Origin: a virus
DNA length: 43,133 nucleotides
Direction: 5' to 3' (one strand)
IMG/VR virus record: IMGVR_UViG_3300037070_003571
Location: 1-43,133 of that record
Shown here: piece by piece, positions 1-43,133 of the stretch
How the letters are laid out: the number at the start of each line of letters is the position of its first letter
Position numbering within the stretch: the stretch's first letter is position 1
The notes under the pieces: model-generated
What the model was told of the DNA's origin: nothing
Database searches by the model: none
What the model saw: only the letters and a program-made list of their open reading frames with translations
Position numbers and translations under genes: made by a program

Positions 1-7
1 GAGGAGG

Positions 8-224
8 GAGCGGCAAATCCAGTACTGGGCGGTCACGGTGTTGAACCACATCGAGCCGGCCGAATAGAACGCGGTGCTGTCGTCGCTGGCGCCGGGGTTG
101 GTGACGGCGGTGAGGTTGTCCTTCTGGCCGAACTGGCTGAGCTGCAGCTTGCGCGAATTGCCGCCCTGCGCCGCGTAGAGGTACTCGGTGAAGTCCGGGG
201 TGGAAGCCGCTGTAAGCGCAGTGA
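8..224. repeat. Terminal direct repeat, left copy
   Basis: Bases 8-224 are identical to 42917-43133 by direct reading (offset 42,909). Bases 1-7 do not match the equivalent right-end sequence. The repeat lies inside one minus-strand virion gene that reads through intact when the ends are joined. This looks like the overlap of a circular assembly, or of a circularly permuted genome, rather than natural T7-like ends, which would not be expected to cut a structural gene. Confidence 0.9.
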
Positions 225-240
225 GTTTTGTGTTGGCCAT
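8..240 (-). CDS. Joint-spanning fibre-like virion protein, N-terminal part
   Basis: ATG at 240 (minus) opens a reading frame beginning MANTKLTALTAAS that runs to the left edge and continues in frame at 43133 on the right, ending with TAG at 42298. The rejoined protein is 283 residues. It begins two bases after the stop of the 112-residue gene at 243-581. Recognisable N-terminal character is a short adaptor-like stretch followed by small-residue-rich sequence, common in phage fibre or head-decoration proteins. Function is inferred only from its place between portal and scaffold in the virion operon. Bases 1-7 do not continue the gene and look like end noise. Confidence 0.75.
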
Positions 241-242
241 GG

Positions 243-581
243 CTAGGGGTCCAAGAGGAGCAGCGAGACGCCGTCCTCCAGCAGGAGGAAGGAGGTTCCG
301 TCTTCGAGCAGCAGGGCGTTGGTGACGCCGGAGGGCGTCCATGTGCCCATCGCGCCCCAGCTGCCGGCGCCCTGGCTGGCGGCGAATGCGGCCATGGCAT
401 CGCTGAGGTTGGAGTAGGAGGCGCCCAACTGGATGTTGATCCAGGCCAGCAGCCGCTCATCGAAGGTGCGCGGCGGCACGCTGGCGAGGTCGAACAGCGC
501 GTGCCAGTCGCCCTCGTAGGTGTAGGCCGTGCCGGTGACGGCGCGGACAGAGGCCTGGCGAAGCTCCTGGTTGGTGCTCAT
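243..581 (-). CDS. Small virion-operon protein with repeated LLLEDG tail
   Basis: A 112-residue protein whose ATG (581) overlaps the portal stop as ATGA, so it is translationally coupled to the portal. The C-terminus carries LLLEDG twice and then LLLLDP, a beta-strand-like repeat often seen at the ends of small phage structural proteins. Position directly after the portal and before fibre-like genes suggests a head or tail accessory role. I do not recognise a named family. Confidence 0.7.
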   Translation of the reverse strand: MSTNQELRQASVRAVTGTAYTYEGDWHALFDLASVPPRTFDERLLAWINIQLGASYSNLSDAMAAFAASQGAGSWGAMGTWTPSGVTNALLLEDGTSFLLLEDGVSLLLLDP

Positions 582-2884
582 CCCTCACCCTTCGGCTTCG
601 GCGGCGAGGTGGCGTCCTTGGCGAACTCGCGGGCCTGGTAGCGCAGCAGCGCCTCGCGCTCCTGGGTGGCCAACTCGTTGCGCTGGTAGTCGCGGTCCTC
701 CTGGTGCTGGGCGAGGGTGCGCAGGTTGTCGGCTTGGATTTCGGCGCGGTCGGTCTCGACATCGGCCCGCGCCTTGGCGGCGCCGGTCTGCGCCTTCAGC
801 TGCTCGGCCTGGGCGCTCATCAGCTTGGCCTGGGCGCCGACGCCGGCCGCCTGGGCCTGCATCTTTTGGGCCTCGACGATGCCGGCGGGGGTCTGGTTCT
901 TGCCGTCCTGGCCGCCGCCTGGAGGGGCCTGGGCGATGCCCTGCTGCAGGGTGTCCAGGGCGCGGCCGAAGTCCTCTTCGATCTCGCGCCCGTCGTGCAT
1001 CGACTGGATCAGCCACTTTGCGGTGGCGGTCACCAGCGAAGCGGCCTGCGGGTAGAGTTGGATCAGCGGGATGGTCTTGGAGATGTAGAGGCCCAGCACC
1101 TGGGTCACCTGCACCCGCCGCTCGACCGTCTCGGTGGCGTCCGGCTCGATGGTGCTGTCGGTCTCGATGTCGATGCGGAAGGAGCGGGTGACGTTGTCGC
1201 GCAGCAGCTCGGTGACCTCCGACCAGGTCGGGCGGCCGAGCAGCTCCATCACCTCCGGCGGCGGCTGGAACGGGCGGGTCATCGGCGCCGGCGGCGGTGG
1301 TTGTCCAGGTTGCATCGGCGCCTGCTGCTGGGCGGCCATCGCCTGCTGCTGCATCGCCTGCTGCTGGGCCTGCATGGCCAGGGACTGCTGCAGCTGCTGC
1401 CTCTGCTGGGGGTCCTTCAGCATCTTGAGGTTGGTCATCGCCGCCAGGGTTTCCGAGCTGAACCTGGCGGCGATGACCTCGCCGACCAGCTCCACGGCGT
1501 CGCGGCAGAAGCGGGCGATGTCGCGCTGCTTGCAGCGCACCCGGCTTGAGCCCCAGACCTGCTTGGTGCGGGTGGCGGTGGCGGTCTCGCGGGGATCGTT
1601 GTCGCCCCGCAAGATGTCAGAGATGCCTGTGATTTGATAAACGTCGTCAATCAGTTGCTTGCGCGCCTGAATGCAGCTGGTGATGGTGGTGATGACCATG
1701 TCGAGCGGCAGCCACTCGATCAGGCCCTTGACCCCGCCCGCGTCCGAGTAGGCGGCCCAGCTGTCCACCGGGATCAGCTCGTTGGTGTCGCGCTCGAACA
1801 GGTTCTGCAGGTCTTTGCCGACCTGCGAGCCGGCGGCGTAGAAGCCGCGCATTTTCAGGGCGTCGGTGAGCCTGCCGATCCTGGCGGTCAGCTCGTCGAT
1901 GTCCTTCAGCTGGCTGCGGTAATAGATGATGTCCGGGGTCGGCAGCAGGCTGTCGGGCCCGGTGGTGGCCAGGAGCGGCCGGGGGCACGGGAAAAACTCG
2001 GTCAGCCCCAGCGGGTCGTCGCGCTCGTCGAGCGGCTTCTCGGGATAGTCGAGGTTGATCCAGCAGGCCTTGCGGCTGGGCTTGTCCCAGACCTCCCAGA
2101 CCTCGGCCTTGCGGTGCGGGCTGTTGTGGTCCTCGGGGCGGTCGGGCTCCTCGGGGGCCTTGTGGTTCAGCGGCACGTGCTTGCCGCAGTCGGGGAAGCG
2201 GGCGACCAACTCCTTGCGGGTCATGAACACCCGCCGCGCCGTCCAGCGGACCTCGGTCCACTTGCGCGCGACATTGGTCAGGAAGTCGTCCCAGGTGACG
2301 TGATCGAGCACCGCCTCCTCCCAGTCGACGACGTCGTAGGCTTCGCCGCCCTGGGAGACCTGCTCGCCGCCGACCATCTCGTCGCCGCCGGGCAGCTCCT
2401 TGCGCAGCTTCGGCTGGTAGCGGACCCAGACCTGCCCCTGCCCCACCAGCAGGTATTCGTCGCGGGCCCCGCAGAAGATGTCGGCGGTGTCGCGAGCTTC
2501 CAGGTTGAAGCGGATCGCCCGCTCCAGCACCTCGGAGGTCATCCGCGCCAGCGGGTCCTCGTCGTGGTAGCGGCGGCGGACCACCGGCTTGGGGGCGTAG
2601 GCGAAGGTGGCCGGCTTCAGCGTCTCGATGTTCGACCAGAACAGGCTGAGCCGCCGCCCCCGGGGCGCGTTGGCCGGGGTCGAAACCTTCTCCATCTGCC
2701 GGAAGCGGCGGATGATGTCCTTGTTCTGCCGGACCCAGGCTTCGCGGCCCCGGAGCGCGGTGCGGATTTCATCGATCCACGCCTTGGCGCTCGCCGACTG
2801 GGCGTTATCCCCGGCGCCCTTCGGTTCGGGCTCGCCCTCGGCCTTTTTCGCAGGGGCCGACCCGTATTCCGCAGCCTCGGCCAT
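578..2884 (-). CDS. Portal protein
   Basis: 768 residues, close in size to P22-type portals (about 725). The protein forms the dodecameric ring at the unique capsid vertex through which DNA is packaged by the terminase and later ejected. Residues about 40-480 have the clip/stem/wing-like composition of podoviral portals. A Q/A/P-rich stretch lies near 500-540, and the last roughly 100 residues are a charged helical segment like the barrel seen in P22-like portals. It is the first gene of the leftward late operon and is divergent from the large terminase. The assignment rests on length, sequence style and position, since portals have few diagnostic motifs. The Shine-Dalgarno is weak (GAGG about 17 bases upstream). 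Confidence 0.85.
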   Translation of the reverse strand: MAEAAEYGSAPAKKAEGEPEPKGAGDNAQSASAKAWIDEIRTALRGREAWVRQNKDIIRRFRQMEKVSTPANAPRGRRLSLFWSNIETLKPATFAYAPKPVVRRRYHDEDPLARMTSEVLERAIRFNLEARDTADIFCGARDEYLLVGQGQVWVRYQPKLRKELPGGDEMVGGEQVSQGGEAYDVVDWEEAVLDHVTWDDFLTNVARKWTEVRWTARRVFMTRKELVARFPDCGKHVPLNHKAPEEPDRPEDHNSPHRKAEVWEVWDKPSRKACWINLDYPEKPLDERDDPLGLTEFFPCPRPLLATTGPDSLLPTPDIIYYRSQLKDIDELTARIGRLTDALKMRGFYAAGSQVGKDLQNLFERDTNELIPVDSWAAYSDAGGVKGLIEWLPLDMVITTITSCIQARKQLIDDVYQITGISDILRGDNDPRETATATRTKQVWGSSRVRCKQRDIARFCRDAVELVGEVIAARFSSETLAAMTNLKMLKDPQQRQQLQQSLAMQAQQQAMQQQAMAAQQQAPMQPGQPPPPAPMTRPFQPPPEVMELLGRPTWSEVTELLRDNVTRSFRIDIETDSTIEPDATETVERRVQVTQVLGLYISKTIPLIQLYPQAASLVTATAKWLIQSMHDGREIEEDFGRALDTLQQGIAQAPPGGGQDGKNQTPAGIVEAQKMQAQAAGVGAQAKLMSAQAEQLKAQTGAAKARADVETDRAEIQADNLRTLAQHQEDRDYQRNELATQEREALLRYQAREFAKDATSPPKPKGEG

Positions 2885-3024
2885 GCGGCCAAGTCTAGAA
2901 CCTCACGGACCACGTTAGCTTTGGGCTCACAATTGTGCGGTTCGCGGCAATTGAAGTGTTGACGGCGCGGCTCGCTTTGAGGTGGTATTAATGAGGGGTG
3001 TCCTACCGCCATAGGTGTAATCAC
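2885..3024. promoter_or_regulatory. Divergent control region between portal and terminase
   Basis: This 140-base gap must hold the start of the leftward virion operon and of the rightward terminase group. It contains a perfect 10-base palindrome, CACAATTGTG (2928-2937), a candidate operator. A TTGACG box (2959-2964) is followed 21 bases later by TATTAA (2986-2991), reading rightward. The spacing is longer than the usual 16-18, so this promoter is only tentative. Confidence 0.4.
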
Positions 3025-3183
3025 ATGGTTGACCACGACGACGACGCCGAGCTGCCCTTCATGCTTGGCGGTGATCCGGCCCCCGAGCTGGGGCCCGACG
3101 ACGAGGACGACGAGGAGGATGCTCCTGAGGAGGAGGGCGAAGCGCGCCCTACGCCGGCGCCGGAGGAGCCCCCGGCCGCCTGA
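3025..3183 (+). CDS. Small acidic protein upstream of terminase
   Basis: 52 residues from ATG 3025, preceded by TAGGTG at a suitable distance. A GTG at 2998 would add nine residues. The centre is a run of Asp and Glu and the end is Pro/Ala-rich, so the protein should be strongly acidic and disordered. It is the first gene of the rightward group that includes the large terminase. No family recognised; a DNA-mimic or packaging accessory role is possible but unsupported. Confidence 0.5.
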   Translation: MVDHDDDAELPFMLGGDPAPELGPDDEDDEEDAPEEEGEARPTPAPEEPPAA

Positions 3184-3191
3184 CCCTCACC

Positions 3192-3356
3192 TTGTCGGCA
3201 ATTGAACAAGAGCGCCTGGCCTACGCCGTGACGCTCGCCGCCGCAGACCTGGACGTGAGCGAGGCCGAGGCCCGCAACTTCCTGGTCTCGGTGGCGGTCG
3301 GCCGGTTTCTCGCCGGCGCCCATGAAGGAGGCTTCAGGCCCACCGACTTGCGGTGA
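3192..3356 (+). CDS. 54-residue protein coupled to large terminase
   Basis: A TTG start at 3192 opens a 54-residue frame (SAIEQERLAYAVTLAA...) ending at TGA 3354-3356, which overlaps the GTG start of the terminase as GTGA. The sequence is a plausible compact helical protein with an Ala/Glu pattern and a FLVSVAVGRFL core. The overlap argues that it is real and translationally coupled to packaging. The start is uncertain because no ATG is available. Family unknown. Confidence 0.5.
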   Translation: MSAIEQERLAYAVTLAAADLDVSEAEARNFLVSVAVGRFLAGAHEGGFRPTDLR

Positions 3357-4789
3357 GCGTCTGGAAGCCCCAGCCCGGGCCGCAGCTGCACGCCATCGAG
3401 GCGACCTGGGCGCCTGAACTGTTCTACGGAGGGGCCGCCGGCGGCGGCAAGAGCGACTACCTGCTGGGCGACTACCTGCAGGACGTGACCCGCTACGAGC
3501 AAGCGTGGCAGGGGATCATCTTTCGACGGACGTTCCCCGAACTGGAGGAGCTGCAGGCGCGCTCGCGGGAGATTTACCCGCAGACCGGGGCGATCTGGAG
3601 CGAGGCGCGGCGGACCTGGACCTGGGGCAACGGGGCGGCGCTGAAGATGCGCTACCTGGAGCGGGACATGGACGCCACCCGCTACCTGGGCCATCAGTAC
3701 GCCTGGGAGGGGTGGGACGAGCTGACCCAGTGGCCGAGCCTCTACGGCTACCGCTACCTGCGCGCCCGCCTGCGCAGCGCCCACAACGTGCCCACCAAGC
3801 GGATCAGGGCGGCGGCCAACCCGGGCGGCCCCGGCCACCTGGCGGTGAAGGCCTATTTCATCGACCCGGCGCCGATGGGCTATGAGCCGATCAAGGACCC
3901 GGAGACCGGCTCGGACCGCATCTTCATTCCGGCCAAGCTGCGCGACAACCAAATCCTGCTGGCCAACGACCCCAACTACGAGGGCCGGCTGAAGGGCCTG
4001 CCGGGGGTGCTGGTCAAGGCCATGCTCGACGGCGACTGGAACATCGTCGAGGGCTGCTTCTTCGACAACTGGAGTGGCCGCAACATCATCCGGCCGTTCA
4101 CCATCCCTGACGACTGGCTCAGGTTCCGCGCCATGGACTGGGGATCGGCCCGCCCTTTCTCCATCGGCTGGTTTGCGGTCTGCCAAGAGCCGGTGGAGGT
4201 GGAGAGCCAGACCGGGACGGTGATGCTGCCCCGGGGGTGTCTGATCCGGTATCGCGAGTGGTACGGCTGTGCTGGGGAACCGAACGTCGGCCTGAAGCTG
4301 ACAGCTGAACAGGTCGCGTTCGGGATCAAGGACCGCCAGAGCGAGAGCGTCGCCTATGGCGTCGCTGACCCGGCGATTTTCTCCTCCGATGGCGGCCCCT
4401 CCATCGCCGAGCGGATGTTCCGCAACGGCGTGGTCTGGCGCCGGGCCGACAACAGCCGGGTGGCCAAAAGCGGCCACATGGGCGGCTGGGACCAGATGCG
4501 CTCGCGGATCGGCGGCGACGAGGAGGGGCCCATGCTGGTCAGCTTCCACACCTGCCGGGACTTCATCCGCACCATCCCGGTGATGCAGCATGACCAGAGC
4601 CGGGCCGAGGACATCGACACGGCCGGCGAGGACCACGCCGCCGACGAGTGCCGCTACGCCTGCATGAGCCGGCCGTGGATCAACGATCCGCCGGCGCCGA
4701 AGGAAGCGATCCGGCCCCTCGGCCAGATGACCTTCTCCGAGGTGCTGGCGTTCAACGATCGGCTGCAGGAGGCGGCGAACGACTGGTGA
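3353..4789 (+). CDS. terL: Terminase large subunit (packaging ATPase-nuclease)
   Basis: 478 residues. The protein docks on the portal, pumps DNA into the procapsid using ATP and cuts the concatemer. The Walker A motif GGAAGGGKS is at 26-34, and a Walker B with catalytic acid is in YAWEGWDEL around 116-124. The C-terminal RNase H-like nuclease has its acidic residues in AMDWGS (D262), VADPAIF (D339) and DTAGEDHAADE (about 422-432). Length is normal. The GTG start overlaps the upstream small gene. The gene faces away from the portal and meets the convergent 4790-5032 gene stop to stop. Its small-subunit partner is about 7 kb away on the opposite strand, which is unusual. Confidence 0.95.
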   Translation: MSVWKPQPGPQLHAIEATWAPELFYGGAAGGGKSDYLLGDYLQDVTRYEQAWQGIIFRRTFPELEELQARSREIYPQTGAIWSEARRTWTWGNGAALKMRYLERDMDATRYLGHQYAWEGWDELTQWPSLYGYRYLRARLRSAHNVPTKRIRAAANPGGPGHLAVKAYFIDPAPMGYEPIKDPETGSDRIFIPAKLRDNQILLANDPNYEGRLKGLPGVLVKAMLDGDWNIVEGCFFDNWSGRNIIRPFTIPDDWLRFRAMDWGSARPFSIGWFAVCQEPVEVESQTGTVMLPRGCLIRYREWYGCAGEPNVGLKLTAEQVAFGIKDRQSESVAYGVADPAIFSSDGGPSIAERMFRNGVVWRRADNSRVAKSGHMGGWDQMRSRIGGDEEGPMLVSFHTCRDFIRTIPVMQHDQSRAEDIDTAGEDHAADECRYACMSRPWINDPPAPKEAIRPLGQMTFSEVLAFNDRLQEAANDW

Positions 4790-5032
4790 TCAGCACATCC
4801 AGGTCTCGATGATCACCGGGTCGTCGCTCTCGTCGCGAGGCATGCAGATGTAGCCGCGTTCCTGCATCCAGTCGCGCAGCTCCTCCAGGTCCCGTATCAG
4901 GATTATCGATCCGGTGGGCTCAGGCTGCGGCAGCGAATAGTGCAGCCGCGCCACGTAGAACTTCGGCCAGTCCTTCGGGTGATCGTAGATCACCCACATC
5001 GGCAAGCGCTTGGGATCGACAACCACGGCCAT
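4790..5032 (-). CDS. Isolated 80-residue protein with its own promoter
   Basis: 80 residues starting MAVVVDPKRL, with GGGGAGG six bases before the ATG. Unlike its minus-strand neighbours it is not coupled. A hairpin ends the upstream cluster, and a TTGAAA-N16-TATTCT promoter precedes this gene. The stop abuts the terminase stop. The sequence has mixed aromatic and acidic residues and no recognisable motif. Independent expression between terminator and terminase is the typical setting of a moron or regulator, but the function is unknown. Confidence 0.65.
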   Translation of the reverse strand: MAVVVDPKRLPMWVIYDHPKDWPKFYVARLHYSLPQPEPTGSIILIRDLEELRDWMQERGYICMPRDESDDPVIIETWMC

Positions 5033-5051
5033 GTTGGCCTCCCCTCAAGAA

Positions 5052-5079
5052 GAGGGCCGCCGGGGCATTGGCGGCCCTC
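5052..5079 (-). promoter_or_regulatory. GC-rich hairpin in leader of 4790-5032 gene
   Basis: A perfect 10-bp stem (5052-5061 with 5070-5079) around an 8-base loop lies in the leader, about 20 bases before the ATG. There is no T-run after it in the minus direction, so attenuation or mRNA stabilisation fits better than simple termination. Confidence 0.45.
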
Positions 5080-5115
5080 CCCACAGTGGTCTTGCACCCC
5101 ATCAGGGGTTCACAC

Positions 5116-5143
5116 AGAATACCCGCTCGCCAGGAGGTTTCAA
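5116..5143 (-). promoter_or_regulatory. Candidate promoter for 4790-5032 gene
   Basis: On the minus strand TTGAAA (5138-5143) is separated by 16 bases from TATTCT (5116-5121), a good sigma-70-type arrangement. It lies downstream of the terminator hairpin that closes the long small-gene cluster. Confidence 0.5.
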
Positions 5144-5229
5144 GGCTTGCAGGCGTCGCCTATGGGGCGTAATTTGGTGCGTGGCCATGAGCACACGGCC
5201 CAACCTGCGTGTAACCTCCGCGTGGTGAG

Positions 5230-5269
5230 ACCCGGCGCCGGCCACCCCCATCCTAGGTCGGCGCCGGGT
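5230..5269 (-). terminator. Hairpin terminator at end of small-gene cluster
   Basis: An 11-bp perfect inverted repeat (5230-5240 with 5259-5269, 18-base loop) spans the stop codon of the last clustered gene (TAG at 5253). It is very GC-rich but has no U-tract, so termination may be weak or factor-assisted. Confidence 0.5.
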
Positions 5270-5576
5270 GATCCAGCCCCAGCTTCTCCTGCAGGCCCTC
5301 GACCACCTCCATGTGACCCAGCTCCGCCTCGGCCCAGGTCGCGTAGCGCCATTGCCGGTCGCCGGCCTCGTAGTCGTCGAACACCATGGTCTCGAACAGG
5401 ATCGGCGGGCCGCCGAAGTGGTTGTGATCCAGGCCCAGGAACACGGTGGAGACCACCACCCCAGGGGCGACCTCGGTGCGGGCGACGATGCGGTTCTGGC
5501 GACTGAACCCGAACCCCCACTCCATCCGGCTTACCCGGCGCACCTCATGGCCTTCGAGCAGGTAGTAGCCGGTCAC
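5253..5576 (-). CDS. 107-residue hypothetical, last of small-gene cluster
   Basis: 107 residues from a GTG overlapping the previous stop (GTGA). Well-formed alpha/beta sequence with many aromatic and acidic residues, ending in EKLGLDHPAPT. The fold looks like the small soluble phage proteins often found in accessory clusters, but I cannot name a family. It is followed directly by the hairpin at 5230-5269. Confidence 0.65.
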   Translation of the reverse strand: MTGYYLLEGHEVRRVSRMEWGFGFSRQNRIVARTEVAPGVVVSTVFLGLDHNHFGGPPILFETMVFDDYEAGDRQWRYATWAEAELGHMEVVEGLQEKLGLDHPAPT

Positions 5577-5761
5577 GGCCGCGTCACCTTCCCGCCGCCG
5601 GCTCTGACCAGCGCGATCAGCTGCATGTAGATGCGCCCCAGCGTGGCTTCATCGTGGTGGTCGATGGTGATGCGCCGGGCGCGGTCCAGCGACAGCCGGA
5701 CCTGAGCCCAGTCGCTCAGCGAGCCGATCACCTCCTGGCCGGGCAGCAGCGGTTCGCTCAT
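5573..5761 (-). CDS. 62-residue hypothetical
   Basis: 62 residues; ATG overlaps the upstream stop (ATGA). Contains a basic helix (LSLDRARRITIDHHDEA) followed by a hydrophobic helix. No family recognised. It sits in the fully coupled leftward cluster, so it is probably co-translated with its neighbours. Confidence 0.6.
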   Translation of the reverse strand: MSEPLLPGQEVIGSLSDWAQVRLSLDRARRITIDHHDEATLGRIYMQLIALVRAGGGKVTRP

Positions 5762-6051
5762 GGCAGCGCCGTCAGCTTCTTGGCCACCACGAAGACAGCC
5801 GTCTTGGGCTTGTCGTCCCACTCCACGAAGTAGCCGACGCCGACCTCGGGGGCATAGATCGAGCCCAGCACCGCGCCGTGGCTCCCCAGGGGGGTGAGGT
5901 CACCCGAAGGGTCCTCGGCGGTCTTGGCGACCCGCGTGCCGTTCCTCCAGGCGCCAAGAGCCTGGTTGCGGGTGAACACTCCCTCGTAGCCGGGCCAGTG
6001 GTCGATCTGGAGCCGGCGAGCAACCAGGTCTGGGATGGGGACCTCATTCAC
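5758..6051 (-). CDS. 97-residue hypothetical
   Basis: 97 residues from a GTG overlapping the upstream stop (GTGA). Contains short beta-strand patterns (GVGYFVEWDD, TAVFVVAKKL) suggestive of a small beta-barrel or SH3-like fold. That is inference; no family is recognised. Confidence 0.6.
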   Translation of the reverse strand: MNEVPIPDLVARRLQIDHWPGYEGVFTRNQALGAWRNGTRVAKTAEDPSGDLTPLGSHGAVLGSIYAPEVGVGYFVEWDDKPKTAVFVVAKKLTALP

Positions 6052-6386
6052 GGACGCGAGCCCCAGGCCTTCCTGGCGGCGCGGATGTGGCCCTTGTCGA
6101 TGCGCCAGCCGGGGCCGTAGAGGGCCGGGTCGGTGTCGTGGCCGGTGAGGCGCGGCGCCGCCAGGGCGAACGGGGCCAACGCGGTGCGCTGCAGGGCGAT
6201 CAGCTGGGCCTGGCGTCGGATGATTTCGCTCTGCGCCTCCATGCGGTCGGCCCCGGCCTTCAGCGCGTCGTCTACGTCCTTGCTGGAGCGGGTGAAGCGC
6301 AAGGTGTTGGTCAAAGCCCTGAGGTCCGCAGGTTCGATCAACTCGGCTGTAATCCGCTTGGCCTCCGTAACATGGGTAATGCTCAT
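6048..6386 (-). CDS. 112-residue hypothetical with helical middle
   Basis: 112 residues. A charged amphipathic region at about 25-70 (KAGADRMEAQSEIIRRQAQL) looks coiled-coil-like, followed by a Gly/Pro-containing C-terminus (YGPGWRIDKGHIRAARKAW). Such mixed proteins are common in phage accessory clusters, but the function is unknown. Coupled on both sides. Confidence 0.6.
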   Translation of the reverse strand: MSITHVTEAKRITAELIEPADLRALTNTLRFTRSSKDVDDALKAGADRMEAQSEIIRRQAQLIALQRTALAPFALAAPRLTGHDTDPALYGPGWRIDKGHIRAARKAWGSRP

Positions 6387-6670
6387 GATGTCCCGTCTTC
6401 CTCAGTAACGCCCCCGCTGAGAGGCTTGGGTGGATCTTCGAACATGAAGTCGTGAGCCCAGTTTTGTCTATAATTATTGCACGCTGGGCAGCGCCAGCCA
6501 TCAGCGGTGGCGACCAGCTGGCCGTTGTCGATGTGCATGGCGTCGGCGTACCGGGTGTGGGCTTCGTCTGAGCGGTCGTTGCCGCAGGTGAACGGGTGGA
6601 CCGTACCAGCGGCCTGCCAGCGGTTCAGCGCCGCCACCTGCTTGGCGGTCCAGGGGGTGGAGACCTTCAA
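6383..6670 (-). CDS. Small putative zinc-binding protein
   Basis: 95 residues. Cysteines occur in HPFTCG near residue 29 and in WRCPAC near 61, spaced as in small treble-clef or zinc-ribbon proteins. The opening WTAKQVAALNRWQ and the HPFTC motif recur in small uncharacterised phage and bacterial proteins, as far as I recall. Nucleic-acid binding is a guess. ATG overlaps the preceding stop. Confidence 0.65.
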   Translation of the reverse strand: MKVSTPWTAKQVAALNRWQAAGTVHPFTCGNDRSDEAHTRYADAMHIDNGQLVATADGWRCPACNNYRQNWAHDFMFEDPPKPLSGGVTEEDGTS

Positions 6671-6993
6671 TGCTTGGTCTCCTCGGGGGGCTGCGGTTGG
6701 GTCGGCGCGACGGCCTCGTAGGCCGCGACGTTGGCTTTGATCCTGGCGCCGAAGGCGTCGATCTTGGCCAGGTGCTCAGCCCAATTGCGCTGCATGAGCC
6801 AGCCGAGCCAGCCGTTGGAAACCAGCAGGCCGGCGCCGCTGACTAGGTTGAAGGTGACCACGGCGACGCTGAACCGGCGCAGGGACTCTGAGGGTCGCCA
6901 ATGGGTGTAGTAGGCCATGGCGGCGGTGATCAGGCCGGCGAGCACGGCGGCGGCGAGCACAATCGGGGCGTAGGCCTCTTTCGATAGCTTCAT
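6667..6993 (-). CDS. Two-helix membrane protein
   Basis: 108 residues with a good Shine-Dalgarno (GGAAGG). Two hydrophobic segments, about 9-28 and 44-66, each long enough to span a membrane, then a charged cytoplasmic-type tail ending PPEETKH. Size and topology would suit a class II holin or a superinfection-exclusion protein, but there is no adjacent endolysin and no diagnostic motif. Confidence 0.6.
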   Translation of the reverse strand: MKLSKEAYAPIVLAAAVLAGLITAAMAYYTHWRPSESLRRFSVAVVTFNLVSGAGLLVSNGWLGWLMQRNWAEHLAKIDAFGARIKANVAAYEAVAPTQPQPPEETKH

Positions 6994-7379
6994 GAACCTT
7001 CCGACCCCGGCTGCGTTCTAGCTGTATGGTCGAGCTTCTCGTCCTGCTCGTGGTCGCGCTCTTGGCGGTGGCCATCGTCTGGTGGGTGATCCAGAAAATC
7101 CCCCTCCCTGCGCCGTTCACGTGGATCGGGGCCGCCGTCATCGGCTTGGTGGCCCTCTTGCTGCTCTTGTGGTTCGCCCAGCGGCTGCTGCACACCGGCC
7201 TCCCCTAAGTCGGGCCCGTTGTCGGGGTTGGTATAGGCGCCGACCACCGCCATGGCGCCGGCCATGTAGGCCTGCTGCAACAGGGGCGACTGCAGCTGCC
7301 ACGGCAGCAGCTTGAGGCCCATGGTGTCGAGCGCGTACAGCCGAACCGTCTCGTAGTTCACGGCGCCGAGGTTCACCAT
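6990..7379 (-). CDS. Hypothetical, overlapping an antisense membrane gene
   Basis: 129 residues from ATG 7379 (GTG at 7382 also possible), both overlapping the upstream stop. Its own stop overlaps the next ATG, the same coupling as all neighbours. The first 58 residues look like a normal folded protein. The rest is a low-complexity Gln/Glu/Asp/Arg tail that exactly faces a convincing hydrophobic plus-strand gene (7026-7208). The tail may be a by-product of that gene, or both may be used. Confidence 0.5.
   Translation of the reverse strand: MVNLGAVNYETVRLYALDTMGLKLLPWQLQSPLLQQAYMAGAMAVVGAYTNPDNGPDLGEAGVQQPLGEPQEQQEGHQADDGGPDPRERRREGDFLDHPPDDGHRQERDHEQDEKLDHTARTQPGSEGS
7026..7208 (+). CDS. Small membrane protein encoded antisense
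   Basis: 60 residues on the plus strand inside a minus-strand cluster. Two transmembrane helices flank an IPLPAPF turn (VWWVIQKIPLPAPFTWIG), then a Leu/Val-rich helix. That turn between two helices recurs in small membrane proteins of phages and bacteria, which makes the plus frame more convincing than its antisense. No clear Shine-Dalgarno is visible. Role unknown. Confidence 0.5.
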   Translation: MVELLVLLVVALLAVAIVWWVIQKIPLPAPFTWIGAAVIGLVALLLLLWFAQRLLHTGLP

Positions 7380-7630
7380 CACGTCTCCTTCGTCGCGCTC
7401 ACCCAGGCGGCCATCATCTCCTTGAACCCCGGCTGGCGCACCATGCCGGCGGCCATTTCAGGGGTGATTGGCACCAGGTCGGGGCCGTCTTCCAGCAGCC
7501 GGAACATGAACAGCGCGCCACAGTCGCAGATAGCGCCCAGCAGCGGGGCGCTGCCGTCCTTGGGCGGCTTGCCGTACGGCGGGCCCGCCGGCTTGGTGCT
7601 GCCGCAGCGTGGGCAGGCGATCGTGATCAT
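7379..7630 (-). CDS. Small zinc-ribbon-like protein
   Basis: 83 residues. CPRCG near the N-terminus and CDCG near residue 36 form a four-cysteine pattern typical of zinc ribbons. The C-terminal half is helical and acidic. Zinc binding is inferred from the cysteines; the partner is unknown. ATG and stop overlap both neighbours. Confidence 0.6.
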   Translation of the reverse strand: MITIACPRCGSTKPAGPPYGKPPKDGSAPLLGAICDCGALFMFRLLEDGPDLVPITPEMAAGMVRQPGFKEMMAAWVSATKET

Positions 7631-7827
7631 GGCTTGCCTCCCGGCAGCTGCCGCACCCATCGGTAGGCGAGCCAGCAGAGCCACACCCCGGCCAGCAGGT
7701 TGACCACTTTCCAGGGCAGGGCGTCGCCGATCAGAACCATGGTGAAGTTCATCACCGCCGCGCCCAGCAGCAGCAGAACCCGGAGGACCAGGCCGAGGGT
7801 CAGGACGATGGCGGGCGGGGCCCTCAC
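7627..7827 (-). CDS. 66-residue membrane protein
   Basis: Two predicted transmembrane helices, residues about 7-32 and 41-56, with a basic C-terminal tail (YRWVRQLPGGKP). Tightly coupled to its neighbours. One of several tiny membrane proteins in this cluster, any of which could be a holin, but none has distinguishing features. Confidence 0.55.
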   Translation of the reverse strand: MRAPPAIVLTLGLVLRVLLLLGAAVMNFTMVLIGDALPWKVVNLLAGVWLCWLAYRWVRQLPGGKP

Positions 7828-8264
7828 GGCTTCCTGCCCTTACGCCTGCGGGTGGAGCGGCCCTCCTCGACCATATCCGTGGCGTCAGGGACATGGTCGC
7901 CCCTTCTGGCGCGGCCGAGCGGGTCCTCGCCTCGGGGCATGTCCTCGCGCGGCACGCCGGCGATGAAGTTGTCGAACTTGAAGGCGGCGTCGATCATCGC
8001 GTCGATGGTGGCGGGCTTCAGCCTGGGCCCCTCGTCGTTGCGGGCCAGCCGGGCGGCCTCGGCCAAGTAGTCGGCCTCCTTGATGATCAGCTTGTCGTAG
8101 GCCTGCACGGCCATCAGCAGGGCGGTGGTGCGCCGCTTCTCCTCCTTGGAGAGGTCCAGCACCTGGCCGGCGGGGTCATAGGCCACCCCAGCGTCCTCCA
8201 GCACGCCGTGTTGGCCGGGCGCCAGGCGTGGGGCGCCAGCGGCTTCGTCGTCGAACGTGGTCAT
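7824..8264 (-). CDS. 146-residue soluble hypothetical
   Basis: Acidic N-terminus, helical core (about 38-110, including LSKEEKRRTTALLMAVQAYDKLI), then a highly basic tail RSTRRRKGRKP that could contact nucleic acid. ATG overlaps the Fic-gene stop (ATGA), so it is translated with the Fic enzyme and might be its partner or target. No family recognised. Confidence 0.6.
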   Translation of the reverse strand: MTTFDDEAAGAPRLAPGQHGVLEDAGVAYDPAGQVLDLSKEEKRRTTALLMAVQAYDKLIIKEADYLAEAARLARNDEGPRLKPATIDAMIDAAFKFDNFIAGVPREDMPRGEDPLGRARRGDHVPDATDMVEEGRSTRRRKGRKP

Positions 8265-8722
8265 GTTTCACCCAGGCTCTGGTAGTACCAGCTGTGCAGG
8301 AAGCCGAGTTTGAGCGCTCGGGCGCCGTGGCCGTTTTCGATCATCTGCCACAGCCACAGGGCCCGGCCTGAGCGGCCATTGCCGTCGATGAACGGGTGCA
8401 AGCGCTCGTAGCGCTGGTGGATCGGATAGGGGCGGGCGTCGGTAGTGTTGACGTACATCAGGATGTCCTGCAGCGCGTGCTCGATCTCGGGCCCGCCGGC
8501 TGGCGCGACGTAATTGCCCACCCGGACATCCATGCCCACCTCGCAGCGCAGCCTGGCGCCGGGTTGCAGGACGTCCACCAGGGCCTCCAGATCGGCGACG
8601 GTGATGCGGTCCTGCGCCAGGAACCGCTGGTGCGCCTCGACCGCATCGGCCCTGGTCCTGGTGATCCCCTCGATGCTGTTGCTCTCGATCACGAAGCTGG
8701 TCAGCGCGCGCTTGTCGATCAC
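8261..8722 (-). CDS. fic: Fic-domain protein (likely nucleotidyl transferase)
   Basis: 153 residues from GTG 8722, preceded by GGAGAG and overlapping the upstream stop. Fic enzymes usually transfer AMP or related groups to hydroxyl side chains of target proteins. The core motif HPFIDGNGRSGR (109-120) is complete, with catalytic His109 and the phosphate-binding GNGR. Near the N-terminus SNSIEG (14-19) matches the inhibitory S/T-xxx-E-G/N helix of class II Fic proteins, so activity may be self-restrained. Similar short Fic proteins occur in phages with no assigned target. It sits in the coupled accessory cluster between a membrane protein and a basic-tailed protein. Confidence 0.85.
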   Translation of the reverse strand: MIDKRALTSFVIESNSIEGITRTRADAVEAHQRFLAQDRITVADLEALVDVLQPGARLRCEVGMDVRVGNYVAPAGGPEIEHALQDILMYVNTTDARPYPIHQRYERLHPFIDGNGRSGRALWLWQMIENGHGARALKLGFLHSWYYQSLGET

Positions 8723-8919
8723 AGCACTCTCCCGGCGACCACCGCCATGGCGGCGATGATGGCGATGTCGAAGATGGCCAGCGGCAGGGTCCACCAGGGG
8801 CCGCCCATGGCCCAGGAGGCGATGGCGGTGATGGCCCCGGCGCTGCACAGCAGCATGGACATGACGCAGGCGATGCGCAGCATCAGCACCAGCGGGTCCT
8901 CGGTGAGACGCAACCTCAT
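8719..8919 (-). CDS. 66-residue membrane protein upstream of Fic gene
   Basis: Two hydrophobic helices (about 12-37 and 45-63) joined by a Trp-rich turn (WAMGGPWWTL). The stop overlaps the Fic start, so the two are co-translated. It could anchor or export a partner, but there is no motif to support a function. Confidence 0.55.
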   Translation of the reverse strand: MRLRLTEDPLVLMLRIACVMSMLLCSAGAITAIASWAMGGPWWTLPLAIFDIAIIAAMAVVAGRVL

Positions 8920-9497
8920 CGGTCAGGCTCCTGCATGGCGATGAAGCCGCCGGTGTCGCGTTCGATGACGCAGGCCCTGCGCCCCTCGCGGGTGGTGAAC
9001 AGCGAGACCACCTCGCCAGGGTCGCCCTGGGGGGTCAAGAGCCTGTCGCCGATCTGCAGCTTGCCGTAGTCGGTCTTAGTGGCCTGGACGGCGGCCTCCT
9101 TGATGGCGCGCTCGCGGCGGGAGGTCTTGGCGCTGTTGGCGAGGTTGATGGCCGCCGCTTTGGTCATCTTCAGCGCCTGCGCGGCGAGGCCCAGGGAGTA
9201 GCCCTTGTCGAGCAGGTCGAGCAGCTGCTCACCCTTGGTGTGGCCCTTGGTGATGGAGCCTTTGCGGCCCCGCTCCATCAGCATCCGCTGGTAACGGGGT
9301 CCGGCCTTCTCCTCGGCGGTGAGGCCCAGGCCATGGCGGATCAGGTAGTCGCTGACGGTCTCGACCCGCTTGCCGGTGCGGGCGGCGATTTCGTGGGGGA
9401 ACAGCCCCTCCTCGGCCCGCAGCCGCCTGATCTCGGCGAGCAGCGGGTCCTTGTGGATGCGCGGCGCACGCTTGTCGGAGAACGACGCTCTACCCAT
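8916..9497 (-). CDS. Helix-turn-helix DNA-binding protein
   Basis: 193 residues. Residues about 20-60 read as a homeodomain-like helix-turn-helix (EIRRLRAEEGLFPHEIAART, then KRVETVSDYLIRHGLGL). A second HTH-like stretch is near 88-118 (LLDLLDKGYSLGLAAQALKM). The C-terminal 50 residues look like a small beta-rich domain. This suggests a sequence-specific regulator within the accessory cluster; the target is unknown. The gene overlaps its upstream neighbour by eight bases. Confidence 0.6.
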   Translation of the reverse strand: MGRASFSDKRAPRIHKDPLLAEIRRLRAEEGLFPHEIAARTGKRVETVSDYLIRHGLGLTAEEKAGPRYQRMLMERGRKGSITKGHTKGEQLLDLLDKGYSLGLAAQALKMTKAAAINLANSAKTSRRERAIKEAAVQATKTDYGKLQIGDRLLTPQGDPGEVVSLFTTREGRRACVIERDTGGFIAMQEPDR

Positions 9498-9672
9498 CGC
9501 TGGGGCTCCCCTTTTCGGCGGCGATATAGGCCGCCAGGAACAGCGTGGACCTATTGATGGAGACCCGCAGCAGCGTAGCCACGTCCACCTCCGGGTGGAA
9601 GCTGGTCTGGATCATCTCGCCGAGGAACAGCCGGAAGCGGTCCAGGGTGCGCTGGTCCTGCTCGGTGGTCAT
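9490..9672 (-). CDS. 60-residue helical hypothetical
   Basis: Short helical protein (FRLFLGEMIQTSFHPEVDVATLLRVSINRSTLFLAAYIAAEKG). It may be a small dimeric helical protein. Coupled at both ends. No family recognised. Confidence 0.55.
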   Translation of the reverse strand: MTTEQDQRTLDRFRLFLGEMIQTSFHPEVDVATLLRVSINRSTLFLAAYIAAEKGSPSDG

Positions 9673-10037
9673 GCGCTGCCCTCCGCAACCGCGCCGGAGT
9701 CCCACAGCGTTTCGCGGTCCAGCTCCGGCCACGCCTCCAGATCGGCCCGGGCGCTGGCCCGGTCGTTGTGGTAACGGACGATCTCCAGGGTGAGGGTGTC
9801 GGCCGCAATGCTGCCGGCGCGCACCACCCACTCTTCGTCGATCTCCCGCATCGCCGCCCAGCGGGTCAGCTCGTGGTTGAAACCGCCCTCGCGGTGGCCG
9901 GTCTGATCGAGAGTGGCGCAGAGCTGGGTCTGGCGGATCATCCGCTGGCGCTCCTCCTCGCTCATGCGGCTCGCGGCCCCCTCAAGGGCGCTGGGCTCCA
10001 CCCGGACCCCCAGCAGCTTGATGGTGCGGGACTTCAT
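9669..10037 (-). CDS. 122-residue hypothetical
   Basis: Starts with a basic patch (MKSRTIKLLGVRV), then a charged helical body with several Trp residues. Well-behaved globular composition but no recognisable motif. ATG overlaps the stop of the gene at 10034-10195. Confidence 0.6.
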   Translation of the reverse strand: MKSRTIKLLGVRVEPSALEGAASRMSEEERQRMIRQTQLCATLDQTGHREGGFNHELTRWAAMREIDEEWVVRAGSIAADTLTLEIVRYHNDRASARADLEAWPELDRETLWDSGAVAEGSA

Positions 10038-10195
10038 TGTTCTGGCTCTCCCTCTTCTGGCTTGGTGGTCTCCAGGCCCAGCAGCTTGCGCCGCGTCGCC
10101 TGCACCAGGCGGTCATACTGCAGCGCCTTGGCGGCCCGGGGGCAGTCCTTGAGAAAGCACATCGGCCTGGTCTTGGGGCAGTCGCAGTCAGTCAT
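10034..10195 (-). CDS. Cysteine-rich 53-residue protein
   Basis: Begins MTDCDCPKTRPMCFLKDCPRAA: four cysteines in the first 18 residues, suggesting a metal-binding knuckle or cluster, followed by a basic helix and an acidic tail. The start overlaps the end of the gene at 10188-10340 by eight bases. Function unknown. Confidence 0.55.
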   Translation of the reverse strand: MTDCDCPKTRPMCFLKDCPRAAKALQYDRLVQATRRKLLGLETTKPEEGEPEQ

Positions 10196-10340
10196 CAGCG
10201 TCCCCCTCGGCCCAATGGCGCCAGCGGCCAGCGCTCCGCAGCTGGCGGCGCCAGACCCAGCGGGCGGCCAGGACGCCGGTGAACGAGCCCACGAAGGCCC
10301 CCAGGCCAGTCGCCAGCAGCTGTAGGAGCGCTTCAGCCAT
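10188..10340 (-). CDS. 50-residue single-pass membrane protein
   Basis: ATG 10340 opens a 50-residue frame with one glycine-rich transmembrane helix (about 5-27, LLQLLATGLGAFVGSFTG...) followed by a basic, Trp/Arg-rich tail, giving an N-out or hairpin topology. The coupling pattern matches the cluster and supports it as real. Confidence 0.5.
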   Translation of the reverse strand: MAEALLQLLATGLGAFVGSFTGVLAARWVWRRQLRSAGRWRHWAEGDADD

Positions 10341-10566
10341 CGGCCCGCTCCACAAACGCCATCACTGCGCCGATCTGGGCGGCCAGCATCAGCCATGACC
10401 ACCGCAGCTGCTGCTCGGCGGCCACCTCCCGCAGCAGGTGCAGCCGCATGGTGTCGCCGTTCATCAGCTGCGAGTGCTCGGCCAATACGCTGCCCATGGC
10501 GCCGGTGGCGGTCTCGTCGTAGCCGCGCAGCCAGCCGAAGTATTGGTGCAGCAGGGTGATGCTCAT
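10333..10566 (-). CDS. 77-residue hypothetical with hydrophobic C-terminal helix
   Basis: ATG 10566 overlaps the previous stop (ATGA). The N-terminal half is soluble and helical. Residues about 56-72 (WSWLMLAAQIGAVMAFV) are hydrophobic enough for a tail anchor. No family recognised. Confidence 0.55.
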   Translation of the reverse strand: MSITLLHQYFGWLRGYDETATGAMGSVLAEHSQLMNGDTMRLHLLREVAAEQQLRWSWLMLAAQIGAVMAFVERADG

Positions 10567-10898
10567 GGATCGGTGCTCCGGCACATGACCTCATCCAGCG
10601 CCTCGCTCTCTTCCCAGCTCAGCAGCCGGCCCTGATAGCTGGGAGGAACCTCGATCAGCCGGGGGATGGGGAACGCCTTGCACTCGCCGCCGGGGTTGCA
10701 GCCGAGGATGCGGGCGGTCTCGATGGCCGCCGCCGCCAGCTGGTGGTCGGCGTCAGTGAAAAACCTGCCGCTGATCTGCAGCTTCCTGGCGATGGCCGCT
10801 GCGGCGCCGGCTGCGGTCGGCTCGACCACGCAGCAGCCGAGGAAGCGCTCGCCCTTGGGGTGGTCTGGGTCGACGAAGGAGAGCCAGTAGAGCGTCAT
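10563..10898 (-). CDS. 111-residue hypothetical
   Basis: Alpha/beta-looking protein (FLGCCVVEPTAAGAAAAIARK...) with cysteines near residues 22-23, 47 and 54 and a C-terminal Cys. The GGECKAFPIP stretch resembles a loop in small uncharacterised phage proteins. No functional motif. Coupled to both neighbours. Confidence 0.6.
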   Translation of the reverse strand: MTLYWLSFVDPDHPKGERFLGCCVVEPTAAGAAAAIARKLQISGRFFTDADHQLAAAAIETARILGCNPGGECKAFPIPRLIEVPPSYQGRLLSWEESEALDEVMCRSTDP

Positions 10899-11104
10899 GG
10901 CGCGCTCGCCGCCTGGGCCAGGGCGATGGTGTCGCGCAGGGCCTTCACCGCCTCCCAGGGGTCCTCGTTCACCTCCAGCAGGGCGATCTGCTTGAGCGCC
11001 GCCTCGTAGCGCCGGTGCTGCAGCAGCAGGAGGGCGACGTCTGTGGCCAGCTGCTGGGCGCTGGCCTGATGGTAGTTGAGGCGATCCACTGGCGTATCGG
11101 TCAT
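10895..11104 (-). CDS. 69-residue helical protein, first of accessory cluster
   Basis: ATG 11104 (a TTG at 11125 would add seven residues). All-helical, Leu/Ala-rich sequence (LATDVALLLLQHRRYEAALKQIALLEV). It is the first gene of the leftward cluster, so the cluster promoter should lie just upstream in 11105-11200. A TATAGT box on the minus strand at 11134-11139 is present, but the matching -35 is poor. Confidence 0.6.
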   Translation of the reverse strand: MTDTPVDRLNYHQASAQQLATDVALLLLQHRRYEAALKQIALLEVNEDPWEAVKALRDTIALAQAASAP

Positions 11105-12139
11105 GTTGACAGCATCCGCAAACAATGGGGAATACTATATGGAGATGAGCAGCTTGGAAATCGGCGGCCAGGGGTGTCTAGGAGAGTGCGCTCCTGGCGC
11201 ACTCGTGGGTGGGGGGGTGGGGGGCCATTGGCGTGGCGTACAGCCAAGCTGGCCTGAGAAAGAGGGTGACAACCATGAGCGTGGGCCCGCGCGCGAGGGG
11301 GTGGTCTGGCATGAGCGTGGGCCCTCCCTGGCGGTCGTTCCCGCCCAGGTTGTGTCAAGTCTTCTTTCGGGCATGCGACCACCTGTCGCACCCCCCACCC
11401 CCTTAGGTTGTGCTCGGCCAGGTGGCAGATGCGACTGGCTGGCAGGTGCACTCATCACGTGCTCGCTCTCCCCGAGTTGTCAGCGTGGCACACGCTGGCC
11501 GGTATGCCACGATGGCGCGCACCCCGCAAGTCACCCGCTGTGGCTGCACACCGGCAGACTGCACCAGTCTGCCATACCTCAGAGGGTTGATCATCCCCAG
11601 GGCGAGGCGCTGAGCAGTGCTCGCCAAGGCAATGTGAGCACCGCTCACACTGCTGTCGGATGGCGGGTGCAAGGGGTTGCGAGATTGCTAAGGTGGCGCC
11701 ACCTCCGACACAAGCTCCGAGTGAGGCCTTGCCGCCTGGACGCACCACGCGAGCGCGGCCCGGTGGTGAAATGGCAGGGTGCGCGCTGGACGCGCTGCAC
11801 GCTGCCGGTGTGGGAGGCCCTTCAGTGAACTATCGGCTGATCTCGCATCAGTGGATCGGGACATCTCATGCAACCCGAAAAAGGGAACGTTTTGAGACTC
11901 TGGGTTCTGGCAACCCAACCACTTAACACCATCGTTTATGGCTGTACGGGCTTCTAATCGCCGCTATGGCCTATACCCGCTATGGGTCACTTGGGTCTTG
12001 CTCGCATTGCGCGTGCATTGAAGGGGCTTTTCAGGGGATTGCACCTATAGGGATATTCTAGCCGGGTCTGAGCCCGGCGCCTCGGATGCGGGGGACTGCG
12101 TTGACGTTCGGCGAATGGCCGTAGCGCCGCTGGAGAGCC
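11105..12139. other. Hairpin-rich non-coding kilobase
   Basis: No frame here has protein-like composition. The longest, rightward from 11076, is Trp/Cys/His/Arg-rich. Instead the region holds many inverted repeats: 7-bp arms at 11184-11204, 6-bp at 11374-11390, 7-bp at 11481-11497, 8-bp at 11553-11573, 6-bp at 11601-11625, 7-bp at 11633-11649, a 14-base palindrome at 11691-11704 and 6-bp arms at 11901-11917. It also has a 15-base direct repeat (11274-11288 and 11310-11324) and a 9-base direct repeat (11961-11969 and 11977-11985). It lies between the small terminase and the accessory cluster. A packaging site, an origin or a structured RNA are all possible. Confidence 0.6.
12061..12078 (-). 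terminator. Hairpin downstream of small terminase
   Basis: GCCGGG and CCCGGC flank a six-base loop 60 bases after the small-terminase stop. In the minus direction the stem is followed by TAGAATATCC. It is a plausible terminator or 3' stabilising hairpin for the small-terminase message, though it lacks a strong U-tract. Confidence 0.45.
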
Positions 12140-12805
12140 TCAGGACGGGCGCTTTGCTTCCCTGGCTCCTGGCGCCATTGGCGGGTTGGGGGGCGGGGTT
12201 GGGCGGGCTCCTGGCGGGGCTGGCAAGGCCAGTTCCTGGCGGCGCCTCGCTAGCCATTGCTCTCGGCTTTCGTCGGGGGGGCGGTCGATAAGGTGACGGT
12301 GGATCACTTCCCCGGCATGCTCGACCTGCTGGCCCCAGCTCTTCGGGTTCATGCGGGCAGCCACCCAACGGCGCACGTCCACGCGGAGCTTGGCGCGGGC
12401 GACTGAAGCCGGGTTCGGCGCGTCGCCTTTGAAATCGTCGGAGGCGTCGTCGGAGATCGCCACAGCCTCTTCAGCCATCGCATCCGCCAGCGCTTGCCGC
12501 GCCAGGGCGTAGGCTTGGCGGAACTCAGGGTGCGCCGCCGTCCAGGTGTAAACCGTGTAGCGATCAGGCATCCCCGGATCATTGCAGATGGCGCCCAGAA
12601 AACGGCCGGACCAGATCTGTCTACAGATGTAGTTTCCCACATCGGCATTGTAGCCGCTCACCGGGCCCGTAACCCGCTTCGGCGGCCTCATAGCCTCCGC
12701 CACGGCCGGCGCCATCGGGGGCGCCTTGTAACGCCTCCCGGGCGTCACCCTCCCAACCGCCAGCGAAACCACGTCGGCCGAATGCTGTGGGGTTTTCCTA
12801 GGCAT
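12140..12805 (-). CDS. terS: Terminase small subunit
   Basis: 221 residues. The protein recognises the packaging site and delivers DNA to the large subunit. After a basic, Pro-rich N-terminus, residues about 55-100 form a helix-turn-helix typical of this family (ICRQIWSGRFLGAICNDPGM, then TVYTWTAAHPEFRQAYALAR). An acidic helix follows, then the signature-like RAKLRVDVRRWVAARMNPKSWG near 140-160 found in many phage small terminases. The tail is Pro-rich. It stands alone on the minus strand, about 7 kb from the large subunit, which is on the plus strand. Confidence 0.8.
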   Translation of the reverse strand: MPRKTPQHSADVVSLAVGRVTPGRRYKAPPMAPAVAEAMRPPKRVTGPVSGYNADVGNYICRQIWSGRFLGAICNDPGMPDRYTVYTWTAAHPEFRQAYALARQALADAMAEEAVAISDDASDDFKGDAPNPASVARAKLRVDVRRWVAARMNPKSWGQQVEHAGEVIHRHLIDRPPDESREQWLARRRQELALPAPPGARPTPPPNPPMAPGAREAKRPS

Positions 12806-13232
12806 TTCCGCAGCTTACCACAGCGGCTGCGACAAATCAGCAGGGCGCGTAGTTTCCACAAACAAACCCCTTGCAGTGTCCTGCGAATAGTCGGATAAGG
12901 GTGTCACGGAACGAGACGGAGCGGGCGGGGCCAGGGGGTCCCGGGCTTCCCTCTCAGAAAGGAGAACTGGCCAACCCCGGGGCTTGGCGCCCCTCATAGG
13001 TGAGACCTGACTGGGCTCATGAGACGTTCGAAGGCCGATTTGCCCGGCATCACGAGGGCTAGCGATGAGCAACGGCGTTACGCACCGTCTCACTGGCCCG
13101 GCGAACGCACGGCAATGGGCTGCATAAACCCAACGTCTCGCCCCGGCCCCCGCACTCTGGCGGGAGGCGCCGGGTGATTGCGTCCGGCCCTGATCCTGGG
13201 TCGCTGAGGATGGCCCGGAGGGCCGAAACGCA
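12806..13232. promoter_or_regulatory. Leader/promoter region of rightward tiny-gene array
   Basis: 427 bases without a convincing gene. A rightward TTGCAG (12871-12876), 17-base spacer and GATAAG (12894-12899) is a moderate promoter candidate for the array that begins at 13233. Short frames such as 20 codons from ATG 13064 or about 52 codons from 13019 have poor composition. Several GC-rich short inverted repeats are present. The last gene-proximal part carries GGAGGG ten bases before the first ATG. Confidence 0.4.
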
Positions 13233-13442
13233 ATGATCAATCCAATCGCCCTTGAGCAGCTCATCGACGACGAAGGCCTTGCGGCCATCCTCGACGCGCT
13301 CGCCGTCATCGCCGATGAGAAGGCCGAGCATATCCGCGCCAGCTATGAGGGCGCCGCCGACCCAACCGCGAAGGCCTGGGAACGCGCGGGCGTCCGCATC
13401 GGCGCCGCCGCTGGCGCCGTCCGCAACCTGCTGGGGGCCTGA
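13233..13442 (+). CDS. 69-residue helical protein, first of tiny-gene array
   Basis: Acidic helical protein (IALEQLIDDEGLAAILDALAVIADEKAEHI) with a glycine/alanine C-terminus. Preceded by GGAGGG. Small proteins of this type are frequent in temperate phages of alphaproteobacteria, as I recall; function unknown. The stop is followed by GCC and the next ATG, the first instance of the recurring junction. Confidence 0.65.
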   Translation: MINPIALEQLIDDEGLAAILDALAVIADEKAEHIRASYEGAADPTAKAWERAGVRIGAAAGAVRNLLGA

Positions 13443-13445
13443 GCC

Positions 13446-13700
13446 ATGGCATTCACCATCGAATACACAAACTGCGGCCGGGTCATTGAAGCCCGCACGC
13501 GCCACACAGCGCGGGGCGCCGCGATCAGCCTGGGCCCGCTCGCCTATGAGGTTATTCGCGGTCAAGCCATGCTGGATAGGCCTGCCGGTCACCGCTTCGC
13601 CCGGTGCGCCGAGACCATTCGCCAAGCGCTCAAGGCGGGCGACATCGTCGGCGCCGAGCTGCGGTTTTTCAACTCCGCGCTGACCATCACGAAAGCCTGA
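13446..13700 (+). CDS. 84-residue hypothetical
   Basis: Mixed alpha/beta sequence with basic patches (VIEARTRHTARGAAI, GHRFARCAETIRQALKAGD). Ends ...TKA and is followed by the short form of the junction (GCCTGAGCC-ATG). No family recognised. Confidence 0.6.
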   Translation: MAFTIEYTNCGRVIEARTRHTARGAAISLGPLAYEVIRGQAMLDRPAGHRFARCAETIRQALKAGDIVGAELRFFNSALTITKA

Positions 13701-13703
13701 GCC

Positions 13704-13937
13704 ATGCAGTACACCAACGACCTGCTAGCCCAACGGCTGGCGAGCGCGGTCACGTCCTATGACCGGCGCCGATGCAAGCGCCGGGACTACAACCATTACG
13801 CTCTCGGCATCTACCTGATGCGCTGTGACGACATCGTCTCAGCCGTCGAGCGCGGCGAAAGCGTCCGCAACGCAGTCTTTCAAGGCTTCACCGGAGACCT
13901 GCGCGACCACGTCCTGAGCGCGCTTCAACCCGCCTGA
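13704..13937 (+). CDS. 77-residue basic hypothetical
   Basis: The N-terminal helix is followed by a very basic segment (SYDRRRCKRRDYNHY), then an acidic helical C-terminus. Possibly nucleic-acid binding. The gene is followed by a stable hairpin (13949-13968). Confidence 0.6.
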   Translation: MQYTNDLLAQRLASAVTSYDRRRCKRRDYNHYALGIYLMRCDDIVSAVERGESVRNAVFQGFTGDLRDHVLSALQPA

Positions 13938-13948
13938 CCCCTGATCAA

Positions 13949-13968
13949 CGGCCCTCCTGCGAGGGCCG
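13949..13968 (+). promoter_or_regulatory. Intercistronic hairpin 1
   Basis: CGGCCCTC pairs with GAGGGCCG around CTGC in the 74-base gap after 13937. No U-tract follows, so it is more likely an RNA-stabilising or processing element than a terminator. Confidence 0.45.
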
Positions 13969-14011
13969 CACTCCAGGCGCCACGCCTGCAACCCCGAGGA
14001 GGCCTTAGGCC

Positions 14012-14137
14012 ATGTTCCTGATCATCGACAGCAACGGCGCCCGCCTGGGCGCCTACACCGACCGCGCAGCCGCCCTGGCCTGCGCCCGCGATCTGGCCGC
14101 CTGCGGGCTGGCCGTGCGCCTTGTGCGGGGGCGCTGA
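14012..14137 (+). CDS. 41-residue protein
   Basis: MFLIIDSNGARLGAY... ends VRLVRGR. Preceded by a perfect GAGGAGGCC Shine-Dalgarno in the junction module. A beta-alpha-beta-like mini-domain is plausible from the pattern (hydrophobic strand, Asp/Gly turn, Ala-rich helix, strand). Function unknown. Confidence 0.55.
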   Translation: MFLIIDSNGARLGAYTDRAAALACARDLAACGLAVRLVRGR

Positions 14138-14138
14138 C

Positions 14139-14315
14139 ATGTATCAAGTCACCTGGACTATCGACGTCGAGGCGTCGAGCCCGCGCGAAGCTGCGCTGTA
14201 CGTGTGGCGCCACATCTTTAACCGCGACGAACCGCAGCCGGATGACGCTTGCGTGTTTGAGGTGGCCGCGCCCTTCGAGGCCGGCGCCCGTGTCGACCTT
14301 GCCGAGGAGGCCTAA
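14139..14315 (+). CDS. 58-residue acidic hypothetical
   Basis: ATG lies one base after the previous stop. MYQVTWTIDVEASSPREAALYVW reads as a strand followed by a helix, and an acidic end (VDLAEEA) includes the next gene's Shine-Dalgarno. Similar strand-helix mini-proteins with a SPxEAA motif are common in phages. No function assigned. Confidence 0.6.
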   Translation: MYQVTWTIDVEASSPREAALYVWRHIFNRDEPQPDDACVFEVAAPFEAGARVDLAEEA

Positions 14316-14318
14316 ACC

Positions 14319-14564
14319 ATGGGCTACACGATTACCCCGGCCCGCTATGCCAAAGGGCAGATGCTCGTTCGCTGCCCCTCGGGCGATGGCTACAAGACCC
14401 GCGCCGCGCGCTTGATCGGCGACGGGCTAAAGTGCCGGTTCTCCGGTCGCTGCGGCGGCTACATCGCCAGTCCAGCCAAGGCGCGGCGGTTCGAGCGGCT
14501 CTATGCCGAGGGGTGGGACGCAAGCAGCGTTACCGGCAAATTCTATCCCCCAAAGAAGGCCTGA
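14319..14564 (+). CDS. 81-residue basic hypothetical
   Basis: Basic, with cysteines in VRCPSGDG and in LKCRFSGRCGGY, and aromatic-rich elements (YIASPAKARRFERLYAEGWDA) that could form a small metal-binding or RNA-binding domain. Ends PPKKA within the junction module. Confidence 0.6.
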   Translation: MGYTITPARYAKGQMLVRCPSGDGYKTRAARLIGDGLKCRFSGRCGGYIASPAKARRFERLYAEGWDASSVTGKFYPPKKA

Positions 14565-14569
14565 GGCCA

Positions 14570-14626
14570 ATGACGCTCAGCGAGCTTGACCGCGCCAGCG
14601 CCGCCCTGGCGCGGCGCCGCATCTAG
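14570..14626 (+). CDS. 18-residue micro-gene
   Basis: ATG 14570 to TAG 14626 encodes MTLSELDRASAALARRRI. It is preceded by AAGGCCTGAGGCC, the same junction as full-length neighbours, and followed by GGCCTGA. The short length alone would not be convincing, but the junction context suggests it is translated, perhaps as a leader peptide before the hairpin that follows. Confidence 0.4.
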   Translation: MTLSELDRASAALARRRI

Positions 14627-14640
14627 GCCTGACCGTCTCG

Positions 14641-14666
14641 GTTGCGCCCCTTCCGGGGGGCGTAAC
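14641..14666 (+). promoter_or_regulatory. Intercistronic hairpin 2
   Basis: GTTGCGCCCC pairs with GGGGCGTAAC (one G-T wobble) around TTCCGG. It sits in the gap between the micro-gene and the gene at 14704. No U-tract. Confidence 0.45.
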
Positions 14667-14703
14667 AGTGACAGCCACGTCAACCGGGCAAGGAGGCCCA
14701 ACC

Positions 14704-14952
14704 ATGATCCGTGTCGAAACCGTCACGGCGCCCGCCGTCTGGGCGTCCTACCTGATCAACGGCGACGCCTCAGGCATCACCGATCAGGACCGCGAGGCCT
14801 GCGACGCATGGCACGCCGCGCAAGCGCCGTTCTACGTAGTCAGCTGCACCGACGACGACCCCCGTTTCACGTGGAGCTACAGGCTCCACGGCGGCAACGC
14901 CGGGGGCGGCGACGTCCTCGACTACATCCTTCATTCTACCGAGGAGGCCTGA
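14704..14952 (+). CDS. 82-residue acidic hypothetical
   Basis: Starts MIRVETVTAPAVWASYLINGD with Shine-Dalgarno AAGGAGG. Acidic and aromatic, with a conserved-looking end (GGDVLDYILHSTEEA). I recall similar small proteins in many phages of diverse hosts, without known function. Ends in the junction module. Confidence 0.65.
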   Translation: MIRVETVTAPAVWASYLINGDASGITDQDREACDAWHAAQAPFYVVSCTDDDPRFTWSYRLHGGNAGGGDVLDYILHSTEEA

Positions 14953-14956
14953 GGCC

Positions 14957-15190
14957 ATGAAAACTGGCTCCGTAGCTCACGCGCTGGACACTCTGGAGCG
15001 TGACCTCATCATCGAAGAAACCGACTGGCCAAAGGCCACGGTGCAAGCCCTCGCGCGGCGCGCCGGCGGCTACGACTCCAACGGCGTACGCGTCAAAATG
15101 AACGTGCGCTTCCCCAAGGGCGGCCCCGTCGAGGGCGTCCGCTGGTTCGAGGCCATCGAAATCCCCTACGCACGCAGATGGGGGGCCTGA
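14957..15190 (+). CDS. 77-residue hypothetical
   Basis: Contains an amphipathic helix (VAHALDTLERDLIIEETDW), a basic helix (KATVQALARRAGGY) and a strand (GVRVKMNVRFPKG). It might be a small DNA-binding or modulator protein. No family recognised. Followed by hairpin 3. Confidence 0.6.
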   Translation: MKTGSVAHALDTLERDLIIEETDWPKATVQALARRAGGYDSNGVRVKMNVRFPKGGPVEGVRWFEAIEIPYARRWGA

Positions 15191-15199
15191 CACGCGACC

Positions 15200-15223
15200 T
15201 AGCCGGCTCTCCGGAGCCGGCTA
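15200..15223 (+). promoter_or_regulatory. Intercistronic hairpin 3 with UNCG loop
   Basis: TAGCCGGCTC pairs perfectly with GAGCCGGCTA around TCCG, a C(UNCG)G tetraloop known to be unusually stable in RNA. Located between the genes at 14957 and 15268. Confidence 0.55.
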
Positions 15224-15267
15224 CACCGTGCGCCATGCACGCCAACCCGGGCAGGAGGCCCAACCCC

Positions 15268-15510
15268 ATGCAATCCAAGCGTTACGACGGCGTCCTGTGC
15301 CGCCTCATCGACAAGGCCACCGGGCGCGAGCTTCGGGCTGGCGACACCGTCACCGACTTTCGGGGCGAAGCCCTTGTGCTGCGCGGCGGTCGGGCGCCGC
15401 ACAAGTGCAGCAGCCAGGGCCATGTCACGGTCTCGCGACCGGGCTTCAACCCTAGCGACTACGGCGCCGAGTACTATGCCAGCGTGATTAACGCCAAATG
15501 GGAGGCCTGA
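15268..15510 (+). CDS. 80-residue beta-rich hypothetical
   Basis: MQSKRYDGVLCRLIDKATGRELRAGDTVTDFRGE... reads as successive beta strands with Gly/Asp turns, followed by a basic loop (GRAPHKCSSQGH). A small beta-barrel is plausible. Similar phage proteins with a TGRELRxGDTVTDFRGE core seem familiar, but the function is unknown. Shine-Dalgarno GCAGGAGG. Confidence 0.65.
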   Translation: MQSKRYDGVLCRLIDKATGRELRAGDTVTDFRGEALVLRGGRAPHKCSSQGHVTVSRPGFNPSDYGAEYYASVINAKWEA

Positions 15511-15514
15511 GGCC

Positions 15515-15757
15515 ATGAGTTATCGCGACCTGCTCCCCGAGGAGCACGAGGCCCTGGAGGCCTTCGCCGACGCCTTCGGGCGCCGCTGGAGGGACACCCT
15601 CGGCAACACCTACTGGTACAACGCCCGCGTCTGGGAGGGGGGCAGGCCCGGCATGGGCTCGACCCTGCACCGCATCCGCAACGACTTCGGGCCGGCGTGG
15701 CTCTGGGACATCTACAAACCCCGCAAGAGCTACAAACCCCGCAAGAAGGACGCCTGA
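15515..15757 (+). CDS. 80-residue aromatic-rich hypothetical
   Basis: Acidic N-terminal helix (EEHEALEAFADAFGRRW), then Trp/Tyr-rich loops, then a tandem repeat YKPRKSYKPRKKDA at the basic C-terminus. The repeated YKPRK may bind nucleic acid. Junction modules on both sides. Confidence 0.6.
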   Translation: MSYRDLLPEEHEALEAFADAFGRRWRDTLGNTYWYNARVWEGGRPGMGSTLHRIRNDFGPAWLWDIYKPRKSYKPRKKDA

Positions 15758-15761
15758 GGCC

Positions 15762-15947
15762 ATGATCAATCGCCGAGTTGAAATCCCCCCCTACGCCCGC
15801 CAGCGCCAGGAGGGCGAGCGCTACGGCCTCGCCCTGGAGCGCAAGACCCTGGTCAGCGGCCCCAACGCGGGCCGCGAGGCCGTCGTGGTGCTGCTCGACA
15901 GCGGCGCCCACCGCACCTACGTCGCCGCCGATTGCAGGTGGCTGTGA
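15762..15947 (+). CDS. 61-residue hypothetical
   Basis: A compact basic protein (RRVEIPPYARQRQEGERYGL...) with beta strands at VVVLLDSG and TYVAADCRWL. It could be a KOW/SH3-like mini-domain, by pattern only. The stop overlaps the next ATG. Confidence 0.6.
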   Translation: MINRRVEIPPYARQRQEGERYGLALERKTLVSGPNAGREAVVVLLDSGAHRTYVAADCRWL

Positions 15948-16102
15948 TGACCCGCACCCACCCCCTGGCCCTGGCCCGGCGCGCTCGCGCCCTGGCCATG
16001 TTCTCCACCGGCGACGAGCGGACCTTCTGGGTCCGCCGCGCCCTCACCCACCTCGCGGACGCACGCCACCAGCGCGGCGCCGCTCGCCTGATCGGAGCTT
16101 GA
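15947..16102 (+). CDS. 51-residue basic hypothetical
   Basis: Arg/Ala/His-rich helical protein (THPLALARRARALAMFSTGD, then RRALTHLADARHQRGAA). ATG overlaps the previous stop. Strong positive charge suggests nucleic-acid contact. Confidence 0.55.
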   Translation: MTRTHPLALARRARALAMFSTGDERTFWVRRALTHLADARHQRGAARLIGA

Positions 16103-16105
16103 GCC

Positions 16106-16348
16106 ATGACCCACTTCGCCCTGACCCGCGTCTATGAGATCAGCGTCCTACGCCACCGCTTCGCCCTCGCCAGCGAGGCCCTTGAGGCCGCCCTGGCGTT
16201 CGAATGCGGCCACACCGACTTCCTTGATTACGAGATTACCTACAGCGAAGGTGATCAGACGGAGACCTCCGAGGCCGATGGCTGGTCCGTCGAGGTCATG
16301 CGCGTCAACCCCCGCGACCGCCTGGGCAACCTCGCCCCCAAGGCCTAA
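16106..16348 (+). CDS. 80-residue acidic hypothetical
   Basis: A beta-alpha-beta pattern (ALTRVYEISVLRHRFALASEALEAALAFE) with an acidic Thr/Glu-rich loop (YSEGDQTETSEADG). Resembles the strand-helix mini-protein at 14139. Followed by hairpin 4. Confidence 0.6.
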   Translation: MTHFALTRVYEISVLRHRFALASEALEAALAFECGHTDFLDYEITYSEGDQTETSEADGWSVEVMRVNPRDRLGNLAPKA

Positions 16349-16357
16349 CGCCGGGCC

Positions 16358-16381
16358 AGCGGTCCCCTCCGGGGGGCCGCT
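16358..16381 (+). promoter_or_regulatory. Intercistronic hairpin 4 with UNCG loop
   Basis: A ten-pair stem with one T-G wobble closes on C(TCCG)G, the same hyperstable tetraloop class as hairpin 3. It lies in the 74-base gap before the gene at 16423. Confidence 0.5.
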
Positions 16382-16422
16382 CACCGGGCGCCCGCCCGAT
16401 CCCCACCGTCAACGGAGACACC

Positions 16423-16740
16423 ATGTCCAAGCACACCATCCACGACCCCGCCGAGGCCCGCATCGCCAAGAAGGTGGTGGACTGCCTGCTGGCCGCCTAT
16501 CCCAAGGTCGCCGTCTGGGAAGGCGAGGACTGGGCGCTGAAGGGTTCAGCCGACAAGGCCGCGATCATGCTCGCCCTGGCCAGCACCGACAGCGACCGCC
16601 TGCTGGTCAACCACGAAGGCAAGCGCGCCATGGTCTGGCTGATCTGGGGCAACGGCTGCGACCTGATCAGCGACTACAGCACCGTCCTTGAAGACGTGCT
16701 GAAGCCCGCCACCGACTACGCCAACACCCAGGAGGCCTAG
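16423..16740 (+). CDS. 105-residue hypothetical
   Basis: One of the larger array members. N-terminal helix (AEARIAKKVVDCLLAAYP), acidic Trp-containing strand (VAVWEGEDWALKG), then helix and a strand GKRAMVWLIWGNG. It resembles small alpha/beta phage proteins of unknown role. Shine-Dalgarno CGGAGA; ends ...TQEA in the junction module. Confidence 0.65.
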   Translation: MSKHTIHDPAEARIAKKVVDCLLAAYPKVAVWEGEDWALKGSADKAAIMLALASTDSDRLLVNHEGKRAMVWLIWGNGCDLISDYSTVLEDVLKPATDYANTQEA

Positions 16741-16744
16741 GCCC

Positions 16745-17041
16745 ATGACCACCCCCCAACCCTACCGGGTCAGCGTCAACGCGGCCCGGGGCGCTCCCAT
16801 GGGACGCCCCGACACCGGCGCCATCGATCCCGACAGCCGCGCGCGCCGGGTCCGCCTGCGCTCCGTCCCGCTCCATGAGGGCTATGACCCCGGCGGCGCC
16901 TATTGGGGCGAGCGTCGCCCCGGGGAGATGCTGTTCTGCGCCTGGAGCCGCGACTTCGTCCGGTTCATGGACGCCAGGAGCTACCTGCTGGTCGAGGAGA
17001 TGATCCGGCGCCAGTTCCCCAACGCGGAGTTCTGCGGATGA
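16745..17041 (+). CDS. 98-residue hypothetical
   Basis: Starts with a beta-like RVSVNAARGAPMG, has RLRSVPLHEGYDPGGAYWG in the centre and FVRFMDARSYLLVEEMIRRQFP near the end. I recall this GGAYWG-type core in phage proteins of several hosts, always unassigned. The stop overlaps the next ATG. Confidence 0.65.
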   Translation: MTTPQPYRVSVNAARGAPMGRPDTGAIDPDSRARRVRLRSVPLHEGYDPGGAYWGERRPGEMLFCAWSRDFVRFMDARSYLLVEEMIRRQFPNAEFCG

Positions 17042-17220
17042 CCCTCACCCCCCTGGAGCAGCGCCTACTGGGGACGCTGACCGCCTTCGAAGCCCTGATG
17101 CAGCAGCATCGGGGCTACCCCCCGTTCACCGTCCTGCACCGACTGCGCATCCGCATCGGCCAGGACATGCTTGTCGCCAACCGCACCGCCGTCGAGCGGC
17201 GCCAGAAAGAGGAGGCCTAG
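17038..17220 (+). CDS. 60-residue helical hypothetical
   Basis: Helical protein (TPLEQRLLGTLTAFEALMQQH) with a basic end (RTAVERRQKEEA). ATGA overlap with the upstream gene, junction module downstream. Confidence 0.6.
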   Translation: MTLTPLEQRLLGTLTAFEALMQQHRGYPPFTVLHRLRIRIGQDMLVANRTAVERRQKEEA

Positions 17221-17224
17221 GCCC

Positions 17225-17407
17225 ATGGACGACGACCTCACCTACAGCATTGTCCAGGTCGGGCTGCCTGACCGCTGGCGCCCAGCCGGAACCTGGGCCT
17301 TCACGCTCAGCGACGGCTCGCATTGCGGCACCGGGTTCACCTCTGTTGATGCGGCTGACGCCGCCGCACGGCGCCACATGCAGGCCCTGACCGAGAGGGC
17401 CCCATGA
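17225..17407 (+). CDS. 60-residue hypothetical
   Basis: Strand-rich start (LTYSIVQVGLPDRW) followed by an Ala-rich helix (SVDAADAAARRHMQAL). Preceded by a perfect GAGGAGGCCTAGGCCC-ATG junction. The stop overlaps the next ATG. Confidence 0.6.
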   Translation: MDDDLTYSIVQVGLPDRWRPAGTWAFTLSDGSHCGTGFTSVDAADAAARRHMQALTERAP

Positions 17408-17640
17408 CCCCCGAGGAACTGCGCCAAGCGCGCGAGGACCTGGGCCTCATGTGGGGCCTGGGCAGGCCCCTGCAGATGCAGGAGCTGGGCCGCATCCTGC
17501 GGCTGGGGGGGCGGGACGTGGGCACCCAGGTCGGGCGCTGGGAGAAGGGCCTCCACAAGGTCCCCGGCCCCGCCGCCCTGGCCATCGAACTCATGCTGCG
17601 GGGCGCCAAGCCCCAGGCGATCATCAGGAAGGAGGGCTGA
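17404..17640 (+). CDS. Helix-turn-helix regulator, last of array
   Basis: 78 residues with an XRE-like pattern: LRQAREDLGLMWGLGRPLQM, then ELGRILRLGGRDVGTQVGRWEKG and PGPAALAIELMLRG. The VGRWEKG segment matches the recognition-helix/turn region of small phage HTH proteins. Its nearest relative in the window is the convergent protein at 17650-17922, which shares LG-MW-LGR, LGG-D-G and RW--G in order. Likely regulates this array or the convergent operon. Confidence 0.7.
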   Translation: MTPEELRQAREDLGLMWGLGRPLQMQELGRILRLGGRDVGTQVGRWEKGLHKVPGPAALAIELMLRGAKPQAIIRKEG

Positions 17641-17649
17641 GAGGCGCGA

Positions 17650-17922
17650 CTAGCCCGCGCTGCGGGGCCCTGGGAGCCTTCTGGAGGCTGCTGGGGCCTC
17701 CGGTAGCTCTGACGGGCGATAGCCCGCCAGCAGGGCCTGGAGCAGCCGTGAGCAGGGTCCTGATGGCTGAGAGGACCCGCTCACCCAGCGCTCGACCATC
17801 CGGCCAGGATCGGGGCCGCCCAGGCCAAGCTCGTGCGCCACCTCTTCCGGGTAGGCCGCCCGGCCCAGCCTCCACATGTGGCCCAGCTGGGTCAGCGCCG
17901 CGCGCACCTGCGCGGCGGTCAT
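17650..17922 (-). CDS. Helix-turn-helix paralogue of 17404 gene
   Basis: 90 residues from ATG 17922; a TTG at 17952 would add ten. It carries the same ordered pattern as the plus-strand gene ending ten bases away: LGHMWRLGR, ELGLGGPDPGRMVERWVSG and GPCSRLLQALLAGYRP. The C-terminal tail is Pro/Arg-rich. It is the last gene of the leftward replication operon. The two proteins appear to be diverged duplicates placed tail to tail, suggesting linked control of converging operons. Confidence 0.65.
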   Translation of the reverse strand: MTAAQVRAALTQLGHMWRLGRAAYPEEVAHELGLGGPDPGRMVERWVSGSSQPSGPCSRLLQALLAGYRPSELPEAPAASRRLPGPRSAG

Positions 17923-17938
17923 CACCGGGATCAACGTC

Positions 17939-18244
17939 TCATTCGGCGACAAGGCCCAACTCCCACGCCATGCTGGCGATCACCGCCCGGCATTCGGAGC
18001 GGCCCACTTCGGTCAGCCGGTAGCCCCTGCCCCGGTCGCAGTCGAGCGCCTCCGAGTTGAGTGCGCTCCTCAGCCGGCAGACATGCCACCGCACCGCCCC
18101 CTCCGTCACCCCGCAGGCCAGCGACAGCTCGTGGGCCTTCAACGGCCCCGGCTGGCTGTACAGCGCCGCCAGCATCCGCGCCTGCGAGGGCGGGATGCCC
18201 AGCCACTCGCCGAACGCCATCCAGCCGGCGGGGTAGCGGTCCAT
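17939..18244 (-). CDS. Winged-helix DNA-binding protein
   Basis: 101 residues. LGIPPSQARMLAALYSQPGP followed by LKAHELSLACGVTEGAVRWHVCRLRSAL, ending in RGRGYRLTEVGR, closely resembles the winged-helix fold of response-regulator output domains, with the RGxGY wing. No receiver domain is present, so it is a stand-alone regulator. Co-translated with the gene above (TGATG overlap). Confidence 0.7.
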   Translation of the reverse strand: MDRYPAGWMAFGEWLGIPPSQARMLAALYSQPGPLKAHELSLACGVTEGAVRWHVCRLRSALNSEALDCDRGRGYRLTEVGRSECRAVIASMAWELGLVAE

Positions 18245-18519
18245 CAGACGCCGCGCCGATCTGCATGGCCGAACGGCAGCGGCTCCACCAGCTTGATCCG
18301 CCAGCGCTCCAGCACCCGCATGGCCTGGGGCTTGGCCTTCAGCCGCATGTAGGCCGTCACGGTGTGCGGCGTCAGCCTGCCTCCGCGAGCCATCGGCGGC
18401 GCCGAGCCGCTGAGCGCGGCCCCCGACAGGTAGCTCTCAGCGAACTCCGGATAGGTGTCCTGCGCCATTTCGTCCCACAGGTCCCGGGGGACTGTCAGCG
18501 GCAGCTTCGGCTCTGGCAT
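18244..18519 (-). CDS. 91-residue hypothetical
   Basis: Strong Shine-Dalgarno (GGAGGAG) before ATG 18519, inside the end of the upstream gene. Residues about 10-30 look like a folded helix pair. The C-terminal half is basic (YMRLKAKPQAMRVLERWRIKL). No family recognised; DNA or helicase binding would suit its place after the replication-like gene. Confidence 0.6.
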   Translation of the reverse strand: MPEPKLPLTVPRDLWDEMAQDTYPEFAESYLSGAALSGSAPPMARGGRLTPHTVTAYMRLKAKPQAMRVLERWRIKLVEPLPFGHADRRGV

Positions 18520-19189
18520 CGCGCTCCTCCAGCAGCTTGAGGTAATCGTTGGTCCTGGTGGCCAGCTCGGCGGGCGGGACAGTCGCCAGGGTCCGGAACA
18601 GCCCCGGCTCGGCGCCGGCCTTGGCGTCGGCCCACTCCCGCCAGCGGTCGTTCTGGATCAGCCGGTGGACGCCCTTGGCGTACTCGCCGCCGTACTCGCC
18701 GCTGAACGCCGCGCTGAGGCCCGCCAGCACCCTGGCCGGGTCCGCGCCACGGCCCACCGCCGCCCTCAGCGCTTCGGTGGTCTCGGCCTGGCTGGATCGC
18801 TTGCGGGCCAGCTGGGGCGAGGCCTGCCAAATTTCCCGAGACCACTCGGCGAGCGACTTTCCGGCGGAAGGGGGGACGTTAGGGGGGAAGGTTTCGGGGA
18901 GAAGTGGTTGGGTTTCTTTAGGGGTCTGGGGACCTTCTTTTCTTGGAGGAGAGGGGGGCTTTGGTGACGTCGTCGGTGACGTCGCTGCGTCACGCTTCCT
19001 TGCCCGGTATTTCGCCTGTCTTTTCCGCTGCATAGCAAGGTGTTGGACGCGGGTGACGTCGTCGGTGACGTCGTTTTCGTCGTCGGTGACGTCGTCGAAG
19101 TCCGCCGCCATCGCCTCGGCCACCAGGGCGATTTCCGTGGGGGTCAGGCCCAGGCGGCCCAGCGTGCGGATGGTCAGCGGGCCCATCAT
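18437..19189 (-). CDS. Putative replication initiation/organiser protein
   Basis: 250 residues from ATG 19189, overlapping the upstream stop. An N-terminal helical region (LGRLGLTPTEIALVAEAMAADF) is followed by a repeated acidic DDVTDD stretch, a basic segment (QRKRQAKYRARKRD), a Pro/Thr/Ser linker, and a C-terminal domain ending YAKGVHRLIQNDRWREW. That ending matches the LxxxRW signature at the end of many phage replisome-organiser and helicase-loader proteins. The acidic repeat is encoded by iteron-like DNA repeats, as the lambda origin lies within O. The assignment is by architecture, not by a proven homologue. It overlaps the next gene by 83 bases. Confidence 0.6.
   Translation of the reverse strand: MMGPLTIRTLGRLGLTPTEIALVAEAMAADFDDVTDDENDVTDDVTRVQHLAMQRKRQAKYRARKRDAATSPTTSPKPPSPPRKEGPQTPKETQPLLPETFPPNVPPSAGKSLAEWSREIWQASPQLARKRSSQAETTEALRAAVGRGADPARVLAGLSAAFSGEYGGEYAKGVHRLIQNDRWREWADAKAGAEPGLFRTLATVPPAELATRTNDYLKLLEERDARAEAAADSPPGPVGRNGAGHLSGVR
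18963..19094. repeat. Iteron-like repeats, candidate replication origin
   Basis: Five perfect copies of GGTGACGTCG in one orientation: 18963-18972, 18975-18984, 19052-19061, 19064-19073 and 19085-19094. Two adjacent pairs have exact 12-base spacing. Each contains the palindrome GACGTC. A relatively T-rich stretch lies to the left (18880-18960). All lie inside the replication-like gene, the arrangement known from lambda O. The repeats also encode the acidic peptide, so coding constraint is an alternative. Confidence 0.55.
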
Positions 19190-19368
19190 CGCCGGACCCC
19201 CAGGCTGCGCCACGCGGCGATGTCGGCCTCGGTGGCCCGGTCCTCGCCGTCGAGGATGTCCCTGGCCCGCTCGGGGCCGTACAGCCACACCAGCTTGGCC
19301 GCCAACTCAGCCCAGGCCGGTGACAGCTGCTGGCCCTCCATGGCCTTGCGGAGGTCCTCGCTGGTCAT
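19186..19368 (-). CDS. 60-residue helical hypothetical
   Basis: Helical protein (SEDLRKAMEGQQLSPAWAEL, then LVWLYGPERARDIL). Coupled by ATGA overlaps on both sides, between a VRR-NUC nuclease and the replication-like protein. It may be a small replication accessory factor. Confidence 0.6.
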   Translation of the reverse strand: MTSEDLRKAMEGQQLSPAWAELAAKLVWLYGPERARDILDGEDRATEADIAAWRSLGVRR

Positions 19369-19721
19369 GCCGCGATCCTGAGCGGGACGCCCCAGGCCTC
19401 CAGGGTGATGATCACCTCATCCAGGGACCTGCAGCAGGCCCACAGGCCGCCGGACATCTTCAGGTGCTGGCCGAAGGCCTTCTGGCTGTCGGTCAGCGCG
19501 CCGCCCTTGGCCTTCAGCTCGATGCAGCCCAGCTGCCCGCCGGGGAGCACGATGCAGATGTCGGGCACGCCCGACTTGACCCCCAGGGCATAGAGCACGC
19601 CCATCTCCCACCGCTTGCGGGTTCCGCGCTGGTTGGGCGTCGACCACCACAGCAGCTCAGGCGCCGCCGTCCGCAGCAGCTGGGCGACAGATCGATGCAA
19701 CTGCTCCTCGGGCCGGCGCAC
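19365..19721 (-). CDS. VRR-NUC domain nuclease
   Basis: 118 residues. Stand-alone VRR-NUC proteins are PD-(D/E)xK-type nucleases found in phages, often linked to replication and Holliday-junction or flap processing. Here GVPD (51-54) carries the Asp, IELKAK (67-72) carries the Glu-x-Lys, and SQKAF with Gln80 follows. The N-terminal helix LHRSVAQLLRTAAP is typical of the family, and the length is normal for the single-domain form. It lies in the leftward replication operon, two genes before the possible initiator. Confidence 0.85.
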   Translation of the reverse strand: MRRPEEQLHRSVAQLLRTAAPELLWWSTPNQRGTRKRWEMGVLYALGVKSGVPDICIVLPGGQLGCIELKAKGGALTDSQKAFGQHLKMSGGLWACCRSLDEVIITLEAWGVPLRIAA

Positions 19722-19731
19722 CGGCGCCTCC

Positions 19732-19941
19732 TCACAACCCTGGTTGATGGCGGGGGTATCGGTTCGGCAGACCCAGGCGCTGGGCGGCCCTGATGGCCAC
19801 CCAGGAGCCCCGGAGGCGGACCCGCTGGACGGCGCTGGCCCTGACGCCCAGTCGTTTGGCGATGTCGGCGTGGCGCTCGCCTTGGGGGGCCAACAGGATG
19901 GCCTCGATCAGCTCATCGCTCATCGCCGGGTGCGGCATCAC
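19732..19941 (-). CDS. Small helix-turn-helix protein
   Basis: 69 residues. The centre IEAILLAPQGERHADIAKRL followed by GVRASAVQRVRLRGSW reads as a compact HTH. Coupled to the upstream gene. It may act as an additional early regulator. Confidence 0.65.
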   Translation of the reverse strand: MMPHPAMSDELIEAILLAPQGERHADIAKRLGVRASAVQRVRLRGSWVAIRAAQRLGLPNRYPRHQPGL

Positions 19942-20150
19942 CTGGCCCCCTGTCGCCAGTGCGGCTTGGCCTGGGCCACCGTCCAGCTGGAGCCCCAGCC
20001 CCGCAGCACCACCCGGTCGCCCTCGCCCACCTGCGGCGGCAAACTCACCGCCACCGACCTCAGGCCGACCTTGCAGACGCCCATCAGGTGGGCGTCGCCG
20101 TTGATGTAGGTGCGCAGGACGGTGGCAGGGCGCTGGACAACCTTGGGCAT
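19938..20150 (-). CDS. 70-residue hypothetical
   Basis: From ATG 20150, one base after the Cro-like gene's stop. Beta-rich pattern (VLRTYINGDAHLMGVCKVGL, then VAVSLPPQVGEGDRVVLRGW) suggests a small barrel. The longer upstream frame overlaps the Cro-like gene and is unlikely. Function unknown. Confidence 0.6.
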   Translation of the reverse strand: MPKVVQRPATVLRTYINGDAHLMGVCKVGLRSVAVSLPPQVGEGDRVVLRGWGSSWTVAQAKPHWRQGAR

Positions 20151-20151
20151 T

Positions 20152-20352
20152 TCAAGCCGCCACTGCGGCGGGCCAGCTATGGATGGGAACGCGATACTCG
20201 GTCGCGCGCTCAATCCGCATCGCTAGTGTTAAGCTTGGTTGTCGCTCACCAAGCTTAAGACGGACAAGGTGGCAGCGGCTGCACCCGACTCGCCGCGCCA
20301 GTTCGGCGCAGCTCGGGGCATTTGGGGTGGTCAGGTAATCGTGAAGCGTCAT
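20152..20352 (-). CDS. Cro-like helix-turn-helix repressor
   Basis: 66 residues. SCAELARRVGCSRCHLVRLK (14-33) is a clear HTH, followed by a helix LTLAMRIERATEY as in YdaS/Cro-type phage proteins. It is the first gene of the leftward replication operon and divergent from the CI-like gene at 20459, which is the layout of a lambda-type switch. An 11-bp inverted repeat lies within the HTH-coding part (20229-20258). The ATG has only a weak Shine-Dalgarno. Confidence 0.75.
   Translation of the reverse strand: MTLHDYLTTPNAPSCAELARRVGCSRCHLVRLKLGERQPSLTLAMRIERATEYRVPIHSWPAAVAA
20229..20258. promoter_or_regulatory. Perfect inverted repeat inside Cro-like gene
   Basis: TTAAGCTTGGT and ACCAAGCTTAA (11 bp each) flank eight bases. 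It is longer than expected by chance at this position and AT-richer than its surroundings. Possible uses are an internal operator or an RNA hairpin that limits translation. Confidence 0.45.
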
Positions 20353-20458
20353 AGCGCCGCTATCGTTGTCCCCGTGGCGGGCTTCTTGCAAGCTGGACCG
20401 TGCCGCAGGGACGCAATTTTTATCAGGTGCGGGAACAGTCCCGCAAGAAGGAGCCCGA
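20350..20458. promoter_or_regulatory. Divergent promoter/operator region of the switch
   Basis: The 106 bases between the two regulators hold two symmetric sites. TGCGGGA-ACAG-TCCCGCA (20428-20445) is a 7-bp operator-like inverted repeat just before the CI-like gene. ATAGC-GCC-GCTAT (20351-20363) overlaps the Cro-like start codon. TTTTTAT at 20417-20423 could be part of a rightward -10. AAGGAG precedes ATG 20459. Confidence 0.5.
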
Positions 20459-20815
20459 ATGAGTGACGACGAGCAGCAGCCCCCCCGGTCATTCATTCGG
20501 GCCTGGCGCCTGCATCGGGGCCTCAGCGCCTCGGAACTTGGCCGGCAGGCCGGCTACCATCACACCTACGTGTACAGGATCGAGACCGGCGAGCGGCGCT
20601 ACGACCAGTATTTCCTGGAGCGGGTGGCCGAGGCCCTGCGCTGCCGGCCCGCCGACCTGATCGGCAAGGACCCGGCGAGCATGGACGCGCTGGACGCCAT
20701 GACCCCCGAGCAGCGGCAGAAGCTGATCGAGTTCATGCGGGTGTTCGAGGAGGGGGTGACGGCCCGTCTGACCGGCGTCAAGCGGCGGCGAAAAAAGAAA
20801 GCCGCCCCCAGTTGA
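20459..20815 (+). CDS. XRE-family regulator, probable lysogeny repressor
   Basis: 118 residues from ATG 20459 with AAGGAG six bases upstream; longer frames lack this. Residues 13-68 form an XRE helix-turn-helix (RLHRGLSASELGRQAGYHHT, YVYRIETGERRY). A C-terminal helix (PEQRQKLIEFMRVFEEG) and a basic tail ending KRRRKKKAAPS follow. There is no LexA-like peptidase domain, so induction would not be by RecA cleavage of this protein. Its place opposite the Cro-like gene makes it the best CI candidate. A TTGACA box overlaps its end and may serve the next gene. Confidence 0.75.
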   Translation: MSDDEQQPPRSFIRAWRLHRGLSASELGRQAGYHHTYVYRIETGERRYDQYFLERVAEALRCRPADLIGKDPASMDALDAMTPEQRQKLIEFMRVFEEGVTARLTGVKRRRKKKAAPS

Positions 20816-20843
20816 CATTGTTCGCGCCAAGGGGGCGTTATTG
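20812..20843 (+). promoter_or_regulatory. Candidate promoter before ParB-like gene
   Basis: A consensus TTGACA (20812-20817) is followed after 20 bases by TTATTG (20838-20843). The spacer is longer than normal, so the -10 is doubtful. Position just ahead of the ParB-like gene is the main support. Confidence 0.35.
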
Positions 20844-20947
20844 GGGAACGGGAATTAACCCCCCTGGGCGCGACTTACGCCATGGAACTGGACTCAACCG
20901 GAAGGCTGCGGCTAAATCCCCCTCTCACCCTTGAGGAGGATCGCAAA

Positions 20948-22051
20948 GTGGACGCTCGTGTTGAAGTCATCTCGCCGGCCTACGCCAAGGAATTGCTTGA
21001 GCGTTCGATGCCAAACCGCCCCCTGTCGGAGCACACTGTCGCGAGGTACGCGGTAGACATGGCCGATGGGCTCTGGATCAATAACGGTCAGGGCATCGTA
21101 ATCAGCGACACCGGCGAGTTGCTCGACGGGCAACATCGCCTGCACGCCATCATCAAATCAGGCAAGACCGTCGCCATGCTGGTGGTGCGCGGCGTGCCCC
21201 GCCAAGCCTTCGTAACCATGGATAGCGGCAAGGGCCGCAAGCTTTCGGATGTGTTGGCCATCGAGGGCTACAAGTATCGGTTCAACCTCGGCGCCGCCGC
21301 CAAGCTCGCCTACAACTATATCGCCGGGGTCAGCTCGTCCTACACTACCTCGCGCGGCACGCTTGAGCAGTTCATCAAGCGCCACCCCTACATCTCCGAG
21401 ATGTCGGACCTGATCGGCCACACGGTGCAGCACAAGCACCGCTTGCCCAAGACGCAGCTCATCGCCTGCCTGTTCCTGGCCAATGAGAGCGGCCTGATGG
21501 GCAAGGAGGTCTCGCAGTTCGTCGAGGGCCTGGTCTACGGCGAGGGCCTGTTCCGGGGCGACGCGCGCCACACCTTCCGCGAGTGGCATCGACGGGTCTA
21601 CCTGGCCGAGAAGCACCGCACTGGCGGCGACACCGCCTCCCTGGCGTTGTTCGGCGCGGTGGTGCGCTCGTGGAACGCCTTCGCCGCCGGCCGCGAGCTG
21701 ACCATCATCAAGAACGCCTACACCATCACCCGCGAGACCGCCGACATCGTCGGCTTCAAGCCGGAGTTGTACGGCGACGTGGCCAGCCTTGCGGTCAAGG
21801 CCCGCGAGTCGGCCCTGAGGAACCTGCGGTTCGCCCAGGCGGCCAACGCCAGCCGCACCAGCGCCGAGCGCGGCGTCGCCCAGGCCATGGCTGAAGAAGA
21901 TGTCGGCCGGGCGATCCGAGGCGAGGAATTGACCGCGCCGCCGGTCCCAGGGCCCAAAGCGCTGCCCGACTCCGGGGTCACCCCAGCCGAGATGCGGGCG
22001 ATCCGGGCCAAAGCCTTCCCCAGCGCCGCTGGGCGAGCCCAGGCCAGATAG
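20948..22051 (+). CDS. ParB-like N-terminal-domain protein
   Basis: 367 residues from GTG 20948, chosen for the strong GAGGAGG eight bases upstream; ATG 20882 would add 22 residues but has no Shine-Dalgarno. The first about 110 residues (VEVISPAYAKELLERS... SEHTVARYAVDM... DGQHRLHAIIKSGK... ) match the ParB/Srx-like nuclease-fold region, with DGQHRL as its conserved motif. A long helical C-terminus follows. Similar proteins are common in phages; DNA binding or nicking is the usual guess, and no ParA partner is present. It follows the CI-like repressor and could be expressed in the lysogen. Confidence 0.7.
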   Translation: MDARVEVISPAYAKELLERSMPNRPLSEHTVARYAVDMADGLWINNGQGIVISDTGELLDGQHRLHAIIKSGKTVAMLVVRGVPRQAFVTMDSGKGRKLSDVLAIEGYKYRFNLGAAAKLAYNYIAGVSSSYTTSRGTLEQFIKRHPYISEMSDLIGHTVQHKHRLPKTQLIACLFLANESGLMGKEVSQFVEGLVYGEGLFRGDARHTFREWHRRVYLAEKHRTGGDTASLALFGAVVRSWNAFAAGRELTIIKNAYTITRETADIVGFKPELYGDVASLAVKARESALRNLRFAQAANASRTSAERGVAQAMAEEDVGRAIRGEELTAPPVPGPKALPDSGVTPAEMRAIRAKAFPSAAGRAQAR

Positions 22052-22058
22052 GAGTGCG

Positions 22059-22253
22059 ATGCCCGGCCTGTTTGATGACTACGAGGTCGCGACCCAGGCC
22101 GGGCAAGTCGCCTTCACATCCTCTGACCGTGGGCTCGCCGTAGCCTGGGCAGACAAGCACTGCAGCGCGCTCGGGCCCCTGTCGGTCTACCGCGTGCTCT
22201 GGTTTCGCGACACGTTCTACCGGACGGCCTCCGGTGAGGAGGGCGTCGCGTGA
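22059..22253 (+). CDS. 64-residue hypothetical
   Basis: TAGGAG precedes ATG 22059. Acidic and aromatic, with strands at VAFTSSDRG and VYRVLWFRDTFYR. Ends convergent, one base from the stop of the ribbon-helix-helix gene. No family recognised. Confidence 0.55.
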   Translation: MPGLFDDYEVATQAGQVAFTSSDRGLAVAWADKHCSALGPLSVYRVLWFRDTFYRTASGEEGVA

Positions 22254-22254
22254 C

Positions 22255-22527
22255 CTATCCGCCGACTTCGGCCGCCACCTTCAGCTGCGCTTTCTCGGCC
22301 TTTTTCACGGCGCTCTCGACGCGGGCCAGCTCGCGCTCGACGGCGCTGCGCAGAAAGATGCCCCGCCGGTGGCGCCCCATCAGGGCGTCGATGCGGGCGA
22401 TGTGGTCCAGCGACAGATACAGCTGGATGACGGTGGTGTTGTGGAGCTTCGGTCTTCCCATGCCGGACATGATGGCGATGGGATTTATGCGGTCAAGTGC
22501 CGCGTTCGCTGTGGGGTTTATTGACAT
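22255..22527 (-). CDS. Ribbon-helix-helix regulator
   Basis: 90 residues from ATG 22527, or 71 from ATG 22470, which begins nearer the usual MGRP start of this family. GRPKLHNTTVIQLYLSLDHI gives the DNA-binding ribbon, and ARIDALMGRHRRGIFLRSAV with ERELARVE gives the two helices and charged tail of a CopG/Arc-type dimer. It is divergent from the recombination operon and faces a perfect inverted repeat at 22547-22563. The most economical reading is autoregulation plus repression of that operon. With the long start, the transcript from the facing promoter would be nearly leaderless. Confidence 0.75.
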   Translation of the reverse strand: MSINPTANAALDRINPIAIMSGMGRPKLHNTTVIQLYLSLDHIARIDALMGRHRRGIFLRSAVERELARVESAVKKAEKAQLKVAAEVGG

Positions 22528-22563
22528 CTAAACCACACGGTTTATATGGTCGGTCACCGACCA
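22521..22563 (+). promoter_or_regulatory. Promoter and operator of recombination/integration operon
   Basis: TTGACA (22521-22526), 16-base spacer, TATATG (22543-22548) reading rightward. TGGTCGGTCACCGACCA (22547-22563) is a perfect 8-bp inverted repeat around one base, overlapping the -10 edge and the transcription start. In the other direction TATAAA (22541-22546) could be the -10 for the ribbon-helix-helix gene, so one operator would cover both promoters. Confidence 0.65.
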
Positions 22564-22577
22564 CGCGGGAGAGGCAA

Positions 22578-23390
22578 ATGATCTGCGACCTTACGACCCT
22601 GGGACTATCGAAGGAGGCCGTCGAGGGCCGCGCCCATAGCATCGGCGGCTCCGACGCCAACGTGATCCTGGGCGGCGACGAAGCCAAGCTGCTGAAGCTC
22701 TGGGAAATCAAGACCGGCCGGGCCGAAGAGGAGGATCTGTCGGAGCTGATCTACGTGGTGATGGGCCAGTACACCGAGCCGCTGAACGCGGCGTGGTGGC
22801 AGAAGCAGACCGGCCTGACCCTGGCCAGCCGCAGCGAGTTCCTGACCTGCGAGATGGACGAGTGGCGCACCGCCACCCTGGACGGGCGGGTGTCGGATGG
22901 CTCGATCTGGGAGGCCAAGCACACTAACCCCTTCACCAAGGTGGACGAGGTGTTGCGGATGTACCTGCCGCAGCTGCACCACAACATGGACGTGGCCAAC
23001 GCCAAGCGCGCCCACCTGTCGGCCTTCCGGGGCAACGGCGACTGGGTCAGCTGGTGCGTCGACTACGACGACGCCTATGGCGCCGCCCTGCATCAGGCCG
23101 AGTGGAGCTTCTGGATGAGCGTCATGGAGGATGTCCCTCCGGTGGCCTATCCGGTCCCGCCCGACCCGACCCAGTTCGCGGTGCGCGAGGTGGACATGAG
23201 CGGCGACAACACCTGGGCCGACGCCGCGCAGACGTGGCTCGACACCCGGGTCTACGCAGCCAAGGCCGACAAGGCCAAGGACGTGATGAAGGCGCAGATC
23301 GCGCAGGATGTCGGCAGGGCCTTCGGCCACGGCGTCGAGTTCAAACGTGACAAGCGTGGCGCCCTGCGCGTCTACGCGATGGAGGCTTGA
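22578..23390 (+). CDS. YqaJ-type alkaline exonuclease
   Basis: 270 residues from ATG 22578, preceded by GGGAGAGG. Lambda-exonuclease-like enzymes resect 5' ends of dsDNA for annealing-based recombination. The order of motifs fits the family: SIGGSDA (21-27), MGQYTEP with Glu67, LDGRVSDG with Asp102, WEAKH with Glu112 and Lys114 of the PD-ExK core, and Gln132 in the following helix. First gene of the operon and directly followed by a likely annealing protein, the usual pairing. Confidence 0.85.
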   Translation: MICDLTTLGLSKEAVEGRAHSIGGSDANVILGGDEAKLLKLWEIKTGRAEEEDLSELIYVVMGQYTEPLNAAWWQKQTGLTLASRSEFLTCEMDEWRTATLDGRVSDGSIWEAKHTNPFTKVDEVLRMYLPQLHHNMDVANAKRAHLSAFRGNGDWVSWCVDYDDAYGAALHQAEWSFWMSVMEDVPPVAYPVPPDPTQFAVREVDMSGDNTWADAAQTWLDTRVYAAKADKAKDVMKAQIAQDVGRAFGHGVEFKRDKRGALRVYAMEA

Positions 23391-24326
23391 GTGAGCAACA
23401 TCGTCCCCTTCCAACCCAGCAACGCGGAGGTCTACCGGGCCTCCACCGACGCCGCGTCGCTGTGCAAAGACATCGTCCTGCGCACGGTGATGGAAATCCA
23501 GAAGCGCCGCTATGTGAAGGTCGAAGGCTGGCAGGCCATCGCCGTCGCCCATGGCTGCATGGCCGGCTCCGGTGACGTCGAGGTGCTGGATGATGGCGTC
23601 AAGGCTGTCGGCGAAATCCGCCGCATGTCGGACGGCCAGCTGCTGGCCCGCGCCGAGGGCTTCGTCGGCAAGGACGAGCCGACTTGGTACGGCGGGACCA
23701 TGCGCCGCTGGAAGTGGGGCCAGCAGCGCGGCGAGAAGGTCTGGTATGACGAGGAGATGCCCAAGCGCTCGGATTACGCGATCCGAGCCATGGCCCAAAC
23801 CCGGGCCATCTCCAGGGCCTGCCGCTCCGCCTTCGCGCACGTGGTGGTGCTGATTGACGCCAACCTCTCGACCACCCCGGCCGAGGAGGTGCCGCTGGGT
23901 GGTTGGGACGATCAGCCGGCGGATCAGCCGGCGTCCGATCATCCCAACGCTCCGAAAGAGGCCCGCCAGCCGCAGCCAAAGCCCGCCCAGGCCGGTCCCC
24001 GGGCTGGCGGGTCTCCCACTGCCCCGCCGCAGGATGAGGCCTCACAGGCCTCCAGGCGGGCCGCAGCGCCGGCGCCGAAGCGGACCATCGTCCGCCAGGG
24101 CTCCAAGGTCCCGGCGCCCACGACCCCGGCGCCCCAGGACTGGGTGCGCTGGCAGCGGGTGGTGGCCCGCAAGGTCGAGGAGGCCCGCAGCGCTGACGAG
24201 ATCAGGCACATCTCCGAGCTGCACGGGCCGGACGTGATCCGCTCCAACGAGGTGCTGCCGGGTTCGGCCGAGAGCTTCGCCGAACTGGTCAGCGCCCGGC
24301 TGGCTGATATGGAAAGGGCCGCGTGA
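23391..24326 (+). CDS. Probable single-strand annealing protein
   Basis: 311 residues from GTG 23391 with GGAGG nine bases upstream. The N-terminal 170 residues are folded (RRYVKVEGWQAIAVAHGCMA and YAIRAMAQTRAISRACRSAF), a pattern I associate with phage proteins next to exonucleases. The C-terminal half is a Pro/Ala/Gln-rich linker followed by a small helical domain (VVARKVEEARSADEIRHISE). Annealing activity is inferred from position and layout; no named SSAP motif is certain. Confidence 0.55.
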   Translation: MSNIVPFQPSNAEVYRASTDAASLCKDIVLRTVMEIQKRRYVKVEGWQAIAVAHGCMAGSGDVEVLDDGVKAVGEIRRMSDGQLLARAEGFVGKDEPTWYGGTMRRWKWGQQRGEKVWYDEEMPKRSDYAIRAMAQTRAISRACRSAFAHVVVLIDANLSTTPAEEVPLGGWDDQPADQPASDHPNAPKEARQPQPKPAQAGPRAGGSPTAPPQDEASQASRRAAAPAPKRTIVRQGSKVPAPTTPAPQDWVRWQRVVARKVEEARSADEIRHISELHGPDVIRSNEVLPGSAESFAELVSARLADMERAA

Positions 24327-24330
24327 CGCC

Positions 24331-24768
24331 ATGGTGCAGCTGGTGGTCAAGCGTGTTGGCCGAGGTCTCTACCCCGCCGATGGGCTGGCGGAAACGGAGG
24401 TCTACACCCTGCCGGCCAACATCGACCTGCGGGCGGAAGTGGCGAACCCTCGCCGCTCCGTCCCGCAGCTGCGGCTCTACTGGGCGATCCTGCAGCTGGT
24501 CGCCGAGAACATGGACAAGCCCACCAACCGCAACATCCTGCACCAGTGGGTGAAGCTGCGCTGCGGGGTGGTCGACGACCTGGTGCTGCGCTCCGGTGAA
24601 ATCATCGAGCTGCCCGGCTCCATCGCCATCGACCAGATGGACGAGACCGCCTTCAACAGCTTCTTCGACCAGGCCCTGACCCACATCACCGCCGGGCTCA
24701 CCAACCTCGCCCGCGAGGACCTGATCGCCGAGGCCGAGCGGATGCTCGACCGGGCGAGGACGCCATGA
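24331..24768 (+). CDS. 145-residue phage recombination-operon protein
   Basis: RRSVPQLRLYWAILQLVAENMD... with a later helical part (LPGSIAIDQMDETAFNSFFD) is a pattern I recall from many phage genomes next to recombination or nuclease genes, without an established activity. The size is typical. Its end overlaps the next ATG. NinB-like recombination accessory function is one possibility. Confidence 0.6.
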   Translation: MVQLVVKRVGRGLYPADGLAETEVYTLPANIDLRAEVANPRRSVPQLRLYWAILQLVAENMDKPTNRNILHQWVKLRCGVVDDLVLRSGEIIELPGSIAIDQMDETAFNSFFDQALTHITAGLTNLAREDLIAEAERMLDRARTP

Positions 24769-25043
24769 GCGCTGAGGCCGACACCGAGGTGCAAGCCTGG
24801 ACCAGGCGCATGGGGCCGATAGGTGAACGGCTGAAGGCCCACGGCCTGGACCAACAGAACATCGCCGCCGACCTGACGGCGCTCGTCGAGGACGGCGCGG
24901 CGCTGCTGCGCAAGTACCCCGACCACCCCTGGCTTGCCGACTGCATGGAGTTCGCCAGCCAGTCGCTCGCCTACTTCGTCCGGGACGAAGACGAAGACGA
25001 CACCGCCATCCTCGACTACATGCGCCAGAGGCGCCCGCAATGA
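24765..25043 (+). CDS. 92-residue acidic hypothetical
   Basis: Helical and acidic, with a run DEDEDDTA near the end. ATGA overlaps on both sides bind it to the operon. No family recognised. Confidence 0.6.
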   Translation: MSAEADTEVQAWTRRMGPIGERLKAHGLDQQNIAADLTALVEDGAALLRKYPDHPWLADCMEFASQSLAYFVRDEDEDDTAILDYMRQRRPQ

Positions 25044-25240
25044 CCCGGCCCCGCAACCCGCTGAACGCCTACGCCCGGCGCCTGCTGGTGCAGCTCGGCG
25101 AGGCCGAGACGACGCCGCTGGCCGAGTGCGAGGCCGACGCCCTGCAGCGGCTGGGCGAGCTGGACATGGTGGAGGTCCGGGGCCAGCAGGTGGCGCTCAC
25201 CTGGGAGGGCATCGTCAAACTCCGGGAGCTGCGGCCATGA
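25040..25240 (+). CDS. Winged-helix-like small protein (copy 1)
   Basis: 66 residues: LLVQLGEAETTPLAECEADA, then LQRLGELDMVEVRGQQVALT and WEGIVKLREL. This is the helix-helix-wing pattern of small winged-helix proteins. The next gene shares the same ordered residues, so the pair looks like a tandem duplication. Confidence 0.6.
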   Translation: MTRPRNPLNAYARRLLVQLGEAETTPLAECEADALQRLGELDMVEVRGQQVALTWEGIVKLRELRP

Positions 25241-25506
25241 CCCGCCTGACCGCCAAGGAGTGGTTCCTGCTGCGCTGGCTCGGCGAGGAGGACTACAGTC
25301 TGCTGGGCGAGTGCGAGGGCGCCGACCTCGACACCCTGATCGCCAAGGGCTTGGCCGAAAAAACCGGCGTCAGCGGTTACACCCGGGTGACCCTCACCGA
25401 AAAGGGCCAGAGGGCGCGCGACGATAGCGACGATGGGTTGGACGCCCTCAGGGCCGCCGAGAAGGAGACCTATCGGCGGTATTCCGCGAAGGGGCCTCGG
25501 CCATGA
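25237..25506 (+). CDS. Winged-helix-like small protein (copy 2)
   Basis: 89 residues. LLRWLGEEDYSLLGECEGAD, then LDTLIAKGLAEKTG and YTRVTLTEKGQRARD parallel the preceding gene in order and spacing. A longer charged tail follows. Possibly DNA-binding. ATGA overlaps with both neighbours. Confidence 0.6.
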   Translation: MTRLTAKEWFLLRWLGEEDYSLLGECEGADLDTLIAKGLAEKTGVSGYTRVTLTEKGQRARDDSDDGLDALRAAEKETYRRYSAKGPRP

Positions 25507-26192
25507 CCGCCCCGCGCCTGCTCGACCTCTACTGCGGCGCCGGCGGGGCGGCGCGCGGCTACGCGGACGCCGGGTTCGATGTGCTGGGCGTCGATATCAA
25601 GCCCCAGTCCCGCTACCCCTATCCGTTCATCCAGGCCGACGTGCTGGAGCTGCTGGCCCAGCCCGGCGCGGCGAGTGACTACGACGTGATCCACGCCTCG
25701 CCGCCCTGCAAGCCCTACACGGCGCTCAGGAGCGCGCCTGGGGCCAAGACGCACCCGGCGCTGATCCCAGCCACCCGCGCCCTGCTGAGGGCCTCTGGCA
25801 AGCCCTACGTGATCGAGAACGTCGAGGCCGCAGCCTGGGACATGATCGACCCCGTCCGCTACTGCGGCACCATGTTCGGCTTGGGCGTCGAGGGCTTCGA
25901 GCTGCAGCGCCACCGGCTGTTCGAATCCAACATCCTGATCATCCCGCCACACCGCTGCTGGCATCGCTGGCCGGTAATCGGCGTCTACGGCGGCCACGTC
26001 CGCAACCGGGCCGCCGCCGCTGGCGGGCGCGGGACGATGGACTTCGTCGGCCAGGATAAGCCGGCGCTGGCCAAGCAGGCCATGGGCATCGACTGGATGA
26101 CCATGAAGGAGCTGAGCGACGCCATCCCGCCGGCCTATACCCGGCACATCGGCGCCCAGCTGATCGCGCACCTGCAAAGGAGGGCGGCATGA
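25503..26192 (+). CDS. DNA cytosine-C5 methyltransferase
   Basis: 229 residues, shorter than typical C5 enzymes because the target-recognition region is small. It methylates cytosine C5 in DNA, probably to shield phage DNA or to tune host or phage promoters. Motif I DLYCGAGG (8-15), the catalytic PPC (Cys69), ENVE (105-108) and QRHR (135-138) are all present, as is a C-terminal IPPAYTRHIGAQL segment. No restriction enzyme is next to it. It is well fused into the recombination/integration operon by overlaps on both sides. Confidence 0.85.
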   Translation: MTAPRLLDLYCGAGGAARGYADAGFDVLGVDIKPQSRYPYPFIQADVLELLAQPGAASDYDVIHASPPCKPYTALRSAPGAKTHPALIPATRALLRASGKPYVIENVEAAAWDMIDPVRYCGTMFGLGVEGFELQRHRLFESNILIIPPHRCWHRWPVIGVYGGHVRNRAAAAGGRGTMDFVGQDKPALAKQAMGIDWMTMKELSDAIPPAYTRHIGAQLIAHLQRRAA

Positions 26193-26524
26193 AGATCACC
26201 CAGCTGCAGTTCCTGCGCGCCATGGAGGCCATCGCGGAATACCAGGACATGGTGGCCGAGATCGACTTGCTGGTCGGCGGCGACGCCCGCACCGGCGCCC
26301 TGGCCGAGCCGTTGCTGGACGAGCTTGTGCAGCAGCTGCGCGAGCGCTGCGACGACCCGGCCGTTGACGACGACGGCAACACCTCGCTCGACATCTATCT
26401 CTACGAGGACCGGGCGAGCCTGCGCTGGCCGGATGGCGGCTTGCGGCTGCTGACCTCGCCGGGCGAGCTGTGGGACTGGTGGGAGGCCAGCGCGGTGGGG
26501 CCGTTCAAGGAGGATGGGCCGTGA
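26189..26524 (+). CDS. 111-residue acidic hypothetical
   Basis: Shine-Dalgarno AAAGGAGG before the ATG, which overlaps the methyltransferase stop. N-terminal helix (FLRAMEAIAEYQDMVAEIDL) and an acidic alpha/beta core with LDIYLYEDRASLRW. No family recognised. Confidence 0.6.
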   Translation: MKITQLQFLRAMEAIAEYQDMVAEIDLLVGGDARTGALAEPLLDELVQQLRERCDDPAVDDDGNTSLDIYLYEDRASLRWPDGGLRLLTSPGELWDWWEASAVGPFKEDGP

Positions 26525-26525
26525 A

Positions 26526-26681
26526 ATGAGCACGGGCAAGATGTTCCGGACCCGGCGTCACCGCCGCACCGCCAAGCAGGTGATGAAGCACGGCAAGAAG
26601 GCCAAGCGGCGCCACGCCCGCCCGGCGGGGCGCACCGGCCGCATCCACAGCGTCAAGCTCCGCTCACGGAGAGCGACATGA
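26526..26681 (+). CDS. 51-residue extremely basic peptide
   Basis: Begins MSTGKMFRTRRHRRTAKQVM and is rich in Arg/Lys/His throughout, with almost no acidic residues. AAGGAGG lies just upstream and the stop overlaps the Xis-like ATG. It should bind nucleic acid non-specifically, like a small protamine- or ribosomal-type peptide; an architectural role in attP DNA bending next to xis-int is an inference. Confidence 0.55.
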   Translation: MSTGKMFRTRRHRRTAKQVMKHGKKAKRRHARPAGRTGRIHSVKLRSRRAT

Positions 26682-26971
26682 CCGAGGCTCTGCCGAACTG
26701 GCCGGCGGTGATGACCACCCAGCGCGCCGCCCGCTACCTGGATATCTCCGAGAATAGTTTTCGAGCCCTGGCCAAGCGCGAGGGTGTGAGGCCGCTGGAC
26801 CTGGGCATGGTGGCCATGCGCTGGCGCCGGGCGGACCTGGATAACATGGTGGACCGGCTGTCGCTGCAGGGCGATCTGGCCGAAGCAGCCGAAGCAGCCG
26901 ACAGTCTCGAAGCGGTCCACGACCGCGCACATCAGTTCTATGCAGCCAAGCGTCGCAAGAGGGGCAAATGA
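26678..26971 (+). CDS. Xis-like MerR-type helix-turn-helix protein
   Basis: 97 residues. TTQRAARYLDISENSFRALAKREGV followed by WRRADLDNMVDRL is the excisionase/MerR-type HTH that binds and bends DNA. A coiled acidic stretch and a basic end (KRRKRGK) follow. Immediately upstream of, and overlapping, the integrase, the standard place for an excisionase or directionality factor. Confidence 0.7.
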   Translation: MTEALPNWPAVMTTQRAARYLDISENSFRALAKREGVRPLDLGMVAMRWRRADLDNMVDRLSLQGDLAEAAEAADSLEAVHDRAHQFYAAKRRKRGK

Positions 26972-28185
26972 AGTACGTCAACAAGATCACCGACCGCTAC
27001 GGGAACGTGCGGTGCTACCTGCGCAAGAAGGGCCACCCGCTGGACGGCACGCTGCTGACCAGCCCGTGGCCCGAGATCGAGGCCGGATCGGCCCTGGAGG
27101 CCGAGCGGGACGCCGCGCTGGGCATCCAGCCGCACCGCCCCACCGGCAAGAACCTGGGCGGCGCCATCGCCGAATACCGGCTGAGCCCGAAGTACCGGCG
27201 GCTGAAGAAGCGCACCCGCTACAACTACGAGCTTTTCCTGGCCGAGTTCGAGCAGGTCTACGGCGACCAGCCGATGGACCTGATCTGCCGCTCCTCGGGG
27301 TGTCGGCGGATGATGTCCGAGTGGTCGGCCAGCGGCCACCGGGCGGCGACGGTCAGAAAACAGGTGATGATGAACGTCATGAAGCCCTGGGCGGCCGACA
27401 ACGACCGGCCCAATCCCTGGGCGATGGTGGACAACGCCCTGGCGCCCACCGACGCGAAGGAGGCCCACCCGACTTGGCCGCAGGTGGTGGTGGACACCTT
27501 CATCGAGCAGGCGGCGCTGCGCGGCCAGCCGGGCGTGGGGCGGGCGGTCGCCCTGGCCCGCTACTCGGGGGCCCGGCGGGGCGACCTGATCTGGATGACC
27601 CAGGCGGTGCGCAAGGCGACCGAGGACGGCCCGATCCTGGACTGGCTTTCCACCAAGTACAGCGTGCAGGTCACCATCGATGAGGACGTGAGGCTGACCG
27701 ACTGGCTGGACCGCCTGCCGAACATGCAGCCCCTGTCGAACTGGCAGCGCTGGTCAGACCGCCAGAAAGGTCAGGCGCGGGTCGCCCCCGCCACCATCGT
27801 CTACACTCAGGAGAACCTGCCCTACATGACCGAGGAGGGCCTGGGGCACGCGGTGCGCGCCCTGGTGCTGGAGTTGTTTGCGGACGATCTGATCGACGCC
27901 GACCACTACACCCTGCACGGCCTGCGCCACACCTTCGGGGTGGAACTTGCCCTGGCCGGGGCCACCGAGCAGGAGGGCATGAGCGCGATGGGGCACCGGG
28001 GCCCCGAGACGTTCCGCAAGTACGTTCGGCAGGCCAGCCGCATCCAGATGGCGCGGGCTGGCATGAAGAAGGTCCGCGACAAGCGGGACGGCCAGACGCC
28101 GGCGCCGATGGCGGCTGGGGTCAACGAAAACGCCCCCCAGGGCGAAGTGCAAAACAAAGTGCAAAAAACTGCAAAACAAGCGTGA
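26968..28185 (+). CDS. int: Tyrosine integrase
   Basis: 405 residues. It catalyses site-specific recombination between attP and attB. Catalytic features are the first Arg in YSGARRGDL near 200, HGLRHTF (317-323), GH at 342-343 and the nucleophile Tyr352 in FRKYVRQ. The N-terminal region is a SAM-like arm/core-binding domain. The last 50 residues are Gln/Lys/Ala-rich, encoded by DNA that doubles as putative arm sites. attP follows within 60 bases. Confidence 0.92.
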   Translation: MKYVNKITDRYGNVRCYLRKKGHPLDGTLLTSPWPEIEAGSALEAERDAALGIQPHRPTGKNLGGAIAEYRLSPKYRRLKKRTRYNYELFLAEFEQVYGDQPMDLICRSSGCRRMMSEWSASGHRAATVRKQVMMNVMKPWAADNDRPNPWAMVDNALAPTDAKEAHPTWPQVVVDTFIEQAALRGQPGVGRAVALARYSGARRGDLIWMTQAVRKATEDGPILDWLSTKYSVQVTIDEDVRLTDWLDRLPNMQPLSNWQRWSDRQKGQARVAPATIVYTQENLPYMTEEGLGHAVRALVLELFADDLIDADHYTLHGLRHTFGVELALAGATEQEGMSAMGHRGPETFRKYVRQASRIQMARAGMKKVRDKRDGQTPAPMAAGVNENAPQGEVQNKVQKTAKQA

Positions 28186-28322
28186 CTGCAATCTCGCTTT
28201 GTTCTTTTTGGCCCCTTGAAAAATAAGGGGAAATCGCTGGTGAGCCCTACGGGAATCGAACCCGTCTTTTCAGATTGAAAATCGGAAGGCTCCCTAGGGC
28301 GAGCCGGCGAAAAGTGCAAAAC
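28146..28322. other. attP: tRNA-derived core with arm-type repeats
   Basis: 28238-28265 in reverse reads as the 3' end of a tRNA: CCA, discriminator A, acceptor strand AGGGCTC, and a T-arm ACGGG-TTCGATT-CCCGT. The part at 28270-28286 resembles an anticodon arm (loop TTTTCAA) but has a stem mismatch, so tRNA identity is unclear. No D-arm or 5' half follows, so this is an attachment core rather than a gene. AGTGCAAAAC-like repeats lie at 28146-28155, 28158-28167, 28168-28177 and, across the core, 28313-28322, as integrase arm sites would. Confidence 0.75.
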
Positions 28323-28358
28323 TCTCGCGCACCGCTACACCCGTTCCATAGCAACGCC

Positions 28359-28550
28359 ATGACCCGCCAATTGGTCTCAATCGACGCCCCGCACTTCAAC
28401 GCCGGGCTGATCATGGAGGGAGACCGCTGCGTCAAAGCAGCGCCCATCCTGGGCTGGATGGTCGGCAAAAGCCGCTTCGTGATACGCGCCTACTGCAAGA
28501 AGAAGCGCTGGACCGTGGTGGTCGTCAGCGAGTTCGAGGAGACCCCATGA
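28359..28550 (+). CDS. 63-residue phage protein after attP
   Basis: Starts MTRQLVSIDAPHFNAGLIME, with KAAPILGWMVGKSR and a basic aromatic end. I recall this VSIDAPHF...AAPIL pattern from many phage genomes of unrelated hosts, never with a known role. It is the first gene on the far side of attP and so would lie at the prophage edge. Weak Shine-Dalgarno. Confidence 0.65.
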   Translation: MTRQLVSIDAPHFNAGLIMEGDRCVKAAPILGWMVGKSRFVIRAYCKKKRWTVVVVSEFEETP

Positions 28551-28636
28551 GCATAGTCATCGGCGCCCTGCTGTGGATCGCGGCAATCACCGCGCTGTGC
28601 GTCATTGGCGCCGCCCTGGGTAAACTCTGGGGCTAG
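28547..28636 (+). CDS. 29-residue membrane peptide
   Basis: MSIVIGALLWIAAITALCVI and eight more coding residues form a single transmembrane helix. The ATG overlaps the previous stop and the frame ends convergent, overlapping the last virion gene by four bases. A holin-like or membrane-marker role is possible but unproven. Confidence 0.45.
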   Translation: MSIVIGALLWIAAITALCVIGAALGKLWG

Positions 28637-30195
28637 GGCTGTTGCGCCCGGTCGCCCTGCAGCGCCTGGGCGATCATCGCGCGCCACTGAGCGTTCTGTT
28701 GGGCCGTATAGGCCCGCTGCAGCTTGGTGATGTCCCACTCCTCGGGAGGTTTGCCAGCGATGATGTCGGCGACACTCCTCGCCGTCTTCGCTTGGCTGCG
28801 CTTCGTTTCCCGCACGATGGCCTTGAAGGGCAATTTCAGGCCGAGGGACAGAATGTCATCGACACCGACATCGGCGACCGACAGCGCGCCGGGGGGCAGC
28901 TTCTCCCTCGGCATCGGCTGGGCCTCTGCGAAGTCGCGGGCCACCTGTGTGTCGGCCTCGGCGATGGCTTTGCGCCGGGCCAGTAGCGCATCCCGCTGGG
29001 CGGCGCCGGTGGGGTTGTCCATCAGCGCCTGTTCCAAAATCCTCAGCCGGTCGCCCTCGGGGCCAGCCGGCGCCGCACCGGCCATGGTGAGGGGGCGGCT
29101 TGGCTCGACGGCTTCGGGTAGCGCTCTCGAATAAGCCAGCGGTGAAGAGGTGGGCTCAGGCGCCGCCGCAGGCGGCGGCTCGGAGTATCGGAGGGATGAC
29201 GACGTCGGCGCCGGTGGGACCTCTGGCGGGGCCTTCGAATACCTGAGAGTTGATAGCTGGGGCTCTGGACCCGCCCGCAGCGGCGGCAAACTCATCTGCG
29301 GGGCCACGGGCGGACGCTCGGGCGTCCGCAGCGGCGGCAGGGTGGTCTGAGGAATCGACGGCGTCGCAGGCGTCGCAGGCGTCCGCAGCGGCGGCAGGGC
29401 GGTGCGCGGGATCGGGGGCGCTGGCGCCTTCTTGATGTCCCGCGTGACCTCCGACAGGATGGCCTTCGCCTTCATCTCCGGAGCGGACGCGCCCCGAAGG
29501 GCTTTTCCGACCCTCGCGGTGGCCTTACCGGCCGCAGTGATCGGCTTGCTTCCCGCGGCGCCGCCGAACAGCGAACCAAGCGCCTCGCCCGCGCCCATCC
29601 ACTCCGGATGACCCAGGAGCCTGGCCGCCTCGCTCAGACCCACGCCGCCAGCCACCGAGAGCCCATAGCTGAGCGGCCCCCCAACCAGCCCTGGCACGTT
29701 GTGGCCGGCGACGCGGGTCGCGCGCCCGGTAAAGTGCTGTGGTTCGTGAAATTCGCCGGTGCGCTTCTTGATCTCACTGAGCATCCCTTCGGTGGAGGGG
29801 CCGCTCGGATTGATCAGGCCCAGGGCGTGGGGCGGCCCTGACATTGCGGCGGCGTGGCGCTGGTCGCGCTGCCGCTGAGTCAGCGGCTCGCGGCCCATCA
29901 GTCCGCGTAACTGATCCGCGCCCCATTCGGATGCGCCCGCCTCAGCCTCAGCTAGTGCGCGCGGGATACCCAGAACACCGGCGCCGGCTTCCGCCAACGA
30001 TCCAGGCAGCGAGCGCAGAGCGTCCTCGACGTGGCCGACGCGGGTTTCCGGCGCCTGCCGCGCCAACTCGGCGTCCAGTTCGGCGTCCGACATGCCGGCA
30101 TAGCGGTTGGGGTCAGGGGCCCTGGACGCGGCGGCTTTCTGCTGCCGCGCCAACTCGGCGTCCAGTTCCTGGTCGGACATCTTCGAGTAGTCCAT
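28633..30195 (-). CDS. Ejection/internal virion-type protein with repeats
   Basis: 520 residues, last gene of the late operon. Two copies of MSDxELDAELARQ (about residues 6-18 and 35-47) open the protein, matched by a 27-base DNA repeat. Residues 60-230 are Gly/Ala-rich and partly hydrophobic, like membrane-active ejection proteins. A long Pro-rich linker has LPPLR and LRYS-type repeats, and a charged helical C-terminus follows. Adjacent to a transglycosylase-bearing ejection protein. GTG 30198 is an alternative start. Confidence 0.6.
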   Translation of the reverse strand: MDYSKMSDQELDAELARQQKAAASRAPDPNRYAGMSDAELDAELARQAPETRVGHVEDALRSLPGSLAEAGAGVLGIPRALAEAEAGASEWGADQLRGLMGREPLTQRQRDQRHAAAMSGPPHALGLINPSGPSTEGMLSEIKKRTGEFHEPQHFTGRATRVAGHNVPGLVGGPLSYGLSVAGGVGLSEAARLLGHPEWMGAGEALGSLFGGAAGSKPITAAGKATARVGKALRGASAPEMKAKAILSEVTRDIKKAPAPPIPRTALPPLRTPATPATPSIPQTTLPPLRTPERPPVAPQMSLPPLRAGPEPQLSTLRYSKAPPEVPPAPTSSSLRYSEPPPAAAPEPTSSPLAYSRALPEAVEPSRPLTMAGAAPAGPEGDRLRILEQALMDNPTGAAQRDALLARRKAIAEADTQVARDFAEAQPMPREKLPPGALSVADVGVDDILSLGLKLPFKAIVRETKRSQAKTARSVADIIAGKPPEEWDITKLQRAYTAQQNAQWRAMIAQALQGDRAQQP

Positions 30196-32333
30196 CACCG
30201 ACCACCCGCACGGGCGCGCTCACGCCTCGCCTTTTCCTCAAGGAGTCTGGGATCGATCCCAGGCGTCGCCGGCACCGCCCTGCCGCCGCCGATAAGGTCC
30301 CGAAAGCCGCCAGGAGCGCCCTTGGCGATGGTGTTGATATTGGGCACCGCAGGAAGTTCCGGCAGGTATTGGCTGGCGATCTCATCAATCACGGGAACAA
30401 GGTCTTGGCCCTGCGCCTTGCCTGCGTCACCGAAGACCCGCCTCTCGACATTGATCCTGGCCCGAAGGTCGCGCTGCGTCTGGGTGGCGGCGTCGAAGAC
30501 CGCATGGGCCAGGGCCTGGCGCACTTCAGGTGGCAGTTTCTGGCCGCTCAGCAGCCAATCCTTGAACTGCAGAAACTGCTTGATCGGGCCCGCCGCCTCG
30601 TCAAACATCTTAGTCGAGAACTGGCGCGCGACCCCGCCGGTGGCGACCTGGGCCGCCAGGTCTTTCAGGATAGCGTCCGGCACGCCGCCGGGCTGGCCGG
30701 TGGCCTTCACCATCTCCATGTAGCGGCCGACCGCCAACCGGGCCTTCTCCGCTTCCTGGGAGTTCTGCAAGCCGCTGATCCGCTCCTGCTGCTTGGCGAC
30801 CGGGAAGGCGTCGTCGATCTCCTTCTTCCAGCCCAAACCCTCCTGGCGCCAGATGTGGTCGGCGCCGGGGAAGCGGTAGAGGCCGTTGCCGAGCGAGATG
30901 GGCTTGCCGGCGCTGGGTGTCAGCTCCGCGCTGGCGGCGCTTTGTGAAGCGCCACCCTCCGGGGCCGGGCGAATGGGAACGAGGCCCCGCTCAGTCAGGT
31001 ACGACTTGCCGCCGTCCTGGACCCTTGGGTTGAGGCGCCGCGTAACCTCCCCGCTGGGAGCGGTATAAACGTCCTCATAAGGGGTGCTGCTGGCTTCGCC
31101 CTTTTGAATGTAGATCGGCTTACCATCCGGCCCGTAGGTCCACCCCTTGTCCAACTCCACCGGCGCGCGCTTGCGGTCGATCACATCCTGGGCGACCTTC
31201 TGGGCGGCGTCGTAGTAGGCGGGGTTCTGGGTCTTGCCCCAGAGCCCCATCAGCCGGTCGTATTCGGCGATGTCGCCGGGCGTGGCGCCGGGGCCGGTGG
31301 GGACGCCGCCCTGGGCGGTGGGCGCGGCGCCGCCACCGCGCCCCGCAGCCGCCGCCTGAAGCTCAGGGAAGCCCGCCAGCACGCCCTGGCCCATCCCCAG
31401 CGCCGGACCCGGCGCAGGGGCTACAGCGGCGTCCTGGGCGACCGGCGGGGCCTGCGCGGAGGGGGCGGTCGTCTGGGTGGGGGGGCGCCCCGAGATAATC
31501 CTATCCACCAGCGCCAGGGTCTCTTTCGGCAGGTGCTTGAGGTCGCCACTCCACTTGTCGGCCCGGCCCGGCCCCCAGTTATAAGCCGCCACCACGCGGG
31601 TCGGATCGTTCGAATAGCGGCCCTTCATAGCGGCGAGGTAGTCGCGGCCGACCCGGGCCTTTTCGGCCAGGGAGTTGTCCTGGGCGGGCCGCACCCCGAA
31701 CCCCGGATCGTTGGCAGTGGCGCCCATCACCTGCATTTCGCTCTCAGCGCCTTTGGAGCTGACCGCGCCGCGCCGGTTGCGGCTCTCGGCCATCGCCATG
31801 CGCTCAGGGCTCAGGTCGTCCATGCTCAGCCCGCCCACCGGCGGCGGGGCCATAGCCGCCTCGGGTTGGATGGCGTCGGCCATCTGGCCCAGTTGCAGCG
31901 GCGGCATCTTGATTTGCGGCGGCGCACCGAAGCCGGTCTGTTCGGTCGGGGCCTGGGGCGCGGCCGCCTGGATCGGCGCCTGCTGCTGAACGCCCTGCAG
32001 CATCGCCGTGGGGGCGGCCTTGCGGTCGCCGAACGCCGCCGTTTCGTTGCTGGTCGCGGCGTCGCTCATCACCGTTCCGGTGCGCTCGTAGAGGTCGCGG
32101 GTCCGCTTGTCCGCACTGCGCGAGAGCAGCGCCGTGGCCAGCAGGTTGCCGCCGAGCGCCCAGGGCGACTTCAGGTTCTGGCCGCCGGTCTCCAGCAGGT
32201 GGCTCAGCATCTCAGAGGTGCGCGACGCGCGCTGGGCGTCCGGCAGCAGCCCGATCCCACCGCGCTGGATCGCCTGCTCGATGATCTGCTTCTGGGTGAG
32301 CGGGATGCCGGAAAGGAGTGGGCGCGCGGCCAT
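30195..32333 (-). CDS. Internal virion protein with lytic transglycosylase domain
   Basis: 712 residues. It should be ejected with the DNA and open a local hole in peptidoglycan. The SLT-like domain spans about 170-275: AESRNRRGAVSSKGAESEMQ with catalytic Glu183, then DYLAAMKGRYSNDPTRVVAA and AYNWGPG (250-256). Flanking regions are Ala/Gln/Pro-rich, with a long helical C-terminal half. It ends PATPGIDPRLLEEKARRERA, and TPGIDP also occurs near the scaffold C-terminus. It is the only recognised peptidoglycan-degrading domain in the window. Confidence 0.8.
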   Translation of the reverse strand: MAARPLLSGIPLTQKQIIEQAIQRGGIGLLPDAQRASRTSEMLSHLLETGGQNLKSPWALGGNLLATALLSRSADKRTRDLYERTGTVMSDAATSNETAAFGDRKAAPTAMLQGVQQQAPIQAAAPQAPTEQTGFGAPPQIKMPPLQLGQMADAIQPEAAMAPPPVGGLSMDDLSPERMAMAESRNRRGAVSSKGAESEMQVMGATANDPGFGVRPAQDNSLAEKARVGRDYLAAMKGRYSNDPTRVVAAYNWGPGRADKWSGDLKHLPKETLALVDRIISGRPPTQTTAPSAQAPPVAQDAAVAPAPGPALGMGQGVLAGFPELQAAAAGRGGGAAPTAQGGVPTGPGATPGDIAEYDRLMGLWGKTQNPAYYDAAQKVAQDVIDRKRAPVELDKGWTYGPDGKPIYIQKGEASSTPYEDVYTAPSGEVTRRLNPRVQDGGKSYLTERGLVPIRPAPEGGASQSAASAELTPSAGKPISLGNGLYRFPGADHIWRQEGLGWKKEIDDAFPVAKQQERISGLQNSQEAEKARLAVGRYMEMVKATGQPGGVPDAILKDLAAQVATGGVARQFSTKMFDEAAGPIKQFLQFKDWLLSGQKLPPEVRQALAHAVFDAATQTQRDLRARINVERRVFGDAGKAQGQDLVPVIDEIASQYLPELPAVPNINTIAKGAPGGFRDLIGGGRAVPATPGIDPRLLEEKARRERARAGGR

Positions 32334-32336
32334 GGC

Positions 32337-32582
32337 TCAAATACTCGACTGACTGGCGCCGATGCCGTTGGGGTAGAGCAGCTTGTCCAAGAGCTTACCG
32401 ACCAACCCCTGGTTCTGGGCCTGCTGGTTGCTGCCGCCGTACTTCATCAGTGCGGTAGCCAGCATGTCGGAGCCGAAGGCCACTGGCGACGACATCGGCT
32501 GGGTCTGCATGTGGCGCATCAAGAGCTGCTGCGGCTCGCTCAGCTGGCTCTGGCCCATGGCCGAAAGCGGGGGAAGGTTCAT
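32337..32582 (-). CDS. 81-residue virion-operon protein
   Basis: Gln/Met/Ser-rich, with a helical middle (QQLLMRHMQTQP) and a hydrophobic patch (FGSDMLATALMKYGG). The stop is two bases before the transglycosylase gene. The first residues overlap the end of the S74 protein. The gene order suggests a small ejection or tail component. Confidence 0.6.
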   Translation of the reverse strand: MNLPPLSAMGQSQLSEPQQLLMRHMQTQPMSSPVAFGSDMLATALMKYGGSNQQAQNQGLVGKLLDKLLYPNGIGASQSSI

Positions 32583-34237
32583 GCCGCCAGCCTTTCGTAG
32601 TTGACGCGCAGCCAGCCATCCGGGCCCTCGACCACGCAGTCAGGCCGCACGGGCCGGACCTCTTGAGCCATGACCCCCTCGCGCCACTTGTCCTCGCCGC
32701 GCAGCTTGTAGACGTAGAGCTTGAAGCCGGCGCGCTCGCCGACCTCATGGATGTCGCGCTTCAGCCGGCGGTCGGACTTCATGCCGGCGGTGAGCCCGGC
32801 CGAGCCGAGGTTGAACAGGCCGCCCAGCGCCGAGCCGTAGGCCCCCATCTTCGCCTGATAAGCCGCTTGCTGGCCCTGCTGGTTCAGGTCATAGGCGCCC
32901 AGCACGTTGGTGTTGGCCACTTGGGCGGGGGTGTAGCCGAAGCCCTGCGGGGCCTGCACCTGGCCCAGGCCCAGCAGCGCCGACATCTGGTTGATCGACT
33001 GGTTCTGGCTGTAGGCCTGCTGCTGGAATTGCTGCTGCTGGCGCTCGTTCTCAAACTGGCGCTGCTGCATCTGCTGGGCGAAGGCCTGCTGCTCGGCCTG
33101 GTTCTGGAAACCGGCCGAGGCCAGCCGGTTGCCGGTGTCCTGCTGGCGGGCCTGATTGGCGAAATCGGCCGCGCCCATGTTCTGGGTGTACTGCTGGGCG
33201 GCGCCCTGGTTGCCGAACTGGCCGGCGGCCTGGGCCTGGGCGAAACGGTCGTTGGCCGCCTGGTTGAAGAACTGGCTGGCCCCCATGCCTTGGGCGAACT
33301 GCTGGCCGGCGGCGGCGTTGGCGAACTCGGCCTGCGCCTGACCCTGGCCGAACTGCTGGCCCTGGGCGGCGTTGTAGGCCTGCATCTGGCCGAGGTTCTG
33401 GCCGTACTGCTGGCCCGCCGCCTGGTTGGCGAACTGGCCGGACGCCAGCTGCTGGCCGTAGCCCTGCTGCTGGGCCCCCAGGCCAGCCTGCACGGCCGAG
33501 TAATTGGCCTGGTTATAGGCGTCGGTCTTGGCCCGGTTGAGGTTGCCCAACTCGGTCTGGGCGGCGGTGGAGCCGCCGGCAAGGCCCTGCGCCGCCAGCC
33601 GTGCGCGGGTCTGGTCCTCGGCCTGCTGCCACTGCGGATCGAGCCGCGATGTGGCCTGCCCATAGACCGCGTCCTGGGCCGCCTTCACCGACTGGTCGAA
33701 CGGCTGGCCGCCCACCTGGCCCTGGACCTGCTGGCCCTGGCTGAAGGTGTTCTGCAGCCCGTAGTTATTGATACCGCCCTGGACGTCCTGGCCGTGGGCG
33801 AACTGGTCCTGCAACCCCTGCTGCTGCAGGTCGGTCTGCACCCCGCGCCCCTGGTCGAAGCTCTGGGTCGCCGAGTCGTAGCTGGGGGTCGAGACGATGT
33901 CGCCCATGCCCGCCGCGCCCTGCAGCTGGCCCAGCTGGAGGTTCTGGCCCAGCGCGTTGCCGACGCGGCCGAGCTGCTGGCCGGCGATGTCCACCGCCCC
34001 CTGCTGGGCGCGCATCGAGCTGTCGTAGAGCGCCTGCTGCTCGGGGCTGAGCGCGATGGTCTGGGTCCACTGGTCGGAACCGGGGTTCTCCTGGTTCCAG
34101 CTGACATTGCCGTAGGGGGTACGCTGGTTGGCGTTGTTAATGGTGGCTTGCAGCCGGGCGGTCGCCTCGTTGGACGCCGTTTGCGCGTTGGACACCACCA
34201 TGGGGTCCGGCGGGGTAGGCGCTGAGGGCTTGCCCAT
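32579..34237 (-). CDS. Repeat-rich virion protein with S74 chaperone domain
   Basis: 552 residues from ATG 34237 (GTG 34240 possible). The N-terminal 250 residues are Gln/Gly-rich. Residues about 254-415 are nine tandem 18-residue units of the type NQAxxQQFxQxxxxxxFA, with an aromatic at positions 8 and 17; 18 residues equal five helical turns. The last 67 residues are a peptidase S74 intramolecular chaperone: KSDRRLKRDI with the Ser-Asp cleavage site, then VYKLRG and GVMAQEV. S74 domains trim themselves from trimeric fibres or needles after folding. A tail-fibre or needle role is likely. Confidence 0.75.
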   Translation of the reverse strand: MGKPSAPTPPDPMVVSNAQTASNEATARLQATINNANQRTPYGNVSWNQENPGSDQWTQTIALSPEQQALYDSSMRAQQGAVDIAGQQLGRVGNALGQNLQLGQLQGAAGMGDIVSTPSYDSATQSFDQGRGVQTDLQQQGLQDQFAHGQDVQGGINNYGLQNTFSQGQQVQGQVGGQPFDQSVKAAQDAVYGQATSRLDPQWQQAEDQTRARLAAQGLAGGSTAAQTELGNLNRAKTDAYNQANYSAVQAGLGAQQQGYGQQLASGQFANQAAGQQYGQNLGQMQAYNAAQGQQFGQGQAQAEFANAAAGQQFAQGMGASQFFNQAANDRFAQAQAAGQFGNQGAAQQYTQNMGAADFANQARQQDTGNRLASAGFQNQAEQQAFAQQMQQRQFENERQQQQFQQQAYSQNQSINQMSALLGLGQVQAPQGFGYTPAQVANTNVLGAYDLNQQGQQAAYQAKMGAYGSALGGLFNLGSAGLTAGMKSDRRLKRDIHEVGERAGFKLYVYKLRGEDKWREGVMAQEVRPVRPDCVVEGPDGWLRVNYERLAA

Positions 34238-34664
34238 CACTCCACCTTGATCTGAGCCATTCGTCCTTGAGTAGGCCGTAGAGCACCGCGTCGTCGCTCA
34301 GCAGGCCCTTGCGGACGATGCCCTCGCAGCGGAAGCCCAGCTTCTCGACGAAGCCCCGCGTGCGCTTGTCGCGACGCGCAGTGATGGCGGTCACTCGCAC
34401 GCAGTTTAGTTGCCTGAAGGGGTAGGTGAGGATTTCCCTCACAATTGAGCGGGTTAGCCATCTGGGGGTCTCGCTGGCGCAGGCCATCTCCAGGCTCCGC
34501 AGCGCCGGGCGCCACTCGGTGAACACCACCCCGCCCAGGGGTCGGCCGTCGCGGCTCTCGACCCCGATGGCGGTGCAGGCGGCGAACGGCAGGCCGTGCA
34601 TGTGCGGGATGCGCTGCGCCACCCAGGCGGCGACCGCCGCGTCGCGGCCCACCACCAGCCTCAT
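34137..34664 (-). CDS. GNAT-family acetyltransferase
   Basis: 175 residues. The acetyl-CoA-binding region reads VRVTAITARRDKRTRGFVEK and LGFRCEGIVRKGL, a standard GNAT motif A/B ending. Such enzymes recur among podovirus tail genes and may modify virion or host proteins; the substrate is unknown. The last about 34 residues overlap the next gene by roughly 100 bases and have poor composition, so the working protein may end near residue 140. ATG overlaps the upstream stop. Confidence 0.75.
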   Translation of the reverse strand: MRLVVGRDAAVAAWVAQRIPHMHGLPFAACTAIGVESRDGRPLGGVVFTEWRPALRSLEMACASETPRWLTRSIVREILTYPFRQLNCVRVTAITARRDKRTRGFVEKLGFRCEGIVRKGLLSDDAVLYGLLKDEWLRSRWSDGQALSAYPAGPHGGVQRANGVQRGDRPAASHH

Positions 34665-36310
34665 AGCTGGCCCCCGGTTTCGTACATCAGGTCGAAGCTC
34701 AAGAGCTGGCAGGGCACGTCGAACGGCAGGCCGGTGCTGATCAGCAGGCCAGCGGTGGGGTCTCCAGCGTCGATCCCCAGGTAGTGCGGCGGGATGTCGC
34801 CCACGTCGAGCAGCGCCACGTCGGTGTCACCCAGCAGGCTGATCCGCATCCGGGGGGCTCCGACGTAGCCAACCCCGGAGGCGCCGGTCCAGTCAAAGCG
34901 GATTTCCGCCGCCGCCGCCCCGGAGGAGACCACGGTGGGCACGGCCACCGGCGCGGTCTGCTGGAAGTCCACATTGACCTCCAGCGCCGGCTTGACCTGG
35001 GGGATGGTGTTCATCACCGGCCGGATCGAGATGAAGCGCTTGATCTGGGCCCCGGAGCCATAGGACGAGAACGCCCCCAGCACGTCGCCGATGATCGCCG
35101 CGCCATTGTCCGAGGAGCCGATGCCGGCCTGCATCACCCCATCGACGTGGCCGAAGTAGACGTTGGAGTTGGCCATCTCCCAGCACAGCGAGTTCCAGCC
35201 GGTGAACCTGCACCAGGCCCCGGTCATGGCGTTCTGCACGAACTGCACGGCGGTGGCGTTGGTGGCGGTGGGCACGTTGAAAATGGCCAGCGAGGAGCCC
35301 TGCGGGCTGGTGGGGCCGCCGAAGGTGGTGAGGATGCCCTGCCAGCCGATCTGGTTGAAATAGGCCCGGGCGGCCTCGGAGAAGGCCTGCATGATCTGCC
35401 GGGTCATCGCCACGTTGCCTTGCTGGGTCCGGTCCAGGGTCAGGCCCTGGCTGAGCGGAATGATGCCGTCCACCGTCGCCAGCGCCAGGTCGCCGCCGAA
35501 CTTGACCAGCGACTGCGGCCCCAGCGGCGGCCCGAAGTCATAGACCCCCACCAGGGTGAAGCTGGCGGCGACGGTGGGGTCGATCCCCTGGTAGATCGCC
35601 ACCTGCCCCTGGTCGGTGACGAACACCGCGTAGTCGTCGGCGGTCACCGCCAGCTGGGCGCTCCAGTTGGCGCCGCAGACCAGCCGGCCGCCCTTGGAGA
35701 AGATCGGCGCCAGGTCCAAGAGGGTGCAGGCCCCGCCCACCGCCCCGGCCGCCGGGTTCCAGACCCTCAGGCTATTGGCCTCCAGGTAGTAGAGCCGGGC
35801 CTTGTGGGCGAAGACGTTGAAGAGGGTGGTCGGGACCAGCACCGGCGGGCCGGCCCCGGAGAGCGCCGGGACCGCCGCCCAGACCCCGGCGTTGTAGCCG
35901 ATGGGCGCGTTCACCCCGTTGCAGGCGACGATCCAGGCCCCGGCGGCGTTGGACCAGGCGGTGTAGTTGAAGCGGTTGGAGGTCAGGCCGCCCAGCATCA
36001 GCACCGGCGGCACGCCAGCGGCCGACACGTCGTAGATGCCACCGCCGGACGCGGCGAAGAGGTCGTCATTCACCCCCGAGCGGAACGACATCAGCGTCTC
36101 CACCGGCGCGGCGGTGGAGACATGCGGCAGGTAGCCCCGCCGCAGCTCGACGTAGCCGGCCCGGGGGATGATGTTGTCGAGGATCACCGCGTTGATCGGC
36201 GGCATCGCCGCCAGCGGGTTCAGCGCATCCCAGCCGCCCACCGGCGCGGGGATCGAGCGGCCCACCACCACCTGGGTCTTCGGGCCTTTGGTGCGGAGCG
36301 CGGTGCGCAT
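34661..36310 (-). CDS. Tail nozzle/stabilisation-type protein
   Basis: 549 residues. Beta-rich throughout with many short Gly-containing strands and a repeated x-D-x-x-FAVFVTDQGQ-like blade pattern, consistent with the beta-propeller of T7 gp12- or P22 gp10-like nozzle proteins that close the short tail. The length suits these. It follows the adaptor gene directly, as in such phages. The start overlaps the adaptor stop by one base. Confidence 0.7.
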   Translation of the reverse strand: MRTALRTKGPKTQVVVGRSIPAPVGGWDALNPLAAMPPINAVILDNIIPRAGYVELRRGYLPHVSTAAPVETLMSFRSGVNDDLFAASGGGIYDVSAAGVPPVLMLGGLTSNRFNYTAWSNAAGAWIVACNGVNAPIGYNAGVWAAVPALSGAGPPVLVPTTLFNVFAHKARLYYLEANSLRVWNPAAGAVGGACTLLDLAPIFSKGGRLVCGANWSAQLAVTADDYAVFVTDQGQVAIYQGIDPTVAASFTLVGVYDFGPPLGPQSLVKFGGDLALATVDGIIPLSQGLTLDRTQQGNVAMTRQIMQAFSEAARAYFNQIGWQGILTTFGGPTSPQGSSLAIFNVPTATNATAVQFVQNAMTGAWCRFTGWNSLCWEMANSNVYFGHVDGVMQAGIGSSDNGAAIIGDVLGAFSSYGSGAQIKRFISIRPVMNTIPQVKPALEVNVDFQQTAPVAVPTVVSSGAAAAEIRFDWTGASGVGYVGAPRMRISLLGDTDVALLDVGDIPPHYLGIDAGDPTAGLLISTGLPFDVPCQLLSFDLMYETGGQL

Positions 36311-37011
36311 CAGATGTACGGGAAGTCACCGTCCGGCAGGTTGATCCGGCTGGGATCGACGGGCCTGGGCGTGGTGGAGAGCACGGTGGCGGCGCCGTCG
36401 CGGGCCGACAGGGTCTCCAGGGCCCGCTCGTAGGTCGCCATCTCCTCGGCGTAGTCCAGGCCCTTGCCGCGCAAGAAGCGCCACATGATGGAGAGGGTCA
36501 GCACCTCCTCGTCCAGCAGCGAGAAGTCATCGTCGCGGACCATGCGGTTGATCGGCGTGCCATCGGCCCGCTGGGCCCAGTTCTTCGACACGTACTCGTA
36601 GGCGATGGTCTGGCCCGCCGGCGGCGTCGGGACCATCAGGAACTCGCCGGTACGCTGGCGGAAGCTCAGGTAGACCATGTTGAAGATCGGCTGCGCCTGG
36701 ATCGCCTGCCAGCGCTGCGGCGTGATCGGCCCATAGACCCCGCGCCGGGTGGTGCGGTTGAAGAAGCTGTTGGGGATGAAGCGGTCCCAGTCCGCCGGCA
36801 CGGACCCGACCTGTTCGGGGGTGGCGGTGGTGACGAAGGTCTGCTCGGTCACCAGCACCTGCCAGGCATAGCTGTCCACCATGTCCTTGCCCTGCTGGTT
36901 CAGCAGCGCGGCCAGCTGGCGCACCTGGCGGTCGGTGGAGGTCTCCACCGCGTCGGGGACCACCAGGGACAGCCGCTCGCAGGTGTCCTGAATGACGCTC
37001 AGGAGGGTCAT
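36310..37011 (-). CDS. Head-tail adaptor (gp4/gp11-like)
   Basis: 233 residues. An all-helical N-terminal domain (LLSVIQDTCERLSLVVPDAV, RQLAALLNQQGKDMVDSYAW) is typical of adaptor proteins that bind the portal ring. A beta insertion and a C-terminal helical segment with WRFLRGKGLDYAEEMATYER follow. The next gene is the nozzle-like protein, which supports the assignment. Confidence 0.75.
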   Translation of the reverse strand: MTLLSVIQDTCERLSLVVPDAVETSTDRQVRQLAALLNQQGKDMVDSYAWQVLVTEQTFVTTATPEQVGSVPADWDRFIPNSFFNRTTRRGVYGPITPQRWQAIQAQPIFNMVYLSFRQRTGEFLMVPTPPAGQTIAYEYVSKNWAQRADGTPINRMVRDDDFSLLDEEVLTLSIMWRFLRGKGLDYAEEMATYERALETLSARDGAATVLSTTPRPVDPSRINLPDGDFPYI

Positions 37012-37286
37012 TTCACCTTCAGTTTCGGCTTGGGCAGCTCGTCCTCGGGGGCCACGAACGGCGGCGGGGCGCCCTTGATCAACTCGGTGGCCACCGCGTC
37101 CGGCATCGGCTGCAGGGGCCGCTCGGCCTTGGCCAGGGCGTCGGGGTGATCGAGCATGTCCTGGTTGGTGGCCACGCGCGGGCCGTCCCAGGTGGAGCCG
37201 TCGATGAAGTTGACGAACTTCAGCACGGTCCCGTCCATGTAGAACTTCGGACCCCGAAGAGAGATGCTACGCTGCACTGCGGGCAT
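37008..37286 (-). CDS. 92-residue head-operon protein
   Basis: RGPKFYMDGTVLKFVNFIDG gives a beta-hairpin start; the C-terminus is Pro/Lys-rich (PPPFVAPEDELPKPKLKVK). It overlaps the upstream gene by 20 bases and the adaptor start by four. Possibly a head-completion or decoration factor; no family recognised. Confidence 0.6.
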   Translation of the reverse strand: MPAVQRSISLRGPKFYMDGTVLKFVNFIDGSTWDGPRVATNQDMLDHPDALAKAERPLQPMPDAVATELIKGAPPPFVAPEDELPKPKLKVK

Positions 37287-37863
37287 GGATGGCCCCTTTC
37301 AGGTCGGTGATTTCGGCGCCCTGGCGTTCGATCAGAGCGTTGGCGGCGGCGAGGTCGCGGGTCAGCCGCTCGTTATCGCGGGTCAGCTGGTCGATCTTGA
37401 CCAGCATCCGCTCCAGGGGCGCGGTGCCGGTCCTGGCCACTTCGAGGAACTTGATGGCGGCCTCGCGCTCGGCGCGGGCGCCCATGCCCAGGTGCTGCAG
37501 CTGGGCGTCGTTGACCGCCGCGTACTGCTCGACGGTGCGGATGTGGGCGAAGGCCAGCTCCTCGACCCGGCTGCGGGTGACGCGCGGCCAGCTGGCCAGC
37601 GGCGTGCCTTCCATGGGCAGCTCGCGGCCATCCTTGAAGGCCTGGTATTCCTTCGGCCAGCGCTGCTTGTGTTCGTCGCGGACCGGCTCATAAGCCACCG
37701 AACCCCGGTTGCCGGGGACGATGATCTCGACGAACTCGCGGTCCTCGTAGATCGGTCGGCCGGCCTGGGCGGATGCGAACTCCATCTGCACCGCCTCGAC
37801 CCTGAAGCGGGCGATCAGCGGGTTGGGCTTTTGACCCCAAACCGGGTCGTCCAACTCATTCAT
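37267..37863 (-). CDS. 198-residue head-associated protein
   Basis: From ATG 37863. The first 100 residues are a globular region (EFVEIIVPGNRGSVAYEPVR...). The C-terminal part is a coiled-coil (MLVKIDQLTRDNERLTRDLA, NALIERQGAEITDLKG). Similar proteins accompany coat genes in podoviruses of alphaproteobacteria, as I recall. Probably a minor head protein. Confidence 0.65.
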   Translation of the reverse strand: MNELDDPVWGQKPNPLIARFRVEAVQMEFASAQAGRPIYEDREFVEIIVPGNRGSVAYEPVRDEHKQRWPKEYQAFKDGRELPMEGTPLASWPRVTRSRVEELAFAHIRTVEQYAAVNDAQLQHLGMGARAEREAAIKFLEVARTGTAPLERMLVKIDQLTRDNERLTRDLAAANALIERQGAEITDLKGAIHARSAA

Positions 37864-37916
37864 GGGGCTCTCCTCAAAAGACCGGCGGGGGCGCCCCTCC
37901 CCCGCCCGCCTGTGGG

Positions 37917-38777
37917 CTAGTTGATGAGGTTCGCGACGCTCGCGCCGTAGACGAGGCCCTGCACCATGTTGGACACGGTGTAGGTCTGGGCGGTCTGGGT
38001 GGAGGCCGCGTTGACGTTGGTGTTCTGGGCGCCGGTGGCGTTGCTGCCGAGGCCGATCCGCCACGTGCCCTGGTAGCGCTCGATGGACTTGATCAGCTGG
38101 GTGGTGCCGGTCAGGCCAGTGCCGGCGACCACCATGCCCAGCGTCAGGTCGGTGATCCCGCCGGTGACCCCGTTGACGGAGATCAGCGAGGACACGTTGT
38201 TGATGTAGGGCTGGTTGATCACCGTATCGCCGGTGAAGGTGATGTTCGAGGACGCGCCGTAAGCCGAGAGGTTGACCACGCTCCAGGTGGTGGCGGTGTG
38301 GGTGTTCAGGAACTTCACCTGCCCGGCGGTGGCGCCGCTTTCGGCCTGACCACCGGCCAGGGAGGCGGCGGCGGCCTGGACCGCGACGTTGCCGACCCGG
38401 CAGAGCCAGAGGTAGTAGGTGCCGGCCACAACCGCCGGCTGGAACACCACCGAGACGCCGCAGCTGGCATTCTTGTTGGTGGCCGCAAGGGCGGTGGTGA
38501 CGGCCAGCGCGGTGTAGTTCTCGTCGATGATGAACACCATGCCGGGCATCAGGTCGGTGGTGCCGGTCGGAACCCAGCGGCAGAACACCCACTGGGTGCC
38601 GATGTCGCCCCGCACCACGGTCCCCACCTTGAAGGGCAACGCCGGTACAGCGTTGACCATCACGGTGGTGGCGGTCGCAGCCAGCGGACCGTAGAGGGTG
38701 TAGGGGGCGACGCCGGGGCTGGAGAACACCCCGGAGCCGGTCGAGACCCCTTTGCCGAAGTCGCCTTGCCAGATCAT
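37917..38777 (-). CDS. Putative capsid decoration or head-fibre protein
   Basis: 286 residues, just after the coat gene (12-base gap). Beta-rich, Thr/Ala/Val/Gly-rich sequence with a hairpin-like repeat pattern (GAPYTLYGPLAATATTVMV-like, then TGDTVINQPYINNVSSLI). This position and composition match decoration or head-fibre proteins. Assignment from context. Confidence 0.6.
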   Translation of the reverse strand: MIWQGDFGKGVSTGSGVFSSPGVAPYTLYGPLAATATTVMVNAVPALPFKVGTVVRGDIGTQWVFCRWVPTGTTDLMPGMVFIIDENYTALAVTTALAATNKNASCGVSVVFQPAVVAGTYYLWLCRVGNVAVQAAAASLAGGQAESGATAGQVKFLNTHTATTWSVVNLSAYGASSNITFTGDTVINQPYINNVSSLISVNGVTGGITDLTLGMVVAGTGLTGTTQLIKSIERYQGTWRIGLGSNATGAQNTNVNAASTQTAQTYTVSNMVQGLVYGASVANLIN

Positions 38778-38789
38778 TTCAGGCCTCCT

Positions 38790-39767
38790 CTAAGCGACAA
38801 GCACGCCGTGCAGCTGGGCGTTGGACAGGGTCATGTTCCCGGCCCACACGATCAGCTTGACGCTGGCGTCTTGGTTGATGGAGTTGACGGTCTCCAGCGG
38901 CACGCGGTTGCGGCGGCTGGACGGCCGGTATTTGATGTAGTTGGTGTTCAGCATGTAGAGGTGGTTGGCCGGGCAAGCCGCGCCGATGGCGCCGTCCGGG
39001 ACCACATCCGCGCCCATGTAGTCGAGCGAGCGGAAGCCAGCGGCGGCGCTCTGGTCGCCGTTGCGGGTGATCCGTTGCATCGCCTGCAGCGAGGACCAGT
39101 AGAACTGGAAGTAGTTGTTGTCGGCGATGATGAAGTCGATGGTGTCGGGGCCGCGCTTGGTGCTCAGCCAGAGCTGGTTCATGTAGCCCTGGATGGTGGT
39201 CGCCGAGACCGCCGCGCCGCCGTTGGCCACGCCCGCGAACACCTGGTTGCGCCAGAACGCCCACTGCGCCCGGTCGATGCCGCCAACCACCCCGGAGGTC
39301 GGCGCGTCAGCGATCAGCAGCTGGACGCCGCCGATCTGCAGGCCGCCATCGGCGGTCCCGTTGCTGTACATGTCGTAGTTGAGGTTGTTGTCGAAGGTCT
39401 TCTCGGCGTTGCTGATCCGGCCTTCCATCAGGTCGATGACCTGGCTGGCGCCGGTGTTCTGGACGTCGATCTCCAGGCCGTTCCAGGTGACCGCCACCGC
39501 CGCCTGCTTCCAGTCGAACTCGGCCGCCGTGAACACGTCCGAGGGCGAGATGTTCAGCAGCTGGGCGCCGGCGTAGCGCTGGTAGGTGCCGTTCTCGGCG
39601 TACTCCAACTCCTGCACGATGGTCCGACCGCCCGAGACGGGCTTGATCGAGCCCGAACTCTTCATCTTGGAGAGCAGGGCGTTGTTCTTGGTGAAGTTGT
39701 CCACCGCCTCACCCGAGCGGTTGCGCAGGGTGCTGGTGACAATCTCGTTGAGGTTAGGCGAAGGCAT
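38790..39767 (-). CDS. Major capsid protein
   Basis: 325 residues. The N-terminal arm region (NEIVTSTLRNRSGEAVDNFT), an E-loop-like stretch with RTIVQELEYAENGTYQRYAG, and a long P-domain helix around residues 110-130 fit an HK97-fold coat. It sits between a scaffold-like gene and a decoration-like gene. Length is typical of podoviral coats. The assignment rests on position and overall pattern. Confidence 0.8.
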   Translation of the reverse strand: MPSPNLNEIVTSTLRNRSGEAVDNFTKNNALLSKMKSSGSIKPVSGGRTIVQELEYAENGTYQRYAGAQLLNISPSDVFTAAEFDWKQAAVAVTWNGLEIDVQNTGASQVIDLMEGRISNAEKTFDNNLNYDMYSNGTADGGLQIGGVQLLIADAPTSGVVGGIDRAQWAFWRNQVFAGVANGGAAVSATTIQGYMNQLWLSTKRGPDTIDFIIADNNYFQFYWSSLQAMQRITRNGDQSAAAGFRSLDYMGADVVPDGAIGAACPANHLYMLNTNYIKYRPSSRRNRVPLETVNSINQDASVKLIVWAGNMTLSNAQLHGVLVA

Positions 39768-39787
39768 CGCCGTTCATCCCTTTGAAC

Positions 39788-40942
39788 CTACGAGTGCTCG
39801 GCCCACTGGACTTCAAGCTCCTCGCGGAGGCTGCGCTTTGACCCGTTCAGGCCTGGGTCGATCCCAGGCGTCGGCGAGCCGGTGACGGACCCCGCTGCGT
39901 GTCTGGCTTGAGCGACCTTCGCCTGGGCGGCCTCGCGGGCCGCCTTGGCCGCCGTCTCTTGCTGCTGCTGCAGCAGGATCGGGCGGATTTCCGGGTGTCC
40001 CCAGGTGGCCCGCTCGTAGGCCTCGTCCAGGCTGGACGCCTCACCCGAGCGCACGAGAGCGCTCATGGCCGACCGCACGTTCTCGAAGTACGGGTGGCCT
40101 GGGTCGGCGGCGAACTGGGCGACGGCTTCCATCAGCTGGTCCATCTGGGCCTGCTCAGCGGCTTGCTCCCGCTGGGCCAGGGTCTGCTCAAGGCTCTGGA
40201 CCTTCTGGTGCAGCTGGGTGAGGCCGTCATTCGGCTGGGTGGCCACCTGGGTGGTCCCGTTGCCGACGTAGGCCTGCGCCAGCATGCGCGGGTCCACGCC
40301 TGTCTGCCGGGCTAGGTACAGGAGGGCCTGGACGGGATCGCGGTCGAGGAAGTCGCTGGCGGCGAACAGCTGCTCAACGGCTCTGGCCTCGTCCACACCC
40401 CGGAGCCGGAGCCATTCCTGGCGGGGTCCGAGCACGGAATGCAGGCGGTTAAGCCGTTCGGCGTCCTGGGTCCGCTGGGCTTGGCCGGTGTTCCAGTCCT
40501 GCTCCCGCTTGTTGACCTCGGCTTGGATCAGCGGCGGCAGCTTGGCGAACTCAGCCTTGGCTGCGGGCGACCAGGAGGCGGGCGGGGCGATGGCCTCGGG
40601 CTTCGCGGTCCCGGTCGCGAGCGCCTGGCTCTCGACTTTGGGCGCCGCTGCGCGCGGTTCGCCAGACGCGCTCGGCGTCGTGGGCTCGCCAGCCTTATGC
40701 TCCTGCTTGACAAATTGGCCAAGCTCATTCCTTGCTTTGTCGCCCGTAGGCACGCCAGCGGCGGGCGCGGCCGAGGTCTCTTCGGCCGCGCCTTGCCGCT
40801 CTCCATCCGCCGCGAACTGGGCTTCCAACTCCTCGCGCAATGACCGTTTCGGCTCGGCAGCGCCCTCCCCGGCGCCAGTCGGGTCGGGCGTGGCCGGGAT
40901 GGCCAGCTCTGGGCCGGGGAGGACTTCGGGAAAGTCGGTCAT
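39788..40942 (-). CDS. Scaffolding protein
   Basis: 384 residues, directly upstream of the coat gene. It directs procapsid assembly and leaves before or during packaging. Highly charged, Ala/Glu/Gln-rich and helical with Pro-rich linkers, as scaffolds are. KRSLREELEAQF near residue 32 is repeated as KRSLREELEVQWAEHS at the extreme C-terminus, where scaffolds bind coat through a charged helix. TPGIDP occurs shortly before it. The coiled-coil centre (LTQLHQKVQSLEQTLAQREQ) suits dimerisation. Confidence 0.8.
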   Translation of the reverse strand: MTDFPEVLPGPELAIPATPDPTGAGEGAAEPKRSLREELEAQFAADGERQGAAEETSAAPAAGVPTGDKARNELGQFVKQEHKAGEPTTPSASGEPRAAAPKVESQALATGTAKPEAIAPPASWSPAAKAEFAKLPPLIQAEVNKREQDWNTGQAQRTQDAERLNRLHSVLGPRQEWLRLRGVDEARAVEQLFAASDFLDRDPVQALLYLARQTGVDPRMLAQAYVGNGTTQVATQPNDGLTQLHQKVQSLEQTLAQREQAAEQAQMDQLMEAVAQFAADPGHPYFENVRSAMSALVRSGEASSLDEAYERATWGHPEIRPILLQQQQETAAKAAREAAQAKVAQARHAAGSVTGSPTPGIDPGLNGSKRSLREELEVQWAEHS

Positions 40943-41232
40943 CGTGACTCAAGCTCCTCAATCGCCCGCTTGATGTCGGGACCGACCGGGCGGGCTTCAC
41001 TCTTCGGTTGGTTGTCGATCCAGGCGCGGTCGTTGCCGACGATGTCGTAGCCGGCGTCCTTGACCGCCCGGGTGTAGGCGCTCTTGGAGTCGAACTGCTG
41101 GCCGGTGAGGGTCAGGGCGATGGGCTCCATCGCGTCGCGGATGATCATCGGCCCGCGCCCGTGGGCCGGGTGCAGCGGGGGGGCCAGGTGGGCGGGGAGC
41201 CAGCCGCCTTCTCTCCAGAGGAAGCGGGTCAT
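40939..41232 (-). CDS. 97-residue virion-operon hypothetical
   Basis: From ATG 41232. Contains FLWREGGWLPAHLAPPLHPAH and IIRDAMEPIALTLTGQQFDSK, then a short basic domain (SAYTRAVKDAGYDIVGNDRA). The pattern around SKSAYTRAVKDAG...IVGND recurs in phage proteins near scaffolds. ATGA overlap with the scaffold gene. Function unknown. Confidence 0.65.
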   Translation of the reverse strand: MTRFLWREGGWLPAHLAPPLHPAHGRGPMIIRDAMEPIALTLTGQQFDSKSAYTRAVKDAGYDIVGNDRAWIDNQPKSEARPVGPDIKRAIEELESR

Positions 41233-41234
41233 GC

Positions 41235-42296
41235 TCAGGTCCCCAGCATGATCATCCAGCCCTCCAGGGCCTGGGCGGCGGCGCTGGGAAAGCTGCTGGT
41301 GGTCAGGGTGTTGCTGCCGGAGCCGGTGCCCTGGACGAGGATGCGGGCGGTGGTGGTGCTGGCGGCGGCGATGCTCAGCCACGTCCCACCGACATAGACG
41401 AGGTTGGAGCCGTGGCTTCCGAGGCCGCCGCTGATCAGGATGCCGGTGGCGGTGGCCGGCAGGTTCTTGAGGATGAAGTTGCCAGAGGCGGTGGTGTAGC
41501 TCGGCGTGAACTGGAGGATGAACTCCATGTAGATAAACGGGCCGATCCGCATCCACCGGCCGTTCTGAGCCGTGTAGCCCTCGACCAGGTTGCCGTGGGT
41601 GGCGAAGTCGTACTGCGGCGTCCACGTCTGCATGATGGACGACGTGATGGCGCCGGCGGCGCTGTTGATCAGCACGCCGGGCGAAGTGTAGGCCGGCAGC
41701 TGCAGCGTGCCGGTCCCACTCAGGACGCCGATGACGGTGGTCCCGGCGTACCACTTGAAGCCGCCGCTGGAATTGGCGGCGCTGCACCACATGAAGCCGC
41801 TCTCGATCCCGATGGCGTAATCGACGGTCGCCGCGCTCACGGTCGAGGCCACGATCAGCTTGGTGCCGACGCTGCGGGTGGTGAAGGTGGGGATGCCGGC
41901 GGTGGCCGGCGAGCCGAGGTTGATCCAGTTCGAGGTGGCGTTGTTGAGGCTGATGGAGCCGCCGGTGAAAATAGCGGTGGTGAAGCTCTGCTGGGCCGAC
42001 CAGGTGTTGACGGTGTTCAGCAGCGGCACGGTGTTGCCGCTGGTCCCGATGTTGGCGGTGGCGGCGGTGCCCAGGCCCAGGTTGGTGCGGGCGGTGGTCG
42101 GGTTGCCGATGTCCGAGAGGTTCAGCGACTGCTGCAGGTAGGTCAGGTTCAGGTCGGTGACCAGCGAGGTGCGGAAGTCGGCCTTGGTCATCTGCGACAG
42201 CGGGCCGGCCGCAGCGGTCGGCCACATCACGATCAGGTCGGTGTCGGCCATCGTAGTGGCGACCACCAGGTTCGGAGGGTTGAGGGAGACGGCCAT
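41235..42296 (-). CDS. Tail-fibre-like protein
   Basis: 353 residues. LNLSDIGNPTTARTNLGLGT followed by AATANIGTSGNTVPLLNTVN and TWSAQQSFTT is the classic phage tail-fibre stretch that joins collar and shaft. The remainder is beta-rich and Thr/Ser/Ala-rich. Likely forms a trimer for receptor binding. Unusually it lies between portal and scaffold rather than after the tail genes. Confidence 0.75.
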   Translation of the reverse strand: MAVSLNPPNLVVATTMADTDLIVMWPTAAAGPLSQMTKADFRTSLVTDLNLTYLQQSLNLSDIGNPTTARTNLGLGTAATANIGTSGNTVPLLNTVNTWSAQQSFTTAIFTGGSISLNNATSNWINLGSPATAGIPTFTTRSVGTKLIVASTVSAATVDYAIGIESGFMWCSAANSSGGFKWYAGTTVIGVLSGTGTLQLPAYTSPGVLINSAAGAITSSIMQTWTPQYDFATHGNLVEGYTAQNGRWMRIGPFIYMEFILQFTPSYTTASGNFILKNLPATATGILISGGLGSHGSNLVYVGGTWLSIAAASTTTARILVQGTGSGSNTLTTSSFPSAAAQALEGWMIMLGT

Positions 42297-42297
42297 C

Positions 42298-43133
42298 CTA
42301 GGCGACCTGGAACATCAGCATCACCGACTGCTGAGTGGTGGCTTCGGTGAAGGTGGCGGCGGTCAGGTCCGGCCAGGTGCCGAAGGTGGTGGTCCCGGAC
42401 ACGCTGAGGTGGATGGTGGTGATCGAGGACGAGGCGGCGACGTTGCCGATGGTGGCTGAGCCGAGCATCGAGGTACACCAGACCGAGTTGGAGGCCACGG
42501 TCATCGCCGCTGCGCCACTGCCGGTGGCGTCCACATTGACGCCGCTGAAGTAGAAGCCCGGCTCCAGGGTGACGTTGGTTCCGCCCAGCAAGGCGGCGCT
42601 GGTGGTGGAGCCGGTCGTGCTCATCGACTGGCTCTGGGCCAGACAGGCCCCGGTGGGTCGGCCGGTCGCGGCGTTGAAGCCGTAGACGCCCAGCTGCAGC
42701 AGGCCGCTGGCGGCGGCCGTGGTGATCCGCGTGCCCAGGCCCTGGATGGTTACGCGCTGCTTCAGCGCGAACGGGACCAGCCGCAGGTTGTTGGTGGAGA
42801 GGGCCGAGCCGGCGCCGCTGTGCCAGCCGGGCCCTGGATAATAGAACCTGCCGCTGACGTAGCCGGGCTGGTCGGCGATCCCGACCAGGGTCCAGAGTGC
42901 GGCGGCGGCGCTCGCCGAGCGGCAAATCCAGTACTGGGCGGTCACGGTGTTGAACCACATCGAGCCGGCCGAATAGAACGCGGTGCTGTCGTCGCTGGCG
43001 CCGGGGTTGGTGACGGCGGTGAGGTTGTCCTTCTGGCCGAACTGGCTGAGCTGCAGCTTGCGCGAATTGCCGCCCTGCGCCGCGTAGAGGTACTCGGTGA
43101 AGTCCGGGGTGGAAGCCGCTGTAAGCGCAGTGA
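42298..43133 (-). CDS. Joint-spanning fibre-like virion protein, main part
   Basis: In-frame continuation of the gene starting at ATG 240. TQYWICRSASAAAALWT-like and PGYVSGRFYYPGPGWH segments are followed by beta-rich, Ser/Thr/Val/Gly-rich sequence ending VMLMFQVA. A shorter start at 42960 would wrongly remove the first 63 residues. Its stop is one base before the tail-fibre ATG. Probably an accessory fibre or a receptor-binding partner. Confidence 0.7.
   Translation of the reverse strand, partial: TALTAASTPDFTEYLYAAQGGNSRKLQLSQFGQKDNLTAVTNPGASDDSTAFYSAGSMWFNTVTAQYWICRSASAAAALWTLVGIADQPGYVSGRFYYPGPGWHSGAGSALSTNNLRLVPFALKQRVTIQGLGTRITTAAASGLLQLGVYGFNAATGRPTGACLAQSQSMSTTGSTTSAALLGGTNVTLEPGFYFSGVNVDATGSGAAAMTVASNSVWCTSMLGSATIGNVAASSSITTIHLSVSGTTTFGTWPDLTAATFTEATTQQSVMLMFQVA
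42917..43133. repeat. Terminal direct repeat, right copy
   Basis: Identical to bases 8-224. It ends exactly at the window edge, as expected for an assembly overlap of a circular or circularly permuted molecule. Confidence 0.9.

Follow-up and report, generated by a model that had tools for sequence, protein, structure and literature searches.

The window analysed here, the whole 43,133-nt stretch of viral DNA (IMG/VR record IMGVR_UViG_3300037070_003571), has 68% GC and belongs to a temperate phage. Between positions 13233 and 17640 its plus strand carries 19 tiny genes separated by 18 borders, which were inspected at the 18 gene starts from 13446 to 17404. At 10 of the 18 borders GGAGGCC, or a one-base or close variant of it, lies directly 5' of the next ATG (at 14012, 14319, 14570, 14704, 14957, 15268, 15515, 15762, 16745 and 17225); three others (13446, 13704 and 16106) have only CTTGAGCC/CCTGAGCC-ATG in common, and five are plain, namely 14139 (TGACATG), 15947 (TGATG), 16423, and 17038 and 17404 (ATGA). 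An earlier note on this DNA had described a reiterated stop/Shine-Dalgarno (SD) junction at at least ten borders, and it was indeed found at ten, in the place and on the strand given there.

The array opens with g0 (13233-13442, 69 aa, ending in ...GA), joined by a weak border, GGGGGCCTGAGCC-ATG (13434-13448), to g1 (13446-13700, 84 aa, C-terminus ...TKA); GCCTGAGCCATG is common to this border and to the one between g1 and g2 (13704-13937, 77 aa). A stand-alone border with a GC-rich hairpin 5' of it, GAGGAGGCCTTAGGCC-ATG (13996-14014), introduces g3 (14012-14137, 41 aa), followed by g4 (14139-14315, 58 aa, C-terminus ...EEA), which weakly matches PHROG 14483, of unknown function. Border GAGGAGGCCTAAACC-ATG (14304-14321) leads to g5 (14319-14564, 81 aa, ...KKA) and GAAGGCCTGAGGCCA-ATG (14554-14572) to g6 (14570-14626), an 18-codon ORF doubtful as a gene. 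After a second stand-alone border with a hairpin 5', AAGGAGGCCCAACC-ATG (14690-14706), come the DUF6926-like g7 (14704-14952, 82 aa, ...TEEA), the exact consensus GAGGAGGCCTGAGGCC-ATG (14941-14959) and g8 (14957-15190, 77 aa). The third stand-alone border, CAGGAGGCCCAACCCC-ATG (15253-15270), also with a hairpin 5', precedes g9 (15268-15510, 80 aa, ...WEA); then GGAGGCCTGAGGCC-ATG (15501-15517) precedes g10 (15515-15757, 80 aa, ...KDA) and AGGACGCCTGAGGCC-ATG (15747-15764) precedes g11 (15762-15947, 61 aa). The plain TGATG starts g12 (15947-16102, 51 aa), and g13 (16106-16348, 80 aa, ...PKA) and g14 (16423-16740, 105 aa, ...QEA; family phrog_4158, of unknown function) follow. The border AGGAGGCCTAGGCCC-ATG stands before g15 (16745-17041, 98 aa) at 16730-16747 and, as an identical 18-mer, at 17210-17227, between g16 (17038-17220, 60 aa, ...KEEA) and g17 (17225-17407, 60 aa). 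The last gene, g18 (17404-17640, 78 aa), is transcription-regulator-like (phrog_14076) and starts in an ATGA overlap. Elsewhere on the plus strand lie two candidates for recombination machinery, a RecE-like/YqaJ exonuclease (22578-23390) and a NinB/Orf-like recombination mediator (24331-24768), and a phage-type tyrosine integrase is encoded at 26968-28185, 9 kb from the array.

In the window the border ends 0-2 nt 5' of the ATG and mostly overlaps the upstream gene; the stop-to-ATG gap is 3-5 nt at most borders and the SD falls within the last codons of the upstream gene, while the three stand-alone borders (13996, 14690, 15253) lie 3' of hairpins. Sub-types can be distinguished, AGGAGGCCTAGGCCCATG (an exact 18-mer), AGGAGGCCCAACC and GCCTGAGCCATG, each occurring twice. 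The earlier note had also described the core as an inverted repeat and the proteins as sharing EEA/KA ends, and both descriptions apply to part of the array: just six of the 18 borders have an unbroken repeat (GGCCTNAGGCC at 14001, 14558, 14946 and 15504; GGCCTAGGCC 5' of 16745 and 17225), and 13 of the 19 proteins end in Ala, five in EEA, QEA or WEA. No paralogy was found among the array proteins, the Rfam and tRNA scans gave no matches, and a search of the array for terminator-like sites returned none, its hairpins being without T-runs.

To appreciate how far these borders depart from ordinary SD statistics, we compared them with several backgrounds. Allowing at most 2 mismatches, GAGGCCTNAGGCCATG occurs six times on the forward strand and never on the reverse, and the reversed control pattern is absent. 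A match of at least 12/16 to GAGGAGGCCTGAGGCC precedes 7 of the 18 array starts and 0 of 494 other plus-strand ATGs; at the same threshold a Markov null already containing GGAGG gives 0.0074 per start, that is about 0.13 array starts expected against the 7 observed. Eleven border pairs have a 12-mer or longer in common, whereas random ATG sets give a mean of 0.16 and a maximum of 3. The motif is therefore in excess over an SD-containing null, and the agreement with ordinary SD statistics that the earlier note had named as refuting its reading was not found.

Relatives of the window's phage were searched for in several ways. Neither motif nor array was found in those recovered through the terminase (at most 56% identity), and no relative with motif or array was retrieved with the concatenated array proteins or with a function-unknown phage protein of 389 aa as query; the window's second motif variant returned one locus with a single copy, and the scan of isolate phages gave no record with repeated copies. 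Single array genes do have relatives: that of g10 in Rhizobium phage RHph_I20 is 61% identical with a different junction, and those of g7 in alphaproteobacterial phages and of g14 in Stenotrophomonas phages are without the border. The border is thus a property of certain genomes rather than something that a given gene always carries.

When IMG/VR was scanned for exact copies of the motif, a second group of phages came to light, podophage-like, of about 45% GC and unrelated to the window phage, with up to 9 motif copies per genome. The portals of the two have different phage relatives, and a search for the window terminase among records of the second group, run without a positive control, gave no match. 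The B12-dependent ribonucleotide reductase of this group is about 60% identical to the enzymes of Lentibacter and Roseobacter phages, which points to marine Rhodobacteraceae as candidate hosts. In the richest records 5-9 copies lie on a single strand and in the array only, and the reversed-pattern control is nearly empty. At up to 3 mismatches we collected 63 low-GC border contexts, 43 of them with the exact core GGAGGCCTGAGGCC; since the loci were gathered by motif such border counts are inflated, and many of the contigs are metagenomic. Conservation drops beyond about -17 on the 5' side and past the ATG on the 3' side, a span of about 17 nt, and the upstream stop is supplied by the border, with a gap of 4 nt, in 33 of 55 borders. 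Border pairs inside one genome have exact runs of up to 26 nt in common. Among the genes of this group are a gp2.5-like annealing protein, a Cas4-type exonuclease and an endonuclease I, all candidates for a role in recombination.

It is in this second group that neighbouring genes were seen to change exactly at the border, and to this extent the micro-cassette system suggested in the earlier note is supported. In 70 pairs with the same downstream gene and a different upstream one, identity is about 0.25 up to -15 and then, starting at -14, reaches 0.9-1.0, with position -6 (0.81) as the one exception; in 42 pairs with the same upstream gene and a different downstream one, it is high up to the ATG and 0.1-0.5 from +3. 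In all 70 switched border pairs the homology reaches 13-22 nt 5' of the ATG, against a median of 1 nt in switched non-border pairs. The 55 borders comprise 44 distinct junctions, eight of which recur in at least two independent contigs, and gene order is permuted, with families F0-F19 and F19-F0 both found and F9 placed before or after F14/F24. One gene ends in CVD-WGVEI* in one contig (L010) and in CVD-EEA* at a border in two others (L011 and L028).

Gene turnover does not depend on the border, because relatives of the second group use different ribosome sites for these genes and non-border neighbours turn over too; F5, for example, has 8 upstream neighbours in 9 contigs. The same-neighbour rates, 14/84 for borders and 134/303 for non-borders, are figures in which variable and conserved regions are mixed. 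Such differences in ribosome site, together with the window's gene families in border-less isolate phages, indicate both that the border belongs to the genome and that turnover takes place without it as well. Homologous arrays of equal gene content but with different borders had been named in the earlier note as evidence against its reading, and this was seen in part, in that ribosome sites of shared genes differ among relatives and gene families of the window are found in isolate phages that lack the border.

Taken together, these data make it probable that the border is a lineage-specific stop/SD/start module, which both couples translation and offers a short homology for the exchange of one gene at a time. 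GGAGG would be read within the last codons of a small gene, TGA, TAA or TAG would end it and the ATG would follow 3-5 nt on, so that ribosomes finishing one array gene could start the next. Forced coupling had been proposed in the earlier note and the anatomy fits it, with the SD in the last codons and the stop 3-5 nt before the ATG; that translation is actually coupled across the borders is what the sequence suggests. Coupling needs short stop-start distances (PMC10666635), and most borders have them, the three stand-alone window borders behind hairpins being the exception; the arrangement agrees with the published range, in which an SD is present and the stop lies between about -8 and +10 nt relative to the following start (PMC10666635).

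Since almost identical stretches of 14-18 bp lie on either side of each array gene, these flanks would act as the edges of an exchange unit. Recombination of the annealing type between two borders, whether of one genome or of different phages infecting the same cell, could add, delete or swap single genes, and stop, SD spacing and start would automatically be right in the product. Recombination would presumably take place at the border itself; in the window it may be carried out by the RecE-like and NinB/Orf-like proteins, and in the second group by the gp2.5-like, Cas4-type and endonuclease I proteins. As no array-bearing relative was found in the collections searched, exchange in the window's lineage is proposed by analogy. 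More tentatively, the border might be a self-propagating, plug-and-play junction, copied to every joint of the accessory array, homogenised in each genome and replaced between lineages, at which any two genes could recombine and still be expressed correctly as a pair. In that case the array would serve as an evolvable store of cassettes, of independent origin or horizontally spread, in two or more phage lineages that are unrelated. The presence of the motif in two lineages may reflect either convergence or horizontal spread.

Other explanations have to be weighed against the module. The borders could be a translation signal only, selected as one optimal stop-start ribosome site, with exchange due to illegitimate recombination filtered for intact genes. 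The core does contain a complete GGAGG, spaced usably from the ATG, turnover is seen in families with and without the border, and window borders vary, several being plain. However, CC-TGA-GGCC has no ribosome partner and yet is conserved as strongly as the SD, other genes of the same genomes lack such a sequence (median common length 1 nt), the SD-conditioned null does not yield the window borders, and border pairs in one second-group genome share exact runs of up to 26 nt; we therefore regard this explanation as rather unlikely. A regulatory target is quite improbable, that is an RNA or protein binding site, for example a translational operator or a GGCC-UGA-GGCC hairpin hiding part of the SD, through which all array genes would be switched together. 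The border is 5' of many unrelated genes on a single strand, a binding site was proposed by the authors who described the start-associated sequences (SAS) of cluster K (PMC3203893), and GGCC-UGA-GGCC can form a 4-bp stem of -6.1 kcal/mol; but this hairpin is not better than shuffles (z -1.0 and -0.4) and is thus unsupported, just 6 of 18 window borders keep the inverted repeat intact, and in the second group changes affect one arm at a time, never with a compensatory change in the other.

Single genes in one orientation with a constant junction also recall an integron-like cassette system, with a site-specific recombinase acting at the border, and the window does encode a tyrosine integrase (26968-28185). 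This enzyme, however, resembles an ordinary phage integrase, no recombinase was seen beside either array, the border measures just 14-18 bp, and relatives that lack it exchange these genes too. Integron attC-type sites are about 60-140 bp long with conserved ends, while border conservation is confined to about 17 nt and does not have that form, so that we consider such a system very improbable. It is hardly credible that the pattern is an artefact of ordinary SD statistics in the window and of assembly chimeras at the repeat in the metagenomic group: although the IMG/VR records are metagenomic and the border is repeated within each genome, the window motif exceeds both the SD-containing null and the random ATG sets, eight junctions are seen again in at least two independent contigs, common stretches are mostly shorter than 21 nt, and in two samples the border cuts an upstream gene in frame.

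For decades it has been debated whether phage mosaicism results from homologous recombination at short boundary sequences or from random illegitimate joins that selection then filters, largely because most joints show no boundary sequence (PMC3029335, PMC3945230). In the second group such a sequence is present at almost every joint of the accessory array and homology breaks on it within a few nucleotides, with close relatives lacking the border as a natural control. That the joint also carries the translation signals suggests why it works, since every exchange would be functional at once.

Among known arrangements, termination-reinitiation pairs likewise have a stop and a start a few nt apart and the SD inside the upstream gene (PMC6728339, PMC10666635), but are normally ATGA or TGATG overlaps without conserved sequence, whereas here a fixed 14-18 nt is found with a 3-5 nt gap. 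Morons are also small genes gained or lost singly between other genes, but they carry their own promoter and terminator (PMC3029335), while the genes described here form one array, linked by a shared ribosome-site junction, in which a search for terminator-like sites was negative. In lambdoid phages short boundary sequences common between modules were proposed to allow homologous recombination that keeps module order and function (cited in PMC3029335); those lie between large functional modules and are missing from the majority of mosaic joints, whereas here the same sequence, carrying stop, ribosome site and start, occupies nearly every joint of a tiny-gene array, and in the second group homology starts or stops at it.

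The closest known system is that of the start-associated sequences of cluster K mycobacteriophages (SAS/ESAS), found in 11-19 copies per genome, with an SD-like core, at the starts of unrelated small non-structural genes, and considered by their authors as a possible target of homologous recombination too (PMC3203893). As in both groups described here, a short repeat lies in one orientation at the start codons of many unrelated genes, and SAS sometimes overlaps the upstream stop. The SAS consensus GGGATAGGAGCCC is 13 bp long, 3-7 bp from the start and mostly placed after intergenic gaps of more than 50 bp; in the window it has one 2-mismatch site, on the opposite strand, below chance expectation. 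The border, in contrast, abuts the ATG, usually includes the upstream stop and lacks the extended inverted repeats of 17 bp; in the second group it is the exact edge of gene replacement.

The array comprises 19 small genes on the plus strand (13233-17640). As the earlier note had proposed, a repeated module closes many of its gene borders: GGAGGCC or a one-base variant lies directly 5' of the ATG at 10 of the 18 borders in the window, and at most of these the upstream stop falls within the module. At least 12 of 16 positions match GAGGAGGCCTGAGGCC at 7/18 array starts versus 0/494 other plus strand ATGs, and the claim that the motif exceeds ordinary Shine-Dalgarno (SD) background was borne out, since a Markov null containing GGAGG predicts only 0.74% per start at this threshold. 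Exact words of 12 nt or longer are shared by 11 border pairs in the window, versus 0.16 in random ATG sets; the borders form sub-types, including an exact 17-mer and an exact 18-mer. The inverted repeat attributed to the core is intact at six window borders and does not hold at the rest. The motif is confined to one strand of the window. Not every such start lies in the array: a structural gene starting at 38777 also carries GAGGAGGCCTGA directly 5' of its ATG (38778-38801, minus strand). Four gaps between genes, each about 75 nt long (13938-14011, 14627-14703, 15191-15267 and 16349-16422), have a common layout of stop, GC-rich hairpin lacking a T-run, short leader, often with a CACGCCAACC-like sequence, SD and ATG, and may divide the array into sub-operons.

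An exact scan for GGAGGCCTNAGGCCATG across 2.9 million viral contigs gave 33 loci. Those of high GC have one copy each, as chance predicts; a podophage-like group of 45% GC, here the second lineage, has up to seven exact copies per record, or nine with two mismatches allowed. Among its records, the most complete (40,151 bases) encodes a gp2.5-like annealing protein, a primase-helicase and a DNA polymerase (primase and polymerase named by eye), a Cas4-type exonuclease, endonuclease I and a B12-dependent ribonucleotide reductase that shares about 60% identity with Lentibacter and Roseobacter phage enzymes. The window's terminase was not found in the second-lineage records, and the two lineages look unrelated. 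A further group of 40% GC (L012, L014, L027, L031, L033) has borders of the form GGAGGCCTAAGGCC-ATG; here a gene MSEQKYVS... lies between borders in L027 and is missing from L014 and L031.

Genes were called and clustered in 17 second-lineage records, in which a variable bordered array adjoins a collinear replication block. Bordered genes kept their upstream neighbour in 14/84 comparisons, versus 134/303 for unbordered ones. Where the same gene had changed its upstream neighbour (70 comparisons), identity is about 25% up to -15; from -14 onward, across the ATG and into the gene, it is 90-100%, except for 81% at -6, the stop-codon position; where the same upstream gene preceded different downstream genes (42 comparisons), identity persists across the ATG and drops to the background level at +3. 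Upstream homology measures 13-22 nt in every switched border pair, a range whose minimum, not its end at 22 nt, is partly a product of border-pair selection; for switched non-border pairs the median is 1 nt, hence there is no general sharing of ribosome sites. Gene order is permuted beyond mere thinning: family F0 precedes F19 in L010, L036 and L037 and follows it in L034, while F9 precedes F24 and F14 in L028 and comes after them in L010. One protein ends in CVDWGVEI in L010 and in CVDEEA in L011 and L028, an in-frame cut at the border. The border provides the upstream stop in 33/55 cases, and eight junctions were found again in two or more contigs. On the minus strand of L036 (start 3415, 0-based, reverse complement) a border has one extra G, GAGGAGGGCCTAGGCCATG, and its upstream gene, without the EEA stop, runs a few codons into the next.

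Within about 20 nt, a terminating ribosome would encounter the SD, the stop and the next start, and the distance from stop to start falls in the range known to permit reinitiation (PMC10666635). The same 14-18 bp at every joint could also serve as a substrate for annealing recombination enzymes that the phage itself encodes, and any crossover there would yield correct stop, spacing and start; phage recombinases are known to use homology that is limited or diverged (PMC2327257, PMC3945230), possibly as short as 17 bp. These patterns would fit either recombination at the border itself or a border that merely marks units exchanged by other means. The second-lineage loci had been collected by motif and, as a correction, two cassette genes were searched for irrespective of it: in several relatives these genes follow different ribosome sites, and one relative, L177, has its own 14-nt border, GGAGATCTAGAGAC-ATG, twice (2812-2825, 2987-3000). 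These cases indicate that the border is lineage-specific and that it is dispensable for gene turnover. The borders of a genome apparently evolve together, and one whole set may be replaced by another. L168 carries an apparent hybrid border (GGAGATCTGAGGCC).

Concerning the window phage (43,133 bases, 68% GC), portal and other structural genes lie on one strand; the array, a RecE-like exonuclease, a NinB/Orf-like protein, a DNA methyltransferase (phrog_363, 25503-26192) and a tyrosine integrase share the other, so the phage is probably temperate. The nearest portals are those of Rhizobium phage RHph_I3_18, Bradyrhizobium phage ppBjS10J-1 and Myxococcus Mx8, affinities which suggest, without proving, an alphaproteobacterial host. 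Its terminase relatives, at 56% identity or less, are too distant for a test of gene exchange at the borders, and the motif is absent from the viral ones; in L045, a terminase relative, a CAACCAC-GGAG-like leader is common to several minus strand starts, possibly another lineage-specific start sequence. The concatenated array proteins used as query matched only one distant g14 relative. No paralogous pair was found among the array proteins. Isolate-phage relatives are known for three families: g10 (Rhizobium phage RHph_I20), g7 (Brevundimonas, Rhodobacter, Citromicrobium and Synechococcus phages) and g14 (Stenotrophomonas and Pseudomonas phages); in two of the isolates aligned an ArdA antirestriction gene lies close to the array-gene relative. 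Neither the border nor an EEA-type ending occurs in the aligned isolate-phage relatives, and on the simplest reading the border was added within the window's lineage.

Among known elements, the border comes nearest to the start-associated sequence of cluster K mycobacteriophages, for which the original authors suggested a part in translation and possibly in recombination (PMC3203893). Because sequence and spacing differ, it is a functional analogue and not of the same class. A second precedent is provided by the boundary sequences located where phage modules join (PMC3029335). What is new here is that a single reiterated module combines the stop, the ribosome site and the start, together with sequence-level evidence pointing to that module as the edge of single-gene exchange.
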